Assembly: GCF_034274695.1 (NCBI RefSeq)
Contig: NZ_CP128362.1
Span: 1,240,001-1,304,000, forward strand
Origin: Chitinophaga sp. LS1
GTDB taxonomy: Bacteria > Bacteroidota > Bacteroidia > Chitinophagales > Chitinophagaceae
Reading direction: 5' to 3'
DNA length: 64,000 bases
Below, in pieces: positions 1 through 64,000 of this stretch. The position numbers were made by a program, and so were the translations under genes. Numbering within the stretch: the first letter of the stretch is position 1; every line of letters starts with the position of its first letter. Below the pieces are notes generated by a model that ran no database searches, was not told where the DNA came from, and worked only from the letters and a program-made list of their open reading frames with translations.

Positions 1-3000
1 CCGCAGTTTATTTACTTTCCCTGATGCAAGATCATAGTTATATTCTATTTGCTTTGTTTCAAATCCTTCAATCTGTTGCCACATCGTTTTCACATTCCCT
101 ATCTGATCATAACTATAATAGGTAACCTGCTGTGGTGTAGTACCATCCTGATAAGACCTTGCAGCGATGCGCTTATGGAGGTTCTCCTGCGTATAACCAA
201 ATCCTTCATACTGTTTATCAAACAGGGTACGCGTAATCTGACCATTCGTACCAGAAGACGCAAATGCAGTCAGAATAGACTGTGGAATAAAAGCAAGACT
301 ATTATCCAATGTGCTACCATTACTCTTCTCACCCTCTTCAATAACACGATTCTGCTCGTCAAATGTAGAATAACCATGCTTGGCGCCTGACAATTGTTCT
401 GCATTCTGAGAAGCGACATCCCGCCCCAGATAATCAAACCAGTGTTGCTCTTTACCTCCATCAGGCGAAGCCTGCAACGTAACCCCATTCAATGACTGGT
501 ATGCATAACTCGTCGCCAGGGTATGCGTCGGATAAATCGGCGTGACCGATGTCTCCGTTATATCTGAGCCTACACTACCCACACCACTCGTTGGCGTATT
601 ATACTTAAACCAATAAGTTGGTTTCAATGCAACATCACCAGCCGTGCTAATCCCCAGACAAGGATCCGCCGCATTCGCCGCAATCTCTGCCTCCGTCATC
701 AGCCGGCTATACACACGCATATGTTTTACATAACCCAAATCCTGGGGGTACACCGGCGTACTGCTACCACTGCTTAATGCCCAACCACATTCTCCAGTCG
801 TTGCATCAGACACCACCGGGCACTTTACTCCATTTATATAAACATCCCGATTATCATTATCCAAACCATTACCCTGCAACACAATATGCGTCCATTGCCC
901 TAATGGCAGAATAGCCTGCATATCTGCATCTGTATGATGAGATGATGTCAGATCTACAGCACCACCACTCACTGTCATATCATATATATCCAGGTGTGCA
1001 TAACGACCATCCAAACATACATTCACCAGGTATTTACTACTCCCTGTAGTGGTTACAAACTGCACCGATCCACCATTCGCCTTATACATCCAGAATTCCA
1101 TCGCGCTATTGGTACCTAACGAAATCACGTTGGTTAAAGCCGTCATAGCTGAATCCACACTGGAATTAGTGATCGGACCAGTATAATTACATACCGGATC
1201 TACCAGTATTCTTGCCCGATCAATCTGGGCAAATAAAGATTCATCTACCAGGTGCACACCTTCTGGCGGCACCGTACGCACCAGATTACCCGCCTGATCA
1301 TAGTAATACAATGTATGATGATAGATCTGCTGTTGACCCGTCAGCTTCACCGTCGGCTTTACACTACCGCAATAAGCAATGTACTCCTTACGGAAGATTC
1401 TCTTTACTTCATCTATATATTCATTATACAATACATAACCCGTAGCCGCCGCATCATTTACCTGCTGTACCATACATGCATAGGGATCTTCTGTTACCGT
1501 AGGATAAGCAACCTTATTCAGCAATATTGCACTGATGTCTACATCTATCTTTGCTTTATAATCTACATAATCATCATAAGTCAGCGTAAAGCCCCAACGC
1601 TGGTTCATATAGTTCGTAAATACCTCCCGATAGTTCGCATCACTTACATCAACACTACCACCCATATCCGTATTAAACGCACTGACTGCATCATTATAAT
1701 CCCAGTAATTAGCTTCGCCTTTTGCATACCCATCAAAGAATACCGGCAACTTGATGCTGCTGGTTAGCAAGAACCGGCAGTTTCCACATCCATTCTGCAA
1801 AGTGAGCAACTCGTCTTTTGATAGCGTCATTCCATCACCAAATCGATTTTTCAACCAGGTATAGAATCCATCATTATCCCCAGTCGCAGTGCCGGATGCA
1901 ATTTTTAAAGAAGATACTTTGTTACAGATCGCAAAATTCGTCTTACTGACTATTTTATCTGATGCCTGCATCTGTACATTATAAGGATAAGGTGCATCTA
2001 TCAACCATGGGTTACAGATCATGCTGAAAGTGCTCAGTCCCAGGATACCTTTGATGGCATCTTTAAAGGAACTATAACCTCCTACCAGTGTGCCATTTGG
2101 AGTAGTGCTCGCTCCATATAGATGAGATGTATCACCTCCTGCCGCACAGATCTCGATAAGTGCTGCTTTTAAGGTTGCCTTTTTAGCAAGATAAGTGGAG
2201 TTGCTATTCAGACAGGCATCCAGCTTAGTCAGCCAATCGTCAGCCATGGTTTCACAATTTGAGTGCACCATCTGGGCTAACTGCAGGTTGAGACTATCTG
2301 TCAAAGCCGCTGCCGTAGAAGGAATATTCATATTACCACCAAAGGCAATATTTGTAACACGTGAGATCTTATATTTATAAGCTTCATCACAGGTACTGGT
2401 AGCTTCTATAGAGGCTGTTGCGGCTATAGTAGCTGTAGATTCTGTAGTGGTTGCTACTTCTGTAGTGGTAGCTGTTGATGCAGTCCTTGCTGCTGATGAT
2501 GATTCAAACGCTATCACGGAAGAGGTACATTGAGTTTGTACCATTCCATAATCTAAAAGAGAATACTGGTTGTTAGGGTTTTCAGGTGACCACGTACCCG
2601 AAAGTGTAGTGGCATCAATCCTTATTGCCCCATATTTCACTACTCCATTGACAGTGGCCTTTACTACCACATAAGTATATTTTCCTGTCGGAATTGTTTC
2701 AGCACCAATATAGGAAACTCCAATACTCTTAGGATTATCCTGGCTGTTATAGATAGGTGAGAACCAACTCAGCTTCCAGTTAGCACAATCCCACTTCGTA
2801 TCTTCATCGTCACCACCATCACCACTATTACTTCCACTGTTATTACAAATTACATTTGAAACACGGATTGTATTGACAGGCACATTATCAGGCACACAAA
2901 ATACGCGTTCTGTTTGTCCAACTTCAAATGTGATGCCTGTTACATAAGTCACATTATCAACAACAGTTTCTGCAGGATAATAAAATTGTACGGTCGTAGC

Positions 3001-6000
3001 TGATGGCAAACCGATACCCGTATAAGTAATCTTAGCTACCTTTCCGGTACATCCAGACAAAGTAGCATCAGACTCGCTGATTACAAAGTCACTTACCTTC
3101 GCACAGGAGCTAAATACAAAACCGGAAGAATTACCTACCACACAGGCACTGCCACAGTAATTCGCACTCCTGATCTCCTGGTAATACCGTTGTTTCAATT
3201 CCAGGTAAAGTTCACGGTATGTACGGAATTCCACATCCGGAATACGACAGCTCTCTACCGGAGTACAATAGCTCCAGTTATCACTGGTCGTTCCTCCTCC
3301 CTGGTTCACACTATTGGTATTACCATCTCCATCCGCACAATACACGATGTAATCTACATATTGCTGTAGTGTTTTATTGGCCAGGGTATTTGTGCTAACA
3401 CCTGTGATCCCCATCAACGTTGTATAATTGGAGAGGTCAGAGATCACCCTGGATTTGTAATCCGGCGCATAGGTGGTAAAGAATGGATCATTGTTTACCA
3501 GCCAAGAAGCATCTGTTCTGCTATACGTAACACCCGGCAGAATGGTGTTCAGGTTTGTGGTACTCTGCGCAACATTCTTCAAACGGTCATCCCAGCTTTC
3601 AGGTACACCATAAGCCTGGCAGAATTGCAAGGCACAATACTCCGGATGGTAAGGCAGGAACAAGGTAGCCCATTCAGACTTCCAGTATTCCACTAACATG
3701 GCCAGTGTAAAATCCGGGTCATTGGCAGACGAAGTCTGTCCATTACCCAGTTCCACCAGATTTTTCTGATAATTTACATTAGAAGGATTGTTAATGATCG
3801 GGAAAACAGTACGCCAGTTATTATACAATACGTTTATTCCCAATTCAAGGGGAGAACCCGATTCATCAAATAATGCATACTGTCCATTCGGACTTACATC
3901 CTGCAGCATCAAATGCATCATATCATCACATGGAGAAGTACCACAGGTACTCTGTAAAAGCTGACACTGGTTATACAATGCGTCATACTTTACACCTGCC
4001 CACTGCGTAATAGAGTCTGTCTTGGCCACCAGGTTTGCATCCTTTGTCAATTCGGTGACTATCCGGCTCACGAAGTCAACTTTAGTACCAAGAGAGGTCA
4101 GACAAGTTGCACAATCATTGAAACAGGCATCAAAATCCTTTTCATTTAATGTGGGATATACAAAACTCCACTGACTACGCAAATTGGTATTACTGCTTAC
4201 AAAATCGCTGGTATAATTATCTATAGCGGTCTGTGACAAGCTCAGGGTAAAGGTGATGTAATAAGGTCCGGCCTTACCAAAGGTGGCAGGAATAGAACCT
4301 GTACTCACCGCTGTATTACTACAATTACTGGTCAGACTTCCAACAGGAATAGGACTTTCATTGTGATACACTACTTCATTACAATCATCAGTGACCTGTA
4401 TATTCAGCTCATAGTAACAGTTGCTACAGATCTTCACACTATTTTCCTCATACGTCTTAATCAACTGTGCAATATTATATGTGATCGTCACAGGACCAGG
4501 CACCGCATTCAGATACGTTTTGACCGCTGACATGGATAACCTGGCAGCATCAAATTTGAACTGGCTTGTGTCTATAATAATAGCAGTGACCTCATGAGTT
4601 GCGGGTTTGCCGGGCAGCTCATCCAAACCTTCAGGTGCATCACCCGCCAATGCGCTGGCAATTACTTTACCTGATGCGTTGGCATATGATATTCCAATCT
4701 GTCCATTCCCATCTACAGTCATCGTTTTCAGGTAATGGCTGGCAAAACCGACATCATTACCAAATAACCTGTCCAGTTCCCACTGATCAGGTGTTCCGTA
4801 ATAGATTCTTACAGCCTTGCTGGTTGCCTGATCAGGCCCCGGCTGAAATAATGCCCCTACGCCACCCTTTACCGTTACACGATTGGTGTTATCTGTAGTA
4901 TACCTGGTTACAGAGAAAGGATATCCTCCCGCATCAGGTGTGTATTTATTAACAGAATTATTATCAAGATTATAAAATACGTTATCAGGAGAATAATACT
5001 GCCCCGCACCACCTACTGTTACACTTGTATTGGAGTTATCTACATCATCGTAACCAGTTGTACCCAAAGGTGCTGGTGTAGCTATACAATCTGTATTGTT
5101 GCCATATGCATAGCTATAATCATAAGTATTACCATCAGTAGCAGGATGCAATCCCTTATAATATTTAAGGGAATTATTATTCACCGGCGCCGGCATTATA
5201 TTTACAACAGGACGCCCGACTTCATCATACAATATCTCCTGCACAACCGCTTTCTGCTCCGTGTTGCTGAGGGTCACCGCCTGACGCTCACGTAAAGAGC
5301 CATCCAGGAAATGGATCACTTCTTTTCGTTTACCGTCCTCTGCATAGGCCGCATCATAGGTCCAGTTAAAATTGGACTGCCTCCCGGCTGCAGGAACATC
5401 CATAGCCCCGATGAAGGTATTATCATCACGTTCCAGCTCGTAGTTCCAATCGCCCTCAATACGGTAGCCTTCATCATCATAATGAACAGGACGAATACGT
5501 ATTAATATAAATGAATTATAACTTGTCTGGGTAATATCATAATATTCCTGTTGTACCGTTACGCGTGTAGCATTGTTTTTAAACATCTTCTGTACCATCG
5601 GCACAGTAAAATCAGGATAACTGGCATTGAGCTCCCTGCCAAAATCAGTACCCGAATATATAAACGTCCATTCAAGATCATATTCCTGTGCACCATCCAA
5701 CTTATTCCAGGTCAATGATGCCTGGTAAGCAGTGGAATTGGAAGGCCCCATTGTAACATGCGTTATAATGGGCGTATTATTATCTATATCATATGTACGT
5801 TCTACAATCACCTGCCCCATCAGATGAAAAGCGGCCGGCAAATCGTCTCCCAACTCTGCACTGGTAAAATCCTCAATAGTTATCTGCACTTTGTACGAAT
5901 TATCAAAGTGATAATCCGCGGAAGACTGGTAACTTGCCCCTGTAGTTGGATCATAGGTTACTTTCAGTTTAATATTGTCTAAAACACCCGGATCCGCCTG

Positions 6001-6321
6001 GTTAGGTTGTGACCAGTATTCAATCTTTATCTTCATTTCCGCTGAAAACGCCTGGGTGATCTTATTAACTTCATCTTTATCCAGGCTCAGGGTAATAATA
6101 TTCGTCACCTTTCGGTTATTAATCTTACTCCAGTCAACGGCTGAGTTTTCAAACTTTTCATCCTTTACGATCAGGGTATCACCTTGCTTAAATTTTCCCT
6201 TCTTTTCGTGCTGGTAGGTTTCTATACCCGGACCAGTAGCGGCATGGCTCATGAGCCCTACAAGCAGGGAGATAAATAATAAGGTGATAAACCGGACAGG
6301 ATAGCAAACAATCTTAGGCAT
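1..6321 (-). CDS. Giant secreted RHS/YD-repeat protein, C-terminus beyond window
   Basis: The minus strand is open from an ATG at 6319-6321 to the window edge, giving 2107 residues with no stop. The N-terminus (MPKIVCYPVRFITLLFISLL) is a signal peptide. The body holds long non-YD segments rich in scattered cysteines. A concanavalin/LamG-like domain lies at about residues 1717-1877 (motifs PLGQWTHIVLQG, DVYINGV, and the closing MRVYSRLMTEAEIAANA). YD repeats begin after it and are still running at the edge (EYNYDLASGKVNKLR), so the RHS core and any C-terminal tip lie outside. Family knowledge suggests a surface or exported polymorphic-toxin-type protein. It is the last visible gene of the operon that begins at 18567. 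The plus-strand open frames inside it are shadows. Confidence 0.85.
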   Translation of the reverse strand, partial: MPKIVCYPVRFITLLFISLLVGLMSHAATGPGIETYQHEKKGKFKQGDTLIVKDEKFENSAVDWSKINNRKVTNIITLSLDKDEVNKITQAFSAEMKIKIEYWSQPNQADPGVLDNIKLKVTYDPTTGASYQSSADYHFDNSYKVQITIEDFTSAELGDDLPAAFHLMGQVIVERTYDIDNNTPIITHVTMGPSNSTAYQASLTWNKLDGAQEYDLEWTFIYSGTDFGRELNASYPDFTVPMVQKMFKNNATRVTVQQEYYDITQTSYNSFILIRIRPVHYDDEGYRIEGDWNYELERDDNTFIGAMDVPAAGRQSNFNWTYDAAYAEDGKRKEVIHFLDGSLRERQAVTLSNTEQKAVVQEILYDEVGRPVVNIMPAPVNNNSLKYYKGLHPATDGNTYDYSYAYGNNTDCIATPAPLGTTGYDDVDNSNTSVTVGGAGQYYSPDNVFYNLDNNSVNKYTPDAGGYPFSVTRYTTDNTNRVTVKGGVGALFQPGPDQATSKAVRIYYGTPDQWELDRLFGNDVGFASHYLKTMTVDGNGQIGISYANASGKVIASALAGDAPEGLDELPGKPATHEVTAIIIDTSQFKFDAARLSMSAVKTYLNAVPGPVTITYNIAQLIKTYEENSVKICSNCYYELNIQVTDDCNEVVYHNESPIPVGSLTSNCSNTAVSTGSIPATFGKAGPYYITFTLSLSQTAIDNYTSDFVSSNTNLRSQWSFVYPTLNEKDFDACFNDCATCLTSLGTKVDFVSRIVTELTKDANLVAKTDSITQWAGVKYDALYNQCQLLQSTCGTSPCDDMMHLMLQDVSPNGQYALFDESGSPLELGINVLYNNWRTVFPIINNPSNVNYQKNLVELGNGQTSSANDPDFTLAMLVEYWKSEWATLFLPYHPEYCALQFCQAYGVPESWDDRLKNVAQSTTNLNTILPGVTYSRTDASWLVNNDPFFTTYAPDYKSRVISDLSNYTTLMGITGVSTNTLANKTLQQYVDYIVYCADGDGNTNSVNQGGGTTSDNWSYCTPVESCRIPDVEFRTYRELYLELKQRYYQEIRSANYCGSACVVGNSSGFVFSSCAKVSDFVISESDATLSGCTGKVAKITYTGIGLPSATTVQFYYPAETVVDNVTYVTGITFEVGQTERVFCVPDNVPVNTIRVSNVICNNSGSNSGDGGDDEDTKWDCANWKLSWFSPIYNSQDNPKSIGVSYIGAETIPTGKYTYVVVKATVNGVVKYGAIRIDATTLSGTWSPENPNNQYSLLDYGMVQTQCTSSVIAFESSSAARTASTATTTEVATTTESTATIAATASIEATSTCDEAYKYKISRVTNIAFGGNMNIPSTAAALTDSLNLQLAQMVHSNCETMADDWLTKLDACLNSNSTYLAKKATLKAALIEICAAGGDTSHLYGASTTPNGTLVGGYSSFKDAIKGILGLSTFSMICNPWLIDAPYPYNVQMQASDKIVSKTNFAICNKVSSLKIASGTATGDNDGFYTWLKNRFGDGMTLSKDELLTLQNGCGNCRFLLTSSIKLPVFFDGYAKGEANYWDYNDAVSAFNTDMGGSVDVSDANYREVFTNYMNQRWGFTLTYDDYVDYKAKIDVDISAILLNKVAYPTVTEDPYACMVQQVNDAAATGYVLYNEYIDEVKRIFRKEYIAYCGSVKPTVKLTGQQQIYHHTLYYYDQAGNLVRTVPPEGVHLVDESLFAQIDRARILVDPVCNYTGPITNSSVDSAMTALTNVISLGTNSAMEFWMYKANGGSVQFVTTTGSSKYLVNVCLDGRYAHLDIYDMTVSGGAVDLTSSHHTDADMQAILPLGQWTHIVLQGNGLDNDNRDVYINGVKCPVVSDATTGECGWALSSGSSTPVYPQDLGYVKHMRVYSRLMTEAEIAANAADPCLGISTAGDVALKPTYWFKYNTPTSGVGSVGSDITETSVTPIYPTHTLATSYAYQSLNGVTLQASPDGGKEQHWFDYLGRDVASQNAEQLSGAKHGYSTFDEQNRVIEEGEKSNGSTLDNSLAFIPQSILTAFASSGTNGQITRTLFDKQYEGFGYTQENLHKRIAARSYQDGTTPQQVTYYSYDQIGNVKTMWQQIEGFETKQIEYNYDLASGKVNKLR

Positions 6322-6406
6322 AGGCCGATATAAATGGTAACTAAATAATGTTTTATTCTTTATTAAAGAATTTAGTCGCATAACATATATCCTTTAACTA
6401 CTGATG

Positions 6407-7192
6407 TTAATACCTGACTAATTCATAGTCATTGATCGCAGATGTAATCACTCCGCTACGGACATGAACATATTTATCCATCCGCAACAACGGCGCTTTT
6501 GCAATCCCCATCTGCCAGTTGTTTATTTTCATCACAACCAGCTTATCCTTTGTATGGTCAGTGGCACGCAAAGGATCCGTCATCCGCATATCTGTCTGTC
6601 TGATCGTGCCAGTACTATCAAATAATAAATTGTATTCTCTGCAGCTCACATGGGTATCATTAAACAACGTGACCTTTGATAATCCACCTTTATCCGACCT
6701 TGATACATGATATGATTCCCTGGCGATGTATTTATTCTCCTCATCCAATGGTGAATTAAATGGAGAATTCACTGTTTTGTGTGGAGCCAGAAAGATCTTT
6801 CTTGTCGCGTGATCTACAGTAATAAAGCATTCTGAAAGAGCAATCATTTCCTGTTGACCAATTCGATAATAAGCCGTACTATCCTGCCTTGTATAGAAAA
6901 AGTCAGCCTGCATATTATTGCTTGAATCAGCCAGATCCTGCACAGCATAAGACCCGCTTAAGGTGTATACCTTCAATGTATCCAGCTGGTGCAATACTTT
7001 CGACATATCTGCCAGCGTGGCTATTTCTTCTTTACTGAGTTTGATGCCTTTGGGAGGAGCAAAAAGCTCCTCCATTGACATATCTTCTTCTTTAGCCGGT
7101 GTACTCACCCACTTTCTTACACCTGCAATAGCGCCAGCTGCTACTACCGTCACCAGGCCAACAATTACTATTTTCTTATGTATATTCTTCAT
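6407..7192 (-). CDS. Hypothetical membrane-anchored or secreted protein of the RHS operon
   Basis: 261 residues starting MKNIHKKIVIVGLVTVVAAG, a basic stretch followed by a hydrophobic segment (residues 8-24) that reads as an uncleaved anchor or signal. There is no cysteine lipobox. The remainder is soluble and I recognise no family. It starts 11 bases after the stop of the 2453 aa gene and is followed by the giant RHS gene, so it is co-transcribed with two giant secreted proteins. By position it could be a periplasmic chaperone or accessory factor for their export, but nothing in the sequence proves that. Confidence 0.75.
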   Translation of the reverse strand: MKNIHKKIVIVGLVTVVAAGAIAGVRKWVSTPAKEEDMSMEELFAPPKGIKLSKEEIATLADMSKVLHQLDTLKVYTLSGSYAVQDLADSSNNMQADFFYTRQDSTAYYRIGQQEMIALSECFITVDHATRKIFLAPHKTVNSPFNSPLDEENKYIARESYHVSRSDKGGLSKVTLFNDTHVSCREYNLLFDSTGTIRQTDMRMTDPLRATDHTKDKLVVMKINNWQMGIAKAPLLRMDKYVHVRSGVITSAINDYELVRY

Positions 7193-7203
7193 GTTATTAG
7201 CAA

Positions 7204-10200
7204 TTAAAATGGACTATACCTTATTTGAGAACGGTTTTCTTTAATAGTCATGATACCACGTTCTGTCTCCTTCTTAGTCCGTATCAGTGCACCTTCTTCA
7301 TCATATTCATAGAATGTAGCATAGTTATTTTCATCCAGTTCTGCCATCAGCCACTGGGTTTTATCACTATACACATATGACTTCATCTGACCATCGAATG
7401 GGAAGATCCTGATATCATCAATTCTCAACCCTGCACCGGTGATACTGAGGCTGAAACTGCCCATTTCGGTAGTGCCTATCCAATCTTTGGAGATCGTACC
7501 TTCCATGAGTTTCCAGCCTTCTACAGCTGCTTTCTTCTTCAGTGTTACAGTATGTGCCCCATCATTCACTTTTACAGTGAGGCCTGGCGTGGAAGCCGGA
7601 CCTGCATTATCATACACCCAAACAGAAAAAACATAATCCCTGCCCGGAAAAGGACAGAATCCTCTCAGTCCCAGCCAGGATGCCGGCTGACGGTAATATT
7701 CACCAAACTGGTTATTGGCCAGGTAAATACCAGGAGTATGTTCATAAGAGTATACATAACTGGACAGGTTAATACCAGCTGCAGGGAGCTTTAGGCTATA
7801 ATTACCCGTATGCGCTATGGTTTCATCAAGGTTGCTGCTGCCATATACATTGTATATGTTGAAATTATCAGGTTTGCAGATGGCATTGGTAATATTTAGT
7901 GCATTGAACCCATAATCCTCAAATGCATCTGTGTACATTTCCCGCTGCTTCATATTACCTCCCACTGCCAGCGGTTTTGTTTCTTTAAAACCAAACCTGG
8001 CAGCACTATAGATATTCAGGGCATTTTTACTTTCTACTTCCTGTGATTGCCTGTCATACAAAGTGCTGGTAGTAGCTGTTACCCAGTTTGTACTGGTAGA
8101 GGTATTCCAGCTGGCATCATACCACCAGAATGGATAGAAGCCAGGCAGGTAGCCGTTATTACGGATTTCAGGGTTCACCGTATTATCAGTGACCAGGGTT
8201 TGTCCGGAGCGGTTGGCCATCCATACTTTTTGTTGAGATGGCAGCCAGTTACCAAGGTAACCATTTACATATGGGTTTAACACAACGCCATTCGGTATAG
8301 CAGGGCAGCCCAAAGGTTCAGCACAAACATCCACCTGACCTACTGTACAATTGAATTTACTTTCTACCACTTCATTGCCAACAACATCTTTTACATAAGT
8401 AAAATAAGTCTTGCCATCCTGGAAATCGGCCGTGGTGAAAATAGTCGTTGGCGTGATACTGGTATTCACAAGCTGCTCAATGGTGTTATTATAGACCTCT
8501 ACACCGACAGCTCTTGCATCTAACTCATTTTGTGCTTCTATACGGATCACGTGTTGACCTGCTGCCAAATAGATGGGATATACCTTCCATTGATGGTATG
8601 CCTCCTCTACAGCTCCCATATCAGATATGTACAGCACGTCATCTATATAAATTTTAGCACTATTATCTACACCATATCCCAGGTAATAAGTCCTGGTCTC
8701 TGGTACTTTCAGACAAGCCTTTACTCCTATCCATTGATTACCATAATCACTATTTAACCAGAATCCTACTGTATTTAATCTGCCACAATAGCTTGCGGAA
8801 CTTGAAACAGATACACGTGATTGAGAAGTCGCGCAGGTATCTGTACCCCAATAATTGCTCTTGATCGTAGTAACAGGTATCCCCAGTTCATCATAGATGA
8901 TGGCTCCCTCTTGGCTGTATTCAGACCACTTGCTGCCATTTGCGATATTCAATCCCGCACTGGTATTAATAGTACTACTTGAAGGATTACATGCCTGCCC
9001 ATCCGCACTTGGTGTAAATCCATCCGGACAACTACCTTTAGGCCTTGCCAAACCACAGGTCACCATACCATCGCATAAATTCAAAGCCTGTCCTGATGTA
9101 CAGCCATAATTTTGCCCTAAATTATTGCCATAACCATCTGTATAGAAGATCAATACATCCGTTCTGTCAAGCAGGTCAGAAGAAGTAAACAAGGTGCTGA
9201 TCTTACCAGGGTCACCTTCTTTCAATGTGGCCAGATCCATATTATTATATATATCAAGTGCCACTGATTGATCGCCCTTACTACTTGCCGCATCAAAGCG
9301 AATGGTATGCTTACCTGCTGTCAGGTGATAAGGATAGATCCTCCATGCCTCATGGAAGCTTTCGCTAGCCCCCCGGAAACTATCTACCTTGGCGCCATCT
9401 ATATACAAACGCATCAGGTCATCAGATCCATACCCAAAAAAGTAGTCCCCTTCAGTAGGAACGGTGATACAAGTGGCTACCCCAAACCAGCGACCTATAT
9501 CCAGTGTTTTTAACCAGATACCGGTTTTACTCAACCGGTCACATCCCACACAGTTATTGCCTCCCATCCAGTAAGCACCGGTACTGGTAGCAATTTGCTC
9601 CCTGGTGTCTTTGTCAAAAAAGAATGCTCCTCTTTTACCATATAACGATGACACATCGCCATGTACAAGTTGGAATAATTTGGGAGCAGTGGTGTAATTC
9701 GCTTTGATCACACAATCACCATTAGGTCCTTCATTATAACCAGTCGGACAACTTTTGATATTACAATCCGCTTCCTGTCCCCATGCCTCCTCATATAATA
9801 CTGCAGAAGCATTGATCACCTTTAACCTTGTCAGGTCTTCATTATTAAGTGCTACCAGTTTTGTTCCTTCGACAGGATTTTTCAAACAGGTAATCACAGT
9901 GGCCTCGTTATTCAGTACGTTTCGATAACCAGACCTCACTACTTTTACATTTCCTGCATATCCTTTCACTACCCTTCCCACACCATCTATCACTCTCAAT
10001 GCACTCGTACCACCAGTGGATGTGGGAGAATTCACTACCCATAACTGGTAGCCATTACCAACATCCACCAGTTCATCACCAGCTGTTAAGTAAGGAGAAT
10101 AAGTACCGGAAACAACAGCATTCCCGTCTGTAGAGAAACCAGACAGCAGCATACCCATATTCTTATAAGCCATCCCCATACGACTATACATCCAGTAAGC

Positions 10201-13200
10201 AGGGATACTCAGGTTATAAACAGGATCATTGAATTCATTCTGTGTCTGGGTCAACACAGGTTCCCCTGTATATTTATCATACAACAATGTTTGTGTAGAT
10301 ATACTGGAGCCATTTATCCGCTTTTCTATTTTGGATACAGTCCCATAATATTGAATTGTCTTTACAACACTGGCAGAATTAAAGGACCTGTAATCCGTAT
10401 TGCTATTCCATGGAAAATGCGGTACTGGTATAGGCCATGGGCCAATTGCCAAAACATCAAAACCAATATTGATGCTTCGACCAGTATTATACAGTTCACT
10501 GGACCGCATGTCTGCAAACACATCCACCTCTCTGCCAATCACCTGGTTTTTAGTGATCTGACCATTATTATCCACTACATCCACTGTATTACTGATACGA
10601 TAAGTTCCACCCTCTTCCGTTGAATTATAAAAATATTCTACAGCAGATACCTCATCGCCCGATTGGTTAAATTCCTGATCCAGCTTAGGTTTTCCATGCA
10701 TATCATTCAGGATCAAAGCATATCCCTGCGACATTGCCAGCTCATAAGTGGTACTGCCACCGAAGAAATTAGACCACCCGACAGGATTATGCAGGTAACT
10801 TTCCAAAGGTGTTTGTTTCACGACAACAGGATATTCTTTGGATGTATAGAATTCTTTGGATGTATAACCAGCCTTCAACGAAAGATTATAATCCTTGTCA
10901 TAATTATATACCGTCACTTTTCGGTAGCCCACAGACGGCGCCGGGAATAAACTTTCTCCCATAGGTTGTTCCAGGTAGAAGTAATTGCTCAACCCCCACT
11001 TTACATCCTGTGTATAATTGACAGGCAGGTGCATGGCATTTTCATCACCACCTAATGAAGGTTCAAAAGTAGCTACGCCACTACTGATCGTTTCACCGTT
11101 TTCAGTAATTGTGTATTCATATCCCTGCTGATAATAGTAATCACTCTGCTCCCCATCCATACGGGACCAGCCATCACTCAGTGAAAGGTAAGATACCCTG
11201 ATACCACCTCCCAGTTTATGTCCATCCCGTCTTACTAACCTCGCCATGCACTTATTGAGCTTGACGGTATTTGCAAAACCTTTCTTATAAGCACGTTTAT
11301 TGAAATTGGTGGTCAGCTCCCCCATTGTTTTCAACGCATTCAGTAAAGCTGATATAACAGCTTTTACAGGCTTATCGTCGTTGATACGGTTATTATATCC
11401 CGGGTATGCATATCGCTGGTATTCCAGGCGCATCCGCTGCCAGGCTGCACTAATAAATGGATTCACACTGACACCTCCATCTTCGTCATCCTCAAAAACG
11501 ACGCTTATCTTTCTTCCATCTTTGGTCGCCGTTTTTACTTTACCATACGCAGAAACAAAATCAAAATGATCATCCGTTGTAATCGTAGGATCATCCGTCA
11601 TATTCACATAGAATTTTGCATACAGGTAATCAGATCCATTCAGGTATTTCTTTTTAAAATCGGCAGTGTTTTGTATCGTACTACCTTCATCACTTGCAGG
11701 CACCTCTATTTCTATTCCTTTAGCATCTTTAAAACTGTTCGTTTCTCCACCATTCGTTATCAATTTCGTGACTCGCGCCATTTGCATTGCCCGCTGGTCC
11801 TGTACATAGGCATAGTCATCCGATTCATAACCGACATTGATAGTTCCTCCCGATGGTAGCTCTATGGTTGTCAGCTGATAAGTATCCGCATTCTCCCACC
11901 TGGAGTCATAATCTGATTTGGTGTATGGAAACTCCATATTGTCCATCTCACCAAAACCAGAATTTTCATTATCTGAACTACCTTTATACATACCCCAACG
12001 GTCAGTACTCAGGAAAGCATAATCAGGGTTATTACCATAATTGAACCAATACGGATGATAGGTACCACCAGTAGATGACCTGTAATTAAAATGTACGGAG
12101 TACAGGGTGAGTTTACCATTAGCTCTTGAATCACTGTTAGGCGTGTTATGACAAAGAATAGTTGAATTATTATAATTGAATACAATCGTCTTCTTAGGTG
12201 TTTTTAAATCCCCCCTGGAAAATATCTTGATCGTATCCAGTCGTTTTTGCCCTGAAGCAGCAGACATTTTATTCCCGAGGGAATCTACTGCCTTCGCATC
12301 CTCCCTGTCACTGGTAATAAAATAAGCAACTTCATCTTTGGATTCAATAGATGTAATGTACCAGAGTTCCTTTTCACCATATACAAAAGATGCTTTATTA
12401 TCGTCAGGATCAGCATTCAGACCACGGTGAAAATTCGCTTTATTGGGAGCTACCGGGGTTCTCCAGCTATAGTTAGTGGCTGTCCTGGTATAATTAAATT
12501 TAACGGCAGTACCTCTGTCATCTTCAGTAATACCATCCCCTGTCAGATCTACATAATCAGGTGACAGGATCTGTGTTAGCAGCCAGGATGTGGCATAAGC
12601 AGGTTGTTCTTCCCTATGATAATAATTATCAGTTTTCTTAGAATCTGCATGTCCAAATCCTGCTGTGCTGGGAATTGTAACGAGATTCGTAGTTGGATCA
12701 GGCGTATTCGTTGTTGCAAAAGTGTACTCTACCTGCTTTTTATTATAAACAGGAATACCATAGATCATCCTTTTACCATCGTCACCCATGACTGTGAACT
12801 CAGAAATGTGTTTCGCTTTTCTGAAATCACCTTGTCTGGCATCGGAGGTAGGGCTGAGTTTACTATAAGCATCAGGACTGAAAGCTGCTTGATCCGTGTT
12901 CACAGGAAGAGGAAAACTCAGGATCTCTTTGTCAAACCCCGCGGTTCTGGCTTCATCTGCTGTCAGCGCCATAATAGCTGTATGACGTACCTGGCGGCCG
13001 TCTTTCCTGAGTGGAGTACCGGATATTGATTTTGATTTATCAGCATTGCGTAATACACCAGTTGCTTTTTTGCCACTCAGCGGCACATTTACCGCATCAT
13101 CACCCAGTACACGATTATAAAAAGTAGGATCAGCTGATTCTTTCTCACCTACCTGCTTGAAATAAGCAGATTCTTCGCTTTTACCATTGGTGGCAGCGAA

Positions 13201-14565
13201 GTCTCCATTGGCAAGGAAGTTGTTGCCATCCACCCATTTGCCATTAGAATTAGTTGCAGTCTGGTTGTATATAGAAGTACCGGCATGTCCATAGGCACCT
13301 ACGCCCACTTCAGCGCTGGCAGAATTATTTTCCGTAACTTCTTCGGTAGCATTGTCAAAAAACACGCCGGTACTATTACGATATAGGCGAAACTCACCAC
13401 TACCTGCCTGGTTGGTATAAGCAAATAGATCGGGGGTGGCAATAGGCAATGGCAGATTTTTCAGTTCAGGTATAACAGGGTTTTCTTTTTCACGCATGAA
13501 ATCCATCAACGCATTCTTCACATCTTTTCCCTTATCAGCATACAGGAAACCATAAGCAGGCATACTACGCACTTTATTGGCGATCTTTCTAACGGTCTTA
13601 TAACCAGATCCTCCAATACCACCAAATGCACCTTGTCCTGCAGGGCCTGCATCCAGGCTAAATGTAAAACCGCTGGAGGTAAAAGGAACATTCGTCTTTG
13701 GATAAAATGCAGGCGTATTAAAACTGATAGAAGAACCGATCCCGTTAATACTGCTACTACCACCATCCGACTTTTTAATGGACTTAATTGTACCATCCTC
13801 ATTTTTAATTTCCTCTATTTTAGTACCCTTCACAGAAAAAGAAGTACCTAATGTCAGATCCTTCAATCCTTCGCGGGTATTGTAGCCGATACCTACAGAT
13901 GCTTTAATGCTGGTAGAATTATAGTCATTAATTTGTTTTGTAAAAGACAAAGAGATACTAGGCGTTACCGTTACCCCACTCTGTGTACTGGATGTAATCC
14001 CCACATTTAAACCAGGTGTAATAGCCCCCCCCGTGAATTTAGATAATGACAAACCTGCATTGACACCCACTGATGCACCAACACCTGTATAGTTATCATT
14101 AAACACACCTACTGACAGGGAGCCACTCACCATACCACCAAACACTTCACCTCTTACACTGGCCATACCGCCATACACGATTTTCTCTTTCATATCATCA
14201 TGTGTCACCACCTGGTCTCCATAGCTATCATCTGCCACACCTCTCAGCTGACGATTGATGGCACCTACATTCAAACTCCAGCCAAGCCCCACCCAGCTGG
14301 CTTCATCATCCATACCGGTACCTGATCTGTAACTCAGGTTGAGTGGGTAACCACCCACACTGCCCAGTGGAACATTGTATTTAAAATCCCCGGTAAACAC
14401 GTCTACCAGGTCATTGGTATTTGCCGGCGTAAAGCCTCTTGCTTCTGGTTGTACAGGTCCGGAAGTAAGCGCATAAGTAGTTGCGGGTATTAATCCCTGC
14501 GTTGTTAGCAACGCAAGGAAAAAACAGGCAATCCGCTTACGGGCACGAATACTACTGATTATCAT
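7204..14565 (-). CDS. Giant secreted protein: SpvB/RHS-like N-terminus, two PA14-like domains, lectin-like C-terminus
   Basis: 2453 residues with a signal peptide (IACFFLALLTTQGLIPATTYA). Residues about 60-105 carry the motif found at the start of Bacteroidota SpvB/RHS-type proteins (GDFKYNVPLG, then WVGLGWSLNVGAINR). Two PA14-like domains lie near residues 1690-1775 and 1945-2030; each has a GYGxD motif, a YIDG/YIDD strand and a closing LxAGxHxIR strand. Cysteine-rich motifs (CPTGYNEGPNGDC and CPDGFTP) sit just before them. A carbohydrate-binding-like sandwich spans about 2228-2388, followed by one YD repeat and a conserved-looking tail (ETERGIMTIKENR). It is probably a surface-exposed adhesin or toxin-complex partner of the RHS protein downstream. 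It starts 30 bases after the lipoprotein gene. Confidence 0.85.
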   Translation of the reverse strand: MIISSIRARKRIACFFLALLTTQGLIPATTYALTSGPVQPEARGFTPANTNDLVDVFTGDFKYNVPLGSVGGYPLNLSYRSGTGMDDEASWVGLGWSLNVGAINRQLRGVADDSYGDQVVTHDDMKEKIVYGGMASVRGEVFGGMVSGSLSVGVFNDNYTGVGASVGVNAGLSLSKFTGGAITPGLNVGITSSTQSGVTVTPSISLSFTKQINDYNSTSIKASVGIGYNTREGLKDLTLGTSFSVKGTKIEEIKNEDGTIKSIKKSDGGSSSINGIGSSISFNTPAFYPKTNVPFTSSGFTFSLDAGPAGQGAFGGIGGSGYKTVRKIANKVRSMPAYGFLYADKGKDVKNALMDFMREKENPVIPELKNLPLPIATPDLFAYTNQAGSGEFRLYRNSTGVFFDNATEEVTENNSASAEVGVGAYGHAGTSIYNQTATNSNGKWVDGNNFLANGDFAATNGKSEESAYFKQVGEKESADPTFYNRVLGDDAVNVPLSGKKATGVLRNADKSKSISGTPLRKDGRQVRHTAIMALTADEARTAGFDKEILSFPLPVNTDQAAFSPDAYSKLSPTSDARQGDFRKAKHISEFTVMGDDGKRMIYGIPVYNKKQVEYTFATTNTPDPTTNLVTIPSTAGFGHADSKKTDNYYHREEQPAYATSWLLTQILSPDYVDLTGDGITEDDRGTAVKFNYTRTATNYSWRTPVAPNKANFHRGLNADPDDNKASFVYGEKELWYITSIESKDEVAYFITSDREDAKAVDSLGNKMSAASGQKRLDTIKIFSRGDLKTPKKTIVFNYNNSTILCHNTPNSDSRANGKLTLYSVHFNYRSSTGGTYHPYWFNYGNNPDYAFLSTDRWGMYKGSSDNENSGFGEMDNMEFPYTKSDYDSRWENADTYQLTTIELPSGGTINVGYESDDYAYVQDQRAMQMARVTKLITNGGETNSFKDAKGIEIEVPASDEGSTIQNTADFKKKYLNGSDYLYAKFYVNMTDDPTITTDDHFDFVSAYGKVKTATKDGRKISVVFEDDEDGGVSVNPFISAAWQRMRLEYQRYAYPGYNNRINDDKPVKAVISALLNALKTMGELTTNFNKRAYKKGFANTVKLNKCMARLVRRDGHKLGGGIRVSYLSLSDGWSRMDGEQSDYYYQQGYEYTITENGETISSGVATFEPSLGGDENAMHLPVNYTQDVKWGLSNYFYLEQPMGESLFPAPSVGYRKVTVYNYDKDYNLSLKAGYTSKEFYTSKEYPVVVKQTPLESYLHNPVGWSNFFGGSTTYELAMSQGYALILNDMHGKPKLDQEFNQSGDEVSAVEYFYNSTEEGGTYRISNTVDVVDNNGQITKNQVIGREVDVFADMRSSELYNTGRSINIGFDVLAIGPWPIPVPHFPWNSNTDYRSFNSASVVKTIQYYGTVSKIEKRINGSSISTQTLLYDKYTGEPVLTQTQNEFNDPVYNLSIPAYWMYSRMGMAYKNMGMLLSGFSTDGNAVVSGTYSPYLTAGDELVDVGNGYQLWVVNSPTSTGGTSALRVIDGVGRVVKGYAGNVKVVRSGYRNVLNNEATVITCLKNPVEGTKLVALNNEDLTRLKVINASAVLYEEAWGQEADCNIKSCPTGYNEGPNGDCVIKANYTTAPKLFQLVHGDVSSLYGKRGAFFFDKDTREQIATSTGAYWMGGNNCVGCDRLSKTGIWLKTLDIGRWFGVATCITVPTEGDYFFGYGSDDLMRLYIDGAKVDSFRGASESFHEAWRIYPYHLTAGKHTIRFDAASSKGDQSVALDIYNNMDLATLKEGDPGKISTLFTSSDLLDRTDVLIFYTDGYGNNLGQNYGCTSGQALNLCDGMVTCGLARPKGSCPDGFTPSADGQACNPSSSTINTSAGLNIANGSKWSEYSQEGAIIYDELGIPVTTIKSNYWGTDTCATSQSRVSVSSSASYCGRLNTVGFWLNSDYGNQWIGVKACLKVPETRTYYLGYGVDNSAKIYIDDVLYISDMGAVEEAYHQWKVYPIYLAAGQHVIRIEAQNELDARAVGVEVYNNTIEQLVNTSITPTTIFTTADFQDGKTYFTYVKDVVGNEVVESKFNCTVGQVDVCAEPLGCPAIPNGVVLNPYVNGYLGNWLPSQQKVWMANRSGQTLVTDNTVNPEIRNNGYLPGFYPFWWYDASWNTSTSTNWVTATTSTLYDRQSQEVESKNALNIYSAARFGFKETKPLAVGGNMKQREMYTDAFEDYGFNALNITNAICKPDNFNIYNVYGSSNLDETIAHTGNYSLKLPAAGINLSSYVYSYEHTPGIYLANNQFGEYYRQPASWLGLRGFCPFPGRDYVFSVWVYDNAGPASTPGLTVKVNDGAHTVTLKKKAAVEGWKLMEGTISKDWIGTTEMGSFSLSITGAGLRIDDIRIFPFDGQMKSYVYSDKTQWLMAELDENNYATFYEYDEEGALIRTKKETERGIMTIKENRSQIRYSPF

Positions 14566-14595
14566 ATCTTCAGTCTTAAAAGTCCTTGTTAGTAA

Positions 14596-15027
14596 TTATT
14601 GCTGCTTAAATGGAAAGCTGATAATGTGACTGGTAAATAACCAATCCCTGAAAACGACACGTCTCAACGTATCAGCTGTCTCTGGCCGGTCAAAGACCAG
14701 CATATATTGTATACCATCCAGGTTACCATTCGCCATACGCACAGCATCCAGCGCAGGCAGGGTATCCTTTCCATTTACCATATAAAAAAGAGAATCGACA
14801 CCGTAGTTAAAACGACTATCCGTTCCGGATGGCAACTTTTGCCCATTGATGGCTTTTACGACAAACATGAAGTACATTGTAGAGGCATCCTCTTTCTTTT
14901 CTTTCATGCTATGCAGGTACATCCGGTAATCACTCATTTCCCTTTCTGCTATTACAGTTGATGGCTCACGCTTTTTGCATGCAGCCAATAGTAACAGCAA
15001 TGCCAGTATAGTTACTCCAGCTCTCAT
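14596..15027 (-). CDS. Small lipoprotein of the RHS operon
   Basis: 143 residues. The N-terminus MRAGVTILALLLLLAACKKRE is a clear lipoprotein signal with lipobox LAAC (Cys17), so the mature protein is predicted to be lipid-anchored. The rest is short and without a family I recognise. Its start codon overlaps the stop of the preceding 365 aa gene by 4 bases (15024-15027), which indicates translational coupling. It sits between a secreted 365 aa protein and a 2453 aa secreted giant, so it may be an envelope accessory factor for that giant. That role is inferred from context only. Confidence 0.8.
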   Translation of the reverse strand: MRAGVTILALLLLLAACKKREPSTVIAEREMSDYRMYLHSMKEKKEDASTMYFMFVVKAINGQKLPSGTDSRFNYGVDSLFYMVNGKDTLPALDAVRMANGNLDGIQYMLVFDRPETADTLRRVVFRDWLFTSHIISFPFKQQ

Positions 15028-16121
15028 TCCGCTTGTTTATAAATGAATCTTAATTGTTTACGCGTACCGTCCGGCAATTTCACATCCATGATGTAGTAAT
15101 ACCCATCTTTGAAACTGGTATTGTCTGTCAGGTCAATGGTCACCTCGTTGTATCCTTTGTCAAGTGATACAGTAGGGAGTTTCTTCACAGTCTGATCAGG
15201 CTTTGTCAAACAGCGGATGCTGTAAGTCAGGTCAGCTTTCGCATAGTTATTTTGCAAGGCAAATAATAACTGTCCTCTTGCGATATAGAAGTTACCTCTG
15301 GTCAGGTCATCAATATTTCTGAAAGCCTCTACTGGCAAGGTGGTCGTATCTTTTTCACAATCCACGGTGAAAGACCAGATCTCTGACTGAGCCAGTATCA
15401 GCTCGTTCTGATAAGCAGTTACCTGCCATGCATATTGTTTACCTTCTACCAGCTCATTGGCAATAGAAGGATATAACAACATGGGCATAGGGATATCACG
15501 TTGATTGATAATAGCGAGATTCATACGCAATGCTTCAACCGGCTGTTGTCTATCCTTTACTTCTACCAGCAACAGGCGGTATTGGGCACCATTCACTGAA
15601 GGGATCAAAGGCTGCCAGTTGAACGAAGGGCGCTTATCACAGATCTTGTCTTCATCATATGGAGATATCAACTGCATATTGGTAAAGGGCTCCAGTTCAT
15701 AATTGAAACATTGTTCGCCCAGCAATTCACTATTGTGGTTTCCCCCTTCATAGAGTTGAAAGCAGTATTCATAATCCCCTTCAGGGAAGTAACCACTCTG
15801 GCGGATGATTGTAGCGATCTTATTATTGCCAAAGCCTACAGCGGCATGATAAACGGCAGCTGGCGGTATAGTACCACTACCTGGCATGAGCTGAAACTGT
15901 GGTACATCAATGGTGACCACCGCACCAGCTTGTGCTTCTGTCACTACAATACGCAGGTTGGCAGTAGTCGTGCTACCCGTATTGCTGATACGTACTTTAT
16001 AAATATTGTCGATTGATCGACCCTGTACCTCTGGAATAAATGTGAAAGTGTATTGGGCTTTGCCCTGCAGGCATAACATACCAAACAGCGCAGTCATTAA
16101 AAGTCTAAGTCCATTCTTCAT
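15024..16121 (-). CDS. Secreted hypothetical protein of the RHS operon, Ig/FN3-like
   Basis: 365 residues. The signal peptide MKNGLRLLMTALFGMLCLQGKAQ ends at an AQ cleavage site typical of the phylum. The body is beta-rich and resembles Ig or fibronectin-type modules. It includes the segment YAWQVTAYQ...SEIWSFTVDCE, a pattern seen where extracellular domains extract attribute strings (KRPSFNWQPLIPS). No catalytic motif is visible. It begins 7 bases after the barrel-like gene and overlaps the lipoprotein gene by 4 bases. A periplasmic or surface role connecting the barrel to the giant proteins is plausible but unproven. Confidence 0.8.
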   Translation of the reverse strand: MKNGLRLLMTALFGMLCLQGKAQYTFTFIPEVQGRSIDNIYKVRISNTGSTTTANLRIVVTEAQAGAVVTIDVPQFQLMPGSGTIPPAAVYHAAVGFGNNKIATIIRQSGYFPEGDYEYCFQLYEGGNHNSELLGEQCFNYELEPFTNMQLISPYDEDKICDKRPSFNWQPLIPSVNGAQYRLLLVEVKDRQQPVEALRMNLAIINQRDIPMPMLLYPSIANELVEGKQYAWQVTAYQNELILAQSEIWSFTVDCEKDTTTLPVEAFRNIDDLTRGNFYIARGQLLFALQNNYAKADLTYSIRCLTKPDQTVKKLPTVSLDKGYNEVTIDLTDNTSFKDGYYYIMDVKLPDGTRKQLRFIYKQAE

Positions 16122-16128
16122 ATTGCTG

Positions 16129-18567
16129 TTATTTTATCAGGTATTGTACTGCCATAGCAGTATTGAATTTTCCGTAGTAATAGTTGGCGGAGGAGTTGAA
16201 CAGGTTTTTTCTTACATCGGCAGATAGACTTACATTCCAGCGCTTATACAATTGAGTCGCCGCCTGCTGACGAACACCAATCTGTTCAACCACATCAACA
16301 CTGTTCATATAGATCAGCGAGCTGCTGCAAGTTGTTTTTTTACCAAGGGTATATTGATAACCACCTTCTGTATTCAGGATATTATTGTACACAGCTGCGT
16401 TATTGACATCACGGCTATAGCTTAAGTTGACGATCACCATACCAGGACCGGCTACGACTGTCTGGGCAGAACCTATGTTCAGGAACAATGTTTTCACAGG
16501 CAGGTAATTCAACTGCTGAATACCCAGCGTGGAACTATTGCTGAATACATGACCATCGATCTTGCCATTTACCTGGGAAGTGAAGGTGATCTTGCGGTTC
16601 ATATAAGCAGTGGTCTTATCTTCACGAAGAGAACTTTGTAAGAGATTCATCCCAACAGTTACTTTCTTTGTAAAGCGGTAGCGGCCGTCCACCGCATAGG
16701 TCATACTGGTTCGTTTCGTACTGGTGGTAGCAGAAGTCGCAAGGTCACGAATGTCAGTACGTACACTTACGGTCGCTTTATTTTTCTTCCAGGCTCGTTT
16801 TACATAAAAGCCATATTGCATGGTACCTCTGCTGGCGAAAGGAGCGCCGGGATTTACATATCCCAGACCGGAGTAGTTAACATATACCTTATGGGTCATG
16901 CCCCATTCCTTCACACTACCATTCAAAGTAAGACCTACAGATGCAGTTGCCCATAGATCGTCCAGCAGGGCACCGGCAGCAGATTTGGAAACACCTGCAG
17001 CATCAGAGGAATTACCATAGGTACTGCTGGATTTAGAGAGCGTCACATCAAGCGTCCCCAAAGAACCCAGGCTTACTTTCTCCCCGACAGATCCCACAAA
17101 TACATTCCTGCTGATGGCGGAAGTATTGAAACCACTATTCGTTTGAGCTTTTGAGTTAGCATTCAAGGCAGAGAAAGAAGTACCACCTTTACTAAGTGAT
17201 ACACCTTGCATACTGTAAGAAGTCTTACCAGTAGCAGATTGCATCCCAACATCCTGTATACCCAGTTCGCTGCTGTTACCTGCGAGGAGACTGATGGCTT
17301 TATTATCTTTGAGGAAAGACCCTGCCACACCAGACATAAACAAGCTATTTGAATCACCCACACTACCCGCTTTCAGGGATTGCATGTTCGCCATCATCTT
17401 TTGCAAAAAGCTCATCTGCAAAAGTTTTCCGCCCATTTTAGCCGTGTTCTCATCTTGCTGCATCCAGTTTTCGATGTTCCCACTTACCTGCTTCTGGTTG
17501 CCCAGCAACTGGTTCATTTCTTTCACATCACCTATCTGGCTTTTCAATGCCAGCACTTTACGGTAATATTCAGACTGTTGATATCGTTTGTATAAAACCT
17601 GGTCATTACTATCTTTTGAAGCAGCTAATAGTTTGGCAGAATCGGCAGAAAAACTGATAGGCGAGGAGGAGCCCATGATAGACTGGCGTAGCTGTGCGGT
17701 ATCATAATACATGAGCTGATCACCATTGATCTTATTTTTCATGCCTTCCTGTTCGAGCGCTTTTAGGGAGGAAGTTGCATAAGATTGCATGCTACTTTTG
17801 ATATCCAGGTCTTCCAGGAAGTATTTCTTTAAATCATAGTTCTTCGTCAGCTGGCTGTTCACATCACTCAAATAAGCTTCCCTGTCAAAAGAGAACTGTA
17901 CGAAATGAGCATCATTGAGTGAAGGGCCGGCATAATTATAACCGGATAAAGTGGAGTAATTAATTTGAATGGGGATACCACCTAGTTTTACAACATCCTG
18001 TACCACACCTTCATTCCACCAGCCGGACATCATAGCGGTAGTATCCATATAAGTAGTGGTCCAGGAGACACCTTTTAGTTGGTTCTGAGGTTTGCCTGGT
18101 AAGCTAAACTTACCACTGACGGGGTTGTTGTTCCTTAACGCATAAAAACCGCGCAACTTATTATCGATATAAGAAGCCGTTTTGGAGCTATCCTTCATAT
18201 CATTGAACATGGTTTTCATACGTGCCATACCGATTGTACTCTTACCAGATTCAAGGTATTGGGTAAAAGCTCCTTTGGCAGAAGAGTTCATGCCACTTAA
18301 GCCTAATTTGCTGAAAGGAATACTATCAGGAGTAGGTGCACTTGCATGTATACTATCTGGTCCTGCCCGCTGATTTACAGCCGTAATAACGGCCTGTTTC
18401 AAAGCTGGCTGACTTAACAACGCACGATCTCCCAGGTCGGAAGGAATGGTGTCAGGGCTAACGGGTAAAAGGGATAGGTACGGCTCACCGGCAAATGCAC
18501 GGTGCCCAAGCATTACCAATAGTAGGCAACAGACTACCGGTAATGCCTTTTTCAGCATTTTACACAT
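16129..18567 (-). CDS. Outer-membrane beta-barrel-like protein, first gene of the RHS operon
   Basis: 812 residues. The signal peptide MLKKALPVVCCLLLVMLGHRAFA starts at Met4, so the alternative start at 18558 is equally possible. Residues about 50-420 are helical and charged. The C-terminal half is a series of short amphipathic beta strands with small turns (for example YGFYVKRAWKKNKATVSVRT and RYRFTKKVTVGMNLLQ) and ends in a strand-like MAVQYLIK, which is consistent with a transmembrane barrel. As first gene of an operon encoding two giant secreted proteins it is a candidate outer-membrane partner or anchor for them. No match to a named secretion family (TonB receptor, SprA, PorP) was recognised. 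Confidence 0.75.
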   Translation of the reverse strand: MCKMLKKALPVVCCLLLVMLGHRAFAGEPYLSLLPVSPDTIPSDLGDRALLSQPALKQAVITAVNQRAGPDSIHASAPTPDSIPFSKLGLSGMNSSAKGAFTQYLESGKSTIGMARMKTMFNDMKDSSKTASYIDNKLRGFYALRNNNPVSGKFSLPGKPQNQLKGVSWTTTYMDTTAMMSGWWNEGVVQDVVKLGGIPIQINYSTLSGYNYAGPSLNDAHFVQFSFDREAYLSDVNSQLTKNYDLKKYFLEDLDIKSSMQSYATSSLKALEQEGMKNKINGDQLMYYDTAQLRQSIMGSSSPISFSADSAKLLAASKDSNDQVLYKRYQQSEYYRKVLALKSQIGDVKEMNQLLGNQKQVSGNIENWMQQDENTAKMGGKLLQMSFLQKMMANMQSLKAGSVGDSNSLFMSGVAGSFLKDNKAISLLAGNSSELGIQDVGMQSATGKTSYSMQGVSLSKGGTSFSALNANSKAQTNSGFNTSAISRNVFVGSVGEKVSLGSLGTLDVTLSKSSSTYGNSSDAAGVSKSAAGALLDDLWATASVGLTLNGSVKEWGMTHKVYVNYSGLGYVNPGAPFASRGTMQYGFYVKRAWKKNKATVSVRTDIRDLATSATTSTKRTSMTYAVDGRYRFTKKVTVGMNLLQSSLREDKTTAYMNRKITFTSQVNGKIDGHVFSNSSTLGIQQLNYLPVKTLFLNIGSAQTVVAGPGMVIVNLSYSRDVNNAAVYNNILNTEGGYQYTLGKKTTCSSSLIYMNSVDVVEQIGVRQQAATQLYKRWNVSLSADVRKNLFNSSANYYYGKFNTAMAVQYLIK

Positions 18568-19247
18568 GATTTAAAGGTTCAAACAGTAATGGAAATCATT
18601 CACGTCCCCCAAGGCATTTGAATAATAATTAAATACTGCAGTTAAATAATGGTACAAACAAAATAGCATACGTCATTACAGAATATCAAAAGATCAGGGA
18701 TATCGTACAGAATCTTTGATATTTTAATCGGGCTATCTTTTCGTAGGTATTACTCTTAATAATTAATGCAAATAAAAAACAAATATCAATAGGATTATAA
18801 TTTTATACTCAATTTTTATAATGACTAATATCACCTTTCATGGCCAATTTTGGCGGCTTATACTGCTAAAATGGTGAACACCATTAACTTTTATAGCCGA
18901 AACCCTTAAACACGCCTTTCACCGACCTGATTTTGTCTTTGATTTTTTATCAGAATTTTTAAATTTCCCGACTCTCATGTCTTTAATTGTTTACAAATAT
19001 TTATGTAAGCATCACTATTAAGGATAAACATTAAGTAAAAGCCGAGAGTTTTTTTCATCGGTTAATGCACAATAATAGTTTTTGCGCGGTGAACTAGGAT
19101 AGTTAGTAACGAACCTGGTTTCCCCTACAGGCATTCTGCGTAGCGGCATACCCATCCAATTTTATTTAAAAAAACGCCCGGAAAATCATTTTTCTTTACC
19201 GTTTATTGTCATATCATTGTCCCTATATTTTTAATTATCCCATACAC
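18568..19247. other. Long intergenic region between divergent genes
   Basis: 680 A+T-rich bases separate the minus-strand RHS operon from the plus-strand secreted protein. I see no open frame with coding character and no RNA gene. It should contain promoters for both directions; only a weak candidate on the minus strand is noted separately. Confidence 0.5.
18659..18691 (-). promoter_or_regulatory. Candidate promoter of the RHS operon
   Basis: On the minus strand a TTTG is followed after 21 bases by TATTTTG. This approximates the Bacteroidota pattern of TTG near -33 and TAnnTTTG near -7, but the -7 box is one base short of consensus. It lies about 90 bases upstream of the 18567 start. The match is weak and given with low confidence. 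Confidence 0.25.
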
Positions 19248-21068
19248 ATGAAATTTATTTATCTCTACTTGTTAACACTTTCGATCAGCATTCCCAGTTT
19301 AGCCCAGCAAAAATCTTCCGTAAATTGGGGGGAGGACATCAAACTTAAAAAAGGCTCAACAGACCTTAAAGTAGTTTGCACAGACAATACAGGCATCTAC
19401 CTGGAAGAAGCCCACATAAAAATGAAATCTTATTTTGTGGTTGGCGCTACCTTCAGAGGATCGGGAACGCTTATAAAAATGAACGCCAACCTTTCAGAAA
19501 TTTACCGTCGCAACTATAATAAAGATCTGCGTGGTAAAGAATTTGAACAATTTTTCCCCTTAGGCAATGACTTGTTCATTTTTGCATCCTCCTATAGCCG
19601 GGGAGACAGAATGCTTGAATTATTCGCAGCAAAAGTGAATAAAGCATCCGGCGATCTGACTGTAAGATGGCAACGGGTGGCATCCTTCCAGCAGGAATCA
19701 AAGAAGGATAAGATTGAGTTCAAACTGACCTACAATGCTGACAGCTCAAAGATGGTGCTGGTGAGCAGTATACAGGGAAAAGAAATGAACGAGTACAAGG
19801 TGCAGGAGTTTGACAGTAAACTGAAGGGTGCTAAACCTGTGGTGATCTCAAATGAATTTGAAGCAAAAAAATACCAGCTGGAAGATGTGATATATACTAT
19901 CAACCGAAAGATAATCCTGGTCGGTCGTACTTATGAATATGAAGAAGGTAAAAAGAAAAAGGAAAAGTTCCTCGACTTTAACCATTACAATATTCGCGTG
20001 TATAATGAAGCCGGCAAACAGGAATCAGAAATTAATACAACCGTTAATGGTAAATGGCTGAGCAGTACCAAATTGCTGCAGGAAAAGAACCAGGACCTGA
20101 TACTGGCTGCATTCTATAGCAATGAAAAGAAAAGCCGGAGAGTAAATGGGCTGCTGGTGCAAAGGATCGATGTCAATACAGGGAAAGTGATTTCCACAAT
20201 CGATAAAGCCATTAATGATGCAATGCTGTCTAATGGTGATAATGTAGAAGATGATGATAAGGAAGATGGTAAGGAAACTAAAGACAATAAGAAAGACAAA
20301 GAACGCAAAGACGCCAAAGAAGATAAAGACGCTAAAAACAGTAAAGACAGTAAAACAGCTAAAGCAGGGAAAGAAAACACAAAAGATGGTAAGCAGGATA
20401 CCAAGGAAGAAGGAGAAGGTTTCTCCCGGTACATGCAGTTCAGAAAGATCTTCTACTCCTCAGATGGTGGGTTGATGATACTGGCTGAATCTTTTGATAC
20501 CTATACTTATACTACTTCAACTTACACACCAGGTACAAATGGTGCCCCCGGACACTGGTCATACACTACCTACAGGGTATATTCAAGCGGTGACTTGCTG
20601 ATGTGTAAAGTGGCGCCCCAGGGTGAAATTGACTGGTTACAGGTATTACCTAAATCTCAGAGCGAAAGATATGCCGTTGGCACAACTTCAACCGGTGGTG
20701 GTGCAACAATTAGCGGTTTCAGTTTCTTTTCTTCTTTGAAAATGCCATTCTATTCAGGATTTGGTGTGGTCAGATCTGGTAATACCATTAACCTTGTGCT
20801 GAATGATAATCCTAAAAATGCCGGTGTAACTCAATCCGGACAGAAGGTAAAGTCTGTTACGCGGTTTGGTAAATCAGATTGTTTTATGATTTCCGTTGAT
20901 GAGCTGACAGGTAAGATGAGCCGTAAGATGATTTTCAATAACAAGGAAATACCTACTGCTATGCCAAGGAAAGGCGTCGTATTAGGAAATAACCTGTATC
21001 TGGTAGGACGTAATGATAGGATGTTTGGCAAAACGAAGATCGCTGTCGGGAAAATATCAGTGAAGTAA
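19248..21068 (+). CDS. Secreted protein of unknown function with a Lys/Asp-rich linker
   Basis: 606 residues from the ATG at 19248. A longer frame from a TTG at 19206 is unlikely because the signal peptide MKFIYLYLLTLSISIPSLAQ begins exactly at 19248. The two halves look like beta-propeller or repeat-type extracellular domains. They are separated at about residues 334-388 by a low-complexity linker made almost entirely of K, D, E, N, S and T. I do not recognise the family. A similarly sized secreted protein at 48695 has a comparable overall build, and the two may be distantly related. A strong terminator follows directly. Confidence 0.75.
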   Translation: MKFIYLYLLTLSISIPSLAQQKSSVNWGEDIKLKKGSTDLKVVCTDNTGIYLEEAHIKMKSYFVVGATFRGSGTLIKMNANLSEIYRRNYNKDLRGKEFEQFFPLGNDLFIFASSYSRGDRMLELFAAKVNKASGDLTVRWQRVASFQQESKKDKIEFKLTYNADSSKMVLVSSIQGKEMNEYKVQEFDSKLKGAKPVVISNEFEAKKYQLEDVIYTINRKIILVGRTYEYEEGKKKKEKFLDFNHYNIRVYNEAGKQESEINTTVNGKWLSSTKLLQEKNQDLILAAFYSNEKKSRRVNGLLVQRIDVNTGKVISTIDKAINDAMLSNGDNVEDDDKEDGKETKDNKKDKERKDAKEDKDAKNSKDSKTAKAGKENTKDGKQDTKEEGEGFSRYMQFRKIFYSSDGGLMILAESFDTYTYTTSTYTPGTNGAPGHWSYTTYRVYSSGDLLMCKVAPQGEIDWLQVLPKSQSERYAVGTTSTGGGATISGFSFFSSLKMPFYSGFGVVRSGNTINLVLNDNPKNAGVTQSGQKVKSVTRFGKSDCFMISVDELTGKMSRKMIFNNKEIPTAMPRKGVVLGNNLYLVGRNDRMFGKTKIAVGKISVK

Positions 21069-21076
21069 ATTTAAAG

Positions 21077-21110
21077 GCCTGGCTTTCTCATTCAGAAAGC
21101 CAGGCTTTTT
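21077..21110 (+). terminator. Rho-independent terminator
   Basis: Perfect 12-base-pair stem (GCCTGGCTTTCT with its complement) around a 5-base loop, followed by TTTTT. It starts 9 bases after the stop of the 606 aa gene. Confidence 0.9.
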
Positions 21111-21117
21111 ATCATAA

Positions 21118-21235
21118 TCTGAAGGCCTTCAGATCTTTCGACCTGAGGGCTTAAAGCTTGCGGGCAAATAGAGACGAAGTTCGAACCAGTTCGCAGATGA
21201 TTTGTCTGAAATTCAGGCATTCATTAGGCAAAGTC
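21118..21235. repeat. Dispersed hairpin-plus-tag element, copy A
   Basis: A hairpin (AAGGCCTTCAGATC...) is followed by GCGGGC and, after a short variable stretch, GTTCGAACCAGTT and GATTTGTCTGAAATTCA. The same tag recurs near 29310, 36517, 46481 and 51314, always on this strand. It marks the left border of the AbiE module. Read on the minus strand it looks like a T-loop (GGTTCGA) and acceptor followed by a terminator. Confidence 0.7.
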
Positions 21236-21399
21236 ATTCCCAAACAAAACTATTAGATGAATTGAAAAATCTCATTGGGATTGAGAACAATTAAGATTAA
21301 CCCAGTGATGATTTTATAAAGCCTCATTTCCGATTATCAGCGGAAAATTCACGATTTGAAACCAAGGGCACACTTTCTCATTGACAATCAACTTATTAG

Positions 21400-21515
21400 A
21401 TATCTTGTATCCATTTGGGGACTTAAAAAGTCCCCAAATGGATACAAGATATGTGTTTAGAGATATTTCATATCTTTGTGGGGACTTAAAAAGTCCCCAA
21501 ATGGATACAAGATAT
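21400..21515 (+). promoter_or_regulatory. AbiE promoter with palindromic operator and direct repeat
   Basis: A perfect inverted repeat has 25-base arms at 21400-21424 and 21428-21452 around AAA. Its right part (37 bases, 21416-21452) is repeated exactly at 21479-21515, with a spacing of 63 bases, about six helical turns. The second copy contains the IR GGGGACTT/AAGTCCCC and overlaps the start codon. An exact -7 box TATCTTTG lies at 21471-21478, between the two sites. AbiEi antitoxins are known to autorepress by binding inverted repeats, so this is the expected operator. Confidence 0.85.
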
Positions 21516-22328
21516 AAGACTATATCAAATAAGCCGGCAGAGTTAATAAAACACTTTACTGATTTAAATCAGCCTGCTTTTACGTTTAGCGAAGCTAACG
21601 AGCTGCTAAATTCATCTTCTAAAGAAGCTGTTAAGAAACTAATGCGCGATATGGTAAAACGTGAGTTATTGTTACGTTTAAAAGATGGGGTTTATTGGAT
21701 AATTCCGTATGAACAGGAAGCAAAAAACTATTTCCCCAATTGGCATATGGTCGCAAAATACTTGGTTGGTAATAATAAGTATTATATAGGGTATTACAGT
21801 GCGATGGAAATACATAGTCTGATCACACAGCCATCATTACTGGAAAGAATTGTAGTTAATCAACAAATCAAACCATCATTACTGAAAATTAAAGATGCAA
21901 AATTTCAATTCATCTATCACAATGCAAATCATTTCTTTGGTAATAAGCAAATATGGATAGATAGTTTTAATAAAGTTAGCTGTTCCGATCTGGAAAAAAC
22001 TTTTGTCGATTGCCTCTATAAACCTGACTATGCGGGAGGTATCACCGAAATTGCAAAGGCACTATATAAATCCAGGGATAAGATAGATTACCAGAAACTT
22101 TATTTTTATTGCGAGCAGTTTAAAGCCCAGTCTGTAATTAAAAGATTAGGTTTTTTGCTGGAACTACTGGAAATTTATAATCCAATTATAGATCGCTTAC
22201 AACAATTAACATCAAAATCTATTATCCTCCTGGAGCCTTCTTATGAAAAGAAGGGTAAGTTGGTCAGTAAATGGAGCATTCAACAGAATATAGAACCAAA
22301 AGACATTACTTCACCCATATTTACGTAA
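21501..22328 (+). CDS. abiEi: AbiEi-family antitoxin, autoregulator of a type IV toxin-antitoxin system
   Basis: 275 residues from ATG 21501. The frame is open back to 21381, but that extension only translates the operator, giving a duplicated GDLKSPQMDTRY, and lies upstream of the promoter. The N-terminal part is a winged-helix domain (FTFSEANELL...KKLMRDMVKRELLLRLKDGVYWI). The remainder matches the AbiEi C-terminal antitoxin layout (YYIGYYSAMEIH, KTFVDCLYKPDYAGGI). Its stop is one base from the toxin start. In the known system the antitoxin binds DNA and also blocks toxicity of the nucleotidyltransferase without binding it tightly. The family assignment is confident. Confidence 0.88.
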   Translation: MDTRYKTISNKPAELIKHFTDLNQPAFTFSEANELLNSSSKEAVKKLMRDMVKRELLLRLKDGVYWIIPYEQEAKNYFPNWHMVAKYLVGNNKYYIGYYSAMEIHSLITQPSLLERIVVNQQIKPSLLKIKDAKFQFIYHNANHFFGNKQIWIDSFNKVSCSDLEKTFVDCLYKPDYAGGITEIAKALYKSRDKIDYQKLYFYCEQFKAQSVIKRLGFLLELLEIYNPIIDRLQQLTSKSIILLEPSYEKKGKLVSKWSIQQNIEPKDITSPIFT

Positions 22329-22329
22329 T

Positions 22330-23130
22330 ATGATTCATCCAAAAGAGATTAATGCAGTTGCGTCACAAAACAAATTAAAAGATACACAGATAGAAAAAGA
22401 CTATGTACTTAGCTGGTTATTATTTGGGATTTCGGAAAATTCTTTCTTATCCGCTAACCTGGTATTCAAAGGAGGTACCGTTCTAAAAAAAGCGTATTTC
22501 CCAGACTATCGTTTTTCTGAAGATCTGGATTTTACTTTAATAGATAATAACATTACCAATCAACAATTATTAAATGAATTTGAGAAGGTATATGCGTTTG
22601 TTAAAGAAGAAGCCAATATTACTATGCGGTTTAAAGAAAGTAATGTACATGTAAATGGAAGTATAGGATTCTATATAAATTATATTGGCCCATTGCAGGC
22701 AAATTTGAATAGTAGAGATGTGAAGATTGATATTACAAGAGGTGAGATACTTGAGTTTCCTACCGAACAGAAAAGGATCTTTATCCTATACTCCGATCTT
22801 CCGGAAGAATCGTTCTCATTACAATGCTATTCATTGTCTGAGGTGTTAATTGAAAAGATGGCTGCTTTAATGGGGCGAACAGAGCCGCGAGATTTATATG
22901 ATTTCTGGTATCTGAATGAATTAGAGCGGATAGATACTAAATATCATAAACCTGAATTTGAACGCAAAGCACGGAATAAAGGCCATAACCCAGCCGAATT
23001 TGAGAAAAGGGTTTTAGTAAAAGAAAAGAATCTGGAACAGGGCTGGCAAAGGAAACTAGAAGATCAGGTCTACGATCTGCCAAAGTTTGTTGATATTTTC
23101 CGTGAATCTAAAAGATATTTAAAATTATAA
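22330..23130 (+). CDS. abiEii: AbiEii/AbiGii-type nucleotidyltransferase toxin
   Basis: 266 residues. The nucleotidyltransferase signature is present: FKGGTVLKK at residues 47-54 followed by RFSEDLDFTL at 61-70, where the two acidic residues of DLD bind metal. A later Glu/Lys region (EKMAALMGRTEPRDLYDFWYL) is also typical. AbiEii-family toxins transfer nucleotides, in known members to tRNA, and arrest growth, which can give abortive phage resistance. The gene begins one base after the antitoxin stop. All visible key residues are intact. Confidence 0.9.
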   Translation: MIHPKEINAVASQNKLKDTQIEKDYVLSWLLFGISENSFLSANLVFKGGTVLKKAYFPDYRFSEDLDFTLIDNNITNQQLLNEFEKVYAFVKEEANITMRFKESNVHVNGSIGFYINYIGPLQANLNSRDVKIDITRGEILEFPTEQKRIFILYSDLPEESFSLQCYSLSEVLIEKMAALMGRTEPRDLYDFWYLNELERIDTKYHKPEFERKARNKGHNPAEFEKRVLVKEKNLEQGWQRKLEDQVYDLPKFVDIFRESKRYLKL

Positions 23131-23192
23131 GTTTGCTCAGTAGACTATTTTAAGCCACTTCATTGAAATATTCTAACTTATAACACTCGAGT

Positions 23193-26100
23193 ATGATGTC
23201 CTTAGAAATAACTGAAGAAAAATTAGACCTATTCCAATGTCTGTTTAAAGGAAGGGAGGATGCTTTTGCAGTTAGAAAGGAAAAAGATGGTAAGAGTGGC
23301 TATATAACTTGTTATCAGCTAGATTGGGAAGCCTATAAAACTCATAAACAGAAAGGTGGTACATTTCAGAATTTCAAAAACAAAACGTTAGTACCTCTTA
23401 CCTCCAAAGAATTTGTTAACCATCTTACAGGCGTTCAGGTAATTGGTATATATCCGTTACTTGAGAATAATACTTCCTGGTTTGTAGCCGTTGATTTTGA
23501 CGAACGTGGATGGGAAGATGAATGCCAGAAATTTTTAACAACCTGCGATCAATATAAAATACCTGCATCATTAGAACGATCAAGATCGGGAAACGGAGGA
23601 CATGTCTGGATATTCTTTACGCAACCCTACTCTGCTTATAAAAGCAGGAGAATTGTAAAACACATGCTTCAATTGGCAGGTATAATTTCGGTATTTGACA
23701 AGAAATCCAGTTTTGATAGAATATTTCCAAGTCAGGATTCTCATAGTGGGGAAGGCTTAGGAAACTTAATTGCATTACCGCTTCAAGGTCAAGCTGTCGA
23801 AAAAGGCAATTCCTGTTTCATTGATCATGGGAATTTATTACCATTAGAAAATCAATGGGTATTTCTAAGTACCATTTCAAAAATAACTATTGAAAATATC
23901 GATGCTATTTATAACCAACTGTTTGATGCTACATTGCAACAACCAGATCCTTCTATAACTATCGTAGCAAAACAGGGCTGTCTTGAGATTAGCTTAAGTA
24001 ATGTCATTACACTGAGCAGATCACAGCTTACACCGCAATTAGTAAGCTTCCTGAGAGACCATCTCAATTTCATTAATACTGATTATCTGATCAAAAAGAA
24101 AATGGGAAAATCCATTTACGGAATGGAAGCCTATTTCAAAATATTAGAGGAAAAAGGAGACAGTATTATTATTCCGCGAGGATTCATGCGTCAGTTAATA
24201 GACTATTGTAAAAAAGAAAATATACTCTATGAAATAAAAGATAAGAGAAAAAAGTATACTGAAATCAATATTCCCTCGAAAATACCACTACGCGATTATC
24301 AGAAAGCCGCAGTCGATATAACTGCGAAAAAAGAGTTTGGGATAATCGTGGCCCCTCCTGGAAATGGCAAAACGATAATTGCATTATCTATTATTGCAAA
24401 CAAAAAACAACCCGCACTAATAATAGTCTACCGTAAGCAATTGTTTGATCAATGGATGGACCGGATACAAGATTTTATGGGGATTCCGAAACATTTGGTA
24501 GGGAAAATTGTAAGTGGGGAAAGGAAAGAGGGCTTACTAATAACTATTGCAATGTTTCAAAGCCTGGAAGTAATAAATGAAAATGATCCCATCTTTGAAG
24601 CTTTTGGAACGATCATTATCGATGAATGTCATCATATACCGGCTAAAACTTTTAGAGATACAATTAAAAGATTCAATTCATTCTACCAATATGGACTTAC
24701 AGCAACTCCACTCAGAAAAAACAAAGACGAGCAATTAATGTTTTCCTTCATCGGCGAGGTTATATATGAAATGAAATCGAATAATGGAGGGGAAGTGGCG
24801 AATAATAGCCTCTCAATAATTGTCCGGGATACAGACTTGTTTGTTCCATTTGATTATAAAACAGATAAGTTTGAACCTCTAGCCCAGGTTCTCATTCATG
24901 ATTCCACAAGGAATAATCTTATAATTAATGATATCAAAAAGGAAATCGGATCCGGAAGGAAAGGGTTAATCCTTACAGAAAGAAAAAGCCATATTGATAC
25001 GCTTTGCCAATTTCTAAAACAACAATTTGAGATAATAACTTTATCTGGTGATGATAGTGAGCAATTGCGAAAATCAAAAATGAAGCAGATTGTTTCTGAA
25101 GAATTTCAAATACTAATAGCAACGGGACAGTTTATAGGAGAAGGAATAGACATAAACAATCTTGATTGTCTTTTTCTCGTATTCCCTTTTGCATTTGAGG
25201 GTAAACTAATTCAATACATAGGGCGAGTCCAACGCAGCAGCACTCCACCTATCATATATGACTACCGGGATATCAAAATTGGCTACCTGGAAAAGCTATT
25301 TAAACAAAGAAGCAAGCACTACCGCAAATTGCAAAAGTCTGGGCAATTGCAAAAACATGATGAGTTACTTCTTTTATTGGAAGGAGAAAAGGTTTATTTG
25401 AATTATAAAGAGAATGCCTTACCAATTTCTATTTTGGATCTTCCTTTTGAAATCGTAAAATTTAAAAGTGAGGTTGCCTGGAAGATAAGAATATTGAATT
25501 ACAATGAGGCGGAGGAAGAAGTATTTGCTGAAATATTAGATTATCAGGCCGAACAAAACCCATCAATGGAAACTCAACTCAGCCTAAATCTATTAGGAAT
25601 AGAAAAAATTAAATTCCGGTCAATTAATTCGGCTCATCTGCTAAGTGCAGTACAAATGAAACCTGTTAGACTCCAGGTGCCAGATATTAAAATACCATTA
25701 CCTGATAACAATAATGAAATCGAGGTGGTCAAATCTATATCAAAATCTTTAAAACTTCCTTTGGATAGTCTAAAATTTGAATATGGTTCAGTATCTTTTT
25801 CCTCTTACTTAGAAGAAGTCAATAAATATGTAGATTTTAAGATTGAAAACGATGATATCAGGCCCGAATTTGAAGTATTGAAGGATTACTTTGCCAAAGT
25901 TCTTAAGAAGAAATTATTAACAGTAATGGTAAGGATCAAATTTGACAACTCCGACATTATATTTACGGAAGCAACTTCAGATGATATTGACAAGATAAAC
26001 AGCAGTATAATTGAGAGTGTAAGATTTGAATTTGTTAAGAAAGATATTTTGGCAACCCGAAGTGCTACCAGCGATAATAGGTGTATGTCCACCATGGAGG

Positions 26101-26552
26101 ATCTTGCATTGGCTACCAATAAACCAATTACAAATTTTTTCAAATCGGACAAGGATTTATTGGATGATATTCTAAATATCAAAAAGAGTAAGCACTATTT
26201 GCAGCTTAAATATCTTTCGAAGAAACATGAAGCATCAATCTTGAAAATTCGTTTTATCCTGCAACCGCTTTCATTTATTTTTTTAGTAATGGGAGACGGG
26301 AAATACCATCTCGTATGGGAAACATTAGATAGTAACGAGGCGACTTATATCTGGCATATTAATAAAACGAAAGAAGACCTTCGTCTGGCAATTGTAATGC
26401 TAGAGGATATCTTACAAGAAATCAGGAATACAGGCAAACAGGATTATTTAAAAAGGGAAAATCCAGATTTCAGTAGAATATTCCATGAGTATTCCGACCC
26501 TAAAAAAGGATTCGTCTTATGGAAGGGACAATTAGAGGAGAGACTTACCTGA
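23193..26552 (+). CDS. Archaeo-eukaryotic-type primase fused to DEAD/DEAH helicase, TOTE conflict-system type
   Basis: 1119 residues. The N-terminal primase-like domain has the acidic pair DFD (101-103) and the GNGGHVWIFF motif (133-142), the hhDhD and sxH signatures of archaeo-eukaryotic primases. A superfamily 2 helicase follows: Walker A APPGNGKT near 386, DECHH near 475, TATPLRK near 503 and motif VI QYIGRVQR near 674. About 380 further residues at the C-terminus carry no motif I recognise. This order is that of the primase-helicase proteins placed in TOTE conflict systems, thought to act against invasive DNA. It lies 62 bases after the AbiE toxin, so the two form one defence-like module. 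Confidence 0.85.
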   Translation: MMSLEITEEKLDLFQCLFKGREDAFAVRKEKDGKSGYITCYQLDWEAYKTHKQKGGTFQNFKNKTLVPLTSKEFVNHLTGVQVIGIYPLLENNTSWFVAVDFDERGWEDECQKFLTTCDQYKIPASLERSRSGNGGHVWIFFTQPYSAYKSRRIVKHMLQLAGIISVFDKKSSFDRIFPSQDSHSGEGLGNLIALPLQGQAVEKGNSCFIDHGNLLPLENQWVFLSTISKITIENIDAIYNQLFDATLQQPDPSITIVAKQGCLEISLSNVITLSRSQLTPQLVSFLRDHLNFINTDYLIKKKMGKSIYGMEAYFKILEEKGDSIIIPRGFMRQLIDYCKKENILYEIKDKRKKYTEINIPSKIPLRDYQKAAVDITAKKEFGIIVAPPGNGKTIIALSIIANKKQPALIIVYRKQLFDQWMDRIQDFMGIPKHLVGKIVSGERKEGLLITIAMFQSLEVINENDPIFEAFGTIIIDECHHIPAKTFRDTIKRFNSFYQYGLTATPLRKNKDEQLMFSFIGEVIYEMKSNNGGEVANNSLSIIVRDTDLFVPFDYKTDKFEPLAQVLIHDSTRNNLIINDIKKEIGSGRKGLILTERKSHIDTLCQFLKQQFEIITLSGDDSEQLRKSKMKQIVSEEFQILIATGQFIGEGIDINNLDCLFLVFPFAFEGKLIQYIGRVQRSSTPPIIYDYRDIKIGYLEKLFKQRSKHYRKLQKSGQLQKHDELLLLLEGEKVYLNYKENALPISILDLPFEIVKFKSEVAWKIRILNYNEAEEEVFAEILDYQAEQNPSMETQLSLNLLGIEKIKFRSINSAHLLSAVQMKPVRLQVPDIKIPLPDNNNEIEVVKSISKSLKLPLDSLKFEYGSVSFSSYLEEVNKYVDFKIENDDIRPEFEVLKDYFAKVLKKKLLTVMVRIKFDNSDIIFTEATSDDIDKINSSIIESVRFEFVKKDILATRSATSDNRCMSTMEDLALATNKPITNFFKSDKDLLDDILNIKKSKHYLQLKYLSKKHEASILKIRFILQPLSFIFLVMGDGKYHLVWETLDSNEATYIWHINKTKEDLRLAIVMLEDILQEIRNTGKQDYLKRENPDFSRIFHEYSDPKKGFVLWKGQLEERLT

Positions 26553-26737
26553 ATATTTAAAATTTATGGCTATGCTTTTTGAGTCCTCTAGCCTATCTAT
26601 TCCAATGATGTTCATTAGCCTACCCCTAAGCCATTAAAATTACATAGTCATTAAATACTTATCCATCATTTAGAACCAACTTAATATCTGATATTAAATC
26701 AGTTGCGAAAATTCGGTCCTTTACTAAGAAATCCTTC
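26553..26737. other. Intergenic, no feature seen
   Basis: A+T-rich sequence after the primase-helicase. It lacks coding frames, a convincing terminator or RNA signatures. Confidence 0.4.
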
Positions 26738-26892
26738 GAACTAAAGAATCCTTCAAGTGCAATGACTTGAAGGATTCTTTAGTTCCTTGCGGCCCCAGGT
26801 ATCGTAACCTCGAACCAATTATACAGGATTAGTCCGATTTAGGGTGTGTCCAGGTCAAAAGACTGAATATAGTATGATAGAAGTTCGGTTAC
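26738..26892. repeat. Dispersed hairpin-plus-tag element, copy B
   Basis: A perfect 20-base-pair inverted repeat (26738-26757 and 26766-26785, loop TGCAATGA) is followed by GCGGCCCCAGGTATCG, AACCTCGAACCA and a tail ending GAAGTTCGGTTACC. The copy at 42333 shares this second type of tag almost throughout, and a fragment of the tail recurs near 30920. Confidence 0.7.
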
Positions 26893-26897
26893 CATTT

Positions 26898-26932
26898 AAA
26901 AAGGGGACCAGGTTTTCTATAGACAACCTGGT
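26898..26932 (-). terminator. Terminator of the alpha/beta hydrolase gene
   Basis: On the minus strand ACCAGGTT pairs with AACCTGGT (26907-26914 and 26925-26932), followed by CCCC and a T-run. It starts a few bases after the hydrolase stop. Confidence 0.7.
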
Positions 26933-26936
26933 AATT

Positions 26937-27683
26937 CTATTGATTATCGTCTACAACTGCTCTCAACTTATCTGCCAAATTTTCTGGTTGCTCACGCATA
27001 GCGTAGTGGCCTCCCTCTAATGTATAAATTTTCCAATTTCTTTCTTTAGCACGGTCTGTTCCCATCTTGTCTATCATGCTACTGCTTACACCGTCTTTTG
27101 TCATCGCAATAAATACTGTTTTAATTTTCTTAACTAATGGATTGCTTATTTTTAGCGGTTCAGTGAAGGTTTTCAATGATTGGGGCACATCATATTGTGT
27201 CAAGTAAGCTGGTATCACAAAGTTGCCTTTTATGTTAGGTTTCATCATTATATCCCATAATCCTCCTACTGTAGCAATGGTCTGGGCACTTTCACCATCA
27301 TTCGGAACCATTGCATCAAGATAAATAATTTCTCTGATGCGGTCTGGTAATTGCTCAGCAACACCAGCGATCACCATGCCGCCGTAACTATGACCCACTA
27401 AAATTATGTTCTGGAGATTTTCAAATTTAATAACGTTAACGATGTCGGCGATATAAGTACTAAGATTAATATTTTCGTTTGACAAGTGTGCACGTTCACC
27501 AAGTCCGGTTAGGGTTGGCCTATACACAATATCACCTTTTGCACTTAAAACCGAATCTACTTTAGCGTAGTCCCAGCCGCCATCGAAGGCACCGGGTACA
27601 AATAAGAAAATCCTGGGCTGATGCACCTGTCCAAAACAAATTGTGCTAATAGTGATGGCGAAAACCATAAGTGTTATTCTCAT
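26937..27683 (-). CDS. Secreted alpha/beta hydrolase
   Basis: 248 residues with a signal peptide (MRITLMVFAITISTICFGQ). The nucleophile elbow GHSYGG places the catalytic serine at residue 99. The oxyanion-hole region FVPGAFDGGWDY and a late histidine in GGHYAMRE (about residue 226) complete the expected triad pattern. The layout is like that of small esterases of the salicylate/methyl-ester esterase type, though the substrate cannot be told. It is divergent from an HxlR regulator with a shared operator region, so it is probably that regulator's target. Confidence 0.85.
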   Translation of the reverse strand: MRITLMVFAITISTICFGQVHQPRIFLFVPGAFDGGWDYAKVDSVLSAKGDIVYRPTLTGLGERAHLSNENINLSTYIADIVNVIKFENLQNIILVGHSYGGMVIAGVAEQLPDRIREIIYLDAMVPNDGESAQTIATVGGLWDIMMKPNIKGNFVIPAYLTQYDVPQSLKTFTEPLKISNPLVKKIKTVFIAMTKDGVSSSMIDKMGTDRAKERNWKIYTLEGGHYAMREQPENLADKLRAVVDDNQ

Positions 27684-27703
27684 GTTGCTTTGATATTTTA
27701 AGA

Positions 27704-27784
27704 TGTAAACCTATCTACATTTACTTAAGAAAAGATAGTTGTTACCTTTGGGTAAGTAGTTACCTTTGGGTGAATAGGTTTACA
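27704..27784. promoter_or_regulatory. Divergent promoter/operator between hydrolase and HxlR regulator
   Basis: On the plus strand TTG (27739-27741), 19 bases and TACCTTTG (27761-27768) form a textbook Bacteroidota promoter for the regulator. The sequence GTTACCTTTGGGT occurs twice in tandem 20 bases apart. A perfect 11-base inverted repeat (TGTAAACCTAT at 27704-27714, ATAGGTTTACA at 27774-27784) brackets the promoter region. These are good candidate HxlR binding sites for control of both genes. Confidence 0.75.
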
Positions 27785-27786
27785 AT

Positions 27787-28128
27787 ATGGAAGCAAAAGA
27801 AGTTGAATGTCAATTTGAAATGATAGCAGCGAAGGATGCGCTGGAATTAATACAAGGTAAATGGCGGATACCTATAGTCCTTTCAATCGTTTATGGTAAT
27901 AAGAGATTTGGCGAAATACAAAGGGCTATTTCAAACATATCCCCGAAGATGTTGTCACAGGAATTAAAAGTACTGGAGCAAAATAGAATTATTATACGCA
28001 AGCTTTACGACACTATGCCCATCACAGTTGAATATACCCTGACTCCTCTTGGTATATCAATGCAACCACTTTTGTTAGAATTATTAAAGTGGGGGAAAAA
28101 TTTCAGGAAAGAGATAGTAGGTAAATAA
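27787..28128 (+). CDS. HxlR-family transcriptional regulator
   Basis: 113 residues forming the usual single winged-helix domain of HxlR/MarR-like regulators. The diagnostic core is ALELIQGKWRIPIVLSI near residue 20, then RFGEIQRAISNISPKMLSQELKVLEQNRII, then YTLTPLG. Length matches the family (about 100-120 aa). It is divergent from a secreted hydrolase and preceded by tandem repeats that probably form its operator. Confidence 0.9.
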   Translation: MEAKEVECQFEMIAAKDALELIQGKWRIPIVLSIVYGNKRFGEIQRAISNISPKMLSQELKVLEQNRIIIRKLYDTMPITVEYTLTPLGISMQPLLLELLKWGKNFRKEIVGK

Positions 28129-28169
28129 TTGATAGATAATTTGTTCTTCACATGGATCATTCCAATATA

Positions 28170-28420
28170 TAAAAAGAAGCAAGTGCCAGTTCTGAAATTG
28201 AGAATGTGATTACAACTCAGGATAAACTTTATCAGGCATTATCAACTGATGCATCGATGATTGATCCTGCAACGAAGGAGGTGCTTCGCTATCGGGAAGC
28301 AGTTTTATATGGATTCAATTTTTATCAGGCAAAAAGGCTATTTAAATACCAGATTAGCACCGAATTACAAAGAACTTCATTTATATTCAATACCATGAAT
28401 AGCATCAATGAGATGTTTTA
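28170..28420 (+). pseudogene. Fragment of a Fic-family gene (N-terminal part)
   Basis: The sequence encodes EIENVITTQDKLYQALS and the following segment through YGFNFYQAKRLFKY, closely matching the middle of the Fic gene at 46822-47437. Start, HPFxxGNGR core and end are missing. The match decays after about 28355. It is a dead duplicate. Confidence 0.8.
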
Positions 28421-28450
28421 AAGTTGGTTGTAATATTTACAATTAACTTT

Positions 28451-28924
28451 CTAAAAAGTAATGATCACAGAATCTCTTCTCCTCTCCTGTGGTTGTAGCA
28501 ATTGTTGCTTCAAATATGCTGATAATCTGATAAAACTGCTATCCTTACATGCTCCTGCAACAGCATGCTGCTGATAACTTAAAAAGTAACGTGCATCATC
28601 ATTACAGCCATTATCCGGCTTTAAAGTCGTATCATTGACTACTACCGCTACCTGCTGCGTCAACTCTTTCCATATTGCACTATCAAGGGCAAAACTATAA
28701 CCATTTAAGAACGTCAGTTCATCCTTTTCTCCATGATATCCCTCTAATCCACGTTGATATCTGGAAGGTAAGGAATACACCAATACATTAACTTTTTTTC
28801 CTGCTTTACGCAATTGCACTATCAATGAAGTATCAAATGGAGAGGAACATGCATAATAGACGGTGTTAGTGTCTGAAAGCAGCTGTTTATAGGAGATTCC
28901 ATATTTCTCAGGACTGCATGTCAC
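28451..28924 (-). CDS. Hypothetical protein, possibly a 5'-truncated gene
   Basis: 157 residues from a GTG at 28924. The only upstream in-frame codons end at a TAA immediately before it. There is no signal peptide or known motif; the protein reads as soluble alpha/beta (NTVYYACSSPFDTSLIVQLR...VNVLVYSLPSR). The absence of an ATG, a promoter box or a natural N-terminus suggests the 5' end has been lost. It could be an orphan immunity protein or a metabolic fragment. Function unknown. Confidence 0.45.
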   Translation of the reverse strand: MTCSPEKYGISYKQLLSDTNTVYYACSSPFDTSLIVQLRKAGKKVNVLVYSLPSRYQRGLEGYHGEKDELTFLNGYSFALDSAIWKELTQQVAVVVNDTTLKPDNGCNDDARYFLSYQQHAVAGACKDSSFIRLSAYLKQQLLQPQERRRDSVIITF

Positions 28925-29249
28925 ATTAGAACTCGTTTACAGGAAAGTTCCTATTAGTAGAGATACTGCTTATTATATTTCGATGGCAACAGATACGACT
29001 GGAAGTCGGGTGATCTGGGCGAGCTTTTTAGGTTCTGCAATGATTTTTAAGAATGATTCAGTGTGGTTGGCTTCGCTTACCGAAAATCAAAATCCAACTG
29101 AGTTGACTCGGAAATCGCCTAAAAAACAAAACCTGCATAAGGAGCGAGGTTTCATGATGACTTGCGAAGAAAGAGGGATTTGCCCCCGAACCTGTTACCC
29201 TCAAATCATTCAGGCCATGACTGGCAAAATCCGATCTAAACGCAAAAAA

Positions 29250-29386
29250 AGCCTCCAGATTTCCCATCTGAAGGCTTTCAATTTTTTGCTAAACTATACA
29301 GTTTTTTTAGCGGGCTACAAGGGACAACTTTCGAACCTGTTTATAGAAGATTTATCTAAAATTCATGCATTTATCAGGAGAATTCA
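29250..29386. repeat. Dispersed hairpin-plus-tag element, copy C
   Basis: Hairpin AGCCTCCAGAT/ATCTGAAGGCT, a T-rich spacer, then GCGGGCTACAAGGGACA, TTTCGAACCTG and GAAGATTTATCTAAAATTCATGC. An open frame of 135 codons at 28983-29390 simply reads through this element and is not a gene. Confidence 0.7.
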
Positions 29387-29560
29387 GTGATATAACTTCG
29401 ATTGATAAAATATTATTTCGGAGTAGTTGTATTTTCTTTCAAATGATATGCAAGGTTGAAAGTTACTTCCGTTTATCTAATAAGTGCGAAAATCTGGCAT
29501 TTGCGCCTTTGCTTTTTATGGGAATAATTTTGGTAAGCATAAATGGGGTTCCCTTATTAT

Positions 29561-29683
29561 GCGGCGATTATTTAGATATTTCGCCGCAAGTATGCGGTAA
29601 ATACTCCGTACATTCGCTGCAAAACCATAAATATTATTACGAATTTACCAATATTAAGTATATTCACCGCATAATTGCGGCGA
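29561..29683 (+). promoter_or_regulatory. Candidate operator cluster upstream of the Fic gene
   Basis: Five copies of a GCGG(C/T) core lie in alternating orientation: GCGGCGA at 29561, TCGCCGC at 29581, TATGCGGT at 29591, and the palindrome CCGCATAATTGCGG at 29667-29680 running into GCGGCGA. The last ends three bases before the Fic ATG at 29686. Such G+C-rich symmetric motifs in A+T-rich DNA suggest a repressor site. The Fic protein has its own C-terminal helix-turn-helix and may bind here. Confidence 0.6.
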
Positions 29684-29685
29684 AT

Positions 29686-30783
29686 ATGTATATACATGAA
29701 TTGGACAGGTGGCCTTTCTTTACTTGGAATAAAGATAAGCTTGGCCCCAAATTAGGAGAAGTAAGATTTCGTCAGGGAAAAATCCTTGGCCAAATGAACG
29801 CTCTTGGATTTAAGCTGCAAGAAGAAACAATGTTACAAACATTAACATTGGATGTAATAAAATCAAGCGAGATTGAAGGTAAGTTGTTAAATCCAGAGCA
29901 AGTGCGCTCATCCATAGCCAGAAGGTTGGGAATTGATATTGCAGGAGCAATATATAGTGAACGTGATGTAGAAGGTGTTGTAGAGATGATGTTGGATGCA
30001 ACTCAGAATTATAAGTCTTCTTTAACTGAAGAAAGACTGTTTGATTGGCATGCCGCACTGTTCCCAACAGGAAGGAGTGGGATGTATAAAATAACGGTTG
30101 CTGGTTGGCGTAATAATACTATGCAAGTTACATCCGGTCCAATGGGTAGAGAAAAAGTACACTTTGAAGCTCCTGCTGCAAATAAAGTGTCAAGCGAAAT
30201 GTCCACTTTTTTACAATGGTTAAACAATGAACAGCAGGTTGACCCTGTAATAAAAGCTGCTATTGCACATCTATGGTTTGTTACTATTCACCCTTTTGAT
30301 GATGGTAATGGTCGTATTGCCAGAGCTATTACTGATATGCAGTTAGCTCGTGCGGACCAGAATAAGCAACGTTTTTATTCGATGTCTGCCCAAATCCAAA
30401 AAGAGCGTAACGAATATTACGATGTACTTGAAAAAACGCAAAGAGGTGATTTAGATATCACTTTATGGCTGGAATGGTTTTTAAATTGTCTATATAGATC
30501 AATGGATCATACCGACCAAACTATAGGTAAAATTTTAGAACGCAGTTATTTCTGGGAAACTCATAATGATATAACATTCAATGTTCGCCAACAAAAAATG
30601 TTGCAAGTGATCTTAGATGATTTCTTCGGAAAACTAAATGTTTCAAAGTGGGCAAAAATGACTAAAATATCCACTGATACAGCATTGAGAGATATTCAGG
30701 ATCTTGTTAAAAAGAATATCCTGGAACAGGAAGGTAGTGGAAAGAATACAAGCTACAGGCTTAAGAATTTTAATAAACAATAG
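29686..30783 (+). CDS. Fic-family protein with DUF4172 N-terminus and C-terminal winged helix
   Basis: 365 residues from ATG 29686 (MYIHELDRWPFF), the natural start of DUF4172-Fic proteins; the frame is open further upstream but that part is non-coding operator DNA. The Fic core HPFDDGNGRIAR lies at about residues 202-213 with the catalytic histidine intact. A possible inhibitory helix segment (SSEIEGKLL, S/TxxxE(G)N-like) lies near residue 60. The C-terminus has a winged helix (WAKMTKISTDTALRDIQDLVKK). Fic enzymes usually transfer AMP from ATP to target proteins. The wHTH and the upstream symmetric repeats suggest autoregulation. Confidence 0.88.
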   Translation: MYIHELDRWPFFTWNKDKLGPKLGEVRFRQGKILGQMNALGFKLQEETMLQTLTLDVIKSSEIEGKLLNPEQVRSSIARRLGIDIAGAIYSERDVEGVVEMMLDATQNYKSSLTEERLFDWHAALFPTGRSGMYKITVAGWRNNTMQVTSGPMGREKVHFEAPAANKVSSEMSTFLQWLNNEQQVDPVIKAAIAHLWFVTIHPFDDGNGRIARAITDMQLARADQNKQRFYSMSAQIQKERNEYYDVLEKTQRGDLDITLWLEWFLNCLYRSMDHTDQTIGKILERSYFWETHNDITFNVRQQKMLQVILDDFFGKLNVSKWAKMTKISTDTALRDIQDLVKKNILEQEGSGKNTSYRLKNFNKQ

Positions 30784-31044
30784 CCTCTTTTGTTATTATC
30801 AAACCGCAGGTGGTGATCTGAAGAATATATAAGATAAGGAATTTCTAAAAAGCGAATAAATAGGAAAAGTTATACTTGAATTATCAACTATTAGAAACCG
30901 ATATATGTAATAATGTATGATGAAAGTTCGGATAACCCAGATAGATTTTGCTAGGTTAACAATGGTTTATTTATAACCCGGAATGTTTGTATATACTAGT
31001 TTTAATATTTAGCCATCGCATTTATCATTAAACCAATAAATTTA
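30784..31044. other. Intergenic with a fragment of the type-B tag
   Basis: Around 30914-30935 the sequence TATGATGAAAGTTCGGATAACC matches the tail of the dispersed element at 26738. Nothing else is recognisable. Confidence 0.4.
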
Positions 31045-31233
31045 ATGGAGCAAATAATACTGGCAGCCTGGCAATCGGATTTTGTTAATCAATATTTATC
31101 TGACAGAAAATCAATATCCCTATTGGTTGCGCAACCAGGAACTACAAAAACAATAACTGTGTTGTATACTGCGTCCCAAATGATCAATAAAGGTTATTCG
31201 GATTCTGTTTTGGTGATTTATTGCTATAGGTAA
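31045..31233 (+). pseudogene. N-terminal fragment of a DEAD/DEAH-type helicase/ATPase
   Basis: 62 codons (AAWQSDFVNQYLSD...LLVAQPGTTKTITVLYTASQMI) match the start of a superfamily 2 helicase or restriction-type ATPase. The P-loop reads PGTTKT instead of PGTGKT, losing the conserved glycine. The frame stops soon after, and no continuation is visible in the following 280 bases. It is a decayed remnant. Confidence 0.7.
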
Positions 31234-31499
31234 TATAGAGTGATAGCGAAGATTAAAGCAAGATTCTAAGGAGATGTACGTATGGTGGTGGTGCTGTCAA
31301 CATATTTTAATTACATATAGACAGCTCGGTAGGGCGGCCGTATTGTTTTACATTCCGTTCAGAAATTGATGATTTGCTTCAGCATAGACATGTCTAAGAA
31401 TTATGAAATTAATTCATAACACATAATTGGCACATTAGTAATGGTTGTGAAGGCTCTTATCTAAGGTATGCTTAAGTCCTTTATCATAGATTTTATTTT

Positions 31500-31507
31500 T
31501 AACTTTG
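31500..31507 (+). promoter_or_regulatory. -7 promoter box TAACTTTG directly before the AAA-ATPase gene
   Basis: An exact TAnnTTTG match ends 5 bases before the ATG at 31513. Transcription starting about 6 bases downstream would give a leaderless or nearly leaderless message. Confidence 0.55.
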
Positions 31508-31512
31508 TATGT

Positions 31513-33045
31513 ATGAGGAAATATCCGATAGGTATACAAGATTTCAATGAAATACAAAATGGAGGTTATCTATACATTGATAAGACTCAAATAATCTACA
31601 ATCTAATAGAATCAGGAAAGTATTATTTTCTTAGCCGTCCCAGACGATTTGGAAAATCCCTGTTGCTATCCACTATTAAAGAGATCTTTAGTGGAAACCG
31701 AGAATTATTTAAAGACCTTTGGATCTATGATAAATGGAATTGGGAACAAAAACATCCAGTAATACATTTAAGGCTAAGTAAACTTGACTATCAAAAATTA
31801 GGGCTATACGAAGCTCTTAGTATTGAGATAGGGGTTTTAGCAAAAGAGCAGGGTGTAGAACTGGAATCTAAACATTTAAAAGGAAGATTTGAAGAACTAA
31901 TTCGGAAGGCTTCAGCTAATGGACAAGTTGTTATCCTGATTGACGAATATGATAAACCTATCACCGATTACCTGGAGGATCTGGAAAAAGTAGAGGAAAA
32001 CCGGTCCATATTTAAGAGCTTTTATTCTGTATTAAAGGATTCAGACCCCTATATTCGTTTGTTGCTACTTACCGGAGTCAGCAGATTTCCTAAAGTGAGT
32101 ATTTTTTCTGATTTAAATAACCTGAATGATATTACAATCCATCGAAAATATGCAACAATTGCAGGAATTACCCAACAGGAATTGGAGAGCGGTTTTGCGG
32201 ATGAGATTGAAGAAATACAGCAACATCAACCTGATTTTTTAGGGAAGTTGAAGTCATGGTATAATGGTTATGCCTGGCATGAAGAAGCAGAACGTGTATA
32301 CAATCCATTTTCTTTACTGAAATATATGGATGGTCGTGATTTCAGGAATTACTGGTTTCATACCGGTACGCCTACCTGGTTGGTGAACCTTATGAAACAA
32401 AATAGGGAATATGATCTGGAAACCGTACATATTGGCGAGAATGCATTAAGCAATTTTAATGTAGAACATATAGCTGTGATACCCGTACTATTTCAAACAG
32501 GATACCTGACCATTAAAGGATATAATTCCAATAATAGATTGTATGAGTTGGGATACCCAAATACAGAAGTAAAAGAAAGTCTGACGGACGCACTGTTGAG
32601 TGCTTATAGAAATGTATTTCCAGGCAATGACTCAATGTCTGTTACAGATGATTTGAGCGAGGTATTGAAAAAAAATGATATGTCTCAAATGATCAAAGCA
32701 TTGGATGTACTGTTATCAACTATTCCTTATGATCATTGGAAAGCAGAGAGTGAATCGATTTTTCATATCATTGTGCATCTCTCCTTTAAACGCTTAGGTT
32801 TTGATGTACGCAGTGAAGTACATAGTGCTACCGGTAGGTGCGATGTGCTTGTATTCACTGATCAATATATTTTTGCGTTAGAATTAAAACTGAATAGCTC
32901 TGCGAATTTGGCCCTTGAGCAGATTTTTCAGAAAGGATATTTGCGTCCCTATCAAATGGATGCAAGAAGGAAAATCGCTATAGGCATCAATTTTTCCTCT
33001 GAGAAAAGAGCTGTTCAGGACTTTTTGGTTAAAGAAATAGAATAA
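31513..33045 (+). CDS. AAA-ATPase-like / PD-(D/E)XK nuclease-like protein
   Basis: 510 residues from ATG 31513 (MRKYPIGIQDF), the conserved start of this family; the 15 codons upstream to 31468 are not conserved-looking. The N-terminal AAA-like domain has the Walker A variant SRPRRFGKS (41-49) and Walker B VVILIDEYDKP. The C-terminal part has the nuclease-superfamily pattern GRCDVLVFTDQYIFALELKL. Family proteins of this build (PF09820 plus PF08011) are abundant paralogues in Bacteroidota. Their role is not established, but a defence or toxin-like role is often suspected. The gene looks intact. Confidence 0.88.
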   Translation: MRKYPIGIQDFNEIQNGGYLYIDKTQIIYNLIESGKYYFLSRPRRFGKSLLLSTIKEIFSGNRELFKDLWIYDKWNWEQKHPVIHLRLSKLDYQKLGLYEALSIEIGVLAKEQGVELESKHLKGRFEELIRKASANGQVVILIDEYDKPITDYLEDLEKVEENRSIFKSFYSVLKDSDPYIRLLLLTGVSRFPKVSIFSDLNNLNDITIHRKYATIAGITQQELESGFADEIEEIQQHQPDFLGKLKSWYNGYAWHEEAERVYNPFSLLKYMDGRDFRNYWFHTGTPTWLVNLMKQNREYDLETVHIGENALSNFNVEHIAVIPVLFQTGYLTIKGYNSNNRLYELGYPNTEVKESLTDALLSAYRNVFPGNDSMSVTDDLSEVLKKNDMSQMIKALDVLLSTIPYDHWKAESESIFHIIVHLSFKRLGFDVRSEVHSATGRCDVLVFTDQYIFALELKLNSSANLALEQIFQKGYLRPYQMDARRKIAIGINFSSEKRAVQDFLVKEIE

Positions 33046-33112
33046 TAATTTATCTCCATAATGATATTTCCCACGGATAGAAATGAATATCTCTGCTAAT
33101 AAAACCTCATCT

Positions 33113-33120
33113 TATCTTTG
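33113..33120 (+). promoter_or_regulatory. -7 promoter box TATCTTTG of the SWIM-protein gene
   Basis: Exact TAnnTTTG match 51 bases upstream of the ATG at 33172. No clear TTG was found at the -33 position. Confidence 0.5.
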
Positions 33121-33171
33121 CTTAGTTACTAGCGTACAACAAATTTATTCCAACAAATCTTAATTTTATTT

Positions 33172-34935
33172 ATGCTCACCCTGAAAAATTTTGAGCTACA
33201 GGTAAGTTCAACGATCATACAACGAGGGAGACAGTATTTCGAAGATGGTGCAGTAATCGATCTTGAAGAAACAGATAATAATTATTGGCAGGCTGAAGTA
33301 GCAGGTACTTCAACTTACTCTATTGAAATAAAACTGGGTAATAAAAACAAAATTGAAGATTATTCCTGCGACTGCCCGTATGATGGCGATACATGCAAAC
33401 ATGTTGTCGCTGTATTATTTCTACTAAAAGAAGAGTTGTCTGGTAAAATTGCTCGTGCAAAGAATGCCAACCAGCCGGATTTTAAAAAGTTATTGCAAAA
33501 GATAAATGTAGAAGAGTACCAGGAGTTTATTCTTGCACATGCAACAAAAGATAAGAATTTTAAATCTGTTTTTGAGCTATGGTTCGCGCACAAAGATGAA
33601 CGTATTGATACTGCAAAAAAATATACAGATTTAATCAAAATTATTATCCGGAAGCATGCTTCAGAAGGTTTCATTGATTATCGGGCAACTTACAGTCTTA
33701 CAAATGAAATCAAGAAATTGGTTGCAAAAGGAGATGCGCTACTGGCTAAAAAGAATTTTAGAGAAGCCTTTACCCTGACACGTGCCGTTTTAAAGCAAGT
33801 AACGGAACTTATTGAATATAGTGATGATTCGAATGGGAATATAGGGGATGCCATCTTCAGTATAATACAGCTGATTGAAAATATCTCGCTGGCTAAAGAA
33901 CCAACAATTGAGCTAAAAGAACAAATATTTTCATTTTTACAAACGGAGTTAAGCAATCAGCTTTACTTTGATTACGGAGACTTTGGATATGAGATGATAA
34001 CTGTTTATCAATCTCTGGCAGAGCTATTAAAAAAAGAAAAGGAATTCTTACAGTATGTTGATACGCAGATTGCAAAATACATAGCGGGAAAACGTGATTT
34101 TAGAAAGGATTATTTTCTTGTACGAAAAATTGAATTTTTAAAAGCAATAGGAAAGGAAGGTGAAATAAGGAAACTTATTCAACAGAATTTAGATGTAGTT
34201 GAAATCAGAAAGGGCGAAGTGGAAAGTGCTATCAATAAAAAAGATTTTCTGATGGCAAAAAAGTTAATAGCTGGAGGAATAAAAATAGCCGAAAAGGAAA
34301 AGCATCCAGGTATTGTTTCTGATTGGGAAGAAGAATTACTTCGTGTTGCAATTATAGAAAAAGATAAGGAGACAATCCGATTTTATACAAAGCGATTTGC
34401 TTTTGATCGCTGGTTCAACAGGGATTACTATATTCAATGGAAAAAAACCTTTACTAATACTGAATGGAGAACGGTAATTGAAAAATACATTGAAGATAAA
34501 ATAACCGAAATAAACAAGCAGCATCAAAACAATAAAAGTAAACTATGGTATTCACCAGATGCACTTTCCCTTGATGCGCTCGCGCCTATTTATATTGAAG
34601 AGAAATATTGGGATAGACTCTTAATATTAGTGTGTAAGGAAACAGAATTGGATAGAATATTGCAATATCATGATCATTTATCCAAACATTATCCGACAGA
34701 ATTAGTAGATCTATATATACCTGCATTTGAGCGTAAAGGAGATATTGCAGGTAATCGGGTTGAATACGCAAATCTGGCAGGTAAAATGAAAAGAGTCATT
34801 AAAAGCATTCCTGCCGGGAAAGAAAAAATTATTGGTGTGGCAAAGATGCTAAGCATGAAATATCCTCGTCGGCCGGCCATGATCCAGGAACTGAATAAAG
34901 TCATTATTTTAGAAAAAGGTAAATCCGAACAGTAA
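33172..34935 (+). CDS. SWIM zinc-finger protein
   Basis: 587 residues. The SWIM motif CDCPYDGDTCKH gives zinc ligands C66, C68, C75 and H77 (CxCxnCxH), followed by VVAVLFLL. The remaining 500 residues are helical, repeat-like and lysine/glutamate rich, with no catalytic motif I can identify. SWIM domains bind DNA or protein and often accompany SNF2 helicases. Here no helicase is adjacent, so it is a stand-alone member. It has its own promoter and a terminator hairpin that is now split by an IS. Confidence 0.85.
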   Translation: MLTLKNFELQVSSTIIQRGRQYFEDGAVIDLEETDNNYWQAEVAGTSTYSIEIKLGNKNKIEDYSCDCPYDGDTCKHVVAVLFLLKEELSGKIARAKNANQPDFKKLLQKINVEEYQEFILAHATKDKNFKSVFELWFAHKDERIDTAKKYTDLIKIIIRKHASEGFIDYRATYSLTNEIKKLVAKGDALLAKKNFREAFTLTRAVLKQVTELIEYSDDSNGNIGDAIFSIIQLIENISLAKEPTIELKEQIFSFLQTELSNQLYFDYGDFGYEMITVYQSLAELLKKEKEFLQYVDTQIAKYIAGKRDFRKDYFLVRKIEFLKAIGKEGEIRKLIQQNLDVVEIRKGEVESAINKKDFLMAKKLIAGGIKIAEKEKHPGIVSDWEEELLRVAIIEKDKETIRFYTKRFAFDRWFNRDYYIQWKKTFTNTEWRTVIEKYIEDKITEINKQHQNNKSKLWYSPDALSLDALAPIYIEEKYWDRLLILVCKETELDRILQYHDHLSKHYPTELVDLYIPAFERKGDIAGNRVEYANLAGKMKRVIKSIPAGKEKIIGVAKMLSMKYPRRPAMIQELNKVIILEKGKSEQ

Positions 34936-35058
34936 TCAACTGGAAAGGTTAGGCCTGATTAAATAATCACATCCAATTTCGAATGCTTATAAAGGTGATA
35001 ATAAGCATCTTAGAAATTCATCAAAATTTATTTAAAAAGCAAAACCCGCTCTATGAGC

Positions 35059-36490
35059 TACCGTCTGGACACATTTTATTTCTATTTTTGAAATAAAAAG
35101 TGCAAAGCAGGTATTTTTACGAGATTAAGGACAAGCGATTAATGAATAGGGGTAATTCTATTCTTAATCGCTTGTTTGCTAATAGTGTCCATTCGATTCG
35201 ACGGTTAGCTAGTAATGATTCAGAGGCAAAAGCCATTTACCGTTTTCTACAGAATGACCATGTTAGTGAAGATGAGATCATCAGAAACATGTCTTCTAAT
35301 TGTGTTAACTGCGTTGGAAGCAGGCCTGTCTTGTGCATACAAGATACCAGTGATGTTAATTTATACAATCACAAGAATAGGATAAAAAAGGACGATTATA
35401 TTGGTACGACAAATGCGGCAACTAATGGTCTTGGGTTTCATATACATCCGGGACTTGTGATAGATGCAGAAAGTTTCATGCCTTATGGTTTTTCAACAAT
35501 AAAGATTTGGAACAGATCCCATGAACAGGCGAAGAAAGATGTTAGCCATCAAAAAAAGATGCTTCCTATAGAGGGTAAGGAATCTTATAGATGGATAGAG
35601 ACTTCACTAAAAAGTAAACAAGCTTTACAGTCAGCCAGTGAAATTATTATAATCCAGGACAGAGAAGGAGATATTTATGAACAATTTGCAATTGTTCCCG
35701 ATTCTAAGACACACTTGCTTATCAGGGCCAAAACAAATCGGATACTACAAGGAAAACAAAAGCTCTTTGAATATCTTTCCAGCCAGCCTTTACAAGGCTC
35801 CTATGAGGTTAAAGTAGAAGGTGATAAAAGGAGAAGTACAACAAAAAGAACTGCAAAAATAGAGGTTCGTTTTTCGGCAGTGACGATCAGTGGAAATAAT
35901 TATATTAATAAAAATCTTCCGAAAAATATAAGCCTATATGCAATAGAAGCTAAAGAGGTTGGTGATGATATAAAGACCCCCATTCATTGGAGATTATTAA
36001 CTACAAAAAGGGTAGACGATTTGCAAACAGCATTGCTTTGTATAGAATGGTATACCTGCCGTTGGGTTATCGAAGAAGTGTTTCGAATTTTAAAGAAAGA
36101 AGGTTTTAATATTGAGGCGAGCGAATTATCGCAGGCCAAAGCTATACGAAAGCTATGCTTGATGATGCTTGAAACTATTATCAAACTCTTCATTATGCAA
36201 ATCGCATATGCAATACCCGAAGAATCATGCCCTCATAGTTGTTTCTCCGCGGAAGAAGTGGAATGTTTAGAACATCAGATCGAACAGTTAGAAGGCAAAA
36301 CGGATAAACTGAAAAACCCATATACATCTTCCGATTTGAAAAGATATATATGGGCTATAGCCAGATTAGGTGGCTGGAAAGGCTATCTATCCGAACGAAA
36401 ACCCGGCATCACTACTTTTTGGATGGGGCTGCAGAAATTTACTGCAGTCATGCAAGGCTGGATTCTTTTTAGAGATCTGTCCAGACGGTA
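35059..36490 (+). mobile_element. IS4-family insertion sequence (1432 bp)
   Basis: Perfect 13-base terminal inverted repeats TACCGTCTGGACA (35059-35071 and the complement ending at 36490) are flanked by identical 11-base direct repeats GCTCTATGAGC (35048-35058 and 36491-36501). A duplication of 10-12 bases is normal for IS4-family elements. The element contains a single intact transposase gene and looks recent. Confidence 0.9.
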
Positions 36491-36491
36491 G
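35100..36491 (+). CDS. IS4-family transposase
   Basis: 463 residues from a GTG at 35100. DDE-type features are visible: the first aspartate in CIQDTSDVNLYNHKN, the second in IIIQDREGDIYEQF, and the Y-(2)-R-(3)-E-(6)-K signature in YTCRWVIEEVFRILKKEG. This is the IS4 family, near the IS50 group. The last base of the TAG stop (36491) is supplied by the target-site duplication, so the stop depends on the insertion site. Confidence 0.9.
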   Translation: MQSRYFYEIKDKRLMNRGNSILNRLFANSVHSIRRLASNDSEAKAIYRFLQNDHVSEDEIIRNMSSNCVNCVGSRPVLCIQDTSDVNLYNHKNRIKKDDYIGTTNAATNGLGFHIHPGLVIDAESFMPYGFSTIKIWNRSHEQAKKDVSHQKKMLPIEGKESYRWIETSLKSKQALQSASEIIIIQDREGDIYEQFAIVPDSKTHLLIRAKTNRILQGKQKLFEYLSSQPLQGSYEVKVEGDKRRSTTKRTAKIEVRFSAVTISGNNYINKNLPKNISLYAIEAKEVGDDIKTPIHWRLLTTKRVDDLQTALLCIEWYTCRWVIEEVFRILKKEGFNIEASELSQAKAIRKLCLMMLETIIKLFIMQIAYAIPEESCPHSCFSAEEVECLEHQIEQLEGKTDKLKNPYTSSDLKRYIWAIARLGGWKGYLSERKPGITTFWMGLQKFTAVMQGWILFRDLSRR

Positions 36492-36516
36492 CTCTATGAG
36501 CGGGTTTTGCTTTTTT

Positions 36517-36600
36517 GCGGGCCGGGGGGACAAGTTTCGAACCTGTTCGTGGATGATTTATCTAAAATATATGTTTTTATTAGCGAAATATGCTATTGAA
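36517..36600. repeat. Dispersed hairpin-plus-tag element, copy D (tag part)
   Basis: GCGGGCC, GGGGGACAAG, TTTCGAACCTG and GATGATTTATCTAAAAT follow the IS-split hairpin at 35036/36491. The hairpin plus tag together form the complete element. Confidence 0.7.
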
Positions 36601-36621
36601 ATCAAATTATATAAAACTGTT

Positions 36622-36782
36622 GTGTACCCATCTATGTCTATTACGGTGATACTGGTCCGGCCCAAACGGAGGATATGCTCCGTTGGAGCTGGCCCAATGA
36701 CCTCCGTATTAGACACCCATCTATTCTGAATTACTCAAACTCTAAAGCAAGATTGCATACTGTTTCGATTGACGGGAACTAA
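36622..36782 (+). pseudogene. C-terminal fragment of an unidentified gene
   Basis: An open frame reads VPIYVYYGDTGPAQTEDML, then WSWPNDLRIRHPSIL, and ends at TAA 36780-36782. It has protein-like composition but no start codon or known family, and it looks like the tail of a lost gene. Confidence 0.35.
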
Positions 36783-36907
36783 GCTATCATTTTCAGTATT
36801 ATTTATTATTAAAGTGTATTCACGGTGAATATTTTCACCAAATGATGAATTCTTGCGGAAAACATTAGTCAGCGACATCTCAATTTTAATTTTATATCAA
36901 ACTAAAA

Positions 36908-36940
36908 TTGGGAATATTTTCTTCAATATTTGTATTTTTG
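36908..36940 (+). promoter_or_regulatory. Promoter of the hipBA locus
   Basis: TTG at 36908-36910, 22 bases, then an exact -7 box TATTTTTG at 36933-36940. The hipB ATG lies 19 bases downstream. Confidence 0.65.
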
Positions 36941-36958
36941 ATGAAAATATGCATCATA

Positions 36959-37255
36959 ATGAAGTCAAAAAAGCATATTCTTTTTCCTAAGCAGCAGGTT
37001 CTACTGGAAGAGTTTGGTAACAGGATATCGCTTGCAAGGAAACGTCGTAGGTTAACTGCTACTCAAGTTGCAGAGCGTGCAGCTATTGATAGGGGGACAC
37101 TAAGAGCGATAGAGCAAGGCAGCCCCTCCGTTTCCATTGGCGCGTTTATCAATGTATTAAGAGTGCTAGGTCTTCAGAATGAAATAACAAAATTGCTTGA
37201 AGAGGATCCTGTTGGAAGAAAATTACAGGATTTGAGATTAATGAATAAGAACTAA
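36959..37255 (+). CDS. hipB: HipB-like XRE-family antitoxin/regulator
   Basis: 98 residues from ATG 36959 (MKSKKHILFPKQQ). The longer frame from 36908 begins upstream of the probable transcription start. A helix-turn-helix of Cro/CI type covers residues about 20-70 (NRISLARKRRRLTATQVAERAAIDRGTLRAIEQGSPSVSIG). It is followed at once by a hipA-like gene that is broken. In intact systems HipB binds and neutralises the HipA kinase and represses the operon. Here it may survive as an orphan antitoxin. Confidence 0.85.
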   Translation: MKSKKHILFPKQQVLLEEFGNRISLARKRRRLTATQVAERAAIDRGTLRAIEQGSPSVSIGAFINVLRVLGLQNEITKLLEEDPVGRKLQDLRLMNKN

Positions 37256-37260
37256 TTGAA

Positions 37261-37760
37261 ATGGCCAATACTGACATTTGGGTATATGCACATTGGAAAA
37301 GCATGGCTCAACATAAGTAAGCTCATTGGTTCGCTTTCCGCAGATTTAGGTAAAACGGGGCAACAATTCAGTTTTAAATACCATAGGGACTGGCTTGAGT
37401 CTGCAGAGCAGTTGTTGCTGGATCCGGAAATAGGATGGTATACAGGCACACAATATCCAATAGAAAAGGAGAATTTTGGTGTGTTTGTAGATTCCATGCC
37501 AGGCACCTGGGGTAGAAGATTAATGCAGAGAAAAGCCGCACAATCAGCAAGAGAAAAAAATGAGCACCGACCACGTTTAACCGATTTGGGCTATCTCCTC
37601 CAGGTTAGTGACTTTACAAGAATGGGAGCATTGCGCTTCAAACTTCATCCTGATGGTCCTTTTTTGAACAACGATAATGAAAAGCCCATTCCCCCATGGG
37701 CACATATTCGTGAGCTGCAGCAAAGTGCAGAAAAATTTGAGGCAAATCTGGTATTACTAA
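37261..37760 (+). pseudogene. hipA: Broken hipA: N-terminal part only, with a frameshift
   Basis: The natural start is ATG 37261 (MANTDIWVYAHWKSMAQ). Its frame closes at codon 20, and the family sequence continues in another frame as KLIGSLSADLG...FSFKYHRDWLE, LYLDPEIGWYTG-like and FGVFVDSMPGTWGRRLM. The match stops near 37755 at ELQQSAEKFEAN, before the kinase core. The N-terminal HipA domain alone cannot phosphorylate its target. The break abuts an unrelated toxin tip, so this is gene disruption. A matching C-terminal fragment lies at 42515. Confidence 0.85.
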
Positions 37761-38412
37761 CGTGGATTTTCAGGTAAAGCTGAAATTAAAGAACGATTCT
37801 GAAGTTTTTAAGGATTTAAAGGGATTGCAAAATGAATTAATCAAACAGTTTCCAGGTTTGTTCAAAGATGTGAGAGACGGTAATACTACCTATTCTGGTT
37901 CCATTAGCATTGAATTTGTAGATGAACTGAAGAAGGGTGTAGATTTTGGAACCGCTCTTGTTGACGATCCAGGTACGCCTGGAGGAGGATTGACAACTTT
38001 TGTAAATACAAAAGTTAATGGGAACACCGTTAATCCATATGATTCCAGAAGTGGCGTAGCTCTTAATACTCCTCGCGAAACAGCCACTGTGGCACGAGAT
38101 ATACTTCATGAATTAATTCATACTGCAGGACCAAATCACACAGATGACGCAAATCAGGCCACAGATATTCAAATAATCGCAACACCTATCATGGCTCCCG
38201 ACGGATCCCTAATAAGAGTAAACAGAATCCTTGGTCCTGGAGCCCGTTTGGATTTGATAATACATAACATAATGAGCTATCCGGGTATTAAACTTAATGG
38301 GAAGCCAATAAACGAATATGTACCGAATAAATTTGATCGAAGTAAGGTAAGTCCAGGACAGATACTTCAAATCATTAAACAAATAGATACCGATGAGCAG
38401 AAAACGAAATAG
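37741..38412 (+). CDS. Orphan metzincin-like toxin tip (RHS C-terminal type)
   Basis: The frame runs from about 37741 (SGITNVDFQVKLKLK) with GTG 37762 as first possible start, giving 216 residues. It contains the full metzincin zinc signature HELIHTAGPNH (HExxHxxGxxH) and, downstream, NIMSYPG, which fits a Met-turn. The lack of a proper start and of any RHS core upstream shows it is a displaced C-terminal toxin domain. It lands in the broken hipA. The next gene overlaps its end by 20 bases and encodes a secreted protein that is the obvious immunity candidate. Without a leader it is probably not delivered. Confidence 0.75.
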   Translation, partial: GKSGITNVDFQVKLKLKNDSEVFKDLKGLQNELIKQFPGLFKDVRDGNTTYSGSISIEFVDELKKGVDFGTALVDDPGTPGGGLTTFVNTKVNGNTVNPYDSRSGVALNTPRETATVARDILHELIHTAGPNHTDDANQATDIQIIATPIMAPDGSLIRVNRILGPGARLDLIIHNIMSYPGIKLNGKPINEYVPNKFDRSKVSPGQILQIIKQIDTDEQKTK

Positions 38413-38860
38413 GAGAGTCCTTTTAATCTTTGCATTACTATTTTATTTCTTTAAGTCAGTAGGGCAGCAATATAGTTGCTGCGATAGAGAAATCAAACCT
38501 TTTATTGAAGCCTTTAGGGAAGCAGAATCAGGGGAAATGGACTATACAGATACTTTTAAAAAAAGTATACGCCTGATTTTTGAAAAGGAATTTGATGATA
38601 GTATTATGGTGATGTTAGATGATAGTATTATTTACAATTCCATGATTATAACAAATAAACCTTATGCTCCCAGGGCTAAGTTTATTGATGTGGATTATTC
38701 CATGAAAAAAGATACACCATATTTGGTTATTAAAAGAGCAGATGGGAAATGCATCTGGTTCTATCTGATACCAGGTCATCGTGTTGCCTATATTAACTAT
38801 TTTAAAGACCCTGGTGTGTGGATGGTAGAATTGTCAAATATACATAGGCAGTATATTTAG
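38393..38860 (+). CDS. Putative immunity protein for the metzincin-like tip
   Basis: 155 residues. It overlaps the tip by 20 bases. The N-terminus (RKRNRRVLLIFALLFYFFKSVGQQYSC) is a signal peptide, so the protein would act in the periplasm or envelope, where an imported metallopeptidase would act. The mature part is small, acidic and without known motif. Gene order tip-immunity, tight overlap and export signal are the arguments for an immunity role. The assignment is inferred from context. Confidence 0.65.
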   Translation: MSRKRNRRVLLIFALLFYFFKSVGQQYSCCDREIKPFIEAFREAESGEMDYTDTFKKSIRLIFEKEFDDSIMVMLDDSIIYNSMIITNKPYAPRAKFIDVDYSMKKDTPYLVIKRADGKCIWFYLIPGHRVAYINYFKDPGVWMVELSNIHRQYI

Positions 38861-38952
38861 GAAATAATAAAATTAGGAACTGTGTATATTTCTATTAAGT
38901 ATTTCGCAACATAATAACTGTTGCAAAAAAAGGCCTAATTCTGTCTCAAATA

Positions 38953-38989
38953 AAAAAAGCCTCTAGATGTGAAATCTGGAGGCTTTTTT
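38953..38989 (+). terminator. Bidirectional-looking terminator after the immunity gene
   Basis: AAAAAAAGCCTCTAGAT pairs with ATCTGGAGGCTTTTTT. The same AGCCTCC hairpin type heads several of the dispersed tags, but here the tag is replaced by the left end of an IS66 element. Confidence 0.75.
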
Positions 38990-39105
38990 ATTCTGCGAAA
39001 CTGTAAGTATTCGGACCTCGGCATTCCAGAAGTAAGCATTCGACGCGGAGCATTCTTACCTGCTAAAGAATAGCATCTAACTTTGCGTTCGAAAGAATAG
39101 CAAAA

Positions 39106-39429
39106 ATGAAACAGAAAAAATCTTCATTGGCAGGTCGCCATCATTTTAGCGAGCAGGAGATCATTTCTGCTCTTGAACAGTTTACTCAGGCCGGCAATAT
39201 TAGTGTAAAGGAGTTTACTGCCGCATTTCAGATATCAGCTGCTACTTTCTATAACTGGCGAAAGCGTTATGATAGTCAATTGATGGAAACCAATTCACCG
39301 GGAGGGTTTATTGAAGTAGACCTGTCGCCAGTTCAACAGGAATCTATTCCGGGAAGCATTTTTGCAGAATATCGTGGTATAATATTTTACCAGCGTGTAG
39401 AACCTTCATATCTAAAAGCCCTCCTGTAA
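39106..39429 (+). CDS. tnpA: IS66 accessory protein TnpA
   Basis: 107 residues with the helix-turn-helix of IS66 orf1 (HHFSEQEIISALEQF, then FTAAFQISAATFYNWRKRY) and the C-terminal IFAEYRGIIFYQRVEPSYLKALL typical of the Bacteroidota branch. It is followed one base later by the tnpB fragment. Confidence 0.8.
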   Translation: MKQKKSSLAGRHHFSEQEIISALEQFTQAGNISVKEFTAAFQISAATFYNWRKRYDSQLMETNSPGGFIEVDLSPVQQESIPGSIFAEYRGIIFYQRVEPSYLKALL

Positions 39430-39430
39430 T

Positions 39431-39613
39431 ATGTTATCACTAAGCGGTTATCGTCTTGTATTATGGAACAGTGCGACAGATATGCGTTTGAGCTTCAACG
39501 GATTGTCGGGTCTGGTTATCAATGAAATGAAAGAAGATACATTTCAGTATGGAACGTTATATGCATTCTTTAATCATCGTCGTACACAGGTTAAGATCCT
39601 GCTTTTATGTAAA
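39431..39613 (+). pseudogene. tnpB: Truncated IS66 tnpB, plus-strand copy
   Basis: MLSLSGYRLVLWNSATDMR...FNGLSGLVINEM...RRTQVKILLL matches IS66 orf2 up to about residue 60. It then runs antisense into the second element's tnpB. Confidence 0.75.
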
Positions 39614-39798
39614 CATTTACATAATCCAAGCATCTTCACCTGGGTGAGACGACCGTTAAAAAACAAATAGATGATACCCTTAGCTAATGGATCAAGTGCC
39701 ATTTGATTACGAACGATGCCTGATAACCCATTTATTCCCATCCGCATATCCGCTGCAGATGTATAGATATAAAAATTATAACCAGCTAATGACAACAT
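39614..39798 (-). pseudogene. tnpB: Truncated IS66 tnpB, minus-strand copy
   Basis: MLSLAGYNFYIYTSAADMRMGINGLSGIV...FFNGRLTQVKMLGL is again an IS66 orf2 N-terminus. It is a different lineage from the plus-strand copy and breaks off at the shared junction near 39613. Confidence 0.75.
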
Positions 39799-39801
39799 TG
39801 A

Positions 39802-40128
39802 CTAATGATTTAGCAAGGTGAGTAAATATTCTGCAGGCACAGGTTGATAAATTGCAATACCGCGCACTTCAGCAAATAAGTTTGAATTAACAGGCTCATT
39901 TGATGATGCTACAATTTTTACGGGAAGTATTGCTGGTGGAGATGATGGAACCGGTGAAGTATTGTTTGTTTTCTTTAACCAGTAATAAAAACTGCCTTCA
40001 CTTATTTGATGAGCCCTGCAGTATTCGCTAATAATCATGCCGGAATCAGGCTGCTGACGAACGTGGAAGGCCATGTCTACTTTTAAGGGAGAACCAGGAA
40101 GAGATTTTCGAATTTGCTTCTTTCGCAT
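39802..40128 (-). CDS. tnpA: IS66 accessory protein TnpA, second element
   Basis: 108 residues with the orf1-type HTH (MIISEYCRAHQISEGSFYYWLKK) and the C-terminal LFAEVRGIAIYQPVPAEYLLTLL, equivalent to the end of the plus-strand TnpA. The two proteins are clearly divergent, so these were two different IS66 elements. Confidence 0.8.
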   Translation of the reverse strand: MRKKQIRKSLPGSPLKVDMAFHVRQQPDSGMIISEYCRAHQISEGSFYYWLKKTNNTSPVPSSPPAILPVKIVASSNEPVNSNLFAEVRGIAIYQPVPAEYLLTLLNH

Positions 40129-40199
40129 CGTTTTAATTTTGATGCAATAGTCGGTATATTTAGTTACTATTTGGGAAGGCCGAGAACCGAATACTTACA

Positions 40200-40389
40200 C
40201 CCCTAACCGCCCCGTAGACATTAGCTCGTGGATGTACGATAAAGCCAAAGATATAGATGGTGGCTTGCAAATTTTCGATAACATTATTCACTTTGATTTT
40301 TTGAGAAAGAGTATGCATACCTGGTACAAAGGATTCGGGAGTGTTATTACCCCCCTTTTGTACTTAATTATTTATTTTTCTTTGTCATA
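40200..40389 (+). pseudogene. Fragment of an unidentified gene next to the IS66 end
   Basis: An open frame reads NRPVDISSWMYDKAKDIDGG and ends in HTWYKGFGSVITPLL and a stop at about 40389. It has no start and abuts the IS66 inverted repeat, so it is the remainder of a gene cut by the IS. Family not recognised. Confidence 0.35.
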
Positions 40390-40718
40390 ACACTATCTAC
40401 ATATTGCCTGGTCAACAGACATCTATTATTCCTGTACCACTTTTCCCAGTGCCTGATAGCTATATTGTAGTCTTTCTTTTTCCTGAATCCCACAGTGCTA
40501 CTATAGTCGGCATTGGACCAGTATCCGGTCACTCTGCTTATATAAGAGAGCGATTTTCTATAATCGGATACGTAGGTCGTCTCATGTCTGTATTGACCTT
40601 TGATGACATTTAAATGTTGTCTGAATTCCTGACAAGTTTTATCATCAATAGTTTGACAGGTATGCCGATTACATGAAATTAAACCTACTATTAATGTGAT
40701 ATAAATTACAATTTTCAT
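40368..40718 (-). CDS. Putative lipoprotein immunity protein
   Basis: 116 residues from ATG 40716-40718. The upstream extension overlaps the toxin tip and is not used, because the lipoprotein signal MKIVIYITLIVGLISC (Cys16) begins exactly here. The start lies one base after the stop of the HELVEQ-type tip. The mature part is small, basic and tryptophan/tyrosine rich (SNADYSSTVGFRKKK, IRHWEKWYRNNR). A membrane-anchored, tightly coupled partner of a tip fits an immunity protein. No family recognised. Confidence 0.65.
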   Translation of the reverse strand: MKIVIYITLIVGLISCNRHTCQTIDDKTCQEFRQHLNVIKGQYRHETTYVSDYRKSLSYISRVTGYWSNADYSSTVGFRKKKDYNIAIRHWEKWYRNNRCLLTRQYVDSVMTKKNK

Positions 40719-40719
40719 A

Positions 40720-41223
40720 TTATTCAGGTATGACTTTTTTATTGATTTGCATGTCTTTTGATTCAACAGAAATTCTTTCTTCAAGAATTGTATTGTCTTT
40801 TTGCCTGTAATACTTATAATAATAAGGATTGTTATGAAGGAAATCAACTCTATTACCCTCCGAAATCTGTTCTTTTTCTCTTAATCTGGTATTTCCATTT
40901 ACCTGGTTTTCTGCATTGATACCTGCTTGATGATCGTCATTAAAGCGTGCATCTTTAGTAGCTTTGTCATTAGGATCAACACCGGATTTTTGTAACTCAA
41001 ACTGTTCAACTAATTCATGAATTAATACTCCTTCCGCTGTTCCTCCGGTTGTTGGTTCTGCATCGCTAATAGAGTTATGTTTTTGTATATCATCAAGGTC
41101 AATAGCACCTTGTTGATATGATCCAATATCTATTTTGGCAGAATTCTTATATGCCCAGACTGTTTTTTTCATTATACATGCTAATTGTATACGGAATGGG
41201 TCTGGGATGGTATATGATGTCAT
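40720..41223 (-). CDS. Orphan toxin tip with HELVEQ motif
   Basis: Up to 167 residues. The first 17 (MTSYTIPDPFRIQLACI) look non-native and MKKTVWAYK at 41172 may be the effective start. The motif VLIHELVEQFELQKSG, followed about 25 residues later by DDHQAGINAENQVNG, resembles zincin-type RHS toxin domains with a HExxE helix and a later H...AE. There is no RHS core upstream and no leader. The same pattern, with D for the first H, occurs in the tip at 48072. It is coupled to a lipoprotein immunity candidate. Confidence 0.6.
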   Translation of the reverse strand: MTSYTIPDPFRIQLACIMKKTVWAYKNSAKIDIGSYQQGAIDLDDIQKHNSISDAEPTTGGTAEGVLIHELVEQFELQKSGVDPNDKATKDARFNDDHQAGINAENQVNGNTRLREKEQISEGNRVDFLHNNPYYYKYYRQKDNTILEERISVESKDMQINKKVIPE

Positions 41224-41598
41224 CAGAGAACCAAGAGTTTACGAATAAGGGTATATCCTTTTGATGCTCATGACAATATAGCAGGAGAAGATACAGGGAA
41301 ACCCGGGTTATAGGTTGGGTTTGATAATAAAAGTAGTTATAGTTGTAGATAAATATTACAACACGTATGTTGTATAGTTGAATGATTGACGGTCTTACAG
41401 TACCCTATTAGAAATTAAATCCCTTAGTAGAATCGGAAGGACAGTGTTATTACTTAACTGGTCACTATCGTTTTGATATTCAATATTTTATGGCTTTAAT
41501 GATTTTTTTTTGACTTGATAGTTGTCAATAATTAAAATAATTTTGCTGGACATTAAACCAATATTGGGCTAAGCGGTCGGGCTAAAATTTTGTAATAG
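41224..41598. other. Intergenic, no feature seen
   Basis: A+T-rich sequence with no coding frame, RNA gene or convincing promoter. Confidence 0.4.
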
Positions 41599-42061
41599 AT
41601 GAGTCATGTTATTGATAAATTCAATTCCTCTTTGTACGATTCCATTGCTAAGGTAATAGCCCATGCAAGGACAACAGTTTATAGGAGCATTTGTGGCCCG
41701 CCAACAGCATATCGTTACTGATACTTCTGATTTTTACATTGATCTGGTTTTTTATAATTATTATTTGAAGTGTTTCGTATTACTCGAGTTAAAAACACAT
41801 AAACTTACTCATGAAGCCATTGGTCAGATGGATATGTACGTAAGAATGTATGATGATTTGAAGAAGAGCGATGATGATAACCCTACGATTGGTATTATTT
41901 TGTGTACAGAAAAGGATGAGACTATCGTAAAATATTCTGTATTGGCAGAAAATCAAAAGTTGTTTGCTAGCAAATATCGATTATATCTTCCTGACGAAAA
42001 TGAACTAAAGCAATTGATTGAAGAAGATAGGATAAGATATGAGCTTGATAGTAAATTATAG
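41599..42061 (+). pseudogene. YhcG/DUF1016-type nuclease with internal deletion
   Basis: An ATG at 41599 opens MSHVIDKFNSSLYDSIAKVI, the start of a DUF1016 N-terminal domain. After about 24 codons the sequence jumps, in another frame, to the C-terminal PD-(D/E)XK-like domain: FVARQQHI, DFYIDLVFYNYYL, CFVLLELKTHKLTHEAIGQMDMYV and PTIGIILCTEKDETIVKYS (132 codons from 41663). The middle of the protein is missing. DUF1016 proteins accompany type I restriction or RHS/defence islands; this one is inactive as a full protein, although the nuclease half is intact. Confidence 0.8.
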
Positions 42062-42332
42062 TGAAGTTGGGCCGATATAATATTTCAAATCATTTGTCAA
42101 TCTCTAAATTTCCTGGCCGAATCTACGGGCAGCTTACATAGCAGGTAGTTGTATGGCCTTGAAAAAGTAATTTACTCAGAGGATTATCAATAATAGACGG
42201 AGGTGTTTAGAAGCTCTTTCACCTCTTATTTTCATTAAACCGAAATGAAGTTTAGTGATTTCGAACCAACAGAATCCTTTACCAGGTTGAATTCTAATTC
42301 TTTGGGGCAAAAAGAGAAAATTGGATAAAACT
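42062..42332. other. Intergenic, no feature seen
   Basis: No coding frame or RNA gene recognised. It ends at the hairpin of dispersed element copy E. Confidence 0.4.
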
Positions 42333-42475
42333 ACAAGATCCGCTCATAGAGCGGGTCTTGTAATTTTGCGGCCCCAGGTATCGGAACCTCGAACCAGATT
42401 ATGCAGGATTGGATGGATTTAGGTAGTGTTTAGGCCCCAATGAGCGAATATAGTATGCTAAAAGTTCGAGGTTGG
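42333..42475. repeat. Dispersed hairpin-plus-tag element, copy E (type B tag)
   Basis: Hairpin ACAAGATCCGCTC/GAGCGGGTCTTGT, then GCGGCCCCAGGTATCG, AACCTCGAACCAGATTAT, a TTTAGG segment and GAATATAGTATGCTA, AAAGTTCG. It matches the 26738 copy along about 110 bases. Confidence 0.7.
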
Positions 42476-42514
42476 TATAGTTGCCATATTTGTAGCGCGA
42501 TATAATTTAATACG

Positions 42515-42664
42515 ATGTATGAACTTCAAAATATCAAAAAAGCTGATCAAATTATTTCAGAGATTCAAGAGGTAATTAGCAATTGGAAGGAATACGCCGA
42601 ACAACAAGGAGTTAAAGAGGAATTAAAATTGGCAATCGCTAAAACACTTTTAACCTCTATTTAA
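42515..42664 (+). pseudogene. hipA: C-terminal fragment of a HipA-family kinase
   Basis: 49 codons (KADQIISEIQEVISNWKEY, then AEQQGVKEELKLAIAKTLL) correspond to the C-terminal helices of Bacteroidota HipA proteins, where the pattern is A-E-I-I-x-x-I...V-S-N-W-x-x-x-A. No kinase core precedes it. It may be the far end of the hipA gene whose N-terminus stops at 37755, or a separate remnant. Confidence 0.5.
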
Positions 42665-42755
42665 GCTGGACGTTGTATGTAAATAAAAGAGATTATTGAG
42701 ATTCCTTAATTATAATAATCGGCTAAAGAAGCACTTTTTTATAGCACTGCTTCTT

Positions 42756-43646
42756 TTAAAACGCAGCATATAACATGCGGGCTATTTTTATCTGTTCTGT
42801 TGTTACCCTTGTTTTGTCGTATACCAGAAATAAAGTGTTTTCAGTAGTAACATCCCCTTTCCAGATTAATTTCGTCTTCTTTTCATTAATAAGCTCAGTG
42901 GCAAGGTAATCCGCCGTAATAGTTAAGCCCGACCCACCACTTATGCCGGCCAGAATAACCTGCATATCAGGAATTGTAAATCTTGGCTTAATAGCCGGAC
43001 GTTTCCTGAAATTATTAAGCCAGAACCTGCGGATAATAGGCAGATCGGAACTGTATGCAAACCATACCTGCTCAAGCAACCATTCTTCCACCATTTTCCA
43101 ATCCTTTTTCTTAACATACTTATCAAACGTTGAGGTATCCATTGAAGGATTTCCGACAATCACAAAATTCTCTGTCAAAACAGGTTCATAAATAAGATTC
43201 TTTGTTTCCACTTTTTGGGTAGCAATGACAAAGTCAAGTTCTCCTTTGGGAAGCATGGCTACAAGATCTTTGGTAAGGCCAAAAGAAACTATCAGACTGG
43301 ATGGAATATTTGTAATGAGTCTGGAGGAAATAGCATGGAAGAATTCTTTAACAGCACCTACCCTGATAATAGGAAGTTGCGAAAGGCAGCAGATTGCCTT
43401 GAAATCTATCTCCACTTCTTCCAGTTTTTCTAATGATTCGACGATCTGGGTGTAAAACAATTTGCCATAATCTGTGGGTACCAGCCGGGGTTTTCTTTCA
43501 AAAAGTGGTTTGCCCACATGTGCTTCCAGTGCCGATAAATGTTGGCTCACATTAGGCTGTGATATAAACAGGGCTTTTGCGGCAGCGGTAAGCGAACCAG
43601 TCTGATATACTGCCTTAAATGTCCTGTACCATTCTAAATTAACCAT
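42756..43646 (-). CDS. LysR-family transcriptional regulator
   Basis: 296 residues. The N-terminal winged helix is classical (FKAVYQTGSLTAAAKALFISQPNVSQHLSALEAHVGKPLFERK, residues about 8-51). The substrate-binding domain follows, and the length is normal. It is divergent from the serine hydrolase and MFS genes and separated from them by about 100 bases with a perfect 14-base palindrome. LysR regulators normally activate the divergent operon in response to a small molecule, so the transporter and hydrolase are the expected targets. Confidence 0.92.
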   Translation of the reverse strand: MVNLEWYRTFKAVYQTGSLTAAAKALFISQPNVSQHLSALEAHVGKPLFERKPRLVPTDYGKLFYTQIVESLEKLEEVEIDFKAICCLSQLPIIRVGAVKEFFHAISSRLITNIPSSLIVSFGLTKDLVAMLPKGELDFVIATQKVETKNLIYEPVLTENFVIVGNPSMDTSTFDKYVKKKDWKMVEEWLLEQVWFAYSSDLPIIRRFWLNNFRKRPAIKPRFTIPDMQVILAGISGGSGLTITADYLATELINEKKTKLIWKGDVTTENTLFLVYDKTRVTTEQIKIARMLYAAF

Positions 43647-43657
43647 TCTTCAAAGCT

Positions 43658-43671
43658 ATAAAATATTTTAT
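43658..43671. promoter_or_regulatory. Candidate LysR binding site
   Basis: ATAAAATATTTTAT is a perfect 14-base palindrome containing the T-N11-A pattern of LysR boxes. It lies 11 bases upstream of the lysR start and 75 upstream of the hydrolase start. Confidence 0.55.
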
Positions 43672-43746
43672 GAGATATGATAAATCACCTTATTTTCTTT
43701 ATTGAATCAGGAGAAGCAACTTTGCATCACAAATAGATATTACAAC

Positions 43747-45006
43747 ATGAAAACAATAGCATCTTTTTTTGTCCTTACATGGTTCTGTATAAGTACGGCT
43801 TATAAAGTATATGCGCAAACTAATACACTGCAAACCCAGCGAATTGATAACCTCGCAAAAGCACTCATCGATAAAAAACAGGCTGCTGGTATTGATATCC
43901 TGATTCTTAAAGATGGGAAACCGTTTTACAGTAAGGCTTTTGGCTATGCAGATGTAGAACGGAAGCTCCCAATGCATACCGATCACATTTTTCGTATTGC
44001 CTCTCAAACCAAAGCGATAACCAGTCTGGCCGCTATGATGCTTTGGGAAGAAGGTAGGTTCATGTTAGATGAGCCGGTATCGAAGTATATACCGGACTTT
44101 AGAAATACAAGAGTGCTGGACAAATTCAATGCTTCCGACAGCACTTATACAACTATTCCTGCCTTAAGGGAGATCACCATACGGGATCTTTTCAGACATA
44201 CATCAGGGCTCTCTTATCCAGTCTTTTCCGGCAACCCGGAGATCAACGCCATTTATGCCAAAGCAGGAATCGCTACAGGCATTGGCAGCAAAGGAAGCCT
44301 GAAAGATCAAATAGCATTACTTGCTAAACAACCATTGGTGAATCAGCCTGGCGACAGATTTACTTATGGACTGAATAGTGATGTGCTGGGCTATCTCGTT
44401 GAAATCTGGAGCGGCTTACCATTGGATGAATTCTTCTATAAGCGCATCTTTGAGCCACTGGAAATGAAGGATACCTACTTTCATCTTCCTCAACAAAAAG
44501 CAGATCGTCTGGTAGCACTTTCGGTGAAGAATAAGAGTGACAGCAATTATAAAAATGTCAATAAGCTCATTTATGAAGGTAATGACCCCAACTATCCTCT
44601 CATGAAGAACATATATCTCTCAGGAGGTGCAGGATTGGTTTCCACGACGGCTGACTATGCAAAGTTTCTTACCTTATTTCTTAACAATGGGCAGGTTGGC
44701 GGAAAAAGATTGATTGGCGCAAAGACTTTGGAGCTGATGATAACAAATCAACTTGCTAATAATATAATCAGGCCCGGATCGCTTCAGTTCGGATTAGGAG
44801 TTGCCTTGGTTACTCCGGAGAACAAATTTATGCAAGCCATCAGCATTGGTTCTTTTTATTGGGGAGGGATATTTAACACTCATTATTGGGTTGATCCGAA
44901 GGAAAACCTGATTGGCCTGATTTATACGCAGGAATATGATGCCTACTCCGAAGACATCGGGCATTTATTTAAAAACGTGATTTATTCCACACTTGACAAC
45001 CATTAA
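43747..45006 (+). CDS. Secreted serine hydrolase of the beta-lactamase (class C-like) family
   Basis: 419 residues from ATG 43747, where the signal peptide MKTIASFFVLTWFCISTAYKVYAQ starts; the 15 codons upstream are not part of it. The SxxK motif is SQTK (Ser at about 85). YGLN near 205 gives the YxN motif, and the C-terminal region has the expected HxG-like position (NTHYWVDP). These enzymes are esterases, D-peptidases or beta-lactamase relatives; substrate not predictable. Three bases separate it from the MFS gene, so they are co-transcribed. Confidence 0.9.
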   Translation: MKTIASFFVLTWFCISTAYKVYAQTNTLQTQRIDNLAKALIDKKQAAGIDILILKDGKPFYSKAFGYADVERKLPMHTDHIFRIASQTKAITSLAAMMLWEEGRFMLDEPVSKYIPDFRNTRVLDKFNASDSTYTTIPALREITIRDLFRHTSGLSYPVFSGNPEINAIYAKAGIATGIGSKGSLKDQIALLAKQPLVNQPGDRFTYGLNSDVLGYLVEIWSGLPLDEFFYKRIFEPLEMKDTYFHLPQQKADRLVALSVKNKSDSNYKNVNKLIYEGNDPNYPLMKNIYLSGGAGLVSTTADYAKFLTLFLNNGQVGGKRLIGAKTLELMITNQLANNIIRPGSLQFGLGVALVTPENKFMQAISIGSFYWGGIFNTHYWVDPKENLIGLIYTQEYDAYSEDIGHLFKNVIYSTLDNH

Positions 45007-45009
45007 TGC

Positions 45010-46170
45010 ATGATAAAAAATGTTGCCTACATCGGATGCCTGGGCATGATGGGTGTTATTACCACTGAATTTGGAGTAATCGGCATTTTACCTCAAATAG
45101 CCGGATACTATCATATTTCCATAGAAAAGGCAGGTGTATTATTGAGTGCTTTTGCATTGGTGATATCTGTTACAGGACCTTTTATGACATTACTGACATC
45201 CGGCTTCGATCGAAAAAAAGTAATGATGATAGCAATTTCTGTTTTTCTGATAACAGGAATAGTTTCCTCATTTGCTCCTTCATTTTGGTTGCTCTTATTA
45301 GTGAGGATATTGCCTGCATTTTTACAGCCAGTTTATATTGCGGTTGCTATCGCTGCTGCAACTTCAGGCGTACCAGAGAAAAATAAAAATGAAATGATGG
45401 GGATAGTATTAGGCGGCATTGCTATTACAATGGTTACTACGGTACCTATTGCAACCTATCTGGCAAGCAGACTTAGCTGGCAAGTGTCCTTTATGGTACA
45501 GGCTGCAGTAACCCTGATAGCACTATTTGCTATTTGGAAAGGGCTGGCACCTATGCCAGTCCTTGAAAAGAGATCCTATGGAAGCCAGTTGAAAATACTT
45601 ACCCGGACTACCTTTATCATCAGTATAGCAATGAACTTTTTCATGATTGCTGCCTGGTTTTCTACATACAGTTATTTTGCCGATTACCTGAACAAAACTA
45701 AAAACATGACTCCTGAAATGGTAAGCTATATGCTGCTACTATTTGGCATAACAGGCGTTTTCTCAAACTGGCTTTCCGGAAAGATGCTTGGCAAAAGTGT
45801 TCCGAAAACAACTGCATTATTCTTATCGGGTACAATTATTATTCCCTTTGCATTATATCTCTCAGACGGCAGTACGACAGCAACCATTGCCGTAATAGCT
45901 TTGTGGGGATTTTTTTATGCTCCCTGCTTCTTAAATGCATCCGCTTATATGATTTCTGCGGCCCCTGATGCTTTGGAGTTTGCCAATAGTTTGGCTACGT
46001 CATTTGGTAATCTGGGTGTAGCAGTGGGCACTACGGTAAGTGGATGGTTCATCTTTTATAAGGGGATCGTGATTGCTCCCTGGGTTGGAGCTGCCTTTGG
46101 TATAACTTCTTTAGTAATGATTGGCCTTAGAGCCGCTTGCTACCGATCAGGTTCAAATAAAAATTACTGA
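45010..46170 (+). CDS. MFS drug/sugar efflux transporter (AraJ/DHA1 type)
   Basis: 386 residues with about 12 hydrophobic segments. The family pattern is seen in VITTEFGVIGILPQIAGYY near residue 17 and GFDRKKVMM between helices 2 and 3, a variant of the MFS motif A region. Length matches the DHA1 efflux group. It forms an operon with the secreted serine hydrolase, under probable LysR control. Export of a compound and extracellular modification of it is a reasonable guess but cannot be shown here. Confidence 0.9.
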   Translation: MIKNVAYIGCLGMMGVITTEFGVIGILPQIAGYYHISIEKAGVLLSAFALVISVTGPFMTLLTSGFDRKKVMMIAISVFLITGIVSSFAPSFWLLLLVRILPAFLQPVYIAVAIAAATSGVPEKNKNEMMGIVLGGIAITMVTTVPIATYLASRLSWQVSFMVQAAVTLIALFAIWKGLAPMPVLEKRSYGSQLKILTRTTFIISIAMNFFMIAAWFSTYSYFADYLNKTKNMTPEMVSYMLLLFGITGVFSNWLSGKMLGKSVPKTTALFLSGTIIIPFALYLSDGSTTATIAVIALWGFFYAPCFLNASAYMISAAPDALEFANSLATSFGNLGVAVGTTVSGWFIFYKGIVIAPWVGAAFGITSLVMIGLRAACYRSGSNKNY

Positions 46171-46440
46171 CTTCCTTAACATGATTACATCCTATCTCTA
46201 TTGGCTGGCGAAGTAGGCAAGAAACTCAAGAAAGCTTTTATCTGGAAGTCTGAGGGAATGAAGAATGATGAGATGTTACTTAAATTAAAGCAATTGGAGT
46301 TAAGATGTATAAGCAACAACTTAGTAGCGTGTTTCAGAAACTCTTTTACTGTGGTATTATCAATTATAGCTGCAAAAGCTGATCTTTCCTGACGGAATTA
46401 TCTATGTTCGCAGATCTGTTAGGCAATACAGAGGCAAATG
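46171..46440. other. Intergenic, no feature seen
   Basis: A 63-codon frame at 46201-46392 has no family signature and no start context; I do not count it as a gene. Confidence 0.35.
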
Positions 46441-46565
46441 AAAAAGGACAAACCATCTTTCGATAATTTGTCCTTTTGAAAGCGGGCTACGAGGGACAGG
46501 TTTCGAACCAGTTTATGGAAGATTTATCTGAGATTCACAACTTTATTGGTAAAATGAAATTAAAA
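46441..46565. repeat. Dispersed hairpin-plus-tag element, copy F
   Basis: Hairpin AAAAGGACAAA/TTTGTCCTTTT (46441-46476), then GCGGGCTACGAGGGACAG, GTTTCGAACCAG and GAAGATTTATCTGAGATTCA. It follows the MFS gene by 270 bases. Confidence 0.7.
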
Positions 46566-46821
46566 ATCTATTGAAAGCCCGTTAACGATCATATATCATT
46601 TATATCCTGGGGTAATACCTGGTTTGAGATCGAAAAATCAGTATTACCAAATCATCTTCCAAAAAATATGAGTGACCAGCTACCCTATATCTACATCTGA
46701 CAACAGTATTATATTATTGATAATTAATTGATTAACTGATTCTTTTTTTAGTTAATACTTGTCATGTATAAAAAACCGAATTATCTTTACATGACAATTG
46801 CCTCATGTATAATTTCTATGT

Positions 46822-47437
46822 ATGAAACCTGATAAGCCATATAAATGATCTTATTCCACTGCCTCCACAAAGAACGATGATAGAAACCCTGCCTATATTA
46901 AGGCAATTGGTTAATTCGTCAGTGGTTTTAGCTGAATTAAAAGGGTTGGTAAATATTTACCCAACCCCAATATTTTGCTCTATGCAGTTATATTAAAAGA
47001 AGCAAGTGTTAGTTCAGAGATTGAAAATGTTATTACCACTCAGGATAAGCTTTATCAGGCATTATCTGCTGATGCATCCTTAATTGATCCGGCAACGAAG
47101 GAGTTGTCTCGCTATCGGGAAGAAGTTTTATATGGATTCAATTTTATCAGGCAGAAAGGATTTTTAAACACCAACTCAATTGTCAGTATTCAACAAAAGC
47201 TGGAAGAGAATAATGCAGGTATACGAAAATTACCAGGAACAGCATTGCGTAATGGAGCTATAGGAGAAGTTATTTACACTTCCCCTGATGACTATGATAC
47301 CATCCTTAATCTGATGAAAAACCTGGAAGAATATTTAAATGATAAAGATGATCTTTCTCCCCTTATTAAACTGGCAGTGCAACATTATCAGTTTGAAAGT
47401 ATTCATCCCTTCTATAATGGTAATGGTCGTACCGGAA
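46822..47437 (+). pseudogene. Fic-family gene with two frameshifts and lost C-terminus
   Basis: ATG 46822 opens MKPDKPY, then a +1 shift (extra A) leads to NDLIPLPPQ...MIETLPILRQLVNS, and a compensating -1 shift near 46960 restores the frame for NILLYAVILKEAS onward. The Fic core HPFYNGNGRTGR is intact near 47403-47437, but the sequence then switches abruptly to an IS256-type transposase tail. The open frame 46975-47631 (218 codons) is therefore a chimera. A shorter duplicate lies at 28170. Confidence 0.8.
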
Positions 47438-47640
47438 GACCAAAGCGAGATCGATTTTACCAAACGACCAAGGCTGTAGAAAAGGTGGTATATTTAAGTC
47501 TAATGCAGGCACAAAAAAAATGGACCATGCCCCAAAGGGAATGCCCCAATATGTTATTACAATTTATTAATAGTTTTGGTCAAGAGCGATGCAACCTCTT
47601 CAAATCTAAGAACGATAGTTTACACAGTTAACTTAACACT
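47438..47640 (+). mobile_element. IS256-family transposase C-terminal remnant
   Basis: VEKVVYLSLMQAQKKWTMP and the following LLQFINSFGQERCNL are an IS256-type C-terminus. About 200 bases are shared with 51830-52030. It is fused to the truncated Fic gene and ends just before the immunity gene at 47652. Confidence 0.75.
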
Positions 47641-47651
47641 CTCACTTTATT

Positions 47652-48065
47652 CTAATCTTTTGTAAACTGATTAGGTGAAGTAACATATAAACCCACTAAG
47701 TTCTTACAATAAAAAAGATCCCATATCACCTTTTTACCTTCAAGTTCTATTAATACCCCTCCTATACTAATTCCACCTATATGCAATTTCCCACTTATTC
47801 TCGATACATCTAAATGTGAAATTAGTTCCAAATCATAATATCTCCTCTTCCGAATAGGTATTCCTACGTTTGAATTATTTTTTTTTGAGGCAATTTTGAA
47901 AAGTTTTTCATCTCTTTTAGCATATATAATATACACTGATTCTACAGAATCGATACGTTGTATTTTATACCTATATACAGGATTGTGGATGGTGTCAAAT
48001 AGCGATTGGGAATGCACTTTGATTGAAAAAAGTAATATAAATAAAATTCCTAGGTATATTTTCAT
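47652..48065 (-). CDS. Putative secreted immunity protein
   Basis: 137 residues with signal peptide MKIYLGILFILLFSIKVHSQ. It starts 6 bases after the stop of the toxin tip at 48072, the usual tip-immunity arrangement. The mature part is small and mixed beta (RISGKLHIGGISIGGVLIEL); family not recognised. As at 38393 and 40368, the putative immunity protein carries an export signal, which suggests the cognate tip works in the cell envelope. Confidence 0.65.
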   Translation of the reverse strand: MKIYLGILFILLFSIKVHSQSLFDTIHNPVYRYKIQRIDSVESVYIIYAKRDEKLFKIASKKNNSNVGIPIRKRRYYDLELISHLDVSRISGKLHIGGISIGGVLIELEGKKVIWDLFYCKNLVGLYVTSPNQFTKD

Positions 48066-48071
48066 ATTTTT

Positions 48072-48473
48072 TTATTGATGATATTGGATATAAATGATGT
48101 TATCAGCCTTACCCTTCATTCTGTTATAATAAATAGTTTTTCCTCCATGAACTGGTCCTTCAACATCATTACCATTCGCATCTTGGAAGCCATTGTATTG
48201 TATGCCCGCTTCTTCTGCCGCAGCTTGGTGTGCCTGTTCATAGATACTATTAGGAGTACCTGCTGCTCCGGAGCCCTCCCCTCTTTGTAAAGATAATTTA
48301 CCTGCCTCGAAGGACTCTGTCACTTCATCGAGCATGTCTTGTCCTGGTTTTCCATAGTAATTACTTTCACTACTGAGTTGAATAGGATTTACTTGCTGTA
48401 AGGATGTAGCAATATTATGATCTCCTGCACGGACAATATTTGTTCCAATATAGGCGCCACCAACTACTGCCAT
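48072..48473 (-). CDS. Orphan toxin tip with DEVTESFEAG motif
   Basis: 133 residues, starting abruptly (MAVVGGAYIGTNIVRAGDHN) with no leader or RHS core. LDEVTESFEAGKLSL followed by SIYEQAHQAAAEEAG fits the zincin-like RHS toxin pattern also seen at 40720, except that the first position of the motif is Asp here instead of His. If that His is a metal ligand, this copy would be inactive. It is upstream of a secreted immunity candidate. A hairpin at 48508-48535 lies just 5' of it. Confidence 0.6.
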   Translation of the reverse strand: MAVVGGAYIGTNIVRAGDHNIATSLQQVNPIQLSSESNYYGKPGQDMLDEVTESFEAGKLSLQRGEGSGAAGTPNSIYEQAHQAAAEEAGIQYNGFQDANGNDVEGPVHGGKTIYYNRMKGKADNIIYIQYHQ

Positions 48474-48507
48474 CAGAGTTTTGAGGATCGGTTGTGTTTT
48501 TAATAAA

Positions 48508-48535
48508 AGCCTCCAAACTTTCCATCTGAAGGCTT
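48508..48535. terminator. Hairpin of the dispersed-element type
   Basis: AGCCTCCAAACTTTCCATCTGAAGGCTT closely resembles the hairpin of copy C at 29250, including the following TTGCTAAAC-like stretch, but lacks the GCGGGCTAC tag. Confidence 0.5.
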
Positions 48536-48694
48536 CTAATTTCTGCTAAACGTTGCCGTTTATTTGGCAGAGAAAAACGATAGAAAATAATAGGAGTGGT
48601 GAAAGATAATTTTTAAGATACTTATTTATTACACTTGTAATATTAAACATTTTAATTTATTGATAGTCAAACATTCTTATCCAATTAAATACCT

Positions 48695-50383
48695 ATGTCC
48701 AGGACACTAGTAATTGCATTACTTAGCATTCTTTTACCTAATTTATCAGCATTCTCACAAGAAAACAAGCCACAGATTTCCAAAAGTGATGCTTTCGAAG
48801 AACCCGAAAATGGTGCCAGCAGGATATTGTCCATGAAGAATGGGAATACCTTGCTTTTTCATTTTACCCCGAAAAAAGGAATATACGTAACTGTATTCGA
48901 TGCAAAACATCATATAAAAGCTACAACAAGGAATAAAGTGGACGGTTGGAAAGCGAAAGCCTTAAGAACATGCAGTCTGAAAGGTTACTTTGAAATAAAT
49001 GGTCAGCCGGTGTTTTTTCTTACGCATAAAGAGAGAAAAAACACTGAGTTATGTAGACTCATCTTTAATACCCAGACAGGTGGGCTGACAAAGAAGGATG
49101 TACTTGCGGAGGTACCAGGTGTCGATTATACTGATTTTTATGGAACGGAGCATTTACCTACTGAGGCAAATCTGTTCGAGGTAGCGAAAGATCCGAATTC
49201 CGATAACTATGCAGTGGCAGCTTTTCGGCCGGAAGAGGCGCATAGGAAAATAGCCGTGATGCACTTTAATCGGAATAATAAGGAGATTAACAAGGCATAT
49301 TTCGAACTTCCTAAAAGCAGGTATAATTACCTTATCAGCCTGAACCTGAATGTAATGGGAGATCAATCTGTATTTTTAAGTGCCTATGCTTATAGTGTAG
49401 CATCGAAAAGGGTAGAATCATCCAAAATCCTTACAGGGATCCTTAGAAATGGTAAAAAATCATTTGATTATCAATTTCTTGATTATACTGATGGATACCA
49501 GAATGTGTTCTCCGTTGTAAAATACCATCCCACAGATTCCTCTTTGTACCTGCTGACTGCAATGGATGCAAGAACTTCAGCTCATCCTGCTATTATGGAT
49601 CTGAAAGGACCTGCTGATAGTTATGCACTGGAGATGAGTGTCATTGATCCTGTTTCCCTGAATGTGAAGAAGCACTATCTTGTTGAGCACCCCGTGCTAT
49701 CAAAATATGTATCTGACCATTTGCATCCAAAGGATGCTTACTTTGCAGCCATTCAGGATTTCAGGATCAATGATGATAATACGATCACTTATCTTTTTGA
49801 AAGGCTGAGTAATCGGACAGTTACTACTAACTCTACGACTGTGGACGCAAAGGGGCATTTTTCGTCAACTACCCATGTTTACATAACTGGTCATTTTGGA
49901 GATATTGGCATCATGAAAGCCGATAACGATGGAAAAGAGCTGCAGAGCTTTGCAATTGCTAAAAACCAGACAGATGGTGCTTATACAAGCATTTTTAACC
50001 AATACCACAGACAGCAGGATGACTGGCGGTTTAGGACAAAGGGGAGGTATTATACTACACCGGATTTCTATTCTTATGATATGATGGCGGGATATGTGAT
50101 TTATAATGACTATCCAGAAAACATCGACACCAAAAATGAAGAGACTAAATCAAAAGAAAATATGCATGCTGTGAGTGAGTCTAATACCGTGCTGGCGAGC
50201 TTTGATGGGAATAAGGTAACGAAGACATATTTGTTTGGGAAGCCAAATAATACAAAGGAGAATAGTAATTTCTGCCAGCTGACGATGAATACGCATGTCA
50301 ATGATGGAAAGACACTGGTGACAATGATGATTGAGAAGAGGGGGAGAGAGAAGAAAGCGTATTTGGTCTGGGTTAATTTATAA
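48695..50383 (+). CDS. Secreted protein of unknown function, propeller-like
   Basis: 562 residues. The signal peptide MSRTLVIALLSILLPNLSAFSQ is clear. The body is beta-rich with repeated motifs of observation-type strands (NGNTLLFHFTPKKGIYVTVFD, DDKTITYLFERL-like), suggesting a beta-propeller. No catalytic motif seen. Size and style are similar to the protein at 19248. It is alone, with no neighbours on the same strand within 400 bases, so context gives no role. Confidence 0.75.
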   Translation: MSRTLVIALLSILLPNLSAFSQENKPQISKSDAFEEPENGASRILSMKNGNTLLFHFTPKKGIYVTVFDAKHHIKATTRNKVDGWKAKALRTCSLKGYFEINGQPVFFLTHKERKNTELCRLIFNTQTGGLTKKDVLAEVPGVDYTDFYGTEHLPTEANLFEVAKDPNSDNYAVAAFRPEEAHRKIAVMHFNRNNKEINKAYFELPKSRYNYLISLNLNVMGDQSVFLSAYAYSVASKRVESSKILTGILRNGKKSFDYQFLDYTDGYQNVFSVVKYHPTDSSLYLLTAMDARTSAHPAIMDLKGPADSYALEMSVIDPVSLNVKKHYLVEHPVLSKYVSDHLHPKDAYFAAIQDFRINDDNTITYLFERLSNRTVTTNSTTVDAKGHFSSTTHVYITGHFGDIGIMKADNDGKELQSFAIAKNQTDGAYTSIFNQYHRQQDDWRFRTKGRYYTTPDFYSYDMMAGYVIYNDYPENIDTKNEETKSKENMHAVSESNTVLASFDGNKVTKTYLFGKPNNTKENSNFCQLTMNTHVNDGKTLVTMMIEKRGREKKAYLVWVNL

Positions 50384-50534
50384 GTTTGCTTTTAGGGGGA
50401 GAGGATTTATTAGTGAATTTGACCACATTCTCTGAATTTTACAGATTTCTGAATTAAATAGTTGCATGCCTCATAATGGAGAGGATTTGAATATTCTCCT
50501 TGTTTTCGAGTGTTGCTTTTTTGCAATTACTTAA
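50384..50534. other. Intergenic, no feature seen
   Basis: Short A+T-rich spacer without coding or structured features. Confidence 0.3.
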
Positions 50535-50718
50535 TTATAGCCCACAAAAATCAATTTCCACAATAGTTTTATCATCGCCAAAACGGAGTATTTCATCGTC
50601 TTTATGACGGATTGGTTTAATCACACTGAATAAGGTGCCGTAATAATGTAATCTCCGGACGAAATAGGAAGGCTTTTTGCGTAGCACTTCTTGAAAATAG
50701 AGAAGAAATTCTTGCCTA
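50535..50718 (-). pseudogene. C-terminal fragment of an unidentified gene
   Basis: On the minus strand about 60 codons read coherently (EFLLYFQEVLRKKPSYFV, RRLHYYGTLFSVIKP, DDKTIVEIDFCGL) and stop at 50535-50537. There is no start. It may be the tail of an immunity-type gene; family not recognised. Confidence 0.4.
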
Positions 50719-50719
50719 C

Positions 50720-51190
50720 ACTAAAGGTTTGTTCGGCAAGTTTACTCCATTAGTCTGGCTTAACCATGAATGGTCTACCTCATGAGACTCCAACCAGGTT
50801 GTATTTTCCGCAAAAGGTGGAATGATCGTTAAAAAAAATGGAAGACCTTATAAGAATGATTATGTTACAATATTTGAGTTTGATGGTTACAAGATCATTC
50901 GCATGTATGAGTATGGAGCTGCATTCTTATATTTTAGTCTCAGGATTTTACAGGTAACTGGTAATAGTGGACATGGGCAATCAGCGCAGCTTTCTATTTA
51001 TAGTGCCGGACGGGAGGATAAGGCATTGAAATTATTAAACCCTTCTCTGGAAAATCTGGTAGCGGGGAATGTAACGAGGATGTATGAATTGATAGCCGGG
51101 GATATAAGGAATGGAACTCGTAATGCACCGACGTTTGGTGATGCAGTGTCGTTACATACGGTGTTGCAGGAAATTGAAACCAACAATTAA
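50720..51190 (+). pseudogene. Chimeric remnant: NTF2/SnoaL-like fragment joined to a Gfo/Idh/MocA C-terminus
   Basis: The 122-codon frame from 50822 begins with the end of a SnoaL/NTF2-like fold (KNGRPYKNDYVTIFEFDG, IIRMYEYGAAF), whose earlier part is visible upstream (GKFTPLVWLNHEWST) before an in-frame stop. From about residue 48 it changes to the C-terminus of a Gfo/Idh/MocA-type oxidoreductase (NGTRNAPTFGDAVSLHTVL). Neither half is complete. It is a deletion junction between two genes and not a functional protein. Confidence 0.55.
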
Positions 51191-51201
51191 ACATACCTGT
51201 T

Positions 51202-51249
51202 TATCGGCACTAAAAGCGATAATTTGAATTATCGCTTTTAGTGCCGATA
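51202..51249. repeat. Perfect 23-base inverted repeat
   Basis: Arms 51202-51224 and 51227-51249 (TATCGGCACTAAAAGCGATA... and its complement) are separated by only TG. The right arm is followed by GCGTTG, not a T-run, so it is not a canonical terminator. It lies 11 bases after the chimeric remnant. Confidence 0.85.
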
Positions 51250-51274
51250 GCGTTGAAATTTATAGGAATAATAA

Positions 51275-51395
51275 AAAAGCCTCCAAATCTTTCGACTTAG
51301 AGGCTTTAAAGCTTGCGGGCTACCGGGGACAAAGTTCGAACCAGTTTAGAGAAGATTTATCTAAGATTAACTCGTTGGTTTGCACAAATAATCTA
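51275..51395. repeat. Dispersed hairpin-plus-tag element, copy G
   Basis: Hairpin AAAGCCTCCAAATC/GACTTAGAGGCTTT, then GCGGGCTACCGGGGACA, AGTTCGAACCAG and GAAGATTTATCTAAGATTA. It is the rightmost copy in the window. Confidence 0.7.
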
Positions 51396-51763
51396 TCAAT
51401 TTGATATTTATAATTAATTTATCCAGAATTTTAAAACTAGGGTAATTTTCACCTTCGTTTATAGAACGGGGGGGCGGAAGATCAGAATATTTGCGCTCAT
51501 TATCTGATTATGGGCAAATATTATCAACGACCCTTAACAAAAAATTTTATAATTCAACCATTTCATATACTGGTCGGTCGTAATTACCTCCGGCTAAAGA
51601 TACAATGGTATTTCCATCCTTAAAACCTCCCATTTCTGCTTTTCACTTTCTGTAACCAATTTTAGATTTTTAGAGATACCTGGTTCAAAAACCAAATCCA
51701 GCCATTACTGCGAGGTGGCAGCTTCATCATCCGCTTTGCGGATGATTTGGGTTCCCTGAAGGC
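51396..51763. other. Intergenic with a short coding remnant
   Basis: On the minus strand near 51550-51640 a frame reads MGGFKDGNTIVSLAGGNYDR...EMVEL and stops; it may be the tail of a lost gene. Otherwise nothing is visible. Confidence 0.3.
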
Positions 51764-51993
51764 ATCAGAAAGATCATATATACAACTATCCTGATTAAAA
51801 ATGTCAACTGGGGTATTCGGAAGTATACCAAAGCGAGATCCATTTTACCAAACGACCAGGCTGTAGAAAAAGTGGTGTATTTAAGTCTGATGCAGGCACA
51901 AAAAAATGGGCCATGCCCCAAATAGAATAGCCCAATATGTTATTACAATTTATTAACAGTTTTGGTCAGGAAAGATGCAATCTTCAAATCTAA
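51764..51993 (+). mobile_element. IS256-family transposase C-terminal remnant
   Basis: IRKIIYTTILIKNVNWGIRK, YTKARSILPNDQAVEK and VVYLSLMQAQKKWAMP form the characteristic end of an IS256-type transposase; a stop interrupts it after MPQIE. It shares about 200 bases with 47438-47640, and both copies end just downstream of an RHS immunity gene. Confidence 0.75.
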
Positions 51994-52064
51994 GAACGAT
52001 AGTTTACACAGTTAATTTAACACTCTCTAATGGGACACCTTCTACTTTACGAAATCTTATTCTA

Positions 52065-52469
52065 TTACTGTTGTGCCATAAAAAACATAACACTTGTCAT
52101 TGAAGAAAAGGCATTCCCTTTTTCCAAATCAAGTAGATATTTATTGTTTTCCATGTCTGTCAGTATAAACTGACTTCTACGGGCTTCAGGGCTATCCCAG
52201 CAAAAATGCCCGTCATCCAAATCTGCAACCATTATCTCATGGCCTTCTCCATTCCGGGCAAACCTGATTCTCCTCTTGGTAATTAATACCCAGTTATCTT
52301 CATCTTTTTTGTAAATAACCAGGCCTTTTTCATCCTCAGGAAGTCCTTTTAGCTGTAACGTATAGTTGCTTTCATTTTCTTCCGTTATTATTTTTGTCAA
52401 CTCACCTTCGCCACCATTATTATTAAATTTTTTTAAAATAAGGTGAGGTCTTTGTTCTGTTCTTTTCAT
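52065..52469 (-). CDS. Putative immunity protein of the RHS toxin, displaced by an IS
   Basis: 134 residues, no signal peptide, mixed alpha/beta (LILKKFNNNGGEGELTKI...GLVIYKKDEDNWVLITKRR). Its ATG (52467-52469) overlaps the ATT/AAT target duplication of the adjacent IS. Removing the IS puts this ATG 9 bases after the stop of the RHS gene, the expected tip-immunity spacing. The IS now separates it from the RHS promoter. A cytoplasmic immunity protein fits a tip acting in the cytoplasm. Function is inferred from position. Confidence 0.6.
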   Translation of the reverse strand: MKRTEQRPHLILKKFNNNGGEGELTKIITEENESNYTLQLKGLPEDEKGLVIYKKDEDNWVLITKRRIRFARNGEGHEIMVADLDDGHFCWDSPEARRSQFILTDMENNKYLLDLEKGNAFSSMTSVMFFMAQQ

Positions 52470-52470
52470 T

Positions 52471-53379
52471 GAAGTTGTTTACACTTTTTGAAGGAAAAAA
52501 GGAAGTCCCAGGAATTAAGGATTTTTGTTTTAGCAAATAAAAACGAATAATTCTGGGACTCATAGACGAAGATAAGGTACGAGATTGGATTTTACCACAT
52601 TTAAGCAAAGGCAAAAGAGGCTTTAAGGCCAGGATAGATTTAGTAAAAGTGGTTCAGTTGATTTTAAAGCGAATGAAAACAGGCTGCCAGTGGCGAGAGT
52701 TGAGTATTTGCGAATATTTTGATAAAGGGGCGACCTCGTGGCAAAATATTCACAGGTATTTTTTAAAATGGAGTAAAGACGGTTCATTCAAGAGGGCTTG
52801 GATCAATCTTTTATCTTGTAATAAGAAACTGCTGGATCTGTCAAGCGCCCAGTTAGATGGTAGCCATACACCAGTCAAACGTGGTGGCCAGGCGGTAGGT
52901 TATCAAGGCAGAAAAGCTTCAAAGACCAGTAATAGTTTGTTCTTATGTGACAACAGAGGTCAGATGCTGACGGTATCAACAGCGCAAAGTGGAGAGCATA
53001 ATGACTTATACGATATAGTGAAGCTCTTTAAAGAAATGATCGGGGTTCTGGAACAATCCGATATCAATTGCAATGGAATATTTGTAAATGCCGATCCTGG
53101 ATTTGACAGCGAAGATTTAAAACAAGTATGCATTGACTACGAGATTGAATTAAATGTAAAACCCAACTTGCGAAATCAAAAGAAGCAAAGTGATGAATAC
53201 CGATATTTTGATGATCAACTTTACAAAAGACGAACAAAAATTGAACATGCCAATGCCTGGATGGATGCTTTTAAAGCATTGCTTGTCAGATATGAAAAAA
53301 TTGTTGAAACATGGATGGCATTGCAATGGCTGGCTCTTATAACCCTTTTTTGTAGAAAATTAAAAGTATAAACAACTTC
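52471..53379 (+). mobile_element. IS5-family insertion sequence (909 bp)
   Basis: Terminal inverted repeats GAAGTTGTTTA(C/T)ACTTTT (17 of 18 matching) at 52471 and ending at 53379, flanked by ATT on both sides (52468-52470, 53380-53382). One transposase gene fills it. It is inserted between the RHS gene and its putative immunity gene. Confidence 0.85.
52649..53371 (+). CDS. IS5-family DDE transposase
   Basis: 240 residues from GTG 52649. The DDE pattern is visible: DGSHTPVKRGG, VNADPGFDSEDL and KRRTKIEHANAWMD. Protein-like reading continues upstream in the same frame to about 52535 (LGLIDEDKVRDWILPHLSKG), so the true N-terminus is probably longer, from a non-ATG start. Otherwise intact. It transcribes opposite to the RHS locus. 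Confidence 0.85.
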   Translation: MVQLILKRMKTGCQWRELSICEYFDKGATSWQNIHRYFLKWSKDGSFKRAWINLLSCNKKLLDLSSAQLDGSHTPVKRGGQAVGYQGRKASKTSNSLFLCDNRGQMLTVSTAQSGEHNDLYDIVKLFKEMIGVLEQSDINCNGIFVNADPGFDSEDLKQVCIDYEIELNVKPNLRNQKKQSDEYRYFDDQLYKRRTKIEHANAWMDAFKALLVRYEKIVETWMALQWLALITLFCRKLKV

Positions 53380-53390
53380 ATTAAATAAAG

Positions 53391-56300
53391 TTAATAAATT
53401 AAAATCTTTGTCATCTTAATTCCTTCAGGCACAGCTTCCTGGATTACTCCAAATTTTGCCCACTTGGCCGCCATTTGCTCGCTATACTTAAATGCTTCGG
53501 CGTATACAGAATAACCATATATTTCTAGCCTTGATGCGTGAGCAGCTCTCGCTTCCTGTTCCAGAAATTCCATAACCCGTCTCAAGCCACCAAGCTTTTC
53601 CCTTGCATTTCGGGGAAGCTCTATGGAAAAAATATGCCTTACAAAAGCACCATCTTTCATTCCTTTTACACCCCAAATTTTAGCATTTCCAACCATTTCA
53701 ACCATTCCCTTATTTTCCATGCGTATTCCTATACCAAACATAACTTCTTCCATTTTGAGACCTCTCCTTGCAGCTTGAGTTGCAGCAGCAAAATTTTCTG
53801 TTTGCCTGAACGATCTGAGCATTTCTGCTTCATGAGATACTGCGCCAGCAGCTTTACCTGTTCTACCTAAAAAACCAGATGCGGCCAGATAACCAGCACC
53901 CTGTACTAATTTATGAGTACCAAACTCCCATGTGAAAGCATCTGCTGCGCTAGCTATTGTCGAGAAGCTTTGACCTTCAGGTGTCTCAAACATCTTCTGC
54001 TGACACTCTTTGGCCCAAGCCTCCTGGCGTCCTATTTCCTTACAACCAAAACAAGCATCTGGCAATACAATTGCTGCATGCTGATGATCAAGATCCTCTG
54101 TTATGGCGCCCGGTATTACTGGCACTTTAACTGGCTGACTAATCTTCAGCGGTTGCAACATGTTGATCTGAGGAATTCCTTCATGACGAGCCACCACTTG
54201 CACCACCAATTGCTCATATCCCTCAGTTACAAAGTGTACGTTACTATAATCCGATGTATAAGAGATAGAATTGACAGACGCTTTCTTTGCAGAGACTTCA
54301 ACCGGATTTAACCAGCTCCCCCCTTTCAGACTAGCAATGCTTTGTTCATCCAGCGTATTCATCAACATCTTCAACCACCATGGTGGATCATCTCCGTGTG
54401 TATCATCACCCATTGGATCACTAAGATTCACCGGATTATCCATCATACCATTATACCCTGACATTGCGGCATACTTGGCGGCTACCGGATCAATCTGTAA
54501 CCAGCGGCCCAACTGAGGGTCAAAAGTCCGATAAAAGGCATCATAAAGATCAAGCTCAAAATCTGTTATTTGTTCGATTCCGTTATACAGGAAATTATGC
54601 TGCATCCTGCCCAGCGCTTTGCTGCTCAGGCCTGTAATCTGCATACCGTAAGGATAGTATGCTTCCTCCTGTAATAAAGGACCTGTTTTATGTTGAATAA
54701 CCAGATCATCGAAATAAACATCTGTATTGCTTTCATTGCTGATATATACATATAGATACCCGTTTTTACTGGCAGTAATCTGCCCGGTCAGGGCCGCCAC
54801 TGCTCCAGGAGTACTAACTCTGACAGTATTACCACTTACCAGCTGGAAATTGTCATCAAACAGCACATAATTAAGATATGCTTTAGGAGTTGTGGAAGGA
54901 AGATTTGAACTTTGTTCATTGCTGATAAAGTTGGTAAAATCATCTTTATTTAGCAACAAGCCGTTAGCACCCTGGAGGATATTTCCCTTTCCATTATTTA
55001 CAACACTGGTTGGCCCAAGCAGTACATTTATCAGTTGGCTTACTACATCAGAAGCAACACTATTGGAGGTATTATTATCCGTTGAATTTGTCGCATAATA
55101 AGACATGACCCCCATATTAACCTGATCTCCCGCCATTACGCGTAACACCTTACCAGTCCCAATTCTGCGCTCAGGATCGGCATAATTCAGTTTTACAAAT
55201 TTACGGTTAGTGGTGCCGTTATAGTCATAAAATTTGTTACCCTGCGGAATATCATCTACATGCTCAGGGAAACTGAACAATTCACGCTCAGGTAATAATG
55301 GTGCCGGAGAAGGATTGTCTTCATGTGTAGCTTTATAACCATAGGTATTAGCCTCTTCTGTAAGTACCGTACGTGTATTGCCCAAATAATCCTTCAAGAA
55401 ATAATCAAATACGAATGCATTATCCGTGTTTTTCCTGACGCGACCTCCATCAAACACTACAAATTGTAGTACGTTGTCTTTGTACATCGCTCCACTCAGC
55501 ATAGTGTAAGTATGAGTTTCAGTACCATCACTTACCACTCGTTTGAGAAGATTGCCTGATACATCTCTTGTAAAGGTGATATATTTATTTGCATCACTGG
55601 TCAGACTTATTCTATCTGGCTTGCCCAGCAGATAATCATAACTGATGGTAATACCTCTATTCTTATCTCCGATTAGGTTCCCATTATCATCATAGGTGTA
55701 ATCATCAGCGGTAGTTCTGCCACTGTAATTCTTAAAATCGCCCTGTTGCTTATCACCCTGTGAATCGGTTACCCTTTTTAGTTGATTACTGTTAGTATTA
55801 TACTCATAAGTAAGATCATCCACAGTTGTCTTGACTTTTCCCGCAAGAACACCTTCCTCCTTCATTTTGATCAGATTACCTGCTTCGTCATATTGAGAGG
55901 ACATGGTATAATCTTCTTCACTATTCAGCCAGTTATCATTTGTATTCTGCGAGTAATCAGCTTTAGTGAGGCGGCTATGACTGTCATAGGTATAACCATA
56001 TGCGTTTGCTGCATCGGGACTTCCCTTTCTGCGCCAGGTAACTCCGGAGATGCTGCCATCTTTAGGCTTATTGGTAAACCCATTCTCATATGCCAGCTCC
56101 ATGCCAAGGTAATTATTGCCCGATTTACTCTTCGAATAATCAGCATTCACTCCAATGAGACGACCCTTCAGATCATAGGTATAGTTCTGTGTCTCAATAC
56201 CATTGCCTATTACAGTGGTTTTTATTTTATTCTGATTATCATAAGTGTTCTGTGTTAACATTTTTTCTGTACCCGGAGCGCCACTGCCAATAGCGTAATA

Positions 56301-58949
56301 AGTCTGCAATAATTTCCCTGATTCATCATATTCCATCCGCTTCTGAGTGATCAACAATGGATCAGTTGTACTCTGAGGATTACTAATGCGGGAATAAGAA
56401 GATAATGGCGTTCCATTATTGTCATAAAGTAATGTCGTTATATTAGTACCACCCTGAATGTTAGTGGATGCCATCTGTATGATCTCCCCTTTCTCACTAT
56501 AATATAAAGTGTGCTTCAGCCATTGATTCGTGGCAGGTACAAGCAGCTTATATCCTGTCATTTTACCAATAGTATTTTTAGAGGGCTCACTGACAGTTAC
56601 AGGATAAAGATTGCTACCTGCATTCAGTGTATAGTTTTTATCGAATGCATGCGCTTCCTGCCATTTGTAATTATCATAGTAGTATACCAACAAAGGTTTA
56701 GCTCCACTGATATTGGGCACGGGATTGCTTATTGTGAAATTGTCCGTTACATTTACCGCATTTGGATCTATTGACACAGCCAATTCTCCACCTGAAGTAC
56801 TTTCGTAACCTGGTAAAAAAGTCACACTTCCAGATGCTACATAGGTTGAAGTGTTATCGTTGTGGTCGATATATATATCTTTATCAGCAAGTGTCGTTAC
56901 TGAGACAATACTGCTACCACTTACTAGATCCATTTGCGCCTGAAGACCTTCACGGGTAGCAGTTGCATTCTGATACAATGACATCACCCGTATCCTGTCC
57001 TGACTATCATACGTGTACAGTATCCATTCACCCTGATTACGACTATTCAGCGTTTGGTCTTGTACTAATACTAATCTGTCATTTACATCATATACGTAAT
57101 TAGATGTTCCTTTTCGTCCTGCCCCTTCCTCCGAAACTAATCTTCCTTTGGCATCATAATAGAACTTATATCCCAGCTGCTTCAGTAGGTTTTTATTATC
57201 AGTACTAACAGAGAAGTCCCAGGTTGCATTATCCCACCAGTTCTTAGTTGCAAGTGGAGGAATAATATAACGCAAATTCCCCATATCATCATAGACATAG
57301 TAAGTGCGCAGTTCATTTTTGTAATTACCATCTGCCCCCTCTCTGGAAGACATCAGCATTCTGCCATACAGATCGTAGAATTGTGTACTATAAATACCAT
57401 TTTCATCTGTGGATTTTAGGACCAAAAGGTTTCCATCAGCATATTCTGCGACACTTACAGGAACATCTGTTTCTGCATCACCAATTTTCCATATTCTTAC
57501 ATGTTCATTACCTGTATTTTTAGTGATTTGGGAACCTGAGCTGACGTTTGTACCTATTTGATCTTTTCCGGGCAATTGTATTTTAAAATAACGGGATGCC
57601 GGAGATGCTTCATCCAGGTACTGACTATAAAAATAACTATCCTTATTTTGCGTCAATGCATTATAATAGGCTGGCTGTGCTGTCTTTACATCAGTTCTGA
57701 ATGTACCCTGACTGGTACTGGTTGTAGCAGCCAGATAAGGGAGATGTCTTACCGTCTGACGCCCAAACTGGTCATATTGAGAAACCTGTACAAGGTCAGT
57801 ATTGTTATTACCTACCTTTTGTAAAACTGATTCCAATACTCTGCTAAGACCATCAGAATAAGCTACATTCACACGTACATCTCTTTTACTGCTTAGTGAA
57901 GTCAACTGAGAAGCACTCGTTACCCCCGGTTTAAGTACAGTAAATCCTTTAACACTATTAAGCTTCGTTGCATTGACAGCACTATAATCGGGAGGAGTGA
58001 GCTGTGTTTGAGTACCTGCGCTGGAAGTGGTAACAGGAATATTTGGCGCAACAGCAGCTTTCACAAACACCTGTACTGTATTGCTGCTGCTGACTTGTGA
58101 ACCTGAAGTTACTTTCTTTCTAAAATATGTAGTAGCGGAGAGTGCTGGTGGCTGATAGCCCGCAGCTGTAGCTCCGGAAATAGCCATCCAGGTCATCTCA
58201 TCAGGGGATGACTCCCATTGATATGTATAACTATCGGTACCTCCGGCTGGGCTAATTGTTGTTGTAAAAGCAGCAGGAGCAGCACCGGCCGTTACAGTCT
58301 GGGAACTATTGATTGTACCGGCAGTCAGTCTTTTACTGATATCTATAGTCAATACATTTGAATAAGCTTCATTATATTGATCACTTACTTTTCTGCGGAT
58401 ATGATATTTCTGACTAATAATGGAACTCCCCTTACAATCCAATCCTGTAGAACCATAAATGGGCGTCCAATTAGTACCATCAGCAGATTCTTCCCATTGA
58501 TAGGAATAGGCAACACCAAGTGCTGCACCTTTTCCTCCTGTGGCTGAAGAGGCATTTACAAAACCTGTATAAGAAATAATATCGTCCTTCACAACAGAAG
58601 TGATATTACCTGTGATAGTACCACCATTGATTGGGCTATAAACCGGCGCATTAAAGCACACGTCCATATCCATCGCACTCACAAAATATACGGCACTCAC
58701 ATAACCGCTACCAGCAATATTCCATTGAACTTTTACTGAGGCATTGGTGGAAGAACCCACAATTGTCCCGCCGGAAGACACTGACCAGTGAACATTAGAA
58801 ACATTTAAATCTGTAATATTATAAGTTTCGGTTGTTCCTACAGGTACGGGACTTCTATCGGTACATTGGGCCAATAAATGGTTACTACAAAACAGCAGTA
58901 CTAGCAACACCATTAATGGACGTCGAAAAATATAGGGAATTTTTTTCAT
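53391..58949 (-). CDS. RHS-repeat polymorphic toxin with variable C-terminal tip
   Basis: 1852 residues. Signal peptide PLMVLLVLLFCSNHLLAQ; two Ig/PKD-like domains up to about residue 300; a DUF6443-like region (SVKGFTVLKPG, VAYSDGLSRVLESVLQ); YD repeats from about 530 on (YVYDDMGNLRYIIPP, YTYDSHSRLTKADYSQ, YTYDDNGNLIGDKN); the RHS-associated core ends in YDAFYRTFDPQLGRWLQIDP and NPVNLSDPMGDD at about 1516. The 336-residue tip follows. Its last 100 residues (RRVMEFLEQEARAAHASRLEIYGY...KWAKFGVIQEA) recall an acetyltransferase-like (GNAT) C-terminal fold, which is tentative. It is co-transcribed with the SpvB-like gene 23 bases upstream; its putative immunity gene is cut off by an IS. Confidence 0.88.
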   Translation of the reverse strand: MKKIPYIFRRPLMVLLVLLFCSNHLLAQCTDRSPVPVGTTETYNITDLNVSNVHWSVSSGGTIVGSSTNASVKVQWNIAGSGYVSAVYFVSAMDMDVCFNAPVYSPINGGTITGNITSVVKDDIISYTGFVNASSATGGKGAALGVAYSYQWEESADGTNWTPIYGSTGLDCKGSSIISQKYHIRRKVSDQYNEAYSNVLTIDISKRLTAGTINSSQTVTAGAAPAAFTTTISPAGGTDSYTYQWESSPDEMTWMAISGATAAGYQPPALSATTYFRKKVTSGSQVSSSNTVQVFVKAAVAPNIPVTTSSAGTQTQLTPPDYSAVNATKLNSVKGFTVLKPGVTSASQLTSLSSKRDVRVNVAYSDGLSRVLESVLQKVGNNNTDLVQVSQYDQFGRQTVRHLPYLAATTSTSQGTFRTDVKTAQPAYYNALTQNKDSYFYSQYLDEASPASRYFKIQLPGKDQIGTNVSSGSQITKNTGNEHVRIWKIGDAETDVPVSVAEYADGNLLVLKSTDENGIYSTQFYDLYGRMLMSSREGADGNYKNELRTYYVYDDMGNLRYIIPPLATKNWWDNATWDFSVSTDNKNLLKQLGYKFYYDAKGRLVSEEGAGRKGTSNYVYDVNDRLVLVQDQTLNSRNQGEWILYTYDSQDRIRVMSLYQNATATREGLQAQMDLVSGSSIVSVTTLADKDIYIDHNDNTSTYVASGSVTFLPGYESTSGGELAVSIDPNAVNVTDNFTISNPVPNISGAKPLLVYYYDNYKWQEAHAFDKNYTLNAGSNLYPVTVSEPSKNTIGKMTGYKLLVPATNQWLKHTLYYSEKGEIIQMASTNIQGGTNITTLLYDNNGTPLSSYSRISNPQSTTDPLLITQKRMEYDESGKLLQTYYAIGSGAPGTEKMLTQNTYDNQNKIKTTVIGNGIETQNYTYDLKGRLIGVNADYSKSKSGNNYLGMELAYENGFTNKPKDGSISGVTWRRKGSPDAANAYGYTYDSHSRLTKADYSQNTNDNWLNSEEDYTMSSQYDEAGNLIKMKEEGVLAGKVKTTVDDLTYEYNTNSNQLKRVTDSQGDKQQGDFKNYSGRTTADDYTYDDNGNLIGDKNRGITISYDYLLGKPDRISLTSDANKYITFTRDVSGNLLKRVVSDGTETHTYTMLSGAMYKDNVLQFVVFDGGRVRKNTDNAFVFDYFLKDYLGNTRTVLTEEANTYGYKATHEDNPSPAPLLPERELFSFPEHVDDIPQGNKFYDYNGTTNRKFVKLNYADPERRIGTGKVLRVMAGDQVNMGVMSYYATNSTDNNTSNSVASDVVSQLINVLLGPTSVVNNGKGNILQGANGLLLNKDDFTNFISNEQSSNLPSTTPKAYLNYVLFDDNFQLVSGNTVRVSTPGAVAALTGQITASKNGYLYVYISNESNTDVYFDDLVIQHKTGPLLQEEAYYPYGMQITGLSSKALGRMQHNFLYNGIEQITDFELDLYDAFYRTFDPQLGRWLQIDPVAAKYAAMSGYNGMMDNPVNLSDPMGDDTHGDDPPWWLKMLMNTLDEQSIASLKGGSWLNPVEVSAKKASVNSISYTSDYSNVHFVTEGYEQLVVQVVARHEGIPQINMLQPLKISQPVKVPVIPGAITEDLDHQHAAIVLPDACFGCKEIGRQEAWAKECQQKMFETPEGQSFSTIASAADAFTWEFGTHKLVQGAGYLAASGFLGRTGKAAGAVSHEAEMLRSFRQTENFAAATQAARRGLKMEEVMFGIGIRMENKGMVEMVGNAKIWGVKGMKDGAFVRHIFSIELPRNAREKLGGLRRVMEFLEQEARAAHASRLEIYGYSVYAEAFKYSEQMAAKWAKFGVIQEAVPEGIKMTKILIY

Positions 58950-58972
58950 CTTAATTTCTTGGAAGTTAAACC

Positions 58973-61900
58973 TTATTGTTGTCCATATTGATACTCTGAA
59001 TGTGAGGTAAGGTTCCTGTCACTGTCATAAGTATTGGTCAATCTGCCCAGATTATCATATTCATAATAAAGTGCCATATTCTGAGCACTCATTGTACTGG
59101 ATACTTCTGCCTGAGGAGTATAAGTAGTACTGTTTATTACCGCTTCAACAGGGTATAAACGCAACTCATCTAGTTGACCTGTTCCAGAGATAGTAAAACC
59201 AGAAGTATTGCTCAGCTCAAGTATTTTGAGTGTCCAGCCATTTCGGATAATGATAGCTGTTTCTGAAACAACAGTAGCGCTATTGATCGAAATACTTGCA
59301 TTTTGAGACCAATAGGACAAATAATAATGCTTATTGGCATCCAGACCTGATTTTGAAATATTTGTTAGGCTTGCCATGTTAACGGCATAACTTCCGGTAG
59401 GCGCTGTACCAACATTGGTTGGGGAAAAACTGGAGCCTGATGTTGTTATTACCCAATTGCCCATTTGGCCCGGTTCAAAGCTACTATAGGCTATATCATT
59501 GATACTGGCATTCATAGCTCCTGCTATAACTTTTTCATTATTGTCGTCATAAATAAATGAAGTCATCTTGCCTGATGCCGTCTGTGTAGATACTCTTCCG
59601 GCTGCATTAAACGCAAAAGATTGCGCTTCCTTAAAGTAGGTAGTATTTCGTACCAAATTCGCAGGATCAAATGCACCTATTACACTTTGAGCAACCGGGC
59701 TATTACTTCTGAACTGATAAGTCTTCCCTATCCTGATATCACCATTACTAATCTTTGAAAATTCCCCAATCTCACCACTTACCAGCTGTGCTTCAGTTCC
59801 GTCTTTCAATAACCATGTTTCCTGAGCCACTGGTGCACTGATAATATTATTATCGGTCAATGTCTTTGTAATACCTGTACCAGTGTAATTGTAGGGATAA
59901 TAGGTCCGTAGCTCTTCCTTTTCATTCAGGTTATTGGTTTTAGTAACTTTTATAATATTATTATAAGTATCATACGAATAATCTTCCCTACTCAGCATAA
60001 AATCAGGACCAGTATATACTTTTTCGGTTGTATATGCTATTTGCAGATTTCCTGTAATAGGATAATATGTTTCAGTATAAAAACCCAAACCGGAAGCATT
60101 GAAAGCATCCTGCGTTGTTACGAGGTAACTTTTGGGCTTATACACATTAGACGCAAAAAGCGGGTCCTGGGATTCGTTGACTTTAGCATTATACCTGTTA
60201 TAGGACTCACTCACCAGCTCACCATTTTTATTAAAGACTGTTTTACGCTTTAGTGCGCCGTACACCCAGGGAAGACAACGCTGTTTTTGGGCATAGGTGA
60301 TGGCAACTGATGGATAATTGATTGTAAAATCTTTATCAGAAGTAAACTCATACACTGATTTTCCCATGTTATCACTCGTACTTCCTTCATAAACTTCTAC
60401 CCTTGAATACAGATTCGGTAGCAGATTCTGGCTTTTAGGGTGCGCACTGAGGTAATTTTGATAAGTCGTTGTAGTTGTTTTAACATCCGAAGTAATTAAA
60501 TCAAATATTATATATAATGCAACTGATTCAATGGTATTATTCAAAATAGGACCAAGTTGATTACCGATAGAGGCATTATATTTCTTAGGATCATTAGCCA
60601 TTGAATTCACATTCTTACTAAATGTTCCCGCAAAATATGCACCTACTAATTGTTGCCCTACTGAAATTGCAGTTTTATATCCCATACCGGCAAGAAAATA
60701 ACTACCCTTGGTCGGAATATTCAATGTATTGGTAACGTCCTCTTCATAAACAGGCTCTTCATATCCCCAACATGAAGTAGTAGTTCCGTCTTCCTGCACA
60801 TATTTATAATCACGTAAAATATCGCTATTAATATTATTACCGTCTGACAGAATAGTTTGCTTCACCCTAATTCCTGGACCATTCACTTCCTTAGTACCAT
60901 TCCAGGCTTTGTTAACTTCATACACATAGGTAAGCACACCTCCATTAGGATATTTGATCCCCGTAAGAGTACCTGCTCCCATAATATTAATAGTGCCAAT
61001 CACAGTTCGGTAATTCGCCAAACACAAATGTTGAATATTTGTATATATACCTATATCCGTATCAAAAGTAGAAGCGGTAAGACCATTGTAATAACCATAA
61101 TGGTCCATCGCAGGTGTCAACCTACCCGGAACGCCCAAGGTACTTGTTCCAAGGTTATAAGTGAATTGATAAGGGTTATCTGCTGTTTGGTTTATTCCAA
61201 ATTTACGAAATGATTTCAGGCATAACCTTGCATTTGCGGCCTCGGTAGCGGTAAAACCATAGGTAACATCCCGCAGGTTGGTCAAAGCGAAATACTGATA
61301 ATCGAATTTATACCCCATTACTACAAAATTATCTTTTAAAATATCGATCTGTAATAATGCTTTATCGCCGGGTAGGTCAATTCTTTCTGTACTGGAGTAA
61401 CTAAAAACAACCTTATTATTATCGGGTAAAGTAATGTTCAGCAAGCGCTTCATAATCCCACTATATAATGGGGTTATACGCTGAGCAACTATCTGCGTCA
61501 GCGAGCTACCATTAGGACTTGGGCTTTGGCTAAAAACGCCCTGCACCTCAGCAGTATATGCCAGATTGTAATCTTCATAGTTAAATGATATTTTTCGGTT
61601 GGTTAACGGATCAGCAATTTCTGAGAGATACCAGTTATTAACCGAATAATAATCCATTATGAGGTTACGCTGTTTTACAGTATAAGTTTCCAGATTGGCA
61701 GGGGCGGGATCCAGTACAAATCTCTTCTGGTCATATCCCTGGTATAAGATAATTTTATCAAGGACTTTCTCACTAAAGGTATAACGGATACCTTGTTCAT
61801 CTGTAATAACAAATTTACTAAAGCGGGTAAGAATTTTACTGGCAGAAAGATCTTCTCTTATGATTTCAATTTTCAGGTTACTGTTGTCAAGTATTTTAAT

Positions 61901-62395
61901 ACTTCCATTAGTACCCACCAAGAAACTACCGTTTCTTCCATTAAAGCTAAAGTTAAAGACGTCTGCCTCCCTATCATCGCAGATACTGGGGTCTCCACGA
62001 TAGAACAGGACACGTTCTTTAGTAATGGGTATCCAGGTTGCTCTTATGTTCATAGCTGTGTTACTCCAGCTACTATACAATCGCCCGGTAGATATCACAT
62101 AACCATCCAGTGTTCCACCAACCTGATCGTCAGGCTCACCTCTTGTAGACCGTGTGATTACCCCACCGGCTTGTAACTGCCAGCCCAAGCCGGTATTAGA
62201 AGCCAATTCATTTACGGGGATACCATTGCCGCCTGTGTAGGTTAGATTGATTGTGGTATTTAGACGGTCGCTGTTACCATAGGAATACAACGGGAAATTT
62301 ACTTCTGCCCTTCCCCTTGGCAGGTCTACTTGTGCTGATGAGTATTGTAAAGCCCAAAAAAATAACAAAGAAAATAACAAAATAAATTTGTACAT
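58973..62395 (-). CDS. SpvB/TcaC-like secreted partner of the RHS protein
   Basis: 1140 residues from ATG 62393-62395, where the signal peptide MYKFILLFSLLFFWALQYSSAQ starts; the 25 upstream codons are not needed. Early motif ELASNTGLGWQLQAGGVITRSTRGEPDD matches the beginning of SpvB/RHS-like proteins, as in the 2453 aa protein. A carbohydrate-binding-like sandwich lies near 960-1090. It ends with two YD-type repeats (YYEYDNLGRLTNTYD). These proteins are generally encoded immediately before an RHS gene, as here, and probably assemble with it. Confidence 0.85.
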   Translation of the reverse strand: MYKFILLFSLLFFWALQYSSAQVDLPRGRAEVNFPLYSYGNSDRLNTTINLTYTGGNGIPVNELASNTGLGWQLQAGGVITRSTRGEPDDQVGGTLDGYVISTGRLYSSWSNTAMNIRATWIPITKERVLFYRGDPSICDDREADVFNFSFNGRNGSFLVGTNGSIKILDNSNLKIEIIREDLSASKILTRFSKFVITDEQGIRYTFSEKVLDKIILYQGYDQKRFVLDPAPANLETYTVKQRNLIMDYYSVNNWYLSEIADPLTNRKISFNYEDYNLAYTAEVQGVFSQSPSPNGSSLTQIVAQRITPLYSGIMKRLLNITLPDNNKVVFSYSSTERIDLPGDKALLQIDILKDNFVVMGYKFDYQYFALTNLRDVTYGFTATEAANARLCLKSFRKFGINQTADNPYQFTYNLGTSTLGVPGRLTPAMDHYGYYNGLTASTFDTDIGIYTNIQHLCLANYRTVIGTINIMGAGTLTGIKYPNGGVLTYVYEVNKAWNGTKEVNGPGIRVKQTILSDGNNINSDILRDYKYVQEDGTTTSCWGYEEPVYEEDVTNTLNIPTKGSYFLAGMGYKTAISVGQQLVGAYFAGTFSKNVNSMANDPKKYNASIGNQLGPILNNTIESVALYIIFDLITSDVKTTTTTYQNYLSAHPKSQNLLPNLYSRVEVYEGSTSDNMGKSVYEFTSDKDFTINYPSVAITYAQKQRCLPWVYGALKRKTVFNKNGELVSESYNRYNAKVNESQDPLFASNVYKPKSYLVTTQDAFNASGLGFYTETYYPITGNLQIAYTTEKVYTGPDFMLSREDYSYDTYNNIIKVTKTNNLNEKEELRTYYPYNYTGTGITKTLTDNNIISAPVAQETWLLKDGTEAQLVSGEIGEFSKISNGDIRIGKTYQFRSNSPVAQSVIGAFDPANLVRNTTYFKEAQSFAFNAAGRVSTQTASGKMTSFIYDDNNEKVIAGAMNASINDIAYSSFEPGQMGNWVITTSGSSFSPTNVGTAPTGSYAVNMASLTNISKSGLDANKHYYLSYWSQNASISINSATVVSETAIIIRNGWTLKILELSNTSGFTISGTGQLDELRLYPVEAVINSTTYTPQAEVSSTMSAQNMALYYEYDNLGRLTNTYDSDRNLTSHSEYQYGQQ

Positions 62396-62481
62396 AAGTA
62401 TAAGTGGTTGGGTATGGGAAAAACAATTCGGCTGTCTATTGAGATTCATAACAACGTTCACAAATAACAATGCTAAACAGA

Positions 62482-62527
62482 ATAAATATACAGGACAAAT
62501 ATATAAATATAATTATTCAAAAAACAA
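62482..62527 (-). promoter_or_regulatory. Promoter of the second RHS locus
   Basis: On the minus strand an exact -7 box TATATTTG (62503-62496) is preceded after 21 bases by TTG (of TATTTG). This gives a leader of about 90 bases to the ATG at 62395. Confidence 0.5.
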
Positions 62528-62802
62528 ATATTATTTAATGACTGAAAGCTATTACCTATTTATTGGGTAACAGGAAAATTCTGAGGGGATAAGAAGAGTA
62601 AGCGATTCTTTTTTAATAAAGGGGGGCTCAAGACCCAAAAAAGAAACACACCCTTTTTAAGTTGTTACTACAAGCAGATTGTAACATCAAGTTATGTCAA
62701 GAGGAAAAGATCTTACTATAACATATTTCTAAATAAGCTTTTGAATTTCACAATATTTCACCACTCCATTCGCGACTAATTAATAAGCTTATTGATTTTC
62801 CA
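62528..62802. other. Intergenic, no feature seen
   Basis: A+T-rich spacer between the second RHS locus and the phospholipase-D-like remnant; no coding frame or RNA gene seen. Confidence 0.35.
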
Positions 62803-63191
62803 TTAAATAAATTCTGTTGAAAAATTTTCGGCATTTTCTCTACCTTTTTCAATTACAAATGTTTCTTTATTGTATTGGGATTTTTTTGTCCAATTATAAG
62901 ATCCATGTATTACAACTTTTAAATCAATAATGCAGAATTTATCATGCATTATATTGGAATATGGGCCAGAAGGTTTTTTAAGATAAGTATCAAAATGCTT
63001 GTCTATATTCAAGCCTGCTTTTGGGTTGAATATAGACAAGCATTATTATTTGAACATTTACTCCCTTCATTTTTTTTATAAATTTCCCGAAGAATAACAT
63101 GGTCGGTAATCCAAGCAACTGCTACCCAAATTAAAAATTTTGCTTGTTGGATTTGTTCAATTATTTGGGCCTGTATTTCTTCAAAATGCAC
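62803..63191 (-). pseudogene. Phospholipase-D-like nuclease gene with a frameshift
   Basis: The first part (from GTG 63191, FEEIQAQIIEQIQQAKFLI, WVAVAWITDHVILREIY) is the N-terminus of a stand-alone PLD-like protein. A frameshift near 63035 moves the match to a second frame ending at 62803, which holds the HKD-type motif HDKFCIIDLKVVIHGSYNWT. Both halves are needed for one protein; the catalytic H and K are present. Such genes often belong to defence or repair islands. Unless the shift is a sequencing error it is inactive. Confidence 0.75.
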
Positions 63192-63226
63192 TTCTGTTGA
63201 AGTTTCTTCAATTAAATTAGCACCAA

Positions 63227-63574
63227 TTATTTTATAAGTATATCTATTTCCTCAAATCGAAATCCATCCATCATTAATACAGTATTCATTTTCTTGATGG
63301 CAGCTGCTATTGGCATTTGTACATCAAACCATGCTGGTGATACTAATAATTCCAATCGGTTTTGAAGTTTAATAGTTCCATTTATTTCAGTTAGCTGTTT
63401 CCGTGTATATTGTGTTCGGCTTAGACCTTCAGGCATCCCCTGTTCATAGACATCTTTAGTTCCAACAGCATTAAAAAGTGCAATTAAGTCCTTTCCACAT
63501 TTTGTAGGCATTACTTCATCTTCACCATTAATAAATTGTTCCAATTTTCTTAGTACCCAAGGGGACAATTTCAT
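63227..63574 (-). CDS. Small protein paired with the PLD-like gene
   Basis: 115 residues from ATG 63574 to a TAA that overlaps the upstream extension of the PLD-like frame. The segment GLSRTQYTRKQLTEINGTIKLQNRLELLV is of a type found as N-terminal domains in abortive-infection (AbiJ-like) and nuclease-associated proteins; this is a tentative recognition. Tight spacing with the PLD-like gene suggests a two-gene defence-like unit, now broken by the frameshift. Confidence 0.6.
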   Translation of the reverse strand: MKLSPWVLRKLEQFINGEDEVMPTKCGKDLIALFNAVGTKDVYEQGMPEGLSRTQYTRKQLTEINGTIKLQNRLELLVSPAWFDVQMPIAAAIKKMNTVLMMDGFRFEEIDILIK

Positions 63575-63716
63575 AACGATGTAGTATTAATTCTTTATAC
63601 TGGCTATAAGATCATTAAAGAGGATCTAATGACAAGATGTTTTGTACTAATCTATAATTTTAAAACACCTTTCATTTGAACTTTGCTAATGAGGGTATCT
63701 ATTTCAAATTTATTAA

Positions 63717-64000
63717 TCAACGTCACTCAAAAGTTCGGCTAATAAACAGTTTGGGAATTATTCCAAACAAAAGCCTATCAAAGTTGCAACCCAAGCAGCT
63801 GTGGTATACACCAGAGTTTCCAGTAAGGAACAGGCAGACCACAATTTAGGTTTGGATGTACAGCGGAAATCAATCGAGGATTTTGCAAGACGTAGTAACC
63901 TTGGTGTCATAGATTACTTTGGAGGTACTTATGAAAGTGCCAAAACCGATGGCCGTAAAGAGTTTAACCGGATGTTGGATTTTATCAAACAGCGTAAAGG
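63717..64000 (+). CDS. Serine site-specific recombinase, N-terminus, runs off window
   Basis: The catalytic domain begins AAVVYTRVSSKEQADHNLGL, with the catalytic serine in RVSSKEQ, then QRKSIEDFARRSNLGV and GGTYESAKTDGRKEFNRML, the pattern of resolvase/large serine recombinases. No ATG lies in frame between a TAA at 63714 and the catalytic motif; GTG 63801 is the first usual start, while natural-looking N-terminal sequence (ANKQFGNYSKQKPIK) precedes it. A short frame from ATG 63690 (MRVSISNLLINVTQKFG) suggests the true start lies there and that a frameshift intervenes. The rest is outside the window. Confidence 0.75.

Follow-up and report, generated by a model that had tools for sequence, protein, structure and literature searches.

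An IS5-type insertion sequence between the presumed toxin tip and immunity gene of an RHS locus in Chitinophaga

What becomes of a polymorphic toxin and its immunity gene when an insertion sequence (IS) comes to lie between them? In the window (the whole 64,000-nt stretch analyzed here, from the chromosome of the soil bacterium Chitinophaga sp. LS1), an RHS gene, whose product is presumed to act as a toxin in competition between bacteria, and a small downstream open reading frame (ORF) are separated by a single IS (Table 1). Taken as a whole, the arrangement is probably best explained by a recent IS jump into an RHS toxin-immunity junction that lowered the output of the immunity gene and is tolerated by the strain. 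The insertion is itself ordinary, and the new part is the toxin-immunity family that it divides.

Table 1. Features of the divided cassette (window coordinates)
Feature	Coordinates	Strand	Basis
Tip-immunity cassette common to the window and G111	51746..54831	-	G111 without the IS and without about 314 bp of linker
Immunity gene (presumed), 134 aa, PH-like predicted fold	52065..52469	-	ORF list, model, conserved linkage
Target-site duplicate ATT, immunity side	52468..52470	none	Complement AAT supplies A and T of ATG
IS5-type insertion sequence, 909 bp	52471..53379	+	Pfam DUF4096, DDE_Tnp_4 and DDE_Tnp_1 over cut-off; inverted repeats; flanking duplicates
Stem-loop, left IS end; right arm covers the beginning of the transposase frame	52504..52560	none	RNA fold z -3.05 (+), -4.14 (-)
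Transposase frame, 276 aa, without ATG/GTG/TTG before codon 37	52541..53371	+	
Target-site duplicate ATT, RHS side	53380..53382	none	Read from sequence
RHS protein, 1852 aa	53391..58949	-	ORF list; DUF6443, RHS repeat, Rhs_assc_core
Variable C-terminal tip, 336 aa	53394..54401	-	
Presumed toxin domain, about 119 aa, GNAT-like predicted fold	53394..53750	-	Alignment, model and fold comparison
Pre-toxin linker, first tip part	about 53751-54401	-	Parts recur in other RHS proteins
Rhs_assc_core domain, residues 1431-1514	54408..54659	-	Profile match; whole-genome scan agrees on place

The element resembles IS5-family insertion sequences in its DDE transposase with DUF4096 (these domains score over their Pfam cut-offs), its length of ~0.9 kb, its terminal inverted repeats (52465-52488 and 53362-53385, 88% complementary), and its short duplications. 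It differs from them in that the duplications here are 3 bp long without a fixed consensus and in that the window copy lacks a usual start codon; moreover, because its transposase reaches 102.1 bits against the NCBIfam model transpos_IS5_3, below the cut-off of 110, we name the element IS5-type and do not file it in that family. An earlier note on this DNA had placed the element, bounded by ATT duplicates, between the RHS stop and the ORF, splitting the two exactly at an ATG that the duplication overlaps, all of which is borne out to the base. It had also reasoned that excision would leave one ATT and a stop-to-ATG spacing of 9 nt, and had proposed an empty site in a related genome as the test. 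That arrangement exists naturally in the same-species genome G111 (contig C351), which carries an exact empty site with one ATT and TAA-9 nt-ATG and shares the surrounding cassette; for the remainder of the RHS body, the matches listed include no long one (the best 40 of 102 candidates scored).

At least 12 copies of the 909-bp element occur in the same chromosome at 99 to 100% identity, and at least four copies, the window's among them, are identical. Further relatives include at least four at 71% identity, at least seven forming a 917-bp subfamily at 66%, and at least six fragments (all of these counts are lower bounds, as 40 of 45 first-look candidates were scored). Matching 3-bp flanks, which would arise by chance with p ~0.018, border 20 of the 23 full copies, including 12 of 12 in the near-identical group, and G111 holds exact empty sites for three insertions (the window's, G000:3157507, and G000:6905873, with G000 denoting the present genome). 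The four identical copies point to recent IS movement. The 12 near-identical copies, together with L013, have no ATG, GTG, or TTG in the stretch read; that every IS copy lacks a usual transposase start is ruled out by an in-frame TTG in 10 of the 23 full copies. The arms of the stem (CCCA and TGGG) are kept in all 23, and a scan of the window against Rfam at the gathering threshold returned 0 matches.

On the RHS side, the protein carries the features of RHS polymorphic toxins, namely, RHS/YD repeats and an Rhs-associated core: DUF6443 (78.4 bits; cut-off, 27.8) and RHS_repeat (22.5; cut-off, 22) are matched in Pfam and TIGR03696 (46.9; cut-off, 32.5) in NCBIfam, and an N-terminal hydrophobic, signal-like stretch is visible by eye. 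Four genomes (G013, G103, G057, and G113) match the pre-toxin part of the tip only, not the toxin domain, and the same tip domain stands on an RHS protein of G004 (about 34% identical) and on one of G706, an exchange of tips between RHS bodies. The AlphaFold model of the toxin domain (pLDDT 71, pTM 0.64), which is less confident than that of the immunity protein, probably has a GNAT-like fold. GNAT proteins bind acetyl-CoA through a loop with the motif R/Q-x-x-G-x-G/A; the tip alignment has no shared motif of this kind and reads LGGL, LSGL, VSGL, or LSSL there. For the 134-aa protein, the model (pLDDT 93.6, pTM 0.88) has a seven-strand barrel and a C-terminal helix, both PH-like features, and finds PH domains on structure comparison. 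As a separate observation, four immunity genes stand in tandem in another genome (G051).

Homologues of the tip domain were found in six other genomes: G111, G004, G033, and G041 among 79 genomes of the genus, G392 in a 395-genome sample of the phylum, and G706 in a 395-genome sample of the class. In all six, an immunity homologue lies directly downstream of the tip with no IS between them, at gaps of 9, 4, 4, 4, 5, and 5 nt, respectively. Two of the six genomes lie outside the family, and the tip is broken in two of the six; for the two remotest immunity homologues, hhalign gives probabilities of 99.9% and 99.7%. That the tip and the 134-aa gene form a true toxin-immunity pair, as the earlier note had supposed, is thus well supported by their conserved linkage, with the toxicity of the tip and the protection afforded by the 134-aa protein as the roles presumed for them.

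Under the explanation that we favor, the small, probably GNAT-like toxin domain of the RHS tip would be countered by the PH-fold protein encoded downstream, and both genes, to judge from the 9-nt gap, would have shared one message until an active element recently jumped into that gap with its usual 3-bp duplication. The insertion left the two frames whole, the ATG of the immunity gene included. The path of any message from the RHS gene to the ORF now leads, however, through 0.9 kb of IS that is antisense and not translated, and through a stem with a U-rich stretch behind it. Reading of the ORF from the RHS promoter, which the earlier note had held to be no longer possible, is therefore unlikely; co-transcription has likely been lost, and output of the immunity protein has probably fallen far below what it was. 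The strain would most likely tolerate the split through weak expression of the RHS gene and a tip that acts mainly on neighbours after export. Among the ways out that the earlier note had listed (expression from the IS end, a tolerated tip, or a silent tip), it had not counted a fourth: a spare immunity paralogue with an open frame (G000:6814035, 58% identical), which may help. If this reading is right, a toxin-immunity pair with unusual folds is added to the polymorphic toxins, and a strain whose toxin-immunity operon is physically broken, with both genes open, allows one to ask directly whether self-protection needs coupled transcription.

A different view is that the tip module is dead cargo, with a silent RHS gene and an insertion that reflects neutral decay of a dispensable island, which we regard as possible rather than probable. 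The tip is broken in the same-species copy of G111, and G000:27443 holds a second fragment of the tip that has no immunity gene. Elsewhere in this genome, the gene that follows an RHS tip with an HExxH motif is interrupted by a further IS copy; the frame of that tip retains only the end of the core. Set against such decay, the RHS gene is open along all of its 1852 codons, and a dN/dS of 0.06 between G000 and G111 (17 of 402 nt differing) shows strong purifying selection on the immunity gene; for the shared part of the tip, dN/dS is 0.31, with 42 of 414 nt differing.

The insertion could also have supplied a new outward promoter, such that the immunity gene is now constitutive and uncoupled from its toxin. 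A/T-rich IS ends can make promoters, and the left end of this element is 1 nt from the immunity start codon; two sigma-70-like pairs, each matching 9 of 12 positions, face the ORF from the minus strand within the IS (52690-52661 and 52744-52716), and in G111, an IS copy ends 12 nt ahead of a 61%-identical immunity gene. Such pairs occur at chance level, however (8 in the region versus a mean of 6.9 in shuffles, by a sigma-70 consensus that may not apply here), exact TAnnTTTG is absent from the minus strand of the IS, and four one-mismatch TAnnTTTG sites in its last 260 bp are without a clear upstream element. We consider expression from the IS end, which the earlier note had entertained, unlikely, as it finds no real support in the sequence. 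A TAnnTTTG inside the tip (53735-53742, minus strand), considered as an internal immunity promoter, was given no weight, as the G111 protein differs there (by eye).

Selection or targeting, either through a preference of IS5-type elements for RHS 3′ ends or through a gain from uncoupling, is quite improbable in our estimation, although the distribution of copies hints at an accumulation of insertion sequences at RHS 3′ ends. Relative to 34 RHS core matches, 3 of the 23 full IS copies lie within 1.5 kb 3′ of a core (rotation mean, 0.13; 2 of 4,000 rotations reach 3) and 4 of the 23 lie within 2.5 kb (reached in 0 of 4,000 rotations), and the exact empty sites in G111 add to this picture. The excess shrinks when only the 26 cores that pass the curated cut-off are used: 2 of the 23 copies then lie within 2.5 kb, a number reached in 51 of 4,000 rotations (mean, 0.18). 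The distance cut-offs were picked after the data had been seen, and the rotation null ignores islands; RHS islands, A/T-rich and dispensable, would on that account alone attract surviving insertions. One of the counted copies (G000:537305, 71% identical and located 3 nt past another RHS stop) is not flanked by a matching duplicate, and the tip in question is absent from the corresponding place in G111, so this copy is not accepted as a second split of a toxin from its immunity gene. We do not claim targeting; transposases related to this one at E <= 1e-40 occur in just 3 of the 79 genus genomes.

That the 134-aa gene is a chance neighbour rather than an immunity gene is very improbable: many of its relatives do stand without this tip (a homologue occurs in 14 of 99 genomes searched, the present one included, and is beside the tip only here and in G004, G033, and G041, with 9 to 15 kb examined), but a homologue follows immediately in all six of the other tip-bearing genomes, two of them outside the family, and copies that occur alone or in tandem are in keeping with orphan and polyimmunity loci. 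The chances seem to us evenly balanced that these genes represent an unnamed RHS toxin-immunity family across Bacteroidota, in which a small tip with an acyltransferase-like (GNAT) fold is countered by an immunity protein of PH fold, itself also spread in orphan and tandem form; the split described here would then be a natural uncoupling experiment.

The earlier note had suggested aligning both proteins with known families, which led to no match: neither the tip nor the 134-aa protein has a family in Pfam, NCBIfam, or PADLOC scans, and weak matches such as those to ComGF, DUF4252, and PDC-M47B were not accepted (those from Pfam are under their cut-offs). Sequence searches of the PDB with the tip and immunity proteins gave nothing credible, the best matches to the immunity profile (E 0.004) being short stretches of designed TIM barrels. 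A plasmid collection contained no match to the window's tip or that of G392, nor did a phage collection, searched with the G392 tip only. Among the papers listed on GNAT/acetyltransferase Rhs/T6SS toxins, PH-type immunity, IS between toxin and immunity genes, Rhs H-repeats, and Chitinophaga Rhs, none presents this pair or this split in its title or the beginning of its abstract.

Several known systems bear comparison with the locus. RHS polymorphic toxins, as portrayed in Zhang et al. 2012 (PMC3482391), share with it the RHS repeats, core motif, and variable tip, the small gene a few nucleotides past the stop, and the orphan and tandem immunity genes; they differ in that the tip and immunity proteins here are without a Pfam or NCBIfam family and have an IS between them. 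The first 300,000 of the 357,715 characters of that article have 0 occurrences of "GNAT," "acetyltransferase," and "PH domain." Type II GNAT toxins (AtaT and TacT; AtaT structures 6gts, 6gtq, and 6gtr) resemble the tip at the level of fold only, whereas the tip has no clear R/Q-x-x-G-x-G/A loop, is part of an RHS protein, and has a partner with a PH-like fold instead of a DNA-binding antitoxin. Bacterial PH-domain proteins (3hsa and 3dcx) differ from the 134-aa protein in sequence (about 10% identity) and in its presumed immunity role. A similar layout is seen in the E. coli Rhs loci with IS-like H-repeat units among downstream tips, where, according to PMC3032704, IS-like DNA is found at the rhs 3′ end beside displaced tips and transposition of the H-repeat has not been observed; the element described here, in contrast, is a multicopy IS with duplications and empty sites.

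The split of the RHS tip from its presumed immunity gene by an IS5-type element, described in the earlier note, is confirmed: rechecking of the sequence, the ORFs, and the inverted ends of the element (repeat comparison) upheld all of the note's coordinates and most of its anatomical interpretation. The window spans 1240001-1304000 of C1, the single contig of an 8.67-Mb genome (G000). Along its minus strand, the RHS stop codon TAA is followed by 8 nt, the complement of ATT, the 909-bp element, and a second ATT, which, complemented, supplies the AT of the immunity gene's ATG. The transposase lies on the plus strand, opposite to the RHS gene and the 134-aa ORF. Despite the insertion, the RHS and immunity frames are both open, and the immunity start codon is intact.

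Features of the split RHS locus and its surroundings (window positions)
Feature	Position	Strand	Basis or description
RHS gene	53391-58949	-	ORF, 1852 aa, ends in 336-aa tip
134-aa ORF (immunity gene)	52065-52469	-	ORF calling
IS5-type element	52471-53379	+	909 bp
ORF couple	47652-48473	-	133 aa, then 137 aa with signal-like start; 6 nt apart
Fic-domain protein	46975-47631	+	Fic_N present; 218 aa; start given as TTG
Intergenic repeat	51270-51371		partial copies in G111

An empty site in a relative, the main test proposed for this split, was found in the same-species genome G111. Here, contig C351 matches window positions 51746-52470 (at 972-1696, 97%) and 53377-53805 (at 1691-2119, 90%), and the two segments adjoin with a single ATT and the spacing TAA-9 nt-ATG. 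One caveat to this comparison is that a 314-bp loss in the linker breaks the G111 tip frame; beyond it, homology resumes at 99% over window 54116-54825 and ends at about RHS residue 1373, the remaining RHS body having only a 64-bp match among the matches listed (best 40 of 102 candidates). The G111 cassette is thus a remnant in which the tip is broken and the immunity gene well kept, and this fits a tip-immunity module that moves between RHS bodies.

The search for the tip covered 79 genomes of the genus, a sample of 395 genomes from the phylum, and another of 395 from the class. Within the genus, eight genomes besides G000 returned matches: four (G111, G004, G033, and G041) in the toxin domain, and four (G013, G103, G057, and G113) confined to the pre-toxin linker and excluded from the pair count. 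The phylum and class samples added G392 and G706, respectively. All six of these other tip-domain genomes carry an immunity homologue directly downstream of the tip, at a spacing of 4 to 9 nt; BLASTP and profile comparison both confirmed the distant homologues of G392 and G706. Four of the six genomes have an open tip frame: G004 (in a 1507-aa RHS protein), G706 (2483 aa), G033 (a 347-aa ORF that also holds the core's end), and G392 (128 aa, stand-alone). In G111 and G041 the frame is broken. A single tip fragment, at G000:27443, has no immunity gene. The immunity family is wider than that of the tip (14 of 99 genomes, G000 counted) and includes stand-alone copies and, in G051 (contig C13; L094, 6142-8113), four paralogues in tandem that constitute a putative polyimmunity locus. 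These stand-alone and tandem copies resemble the polyimmunity loci described by Zhang et al. (PMC3482391).

The 276-aa transposase frame contains DUF4096 and DDE domains (Pfam) and scores 102 bits against NCBIfam transpos_IS5_3 (cut-off, 110). On the G000 chromosome there are at least 12 near-identical full copies, four of them identical, plus at least 4 full copies at 71%, at least 7 of a 917-bp subfamily, and at least 6 fragments, all lower bounds from the best 40 of 45 candidates. The 3-bp flanks match in 20 of the 23 full copies, the others (L013, L015, and L016) all coming from the 71% group, and transposase relatives at E ≤ 1e-40 occur only in G000, G111, and G050 among the 79 genomes of the genus. 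Given its copy number, matching flanks, and rarity, the element appears to be active and to have invaded this lineage recently; as an event, its insertion is ordinary. No ATG, GTG, or TTG stands between the opening stop and the conserved W codon of the transposase frame in the window copy (52541-53371), in the 11 further near-identical copies, or in L013. The remaining 10 of the 23 full copies carry an in-frame TTG within or close to the loop of a conserved stem, and all 23 have the CCCA/TGGG arms of that stem. The window group might be accounted for by a non-AUG start or by a frameshift at the A-run around 52539-52543. In G111, contig C8 begins within an IS copy, and 12 nt beyond the right end of this copy comes the ATG of an immunity paralogue of 61% identity (L107, 1-255).

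Full IS copies also lie close to other RHS genes of G000, which has 34 RHS core matches, 26 of them over the curated cut-off. Compared with 4000 rotations of IS positions, at distance cut-offs chosen after viewing the data, 3 of the 23 copies lie within 1.5 kb 3′ of one of the 34 cores (rotation mean, 0.13; at least 3 in 2/4000) and 4 within 2.5 kb (mean, 0.22; reached in 0/4000). With the 26 stricter cores, 2 copies lie within 1.5 kb (25/4000) and 2.5 kb (51/4000), and 4 within 5 kb (2/4000). For three of the four close insertions (the window, G000:3157507, and G000:6905873), G111 shows the exact empty site; the fourth, G000:537305, is without a matching duplicate. At G000:3157507-3158415, the IS splits a frame directly 3′ of an HExxH RHS tip; this frame (217 aa, hydrophobic N terminus) is whole in G111 (C4). 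With distance cut-offs that are post hoc, and with RHS islands being both A/T-rich and dispensable, the simplest reading is that these islands are a permissive sink for the IS. In E. coli, IS-like H-repeats have been described beside displaced rhs tips (PMC3032704).

Between G000 and G111, dN/dS is 0.06 for the immunity gene (17/402 nt differ) versus 0.31 for the shared part of the tip (42/414 nt), a selection history that is probably mostly older than the insertion, since the IS looks recent. A message running from the RHS gene to the immunity gene would now need to cross 909 nt antisense to the transposase, then a stem, and then a U-rich stretch. The stem (52504-52560) has an RNA fold z of -4.14 on the minus strand; it is absent from the output of a simple terminator scan, and terminator-like sites in the scanned region are at chance level (2 versus 2.1). 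The IS contains two sigma-70-like pairs directed toward the immunity ORF, in a region that holds 8 such pairs versus 6.9 in shuffles, and the immunity-facing strand of the IS has no exact TAnnTTTG, the Bacteroidota-type promoter consensus. With the antisense element, the stem and U-rich stretch, and promoter matches at chance level, we think that immunity output would be lowered after insertion. The strain probably tolerates the split because expression of the RHS gene is weak or the tip is active mainly on neighbors, possibly with help from a 58%-identical spare immunity gene at G000:6814035. The points of greater note are the unnamed tip/immunity family and the opportunity to study a pair that has been split naturally.

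Elsewhere in the window, the two small ORFs of the couple look like another orphan tip/immunity pair, with no Pfam match to either. The intergenic segment, with no Rfam match, is a dispersed repeat roughly 100 bp long, partial copies of which (77 to 88% identity) occur at 11 or more places in G111.
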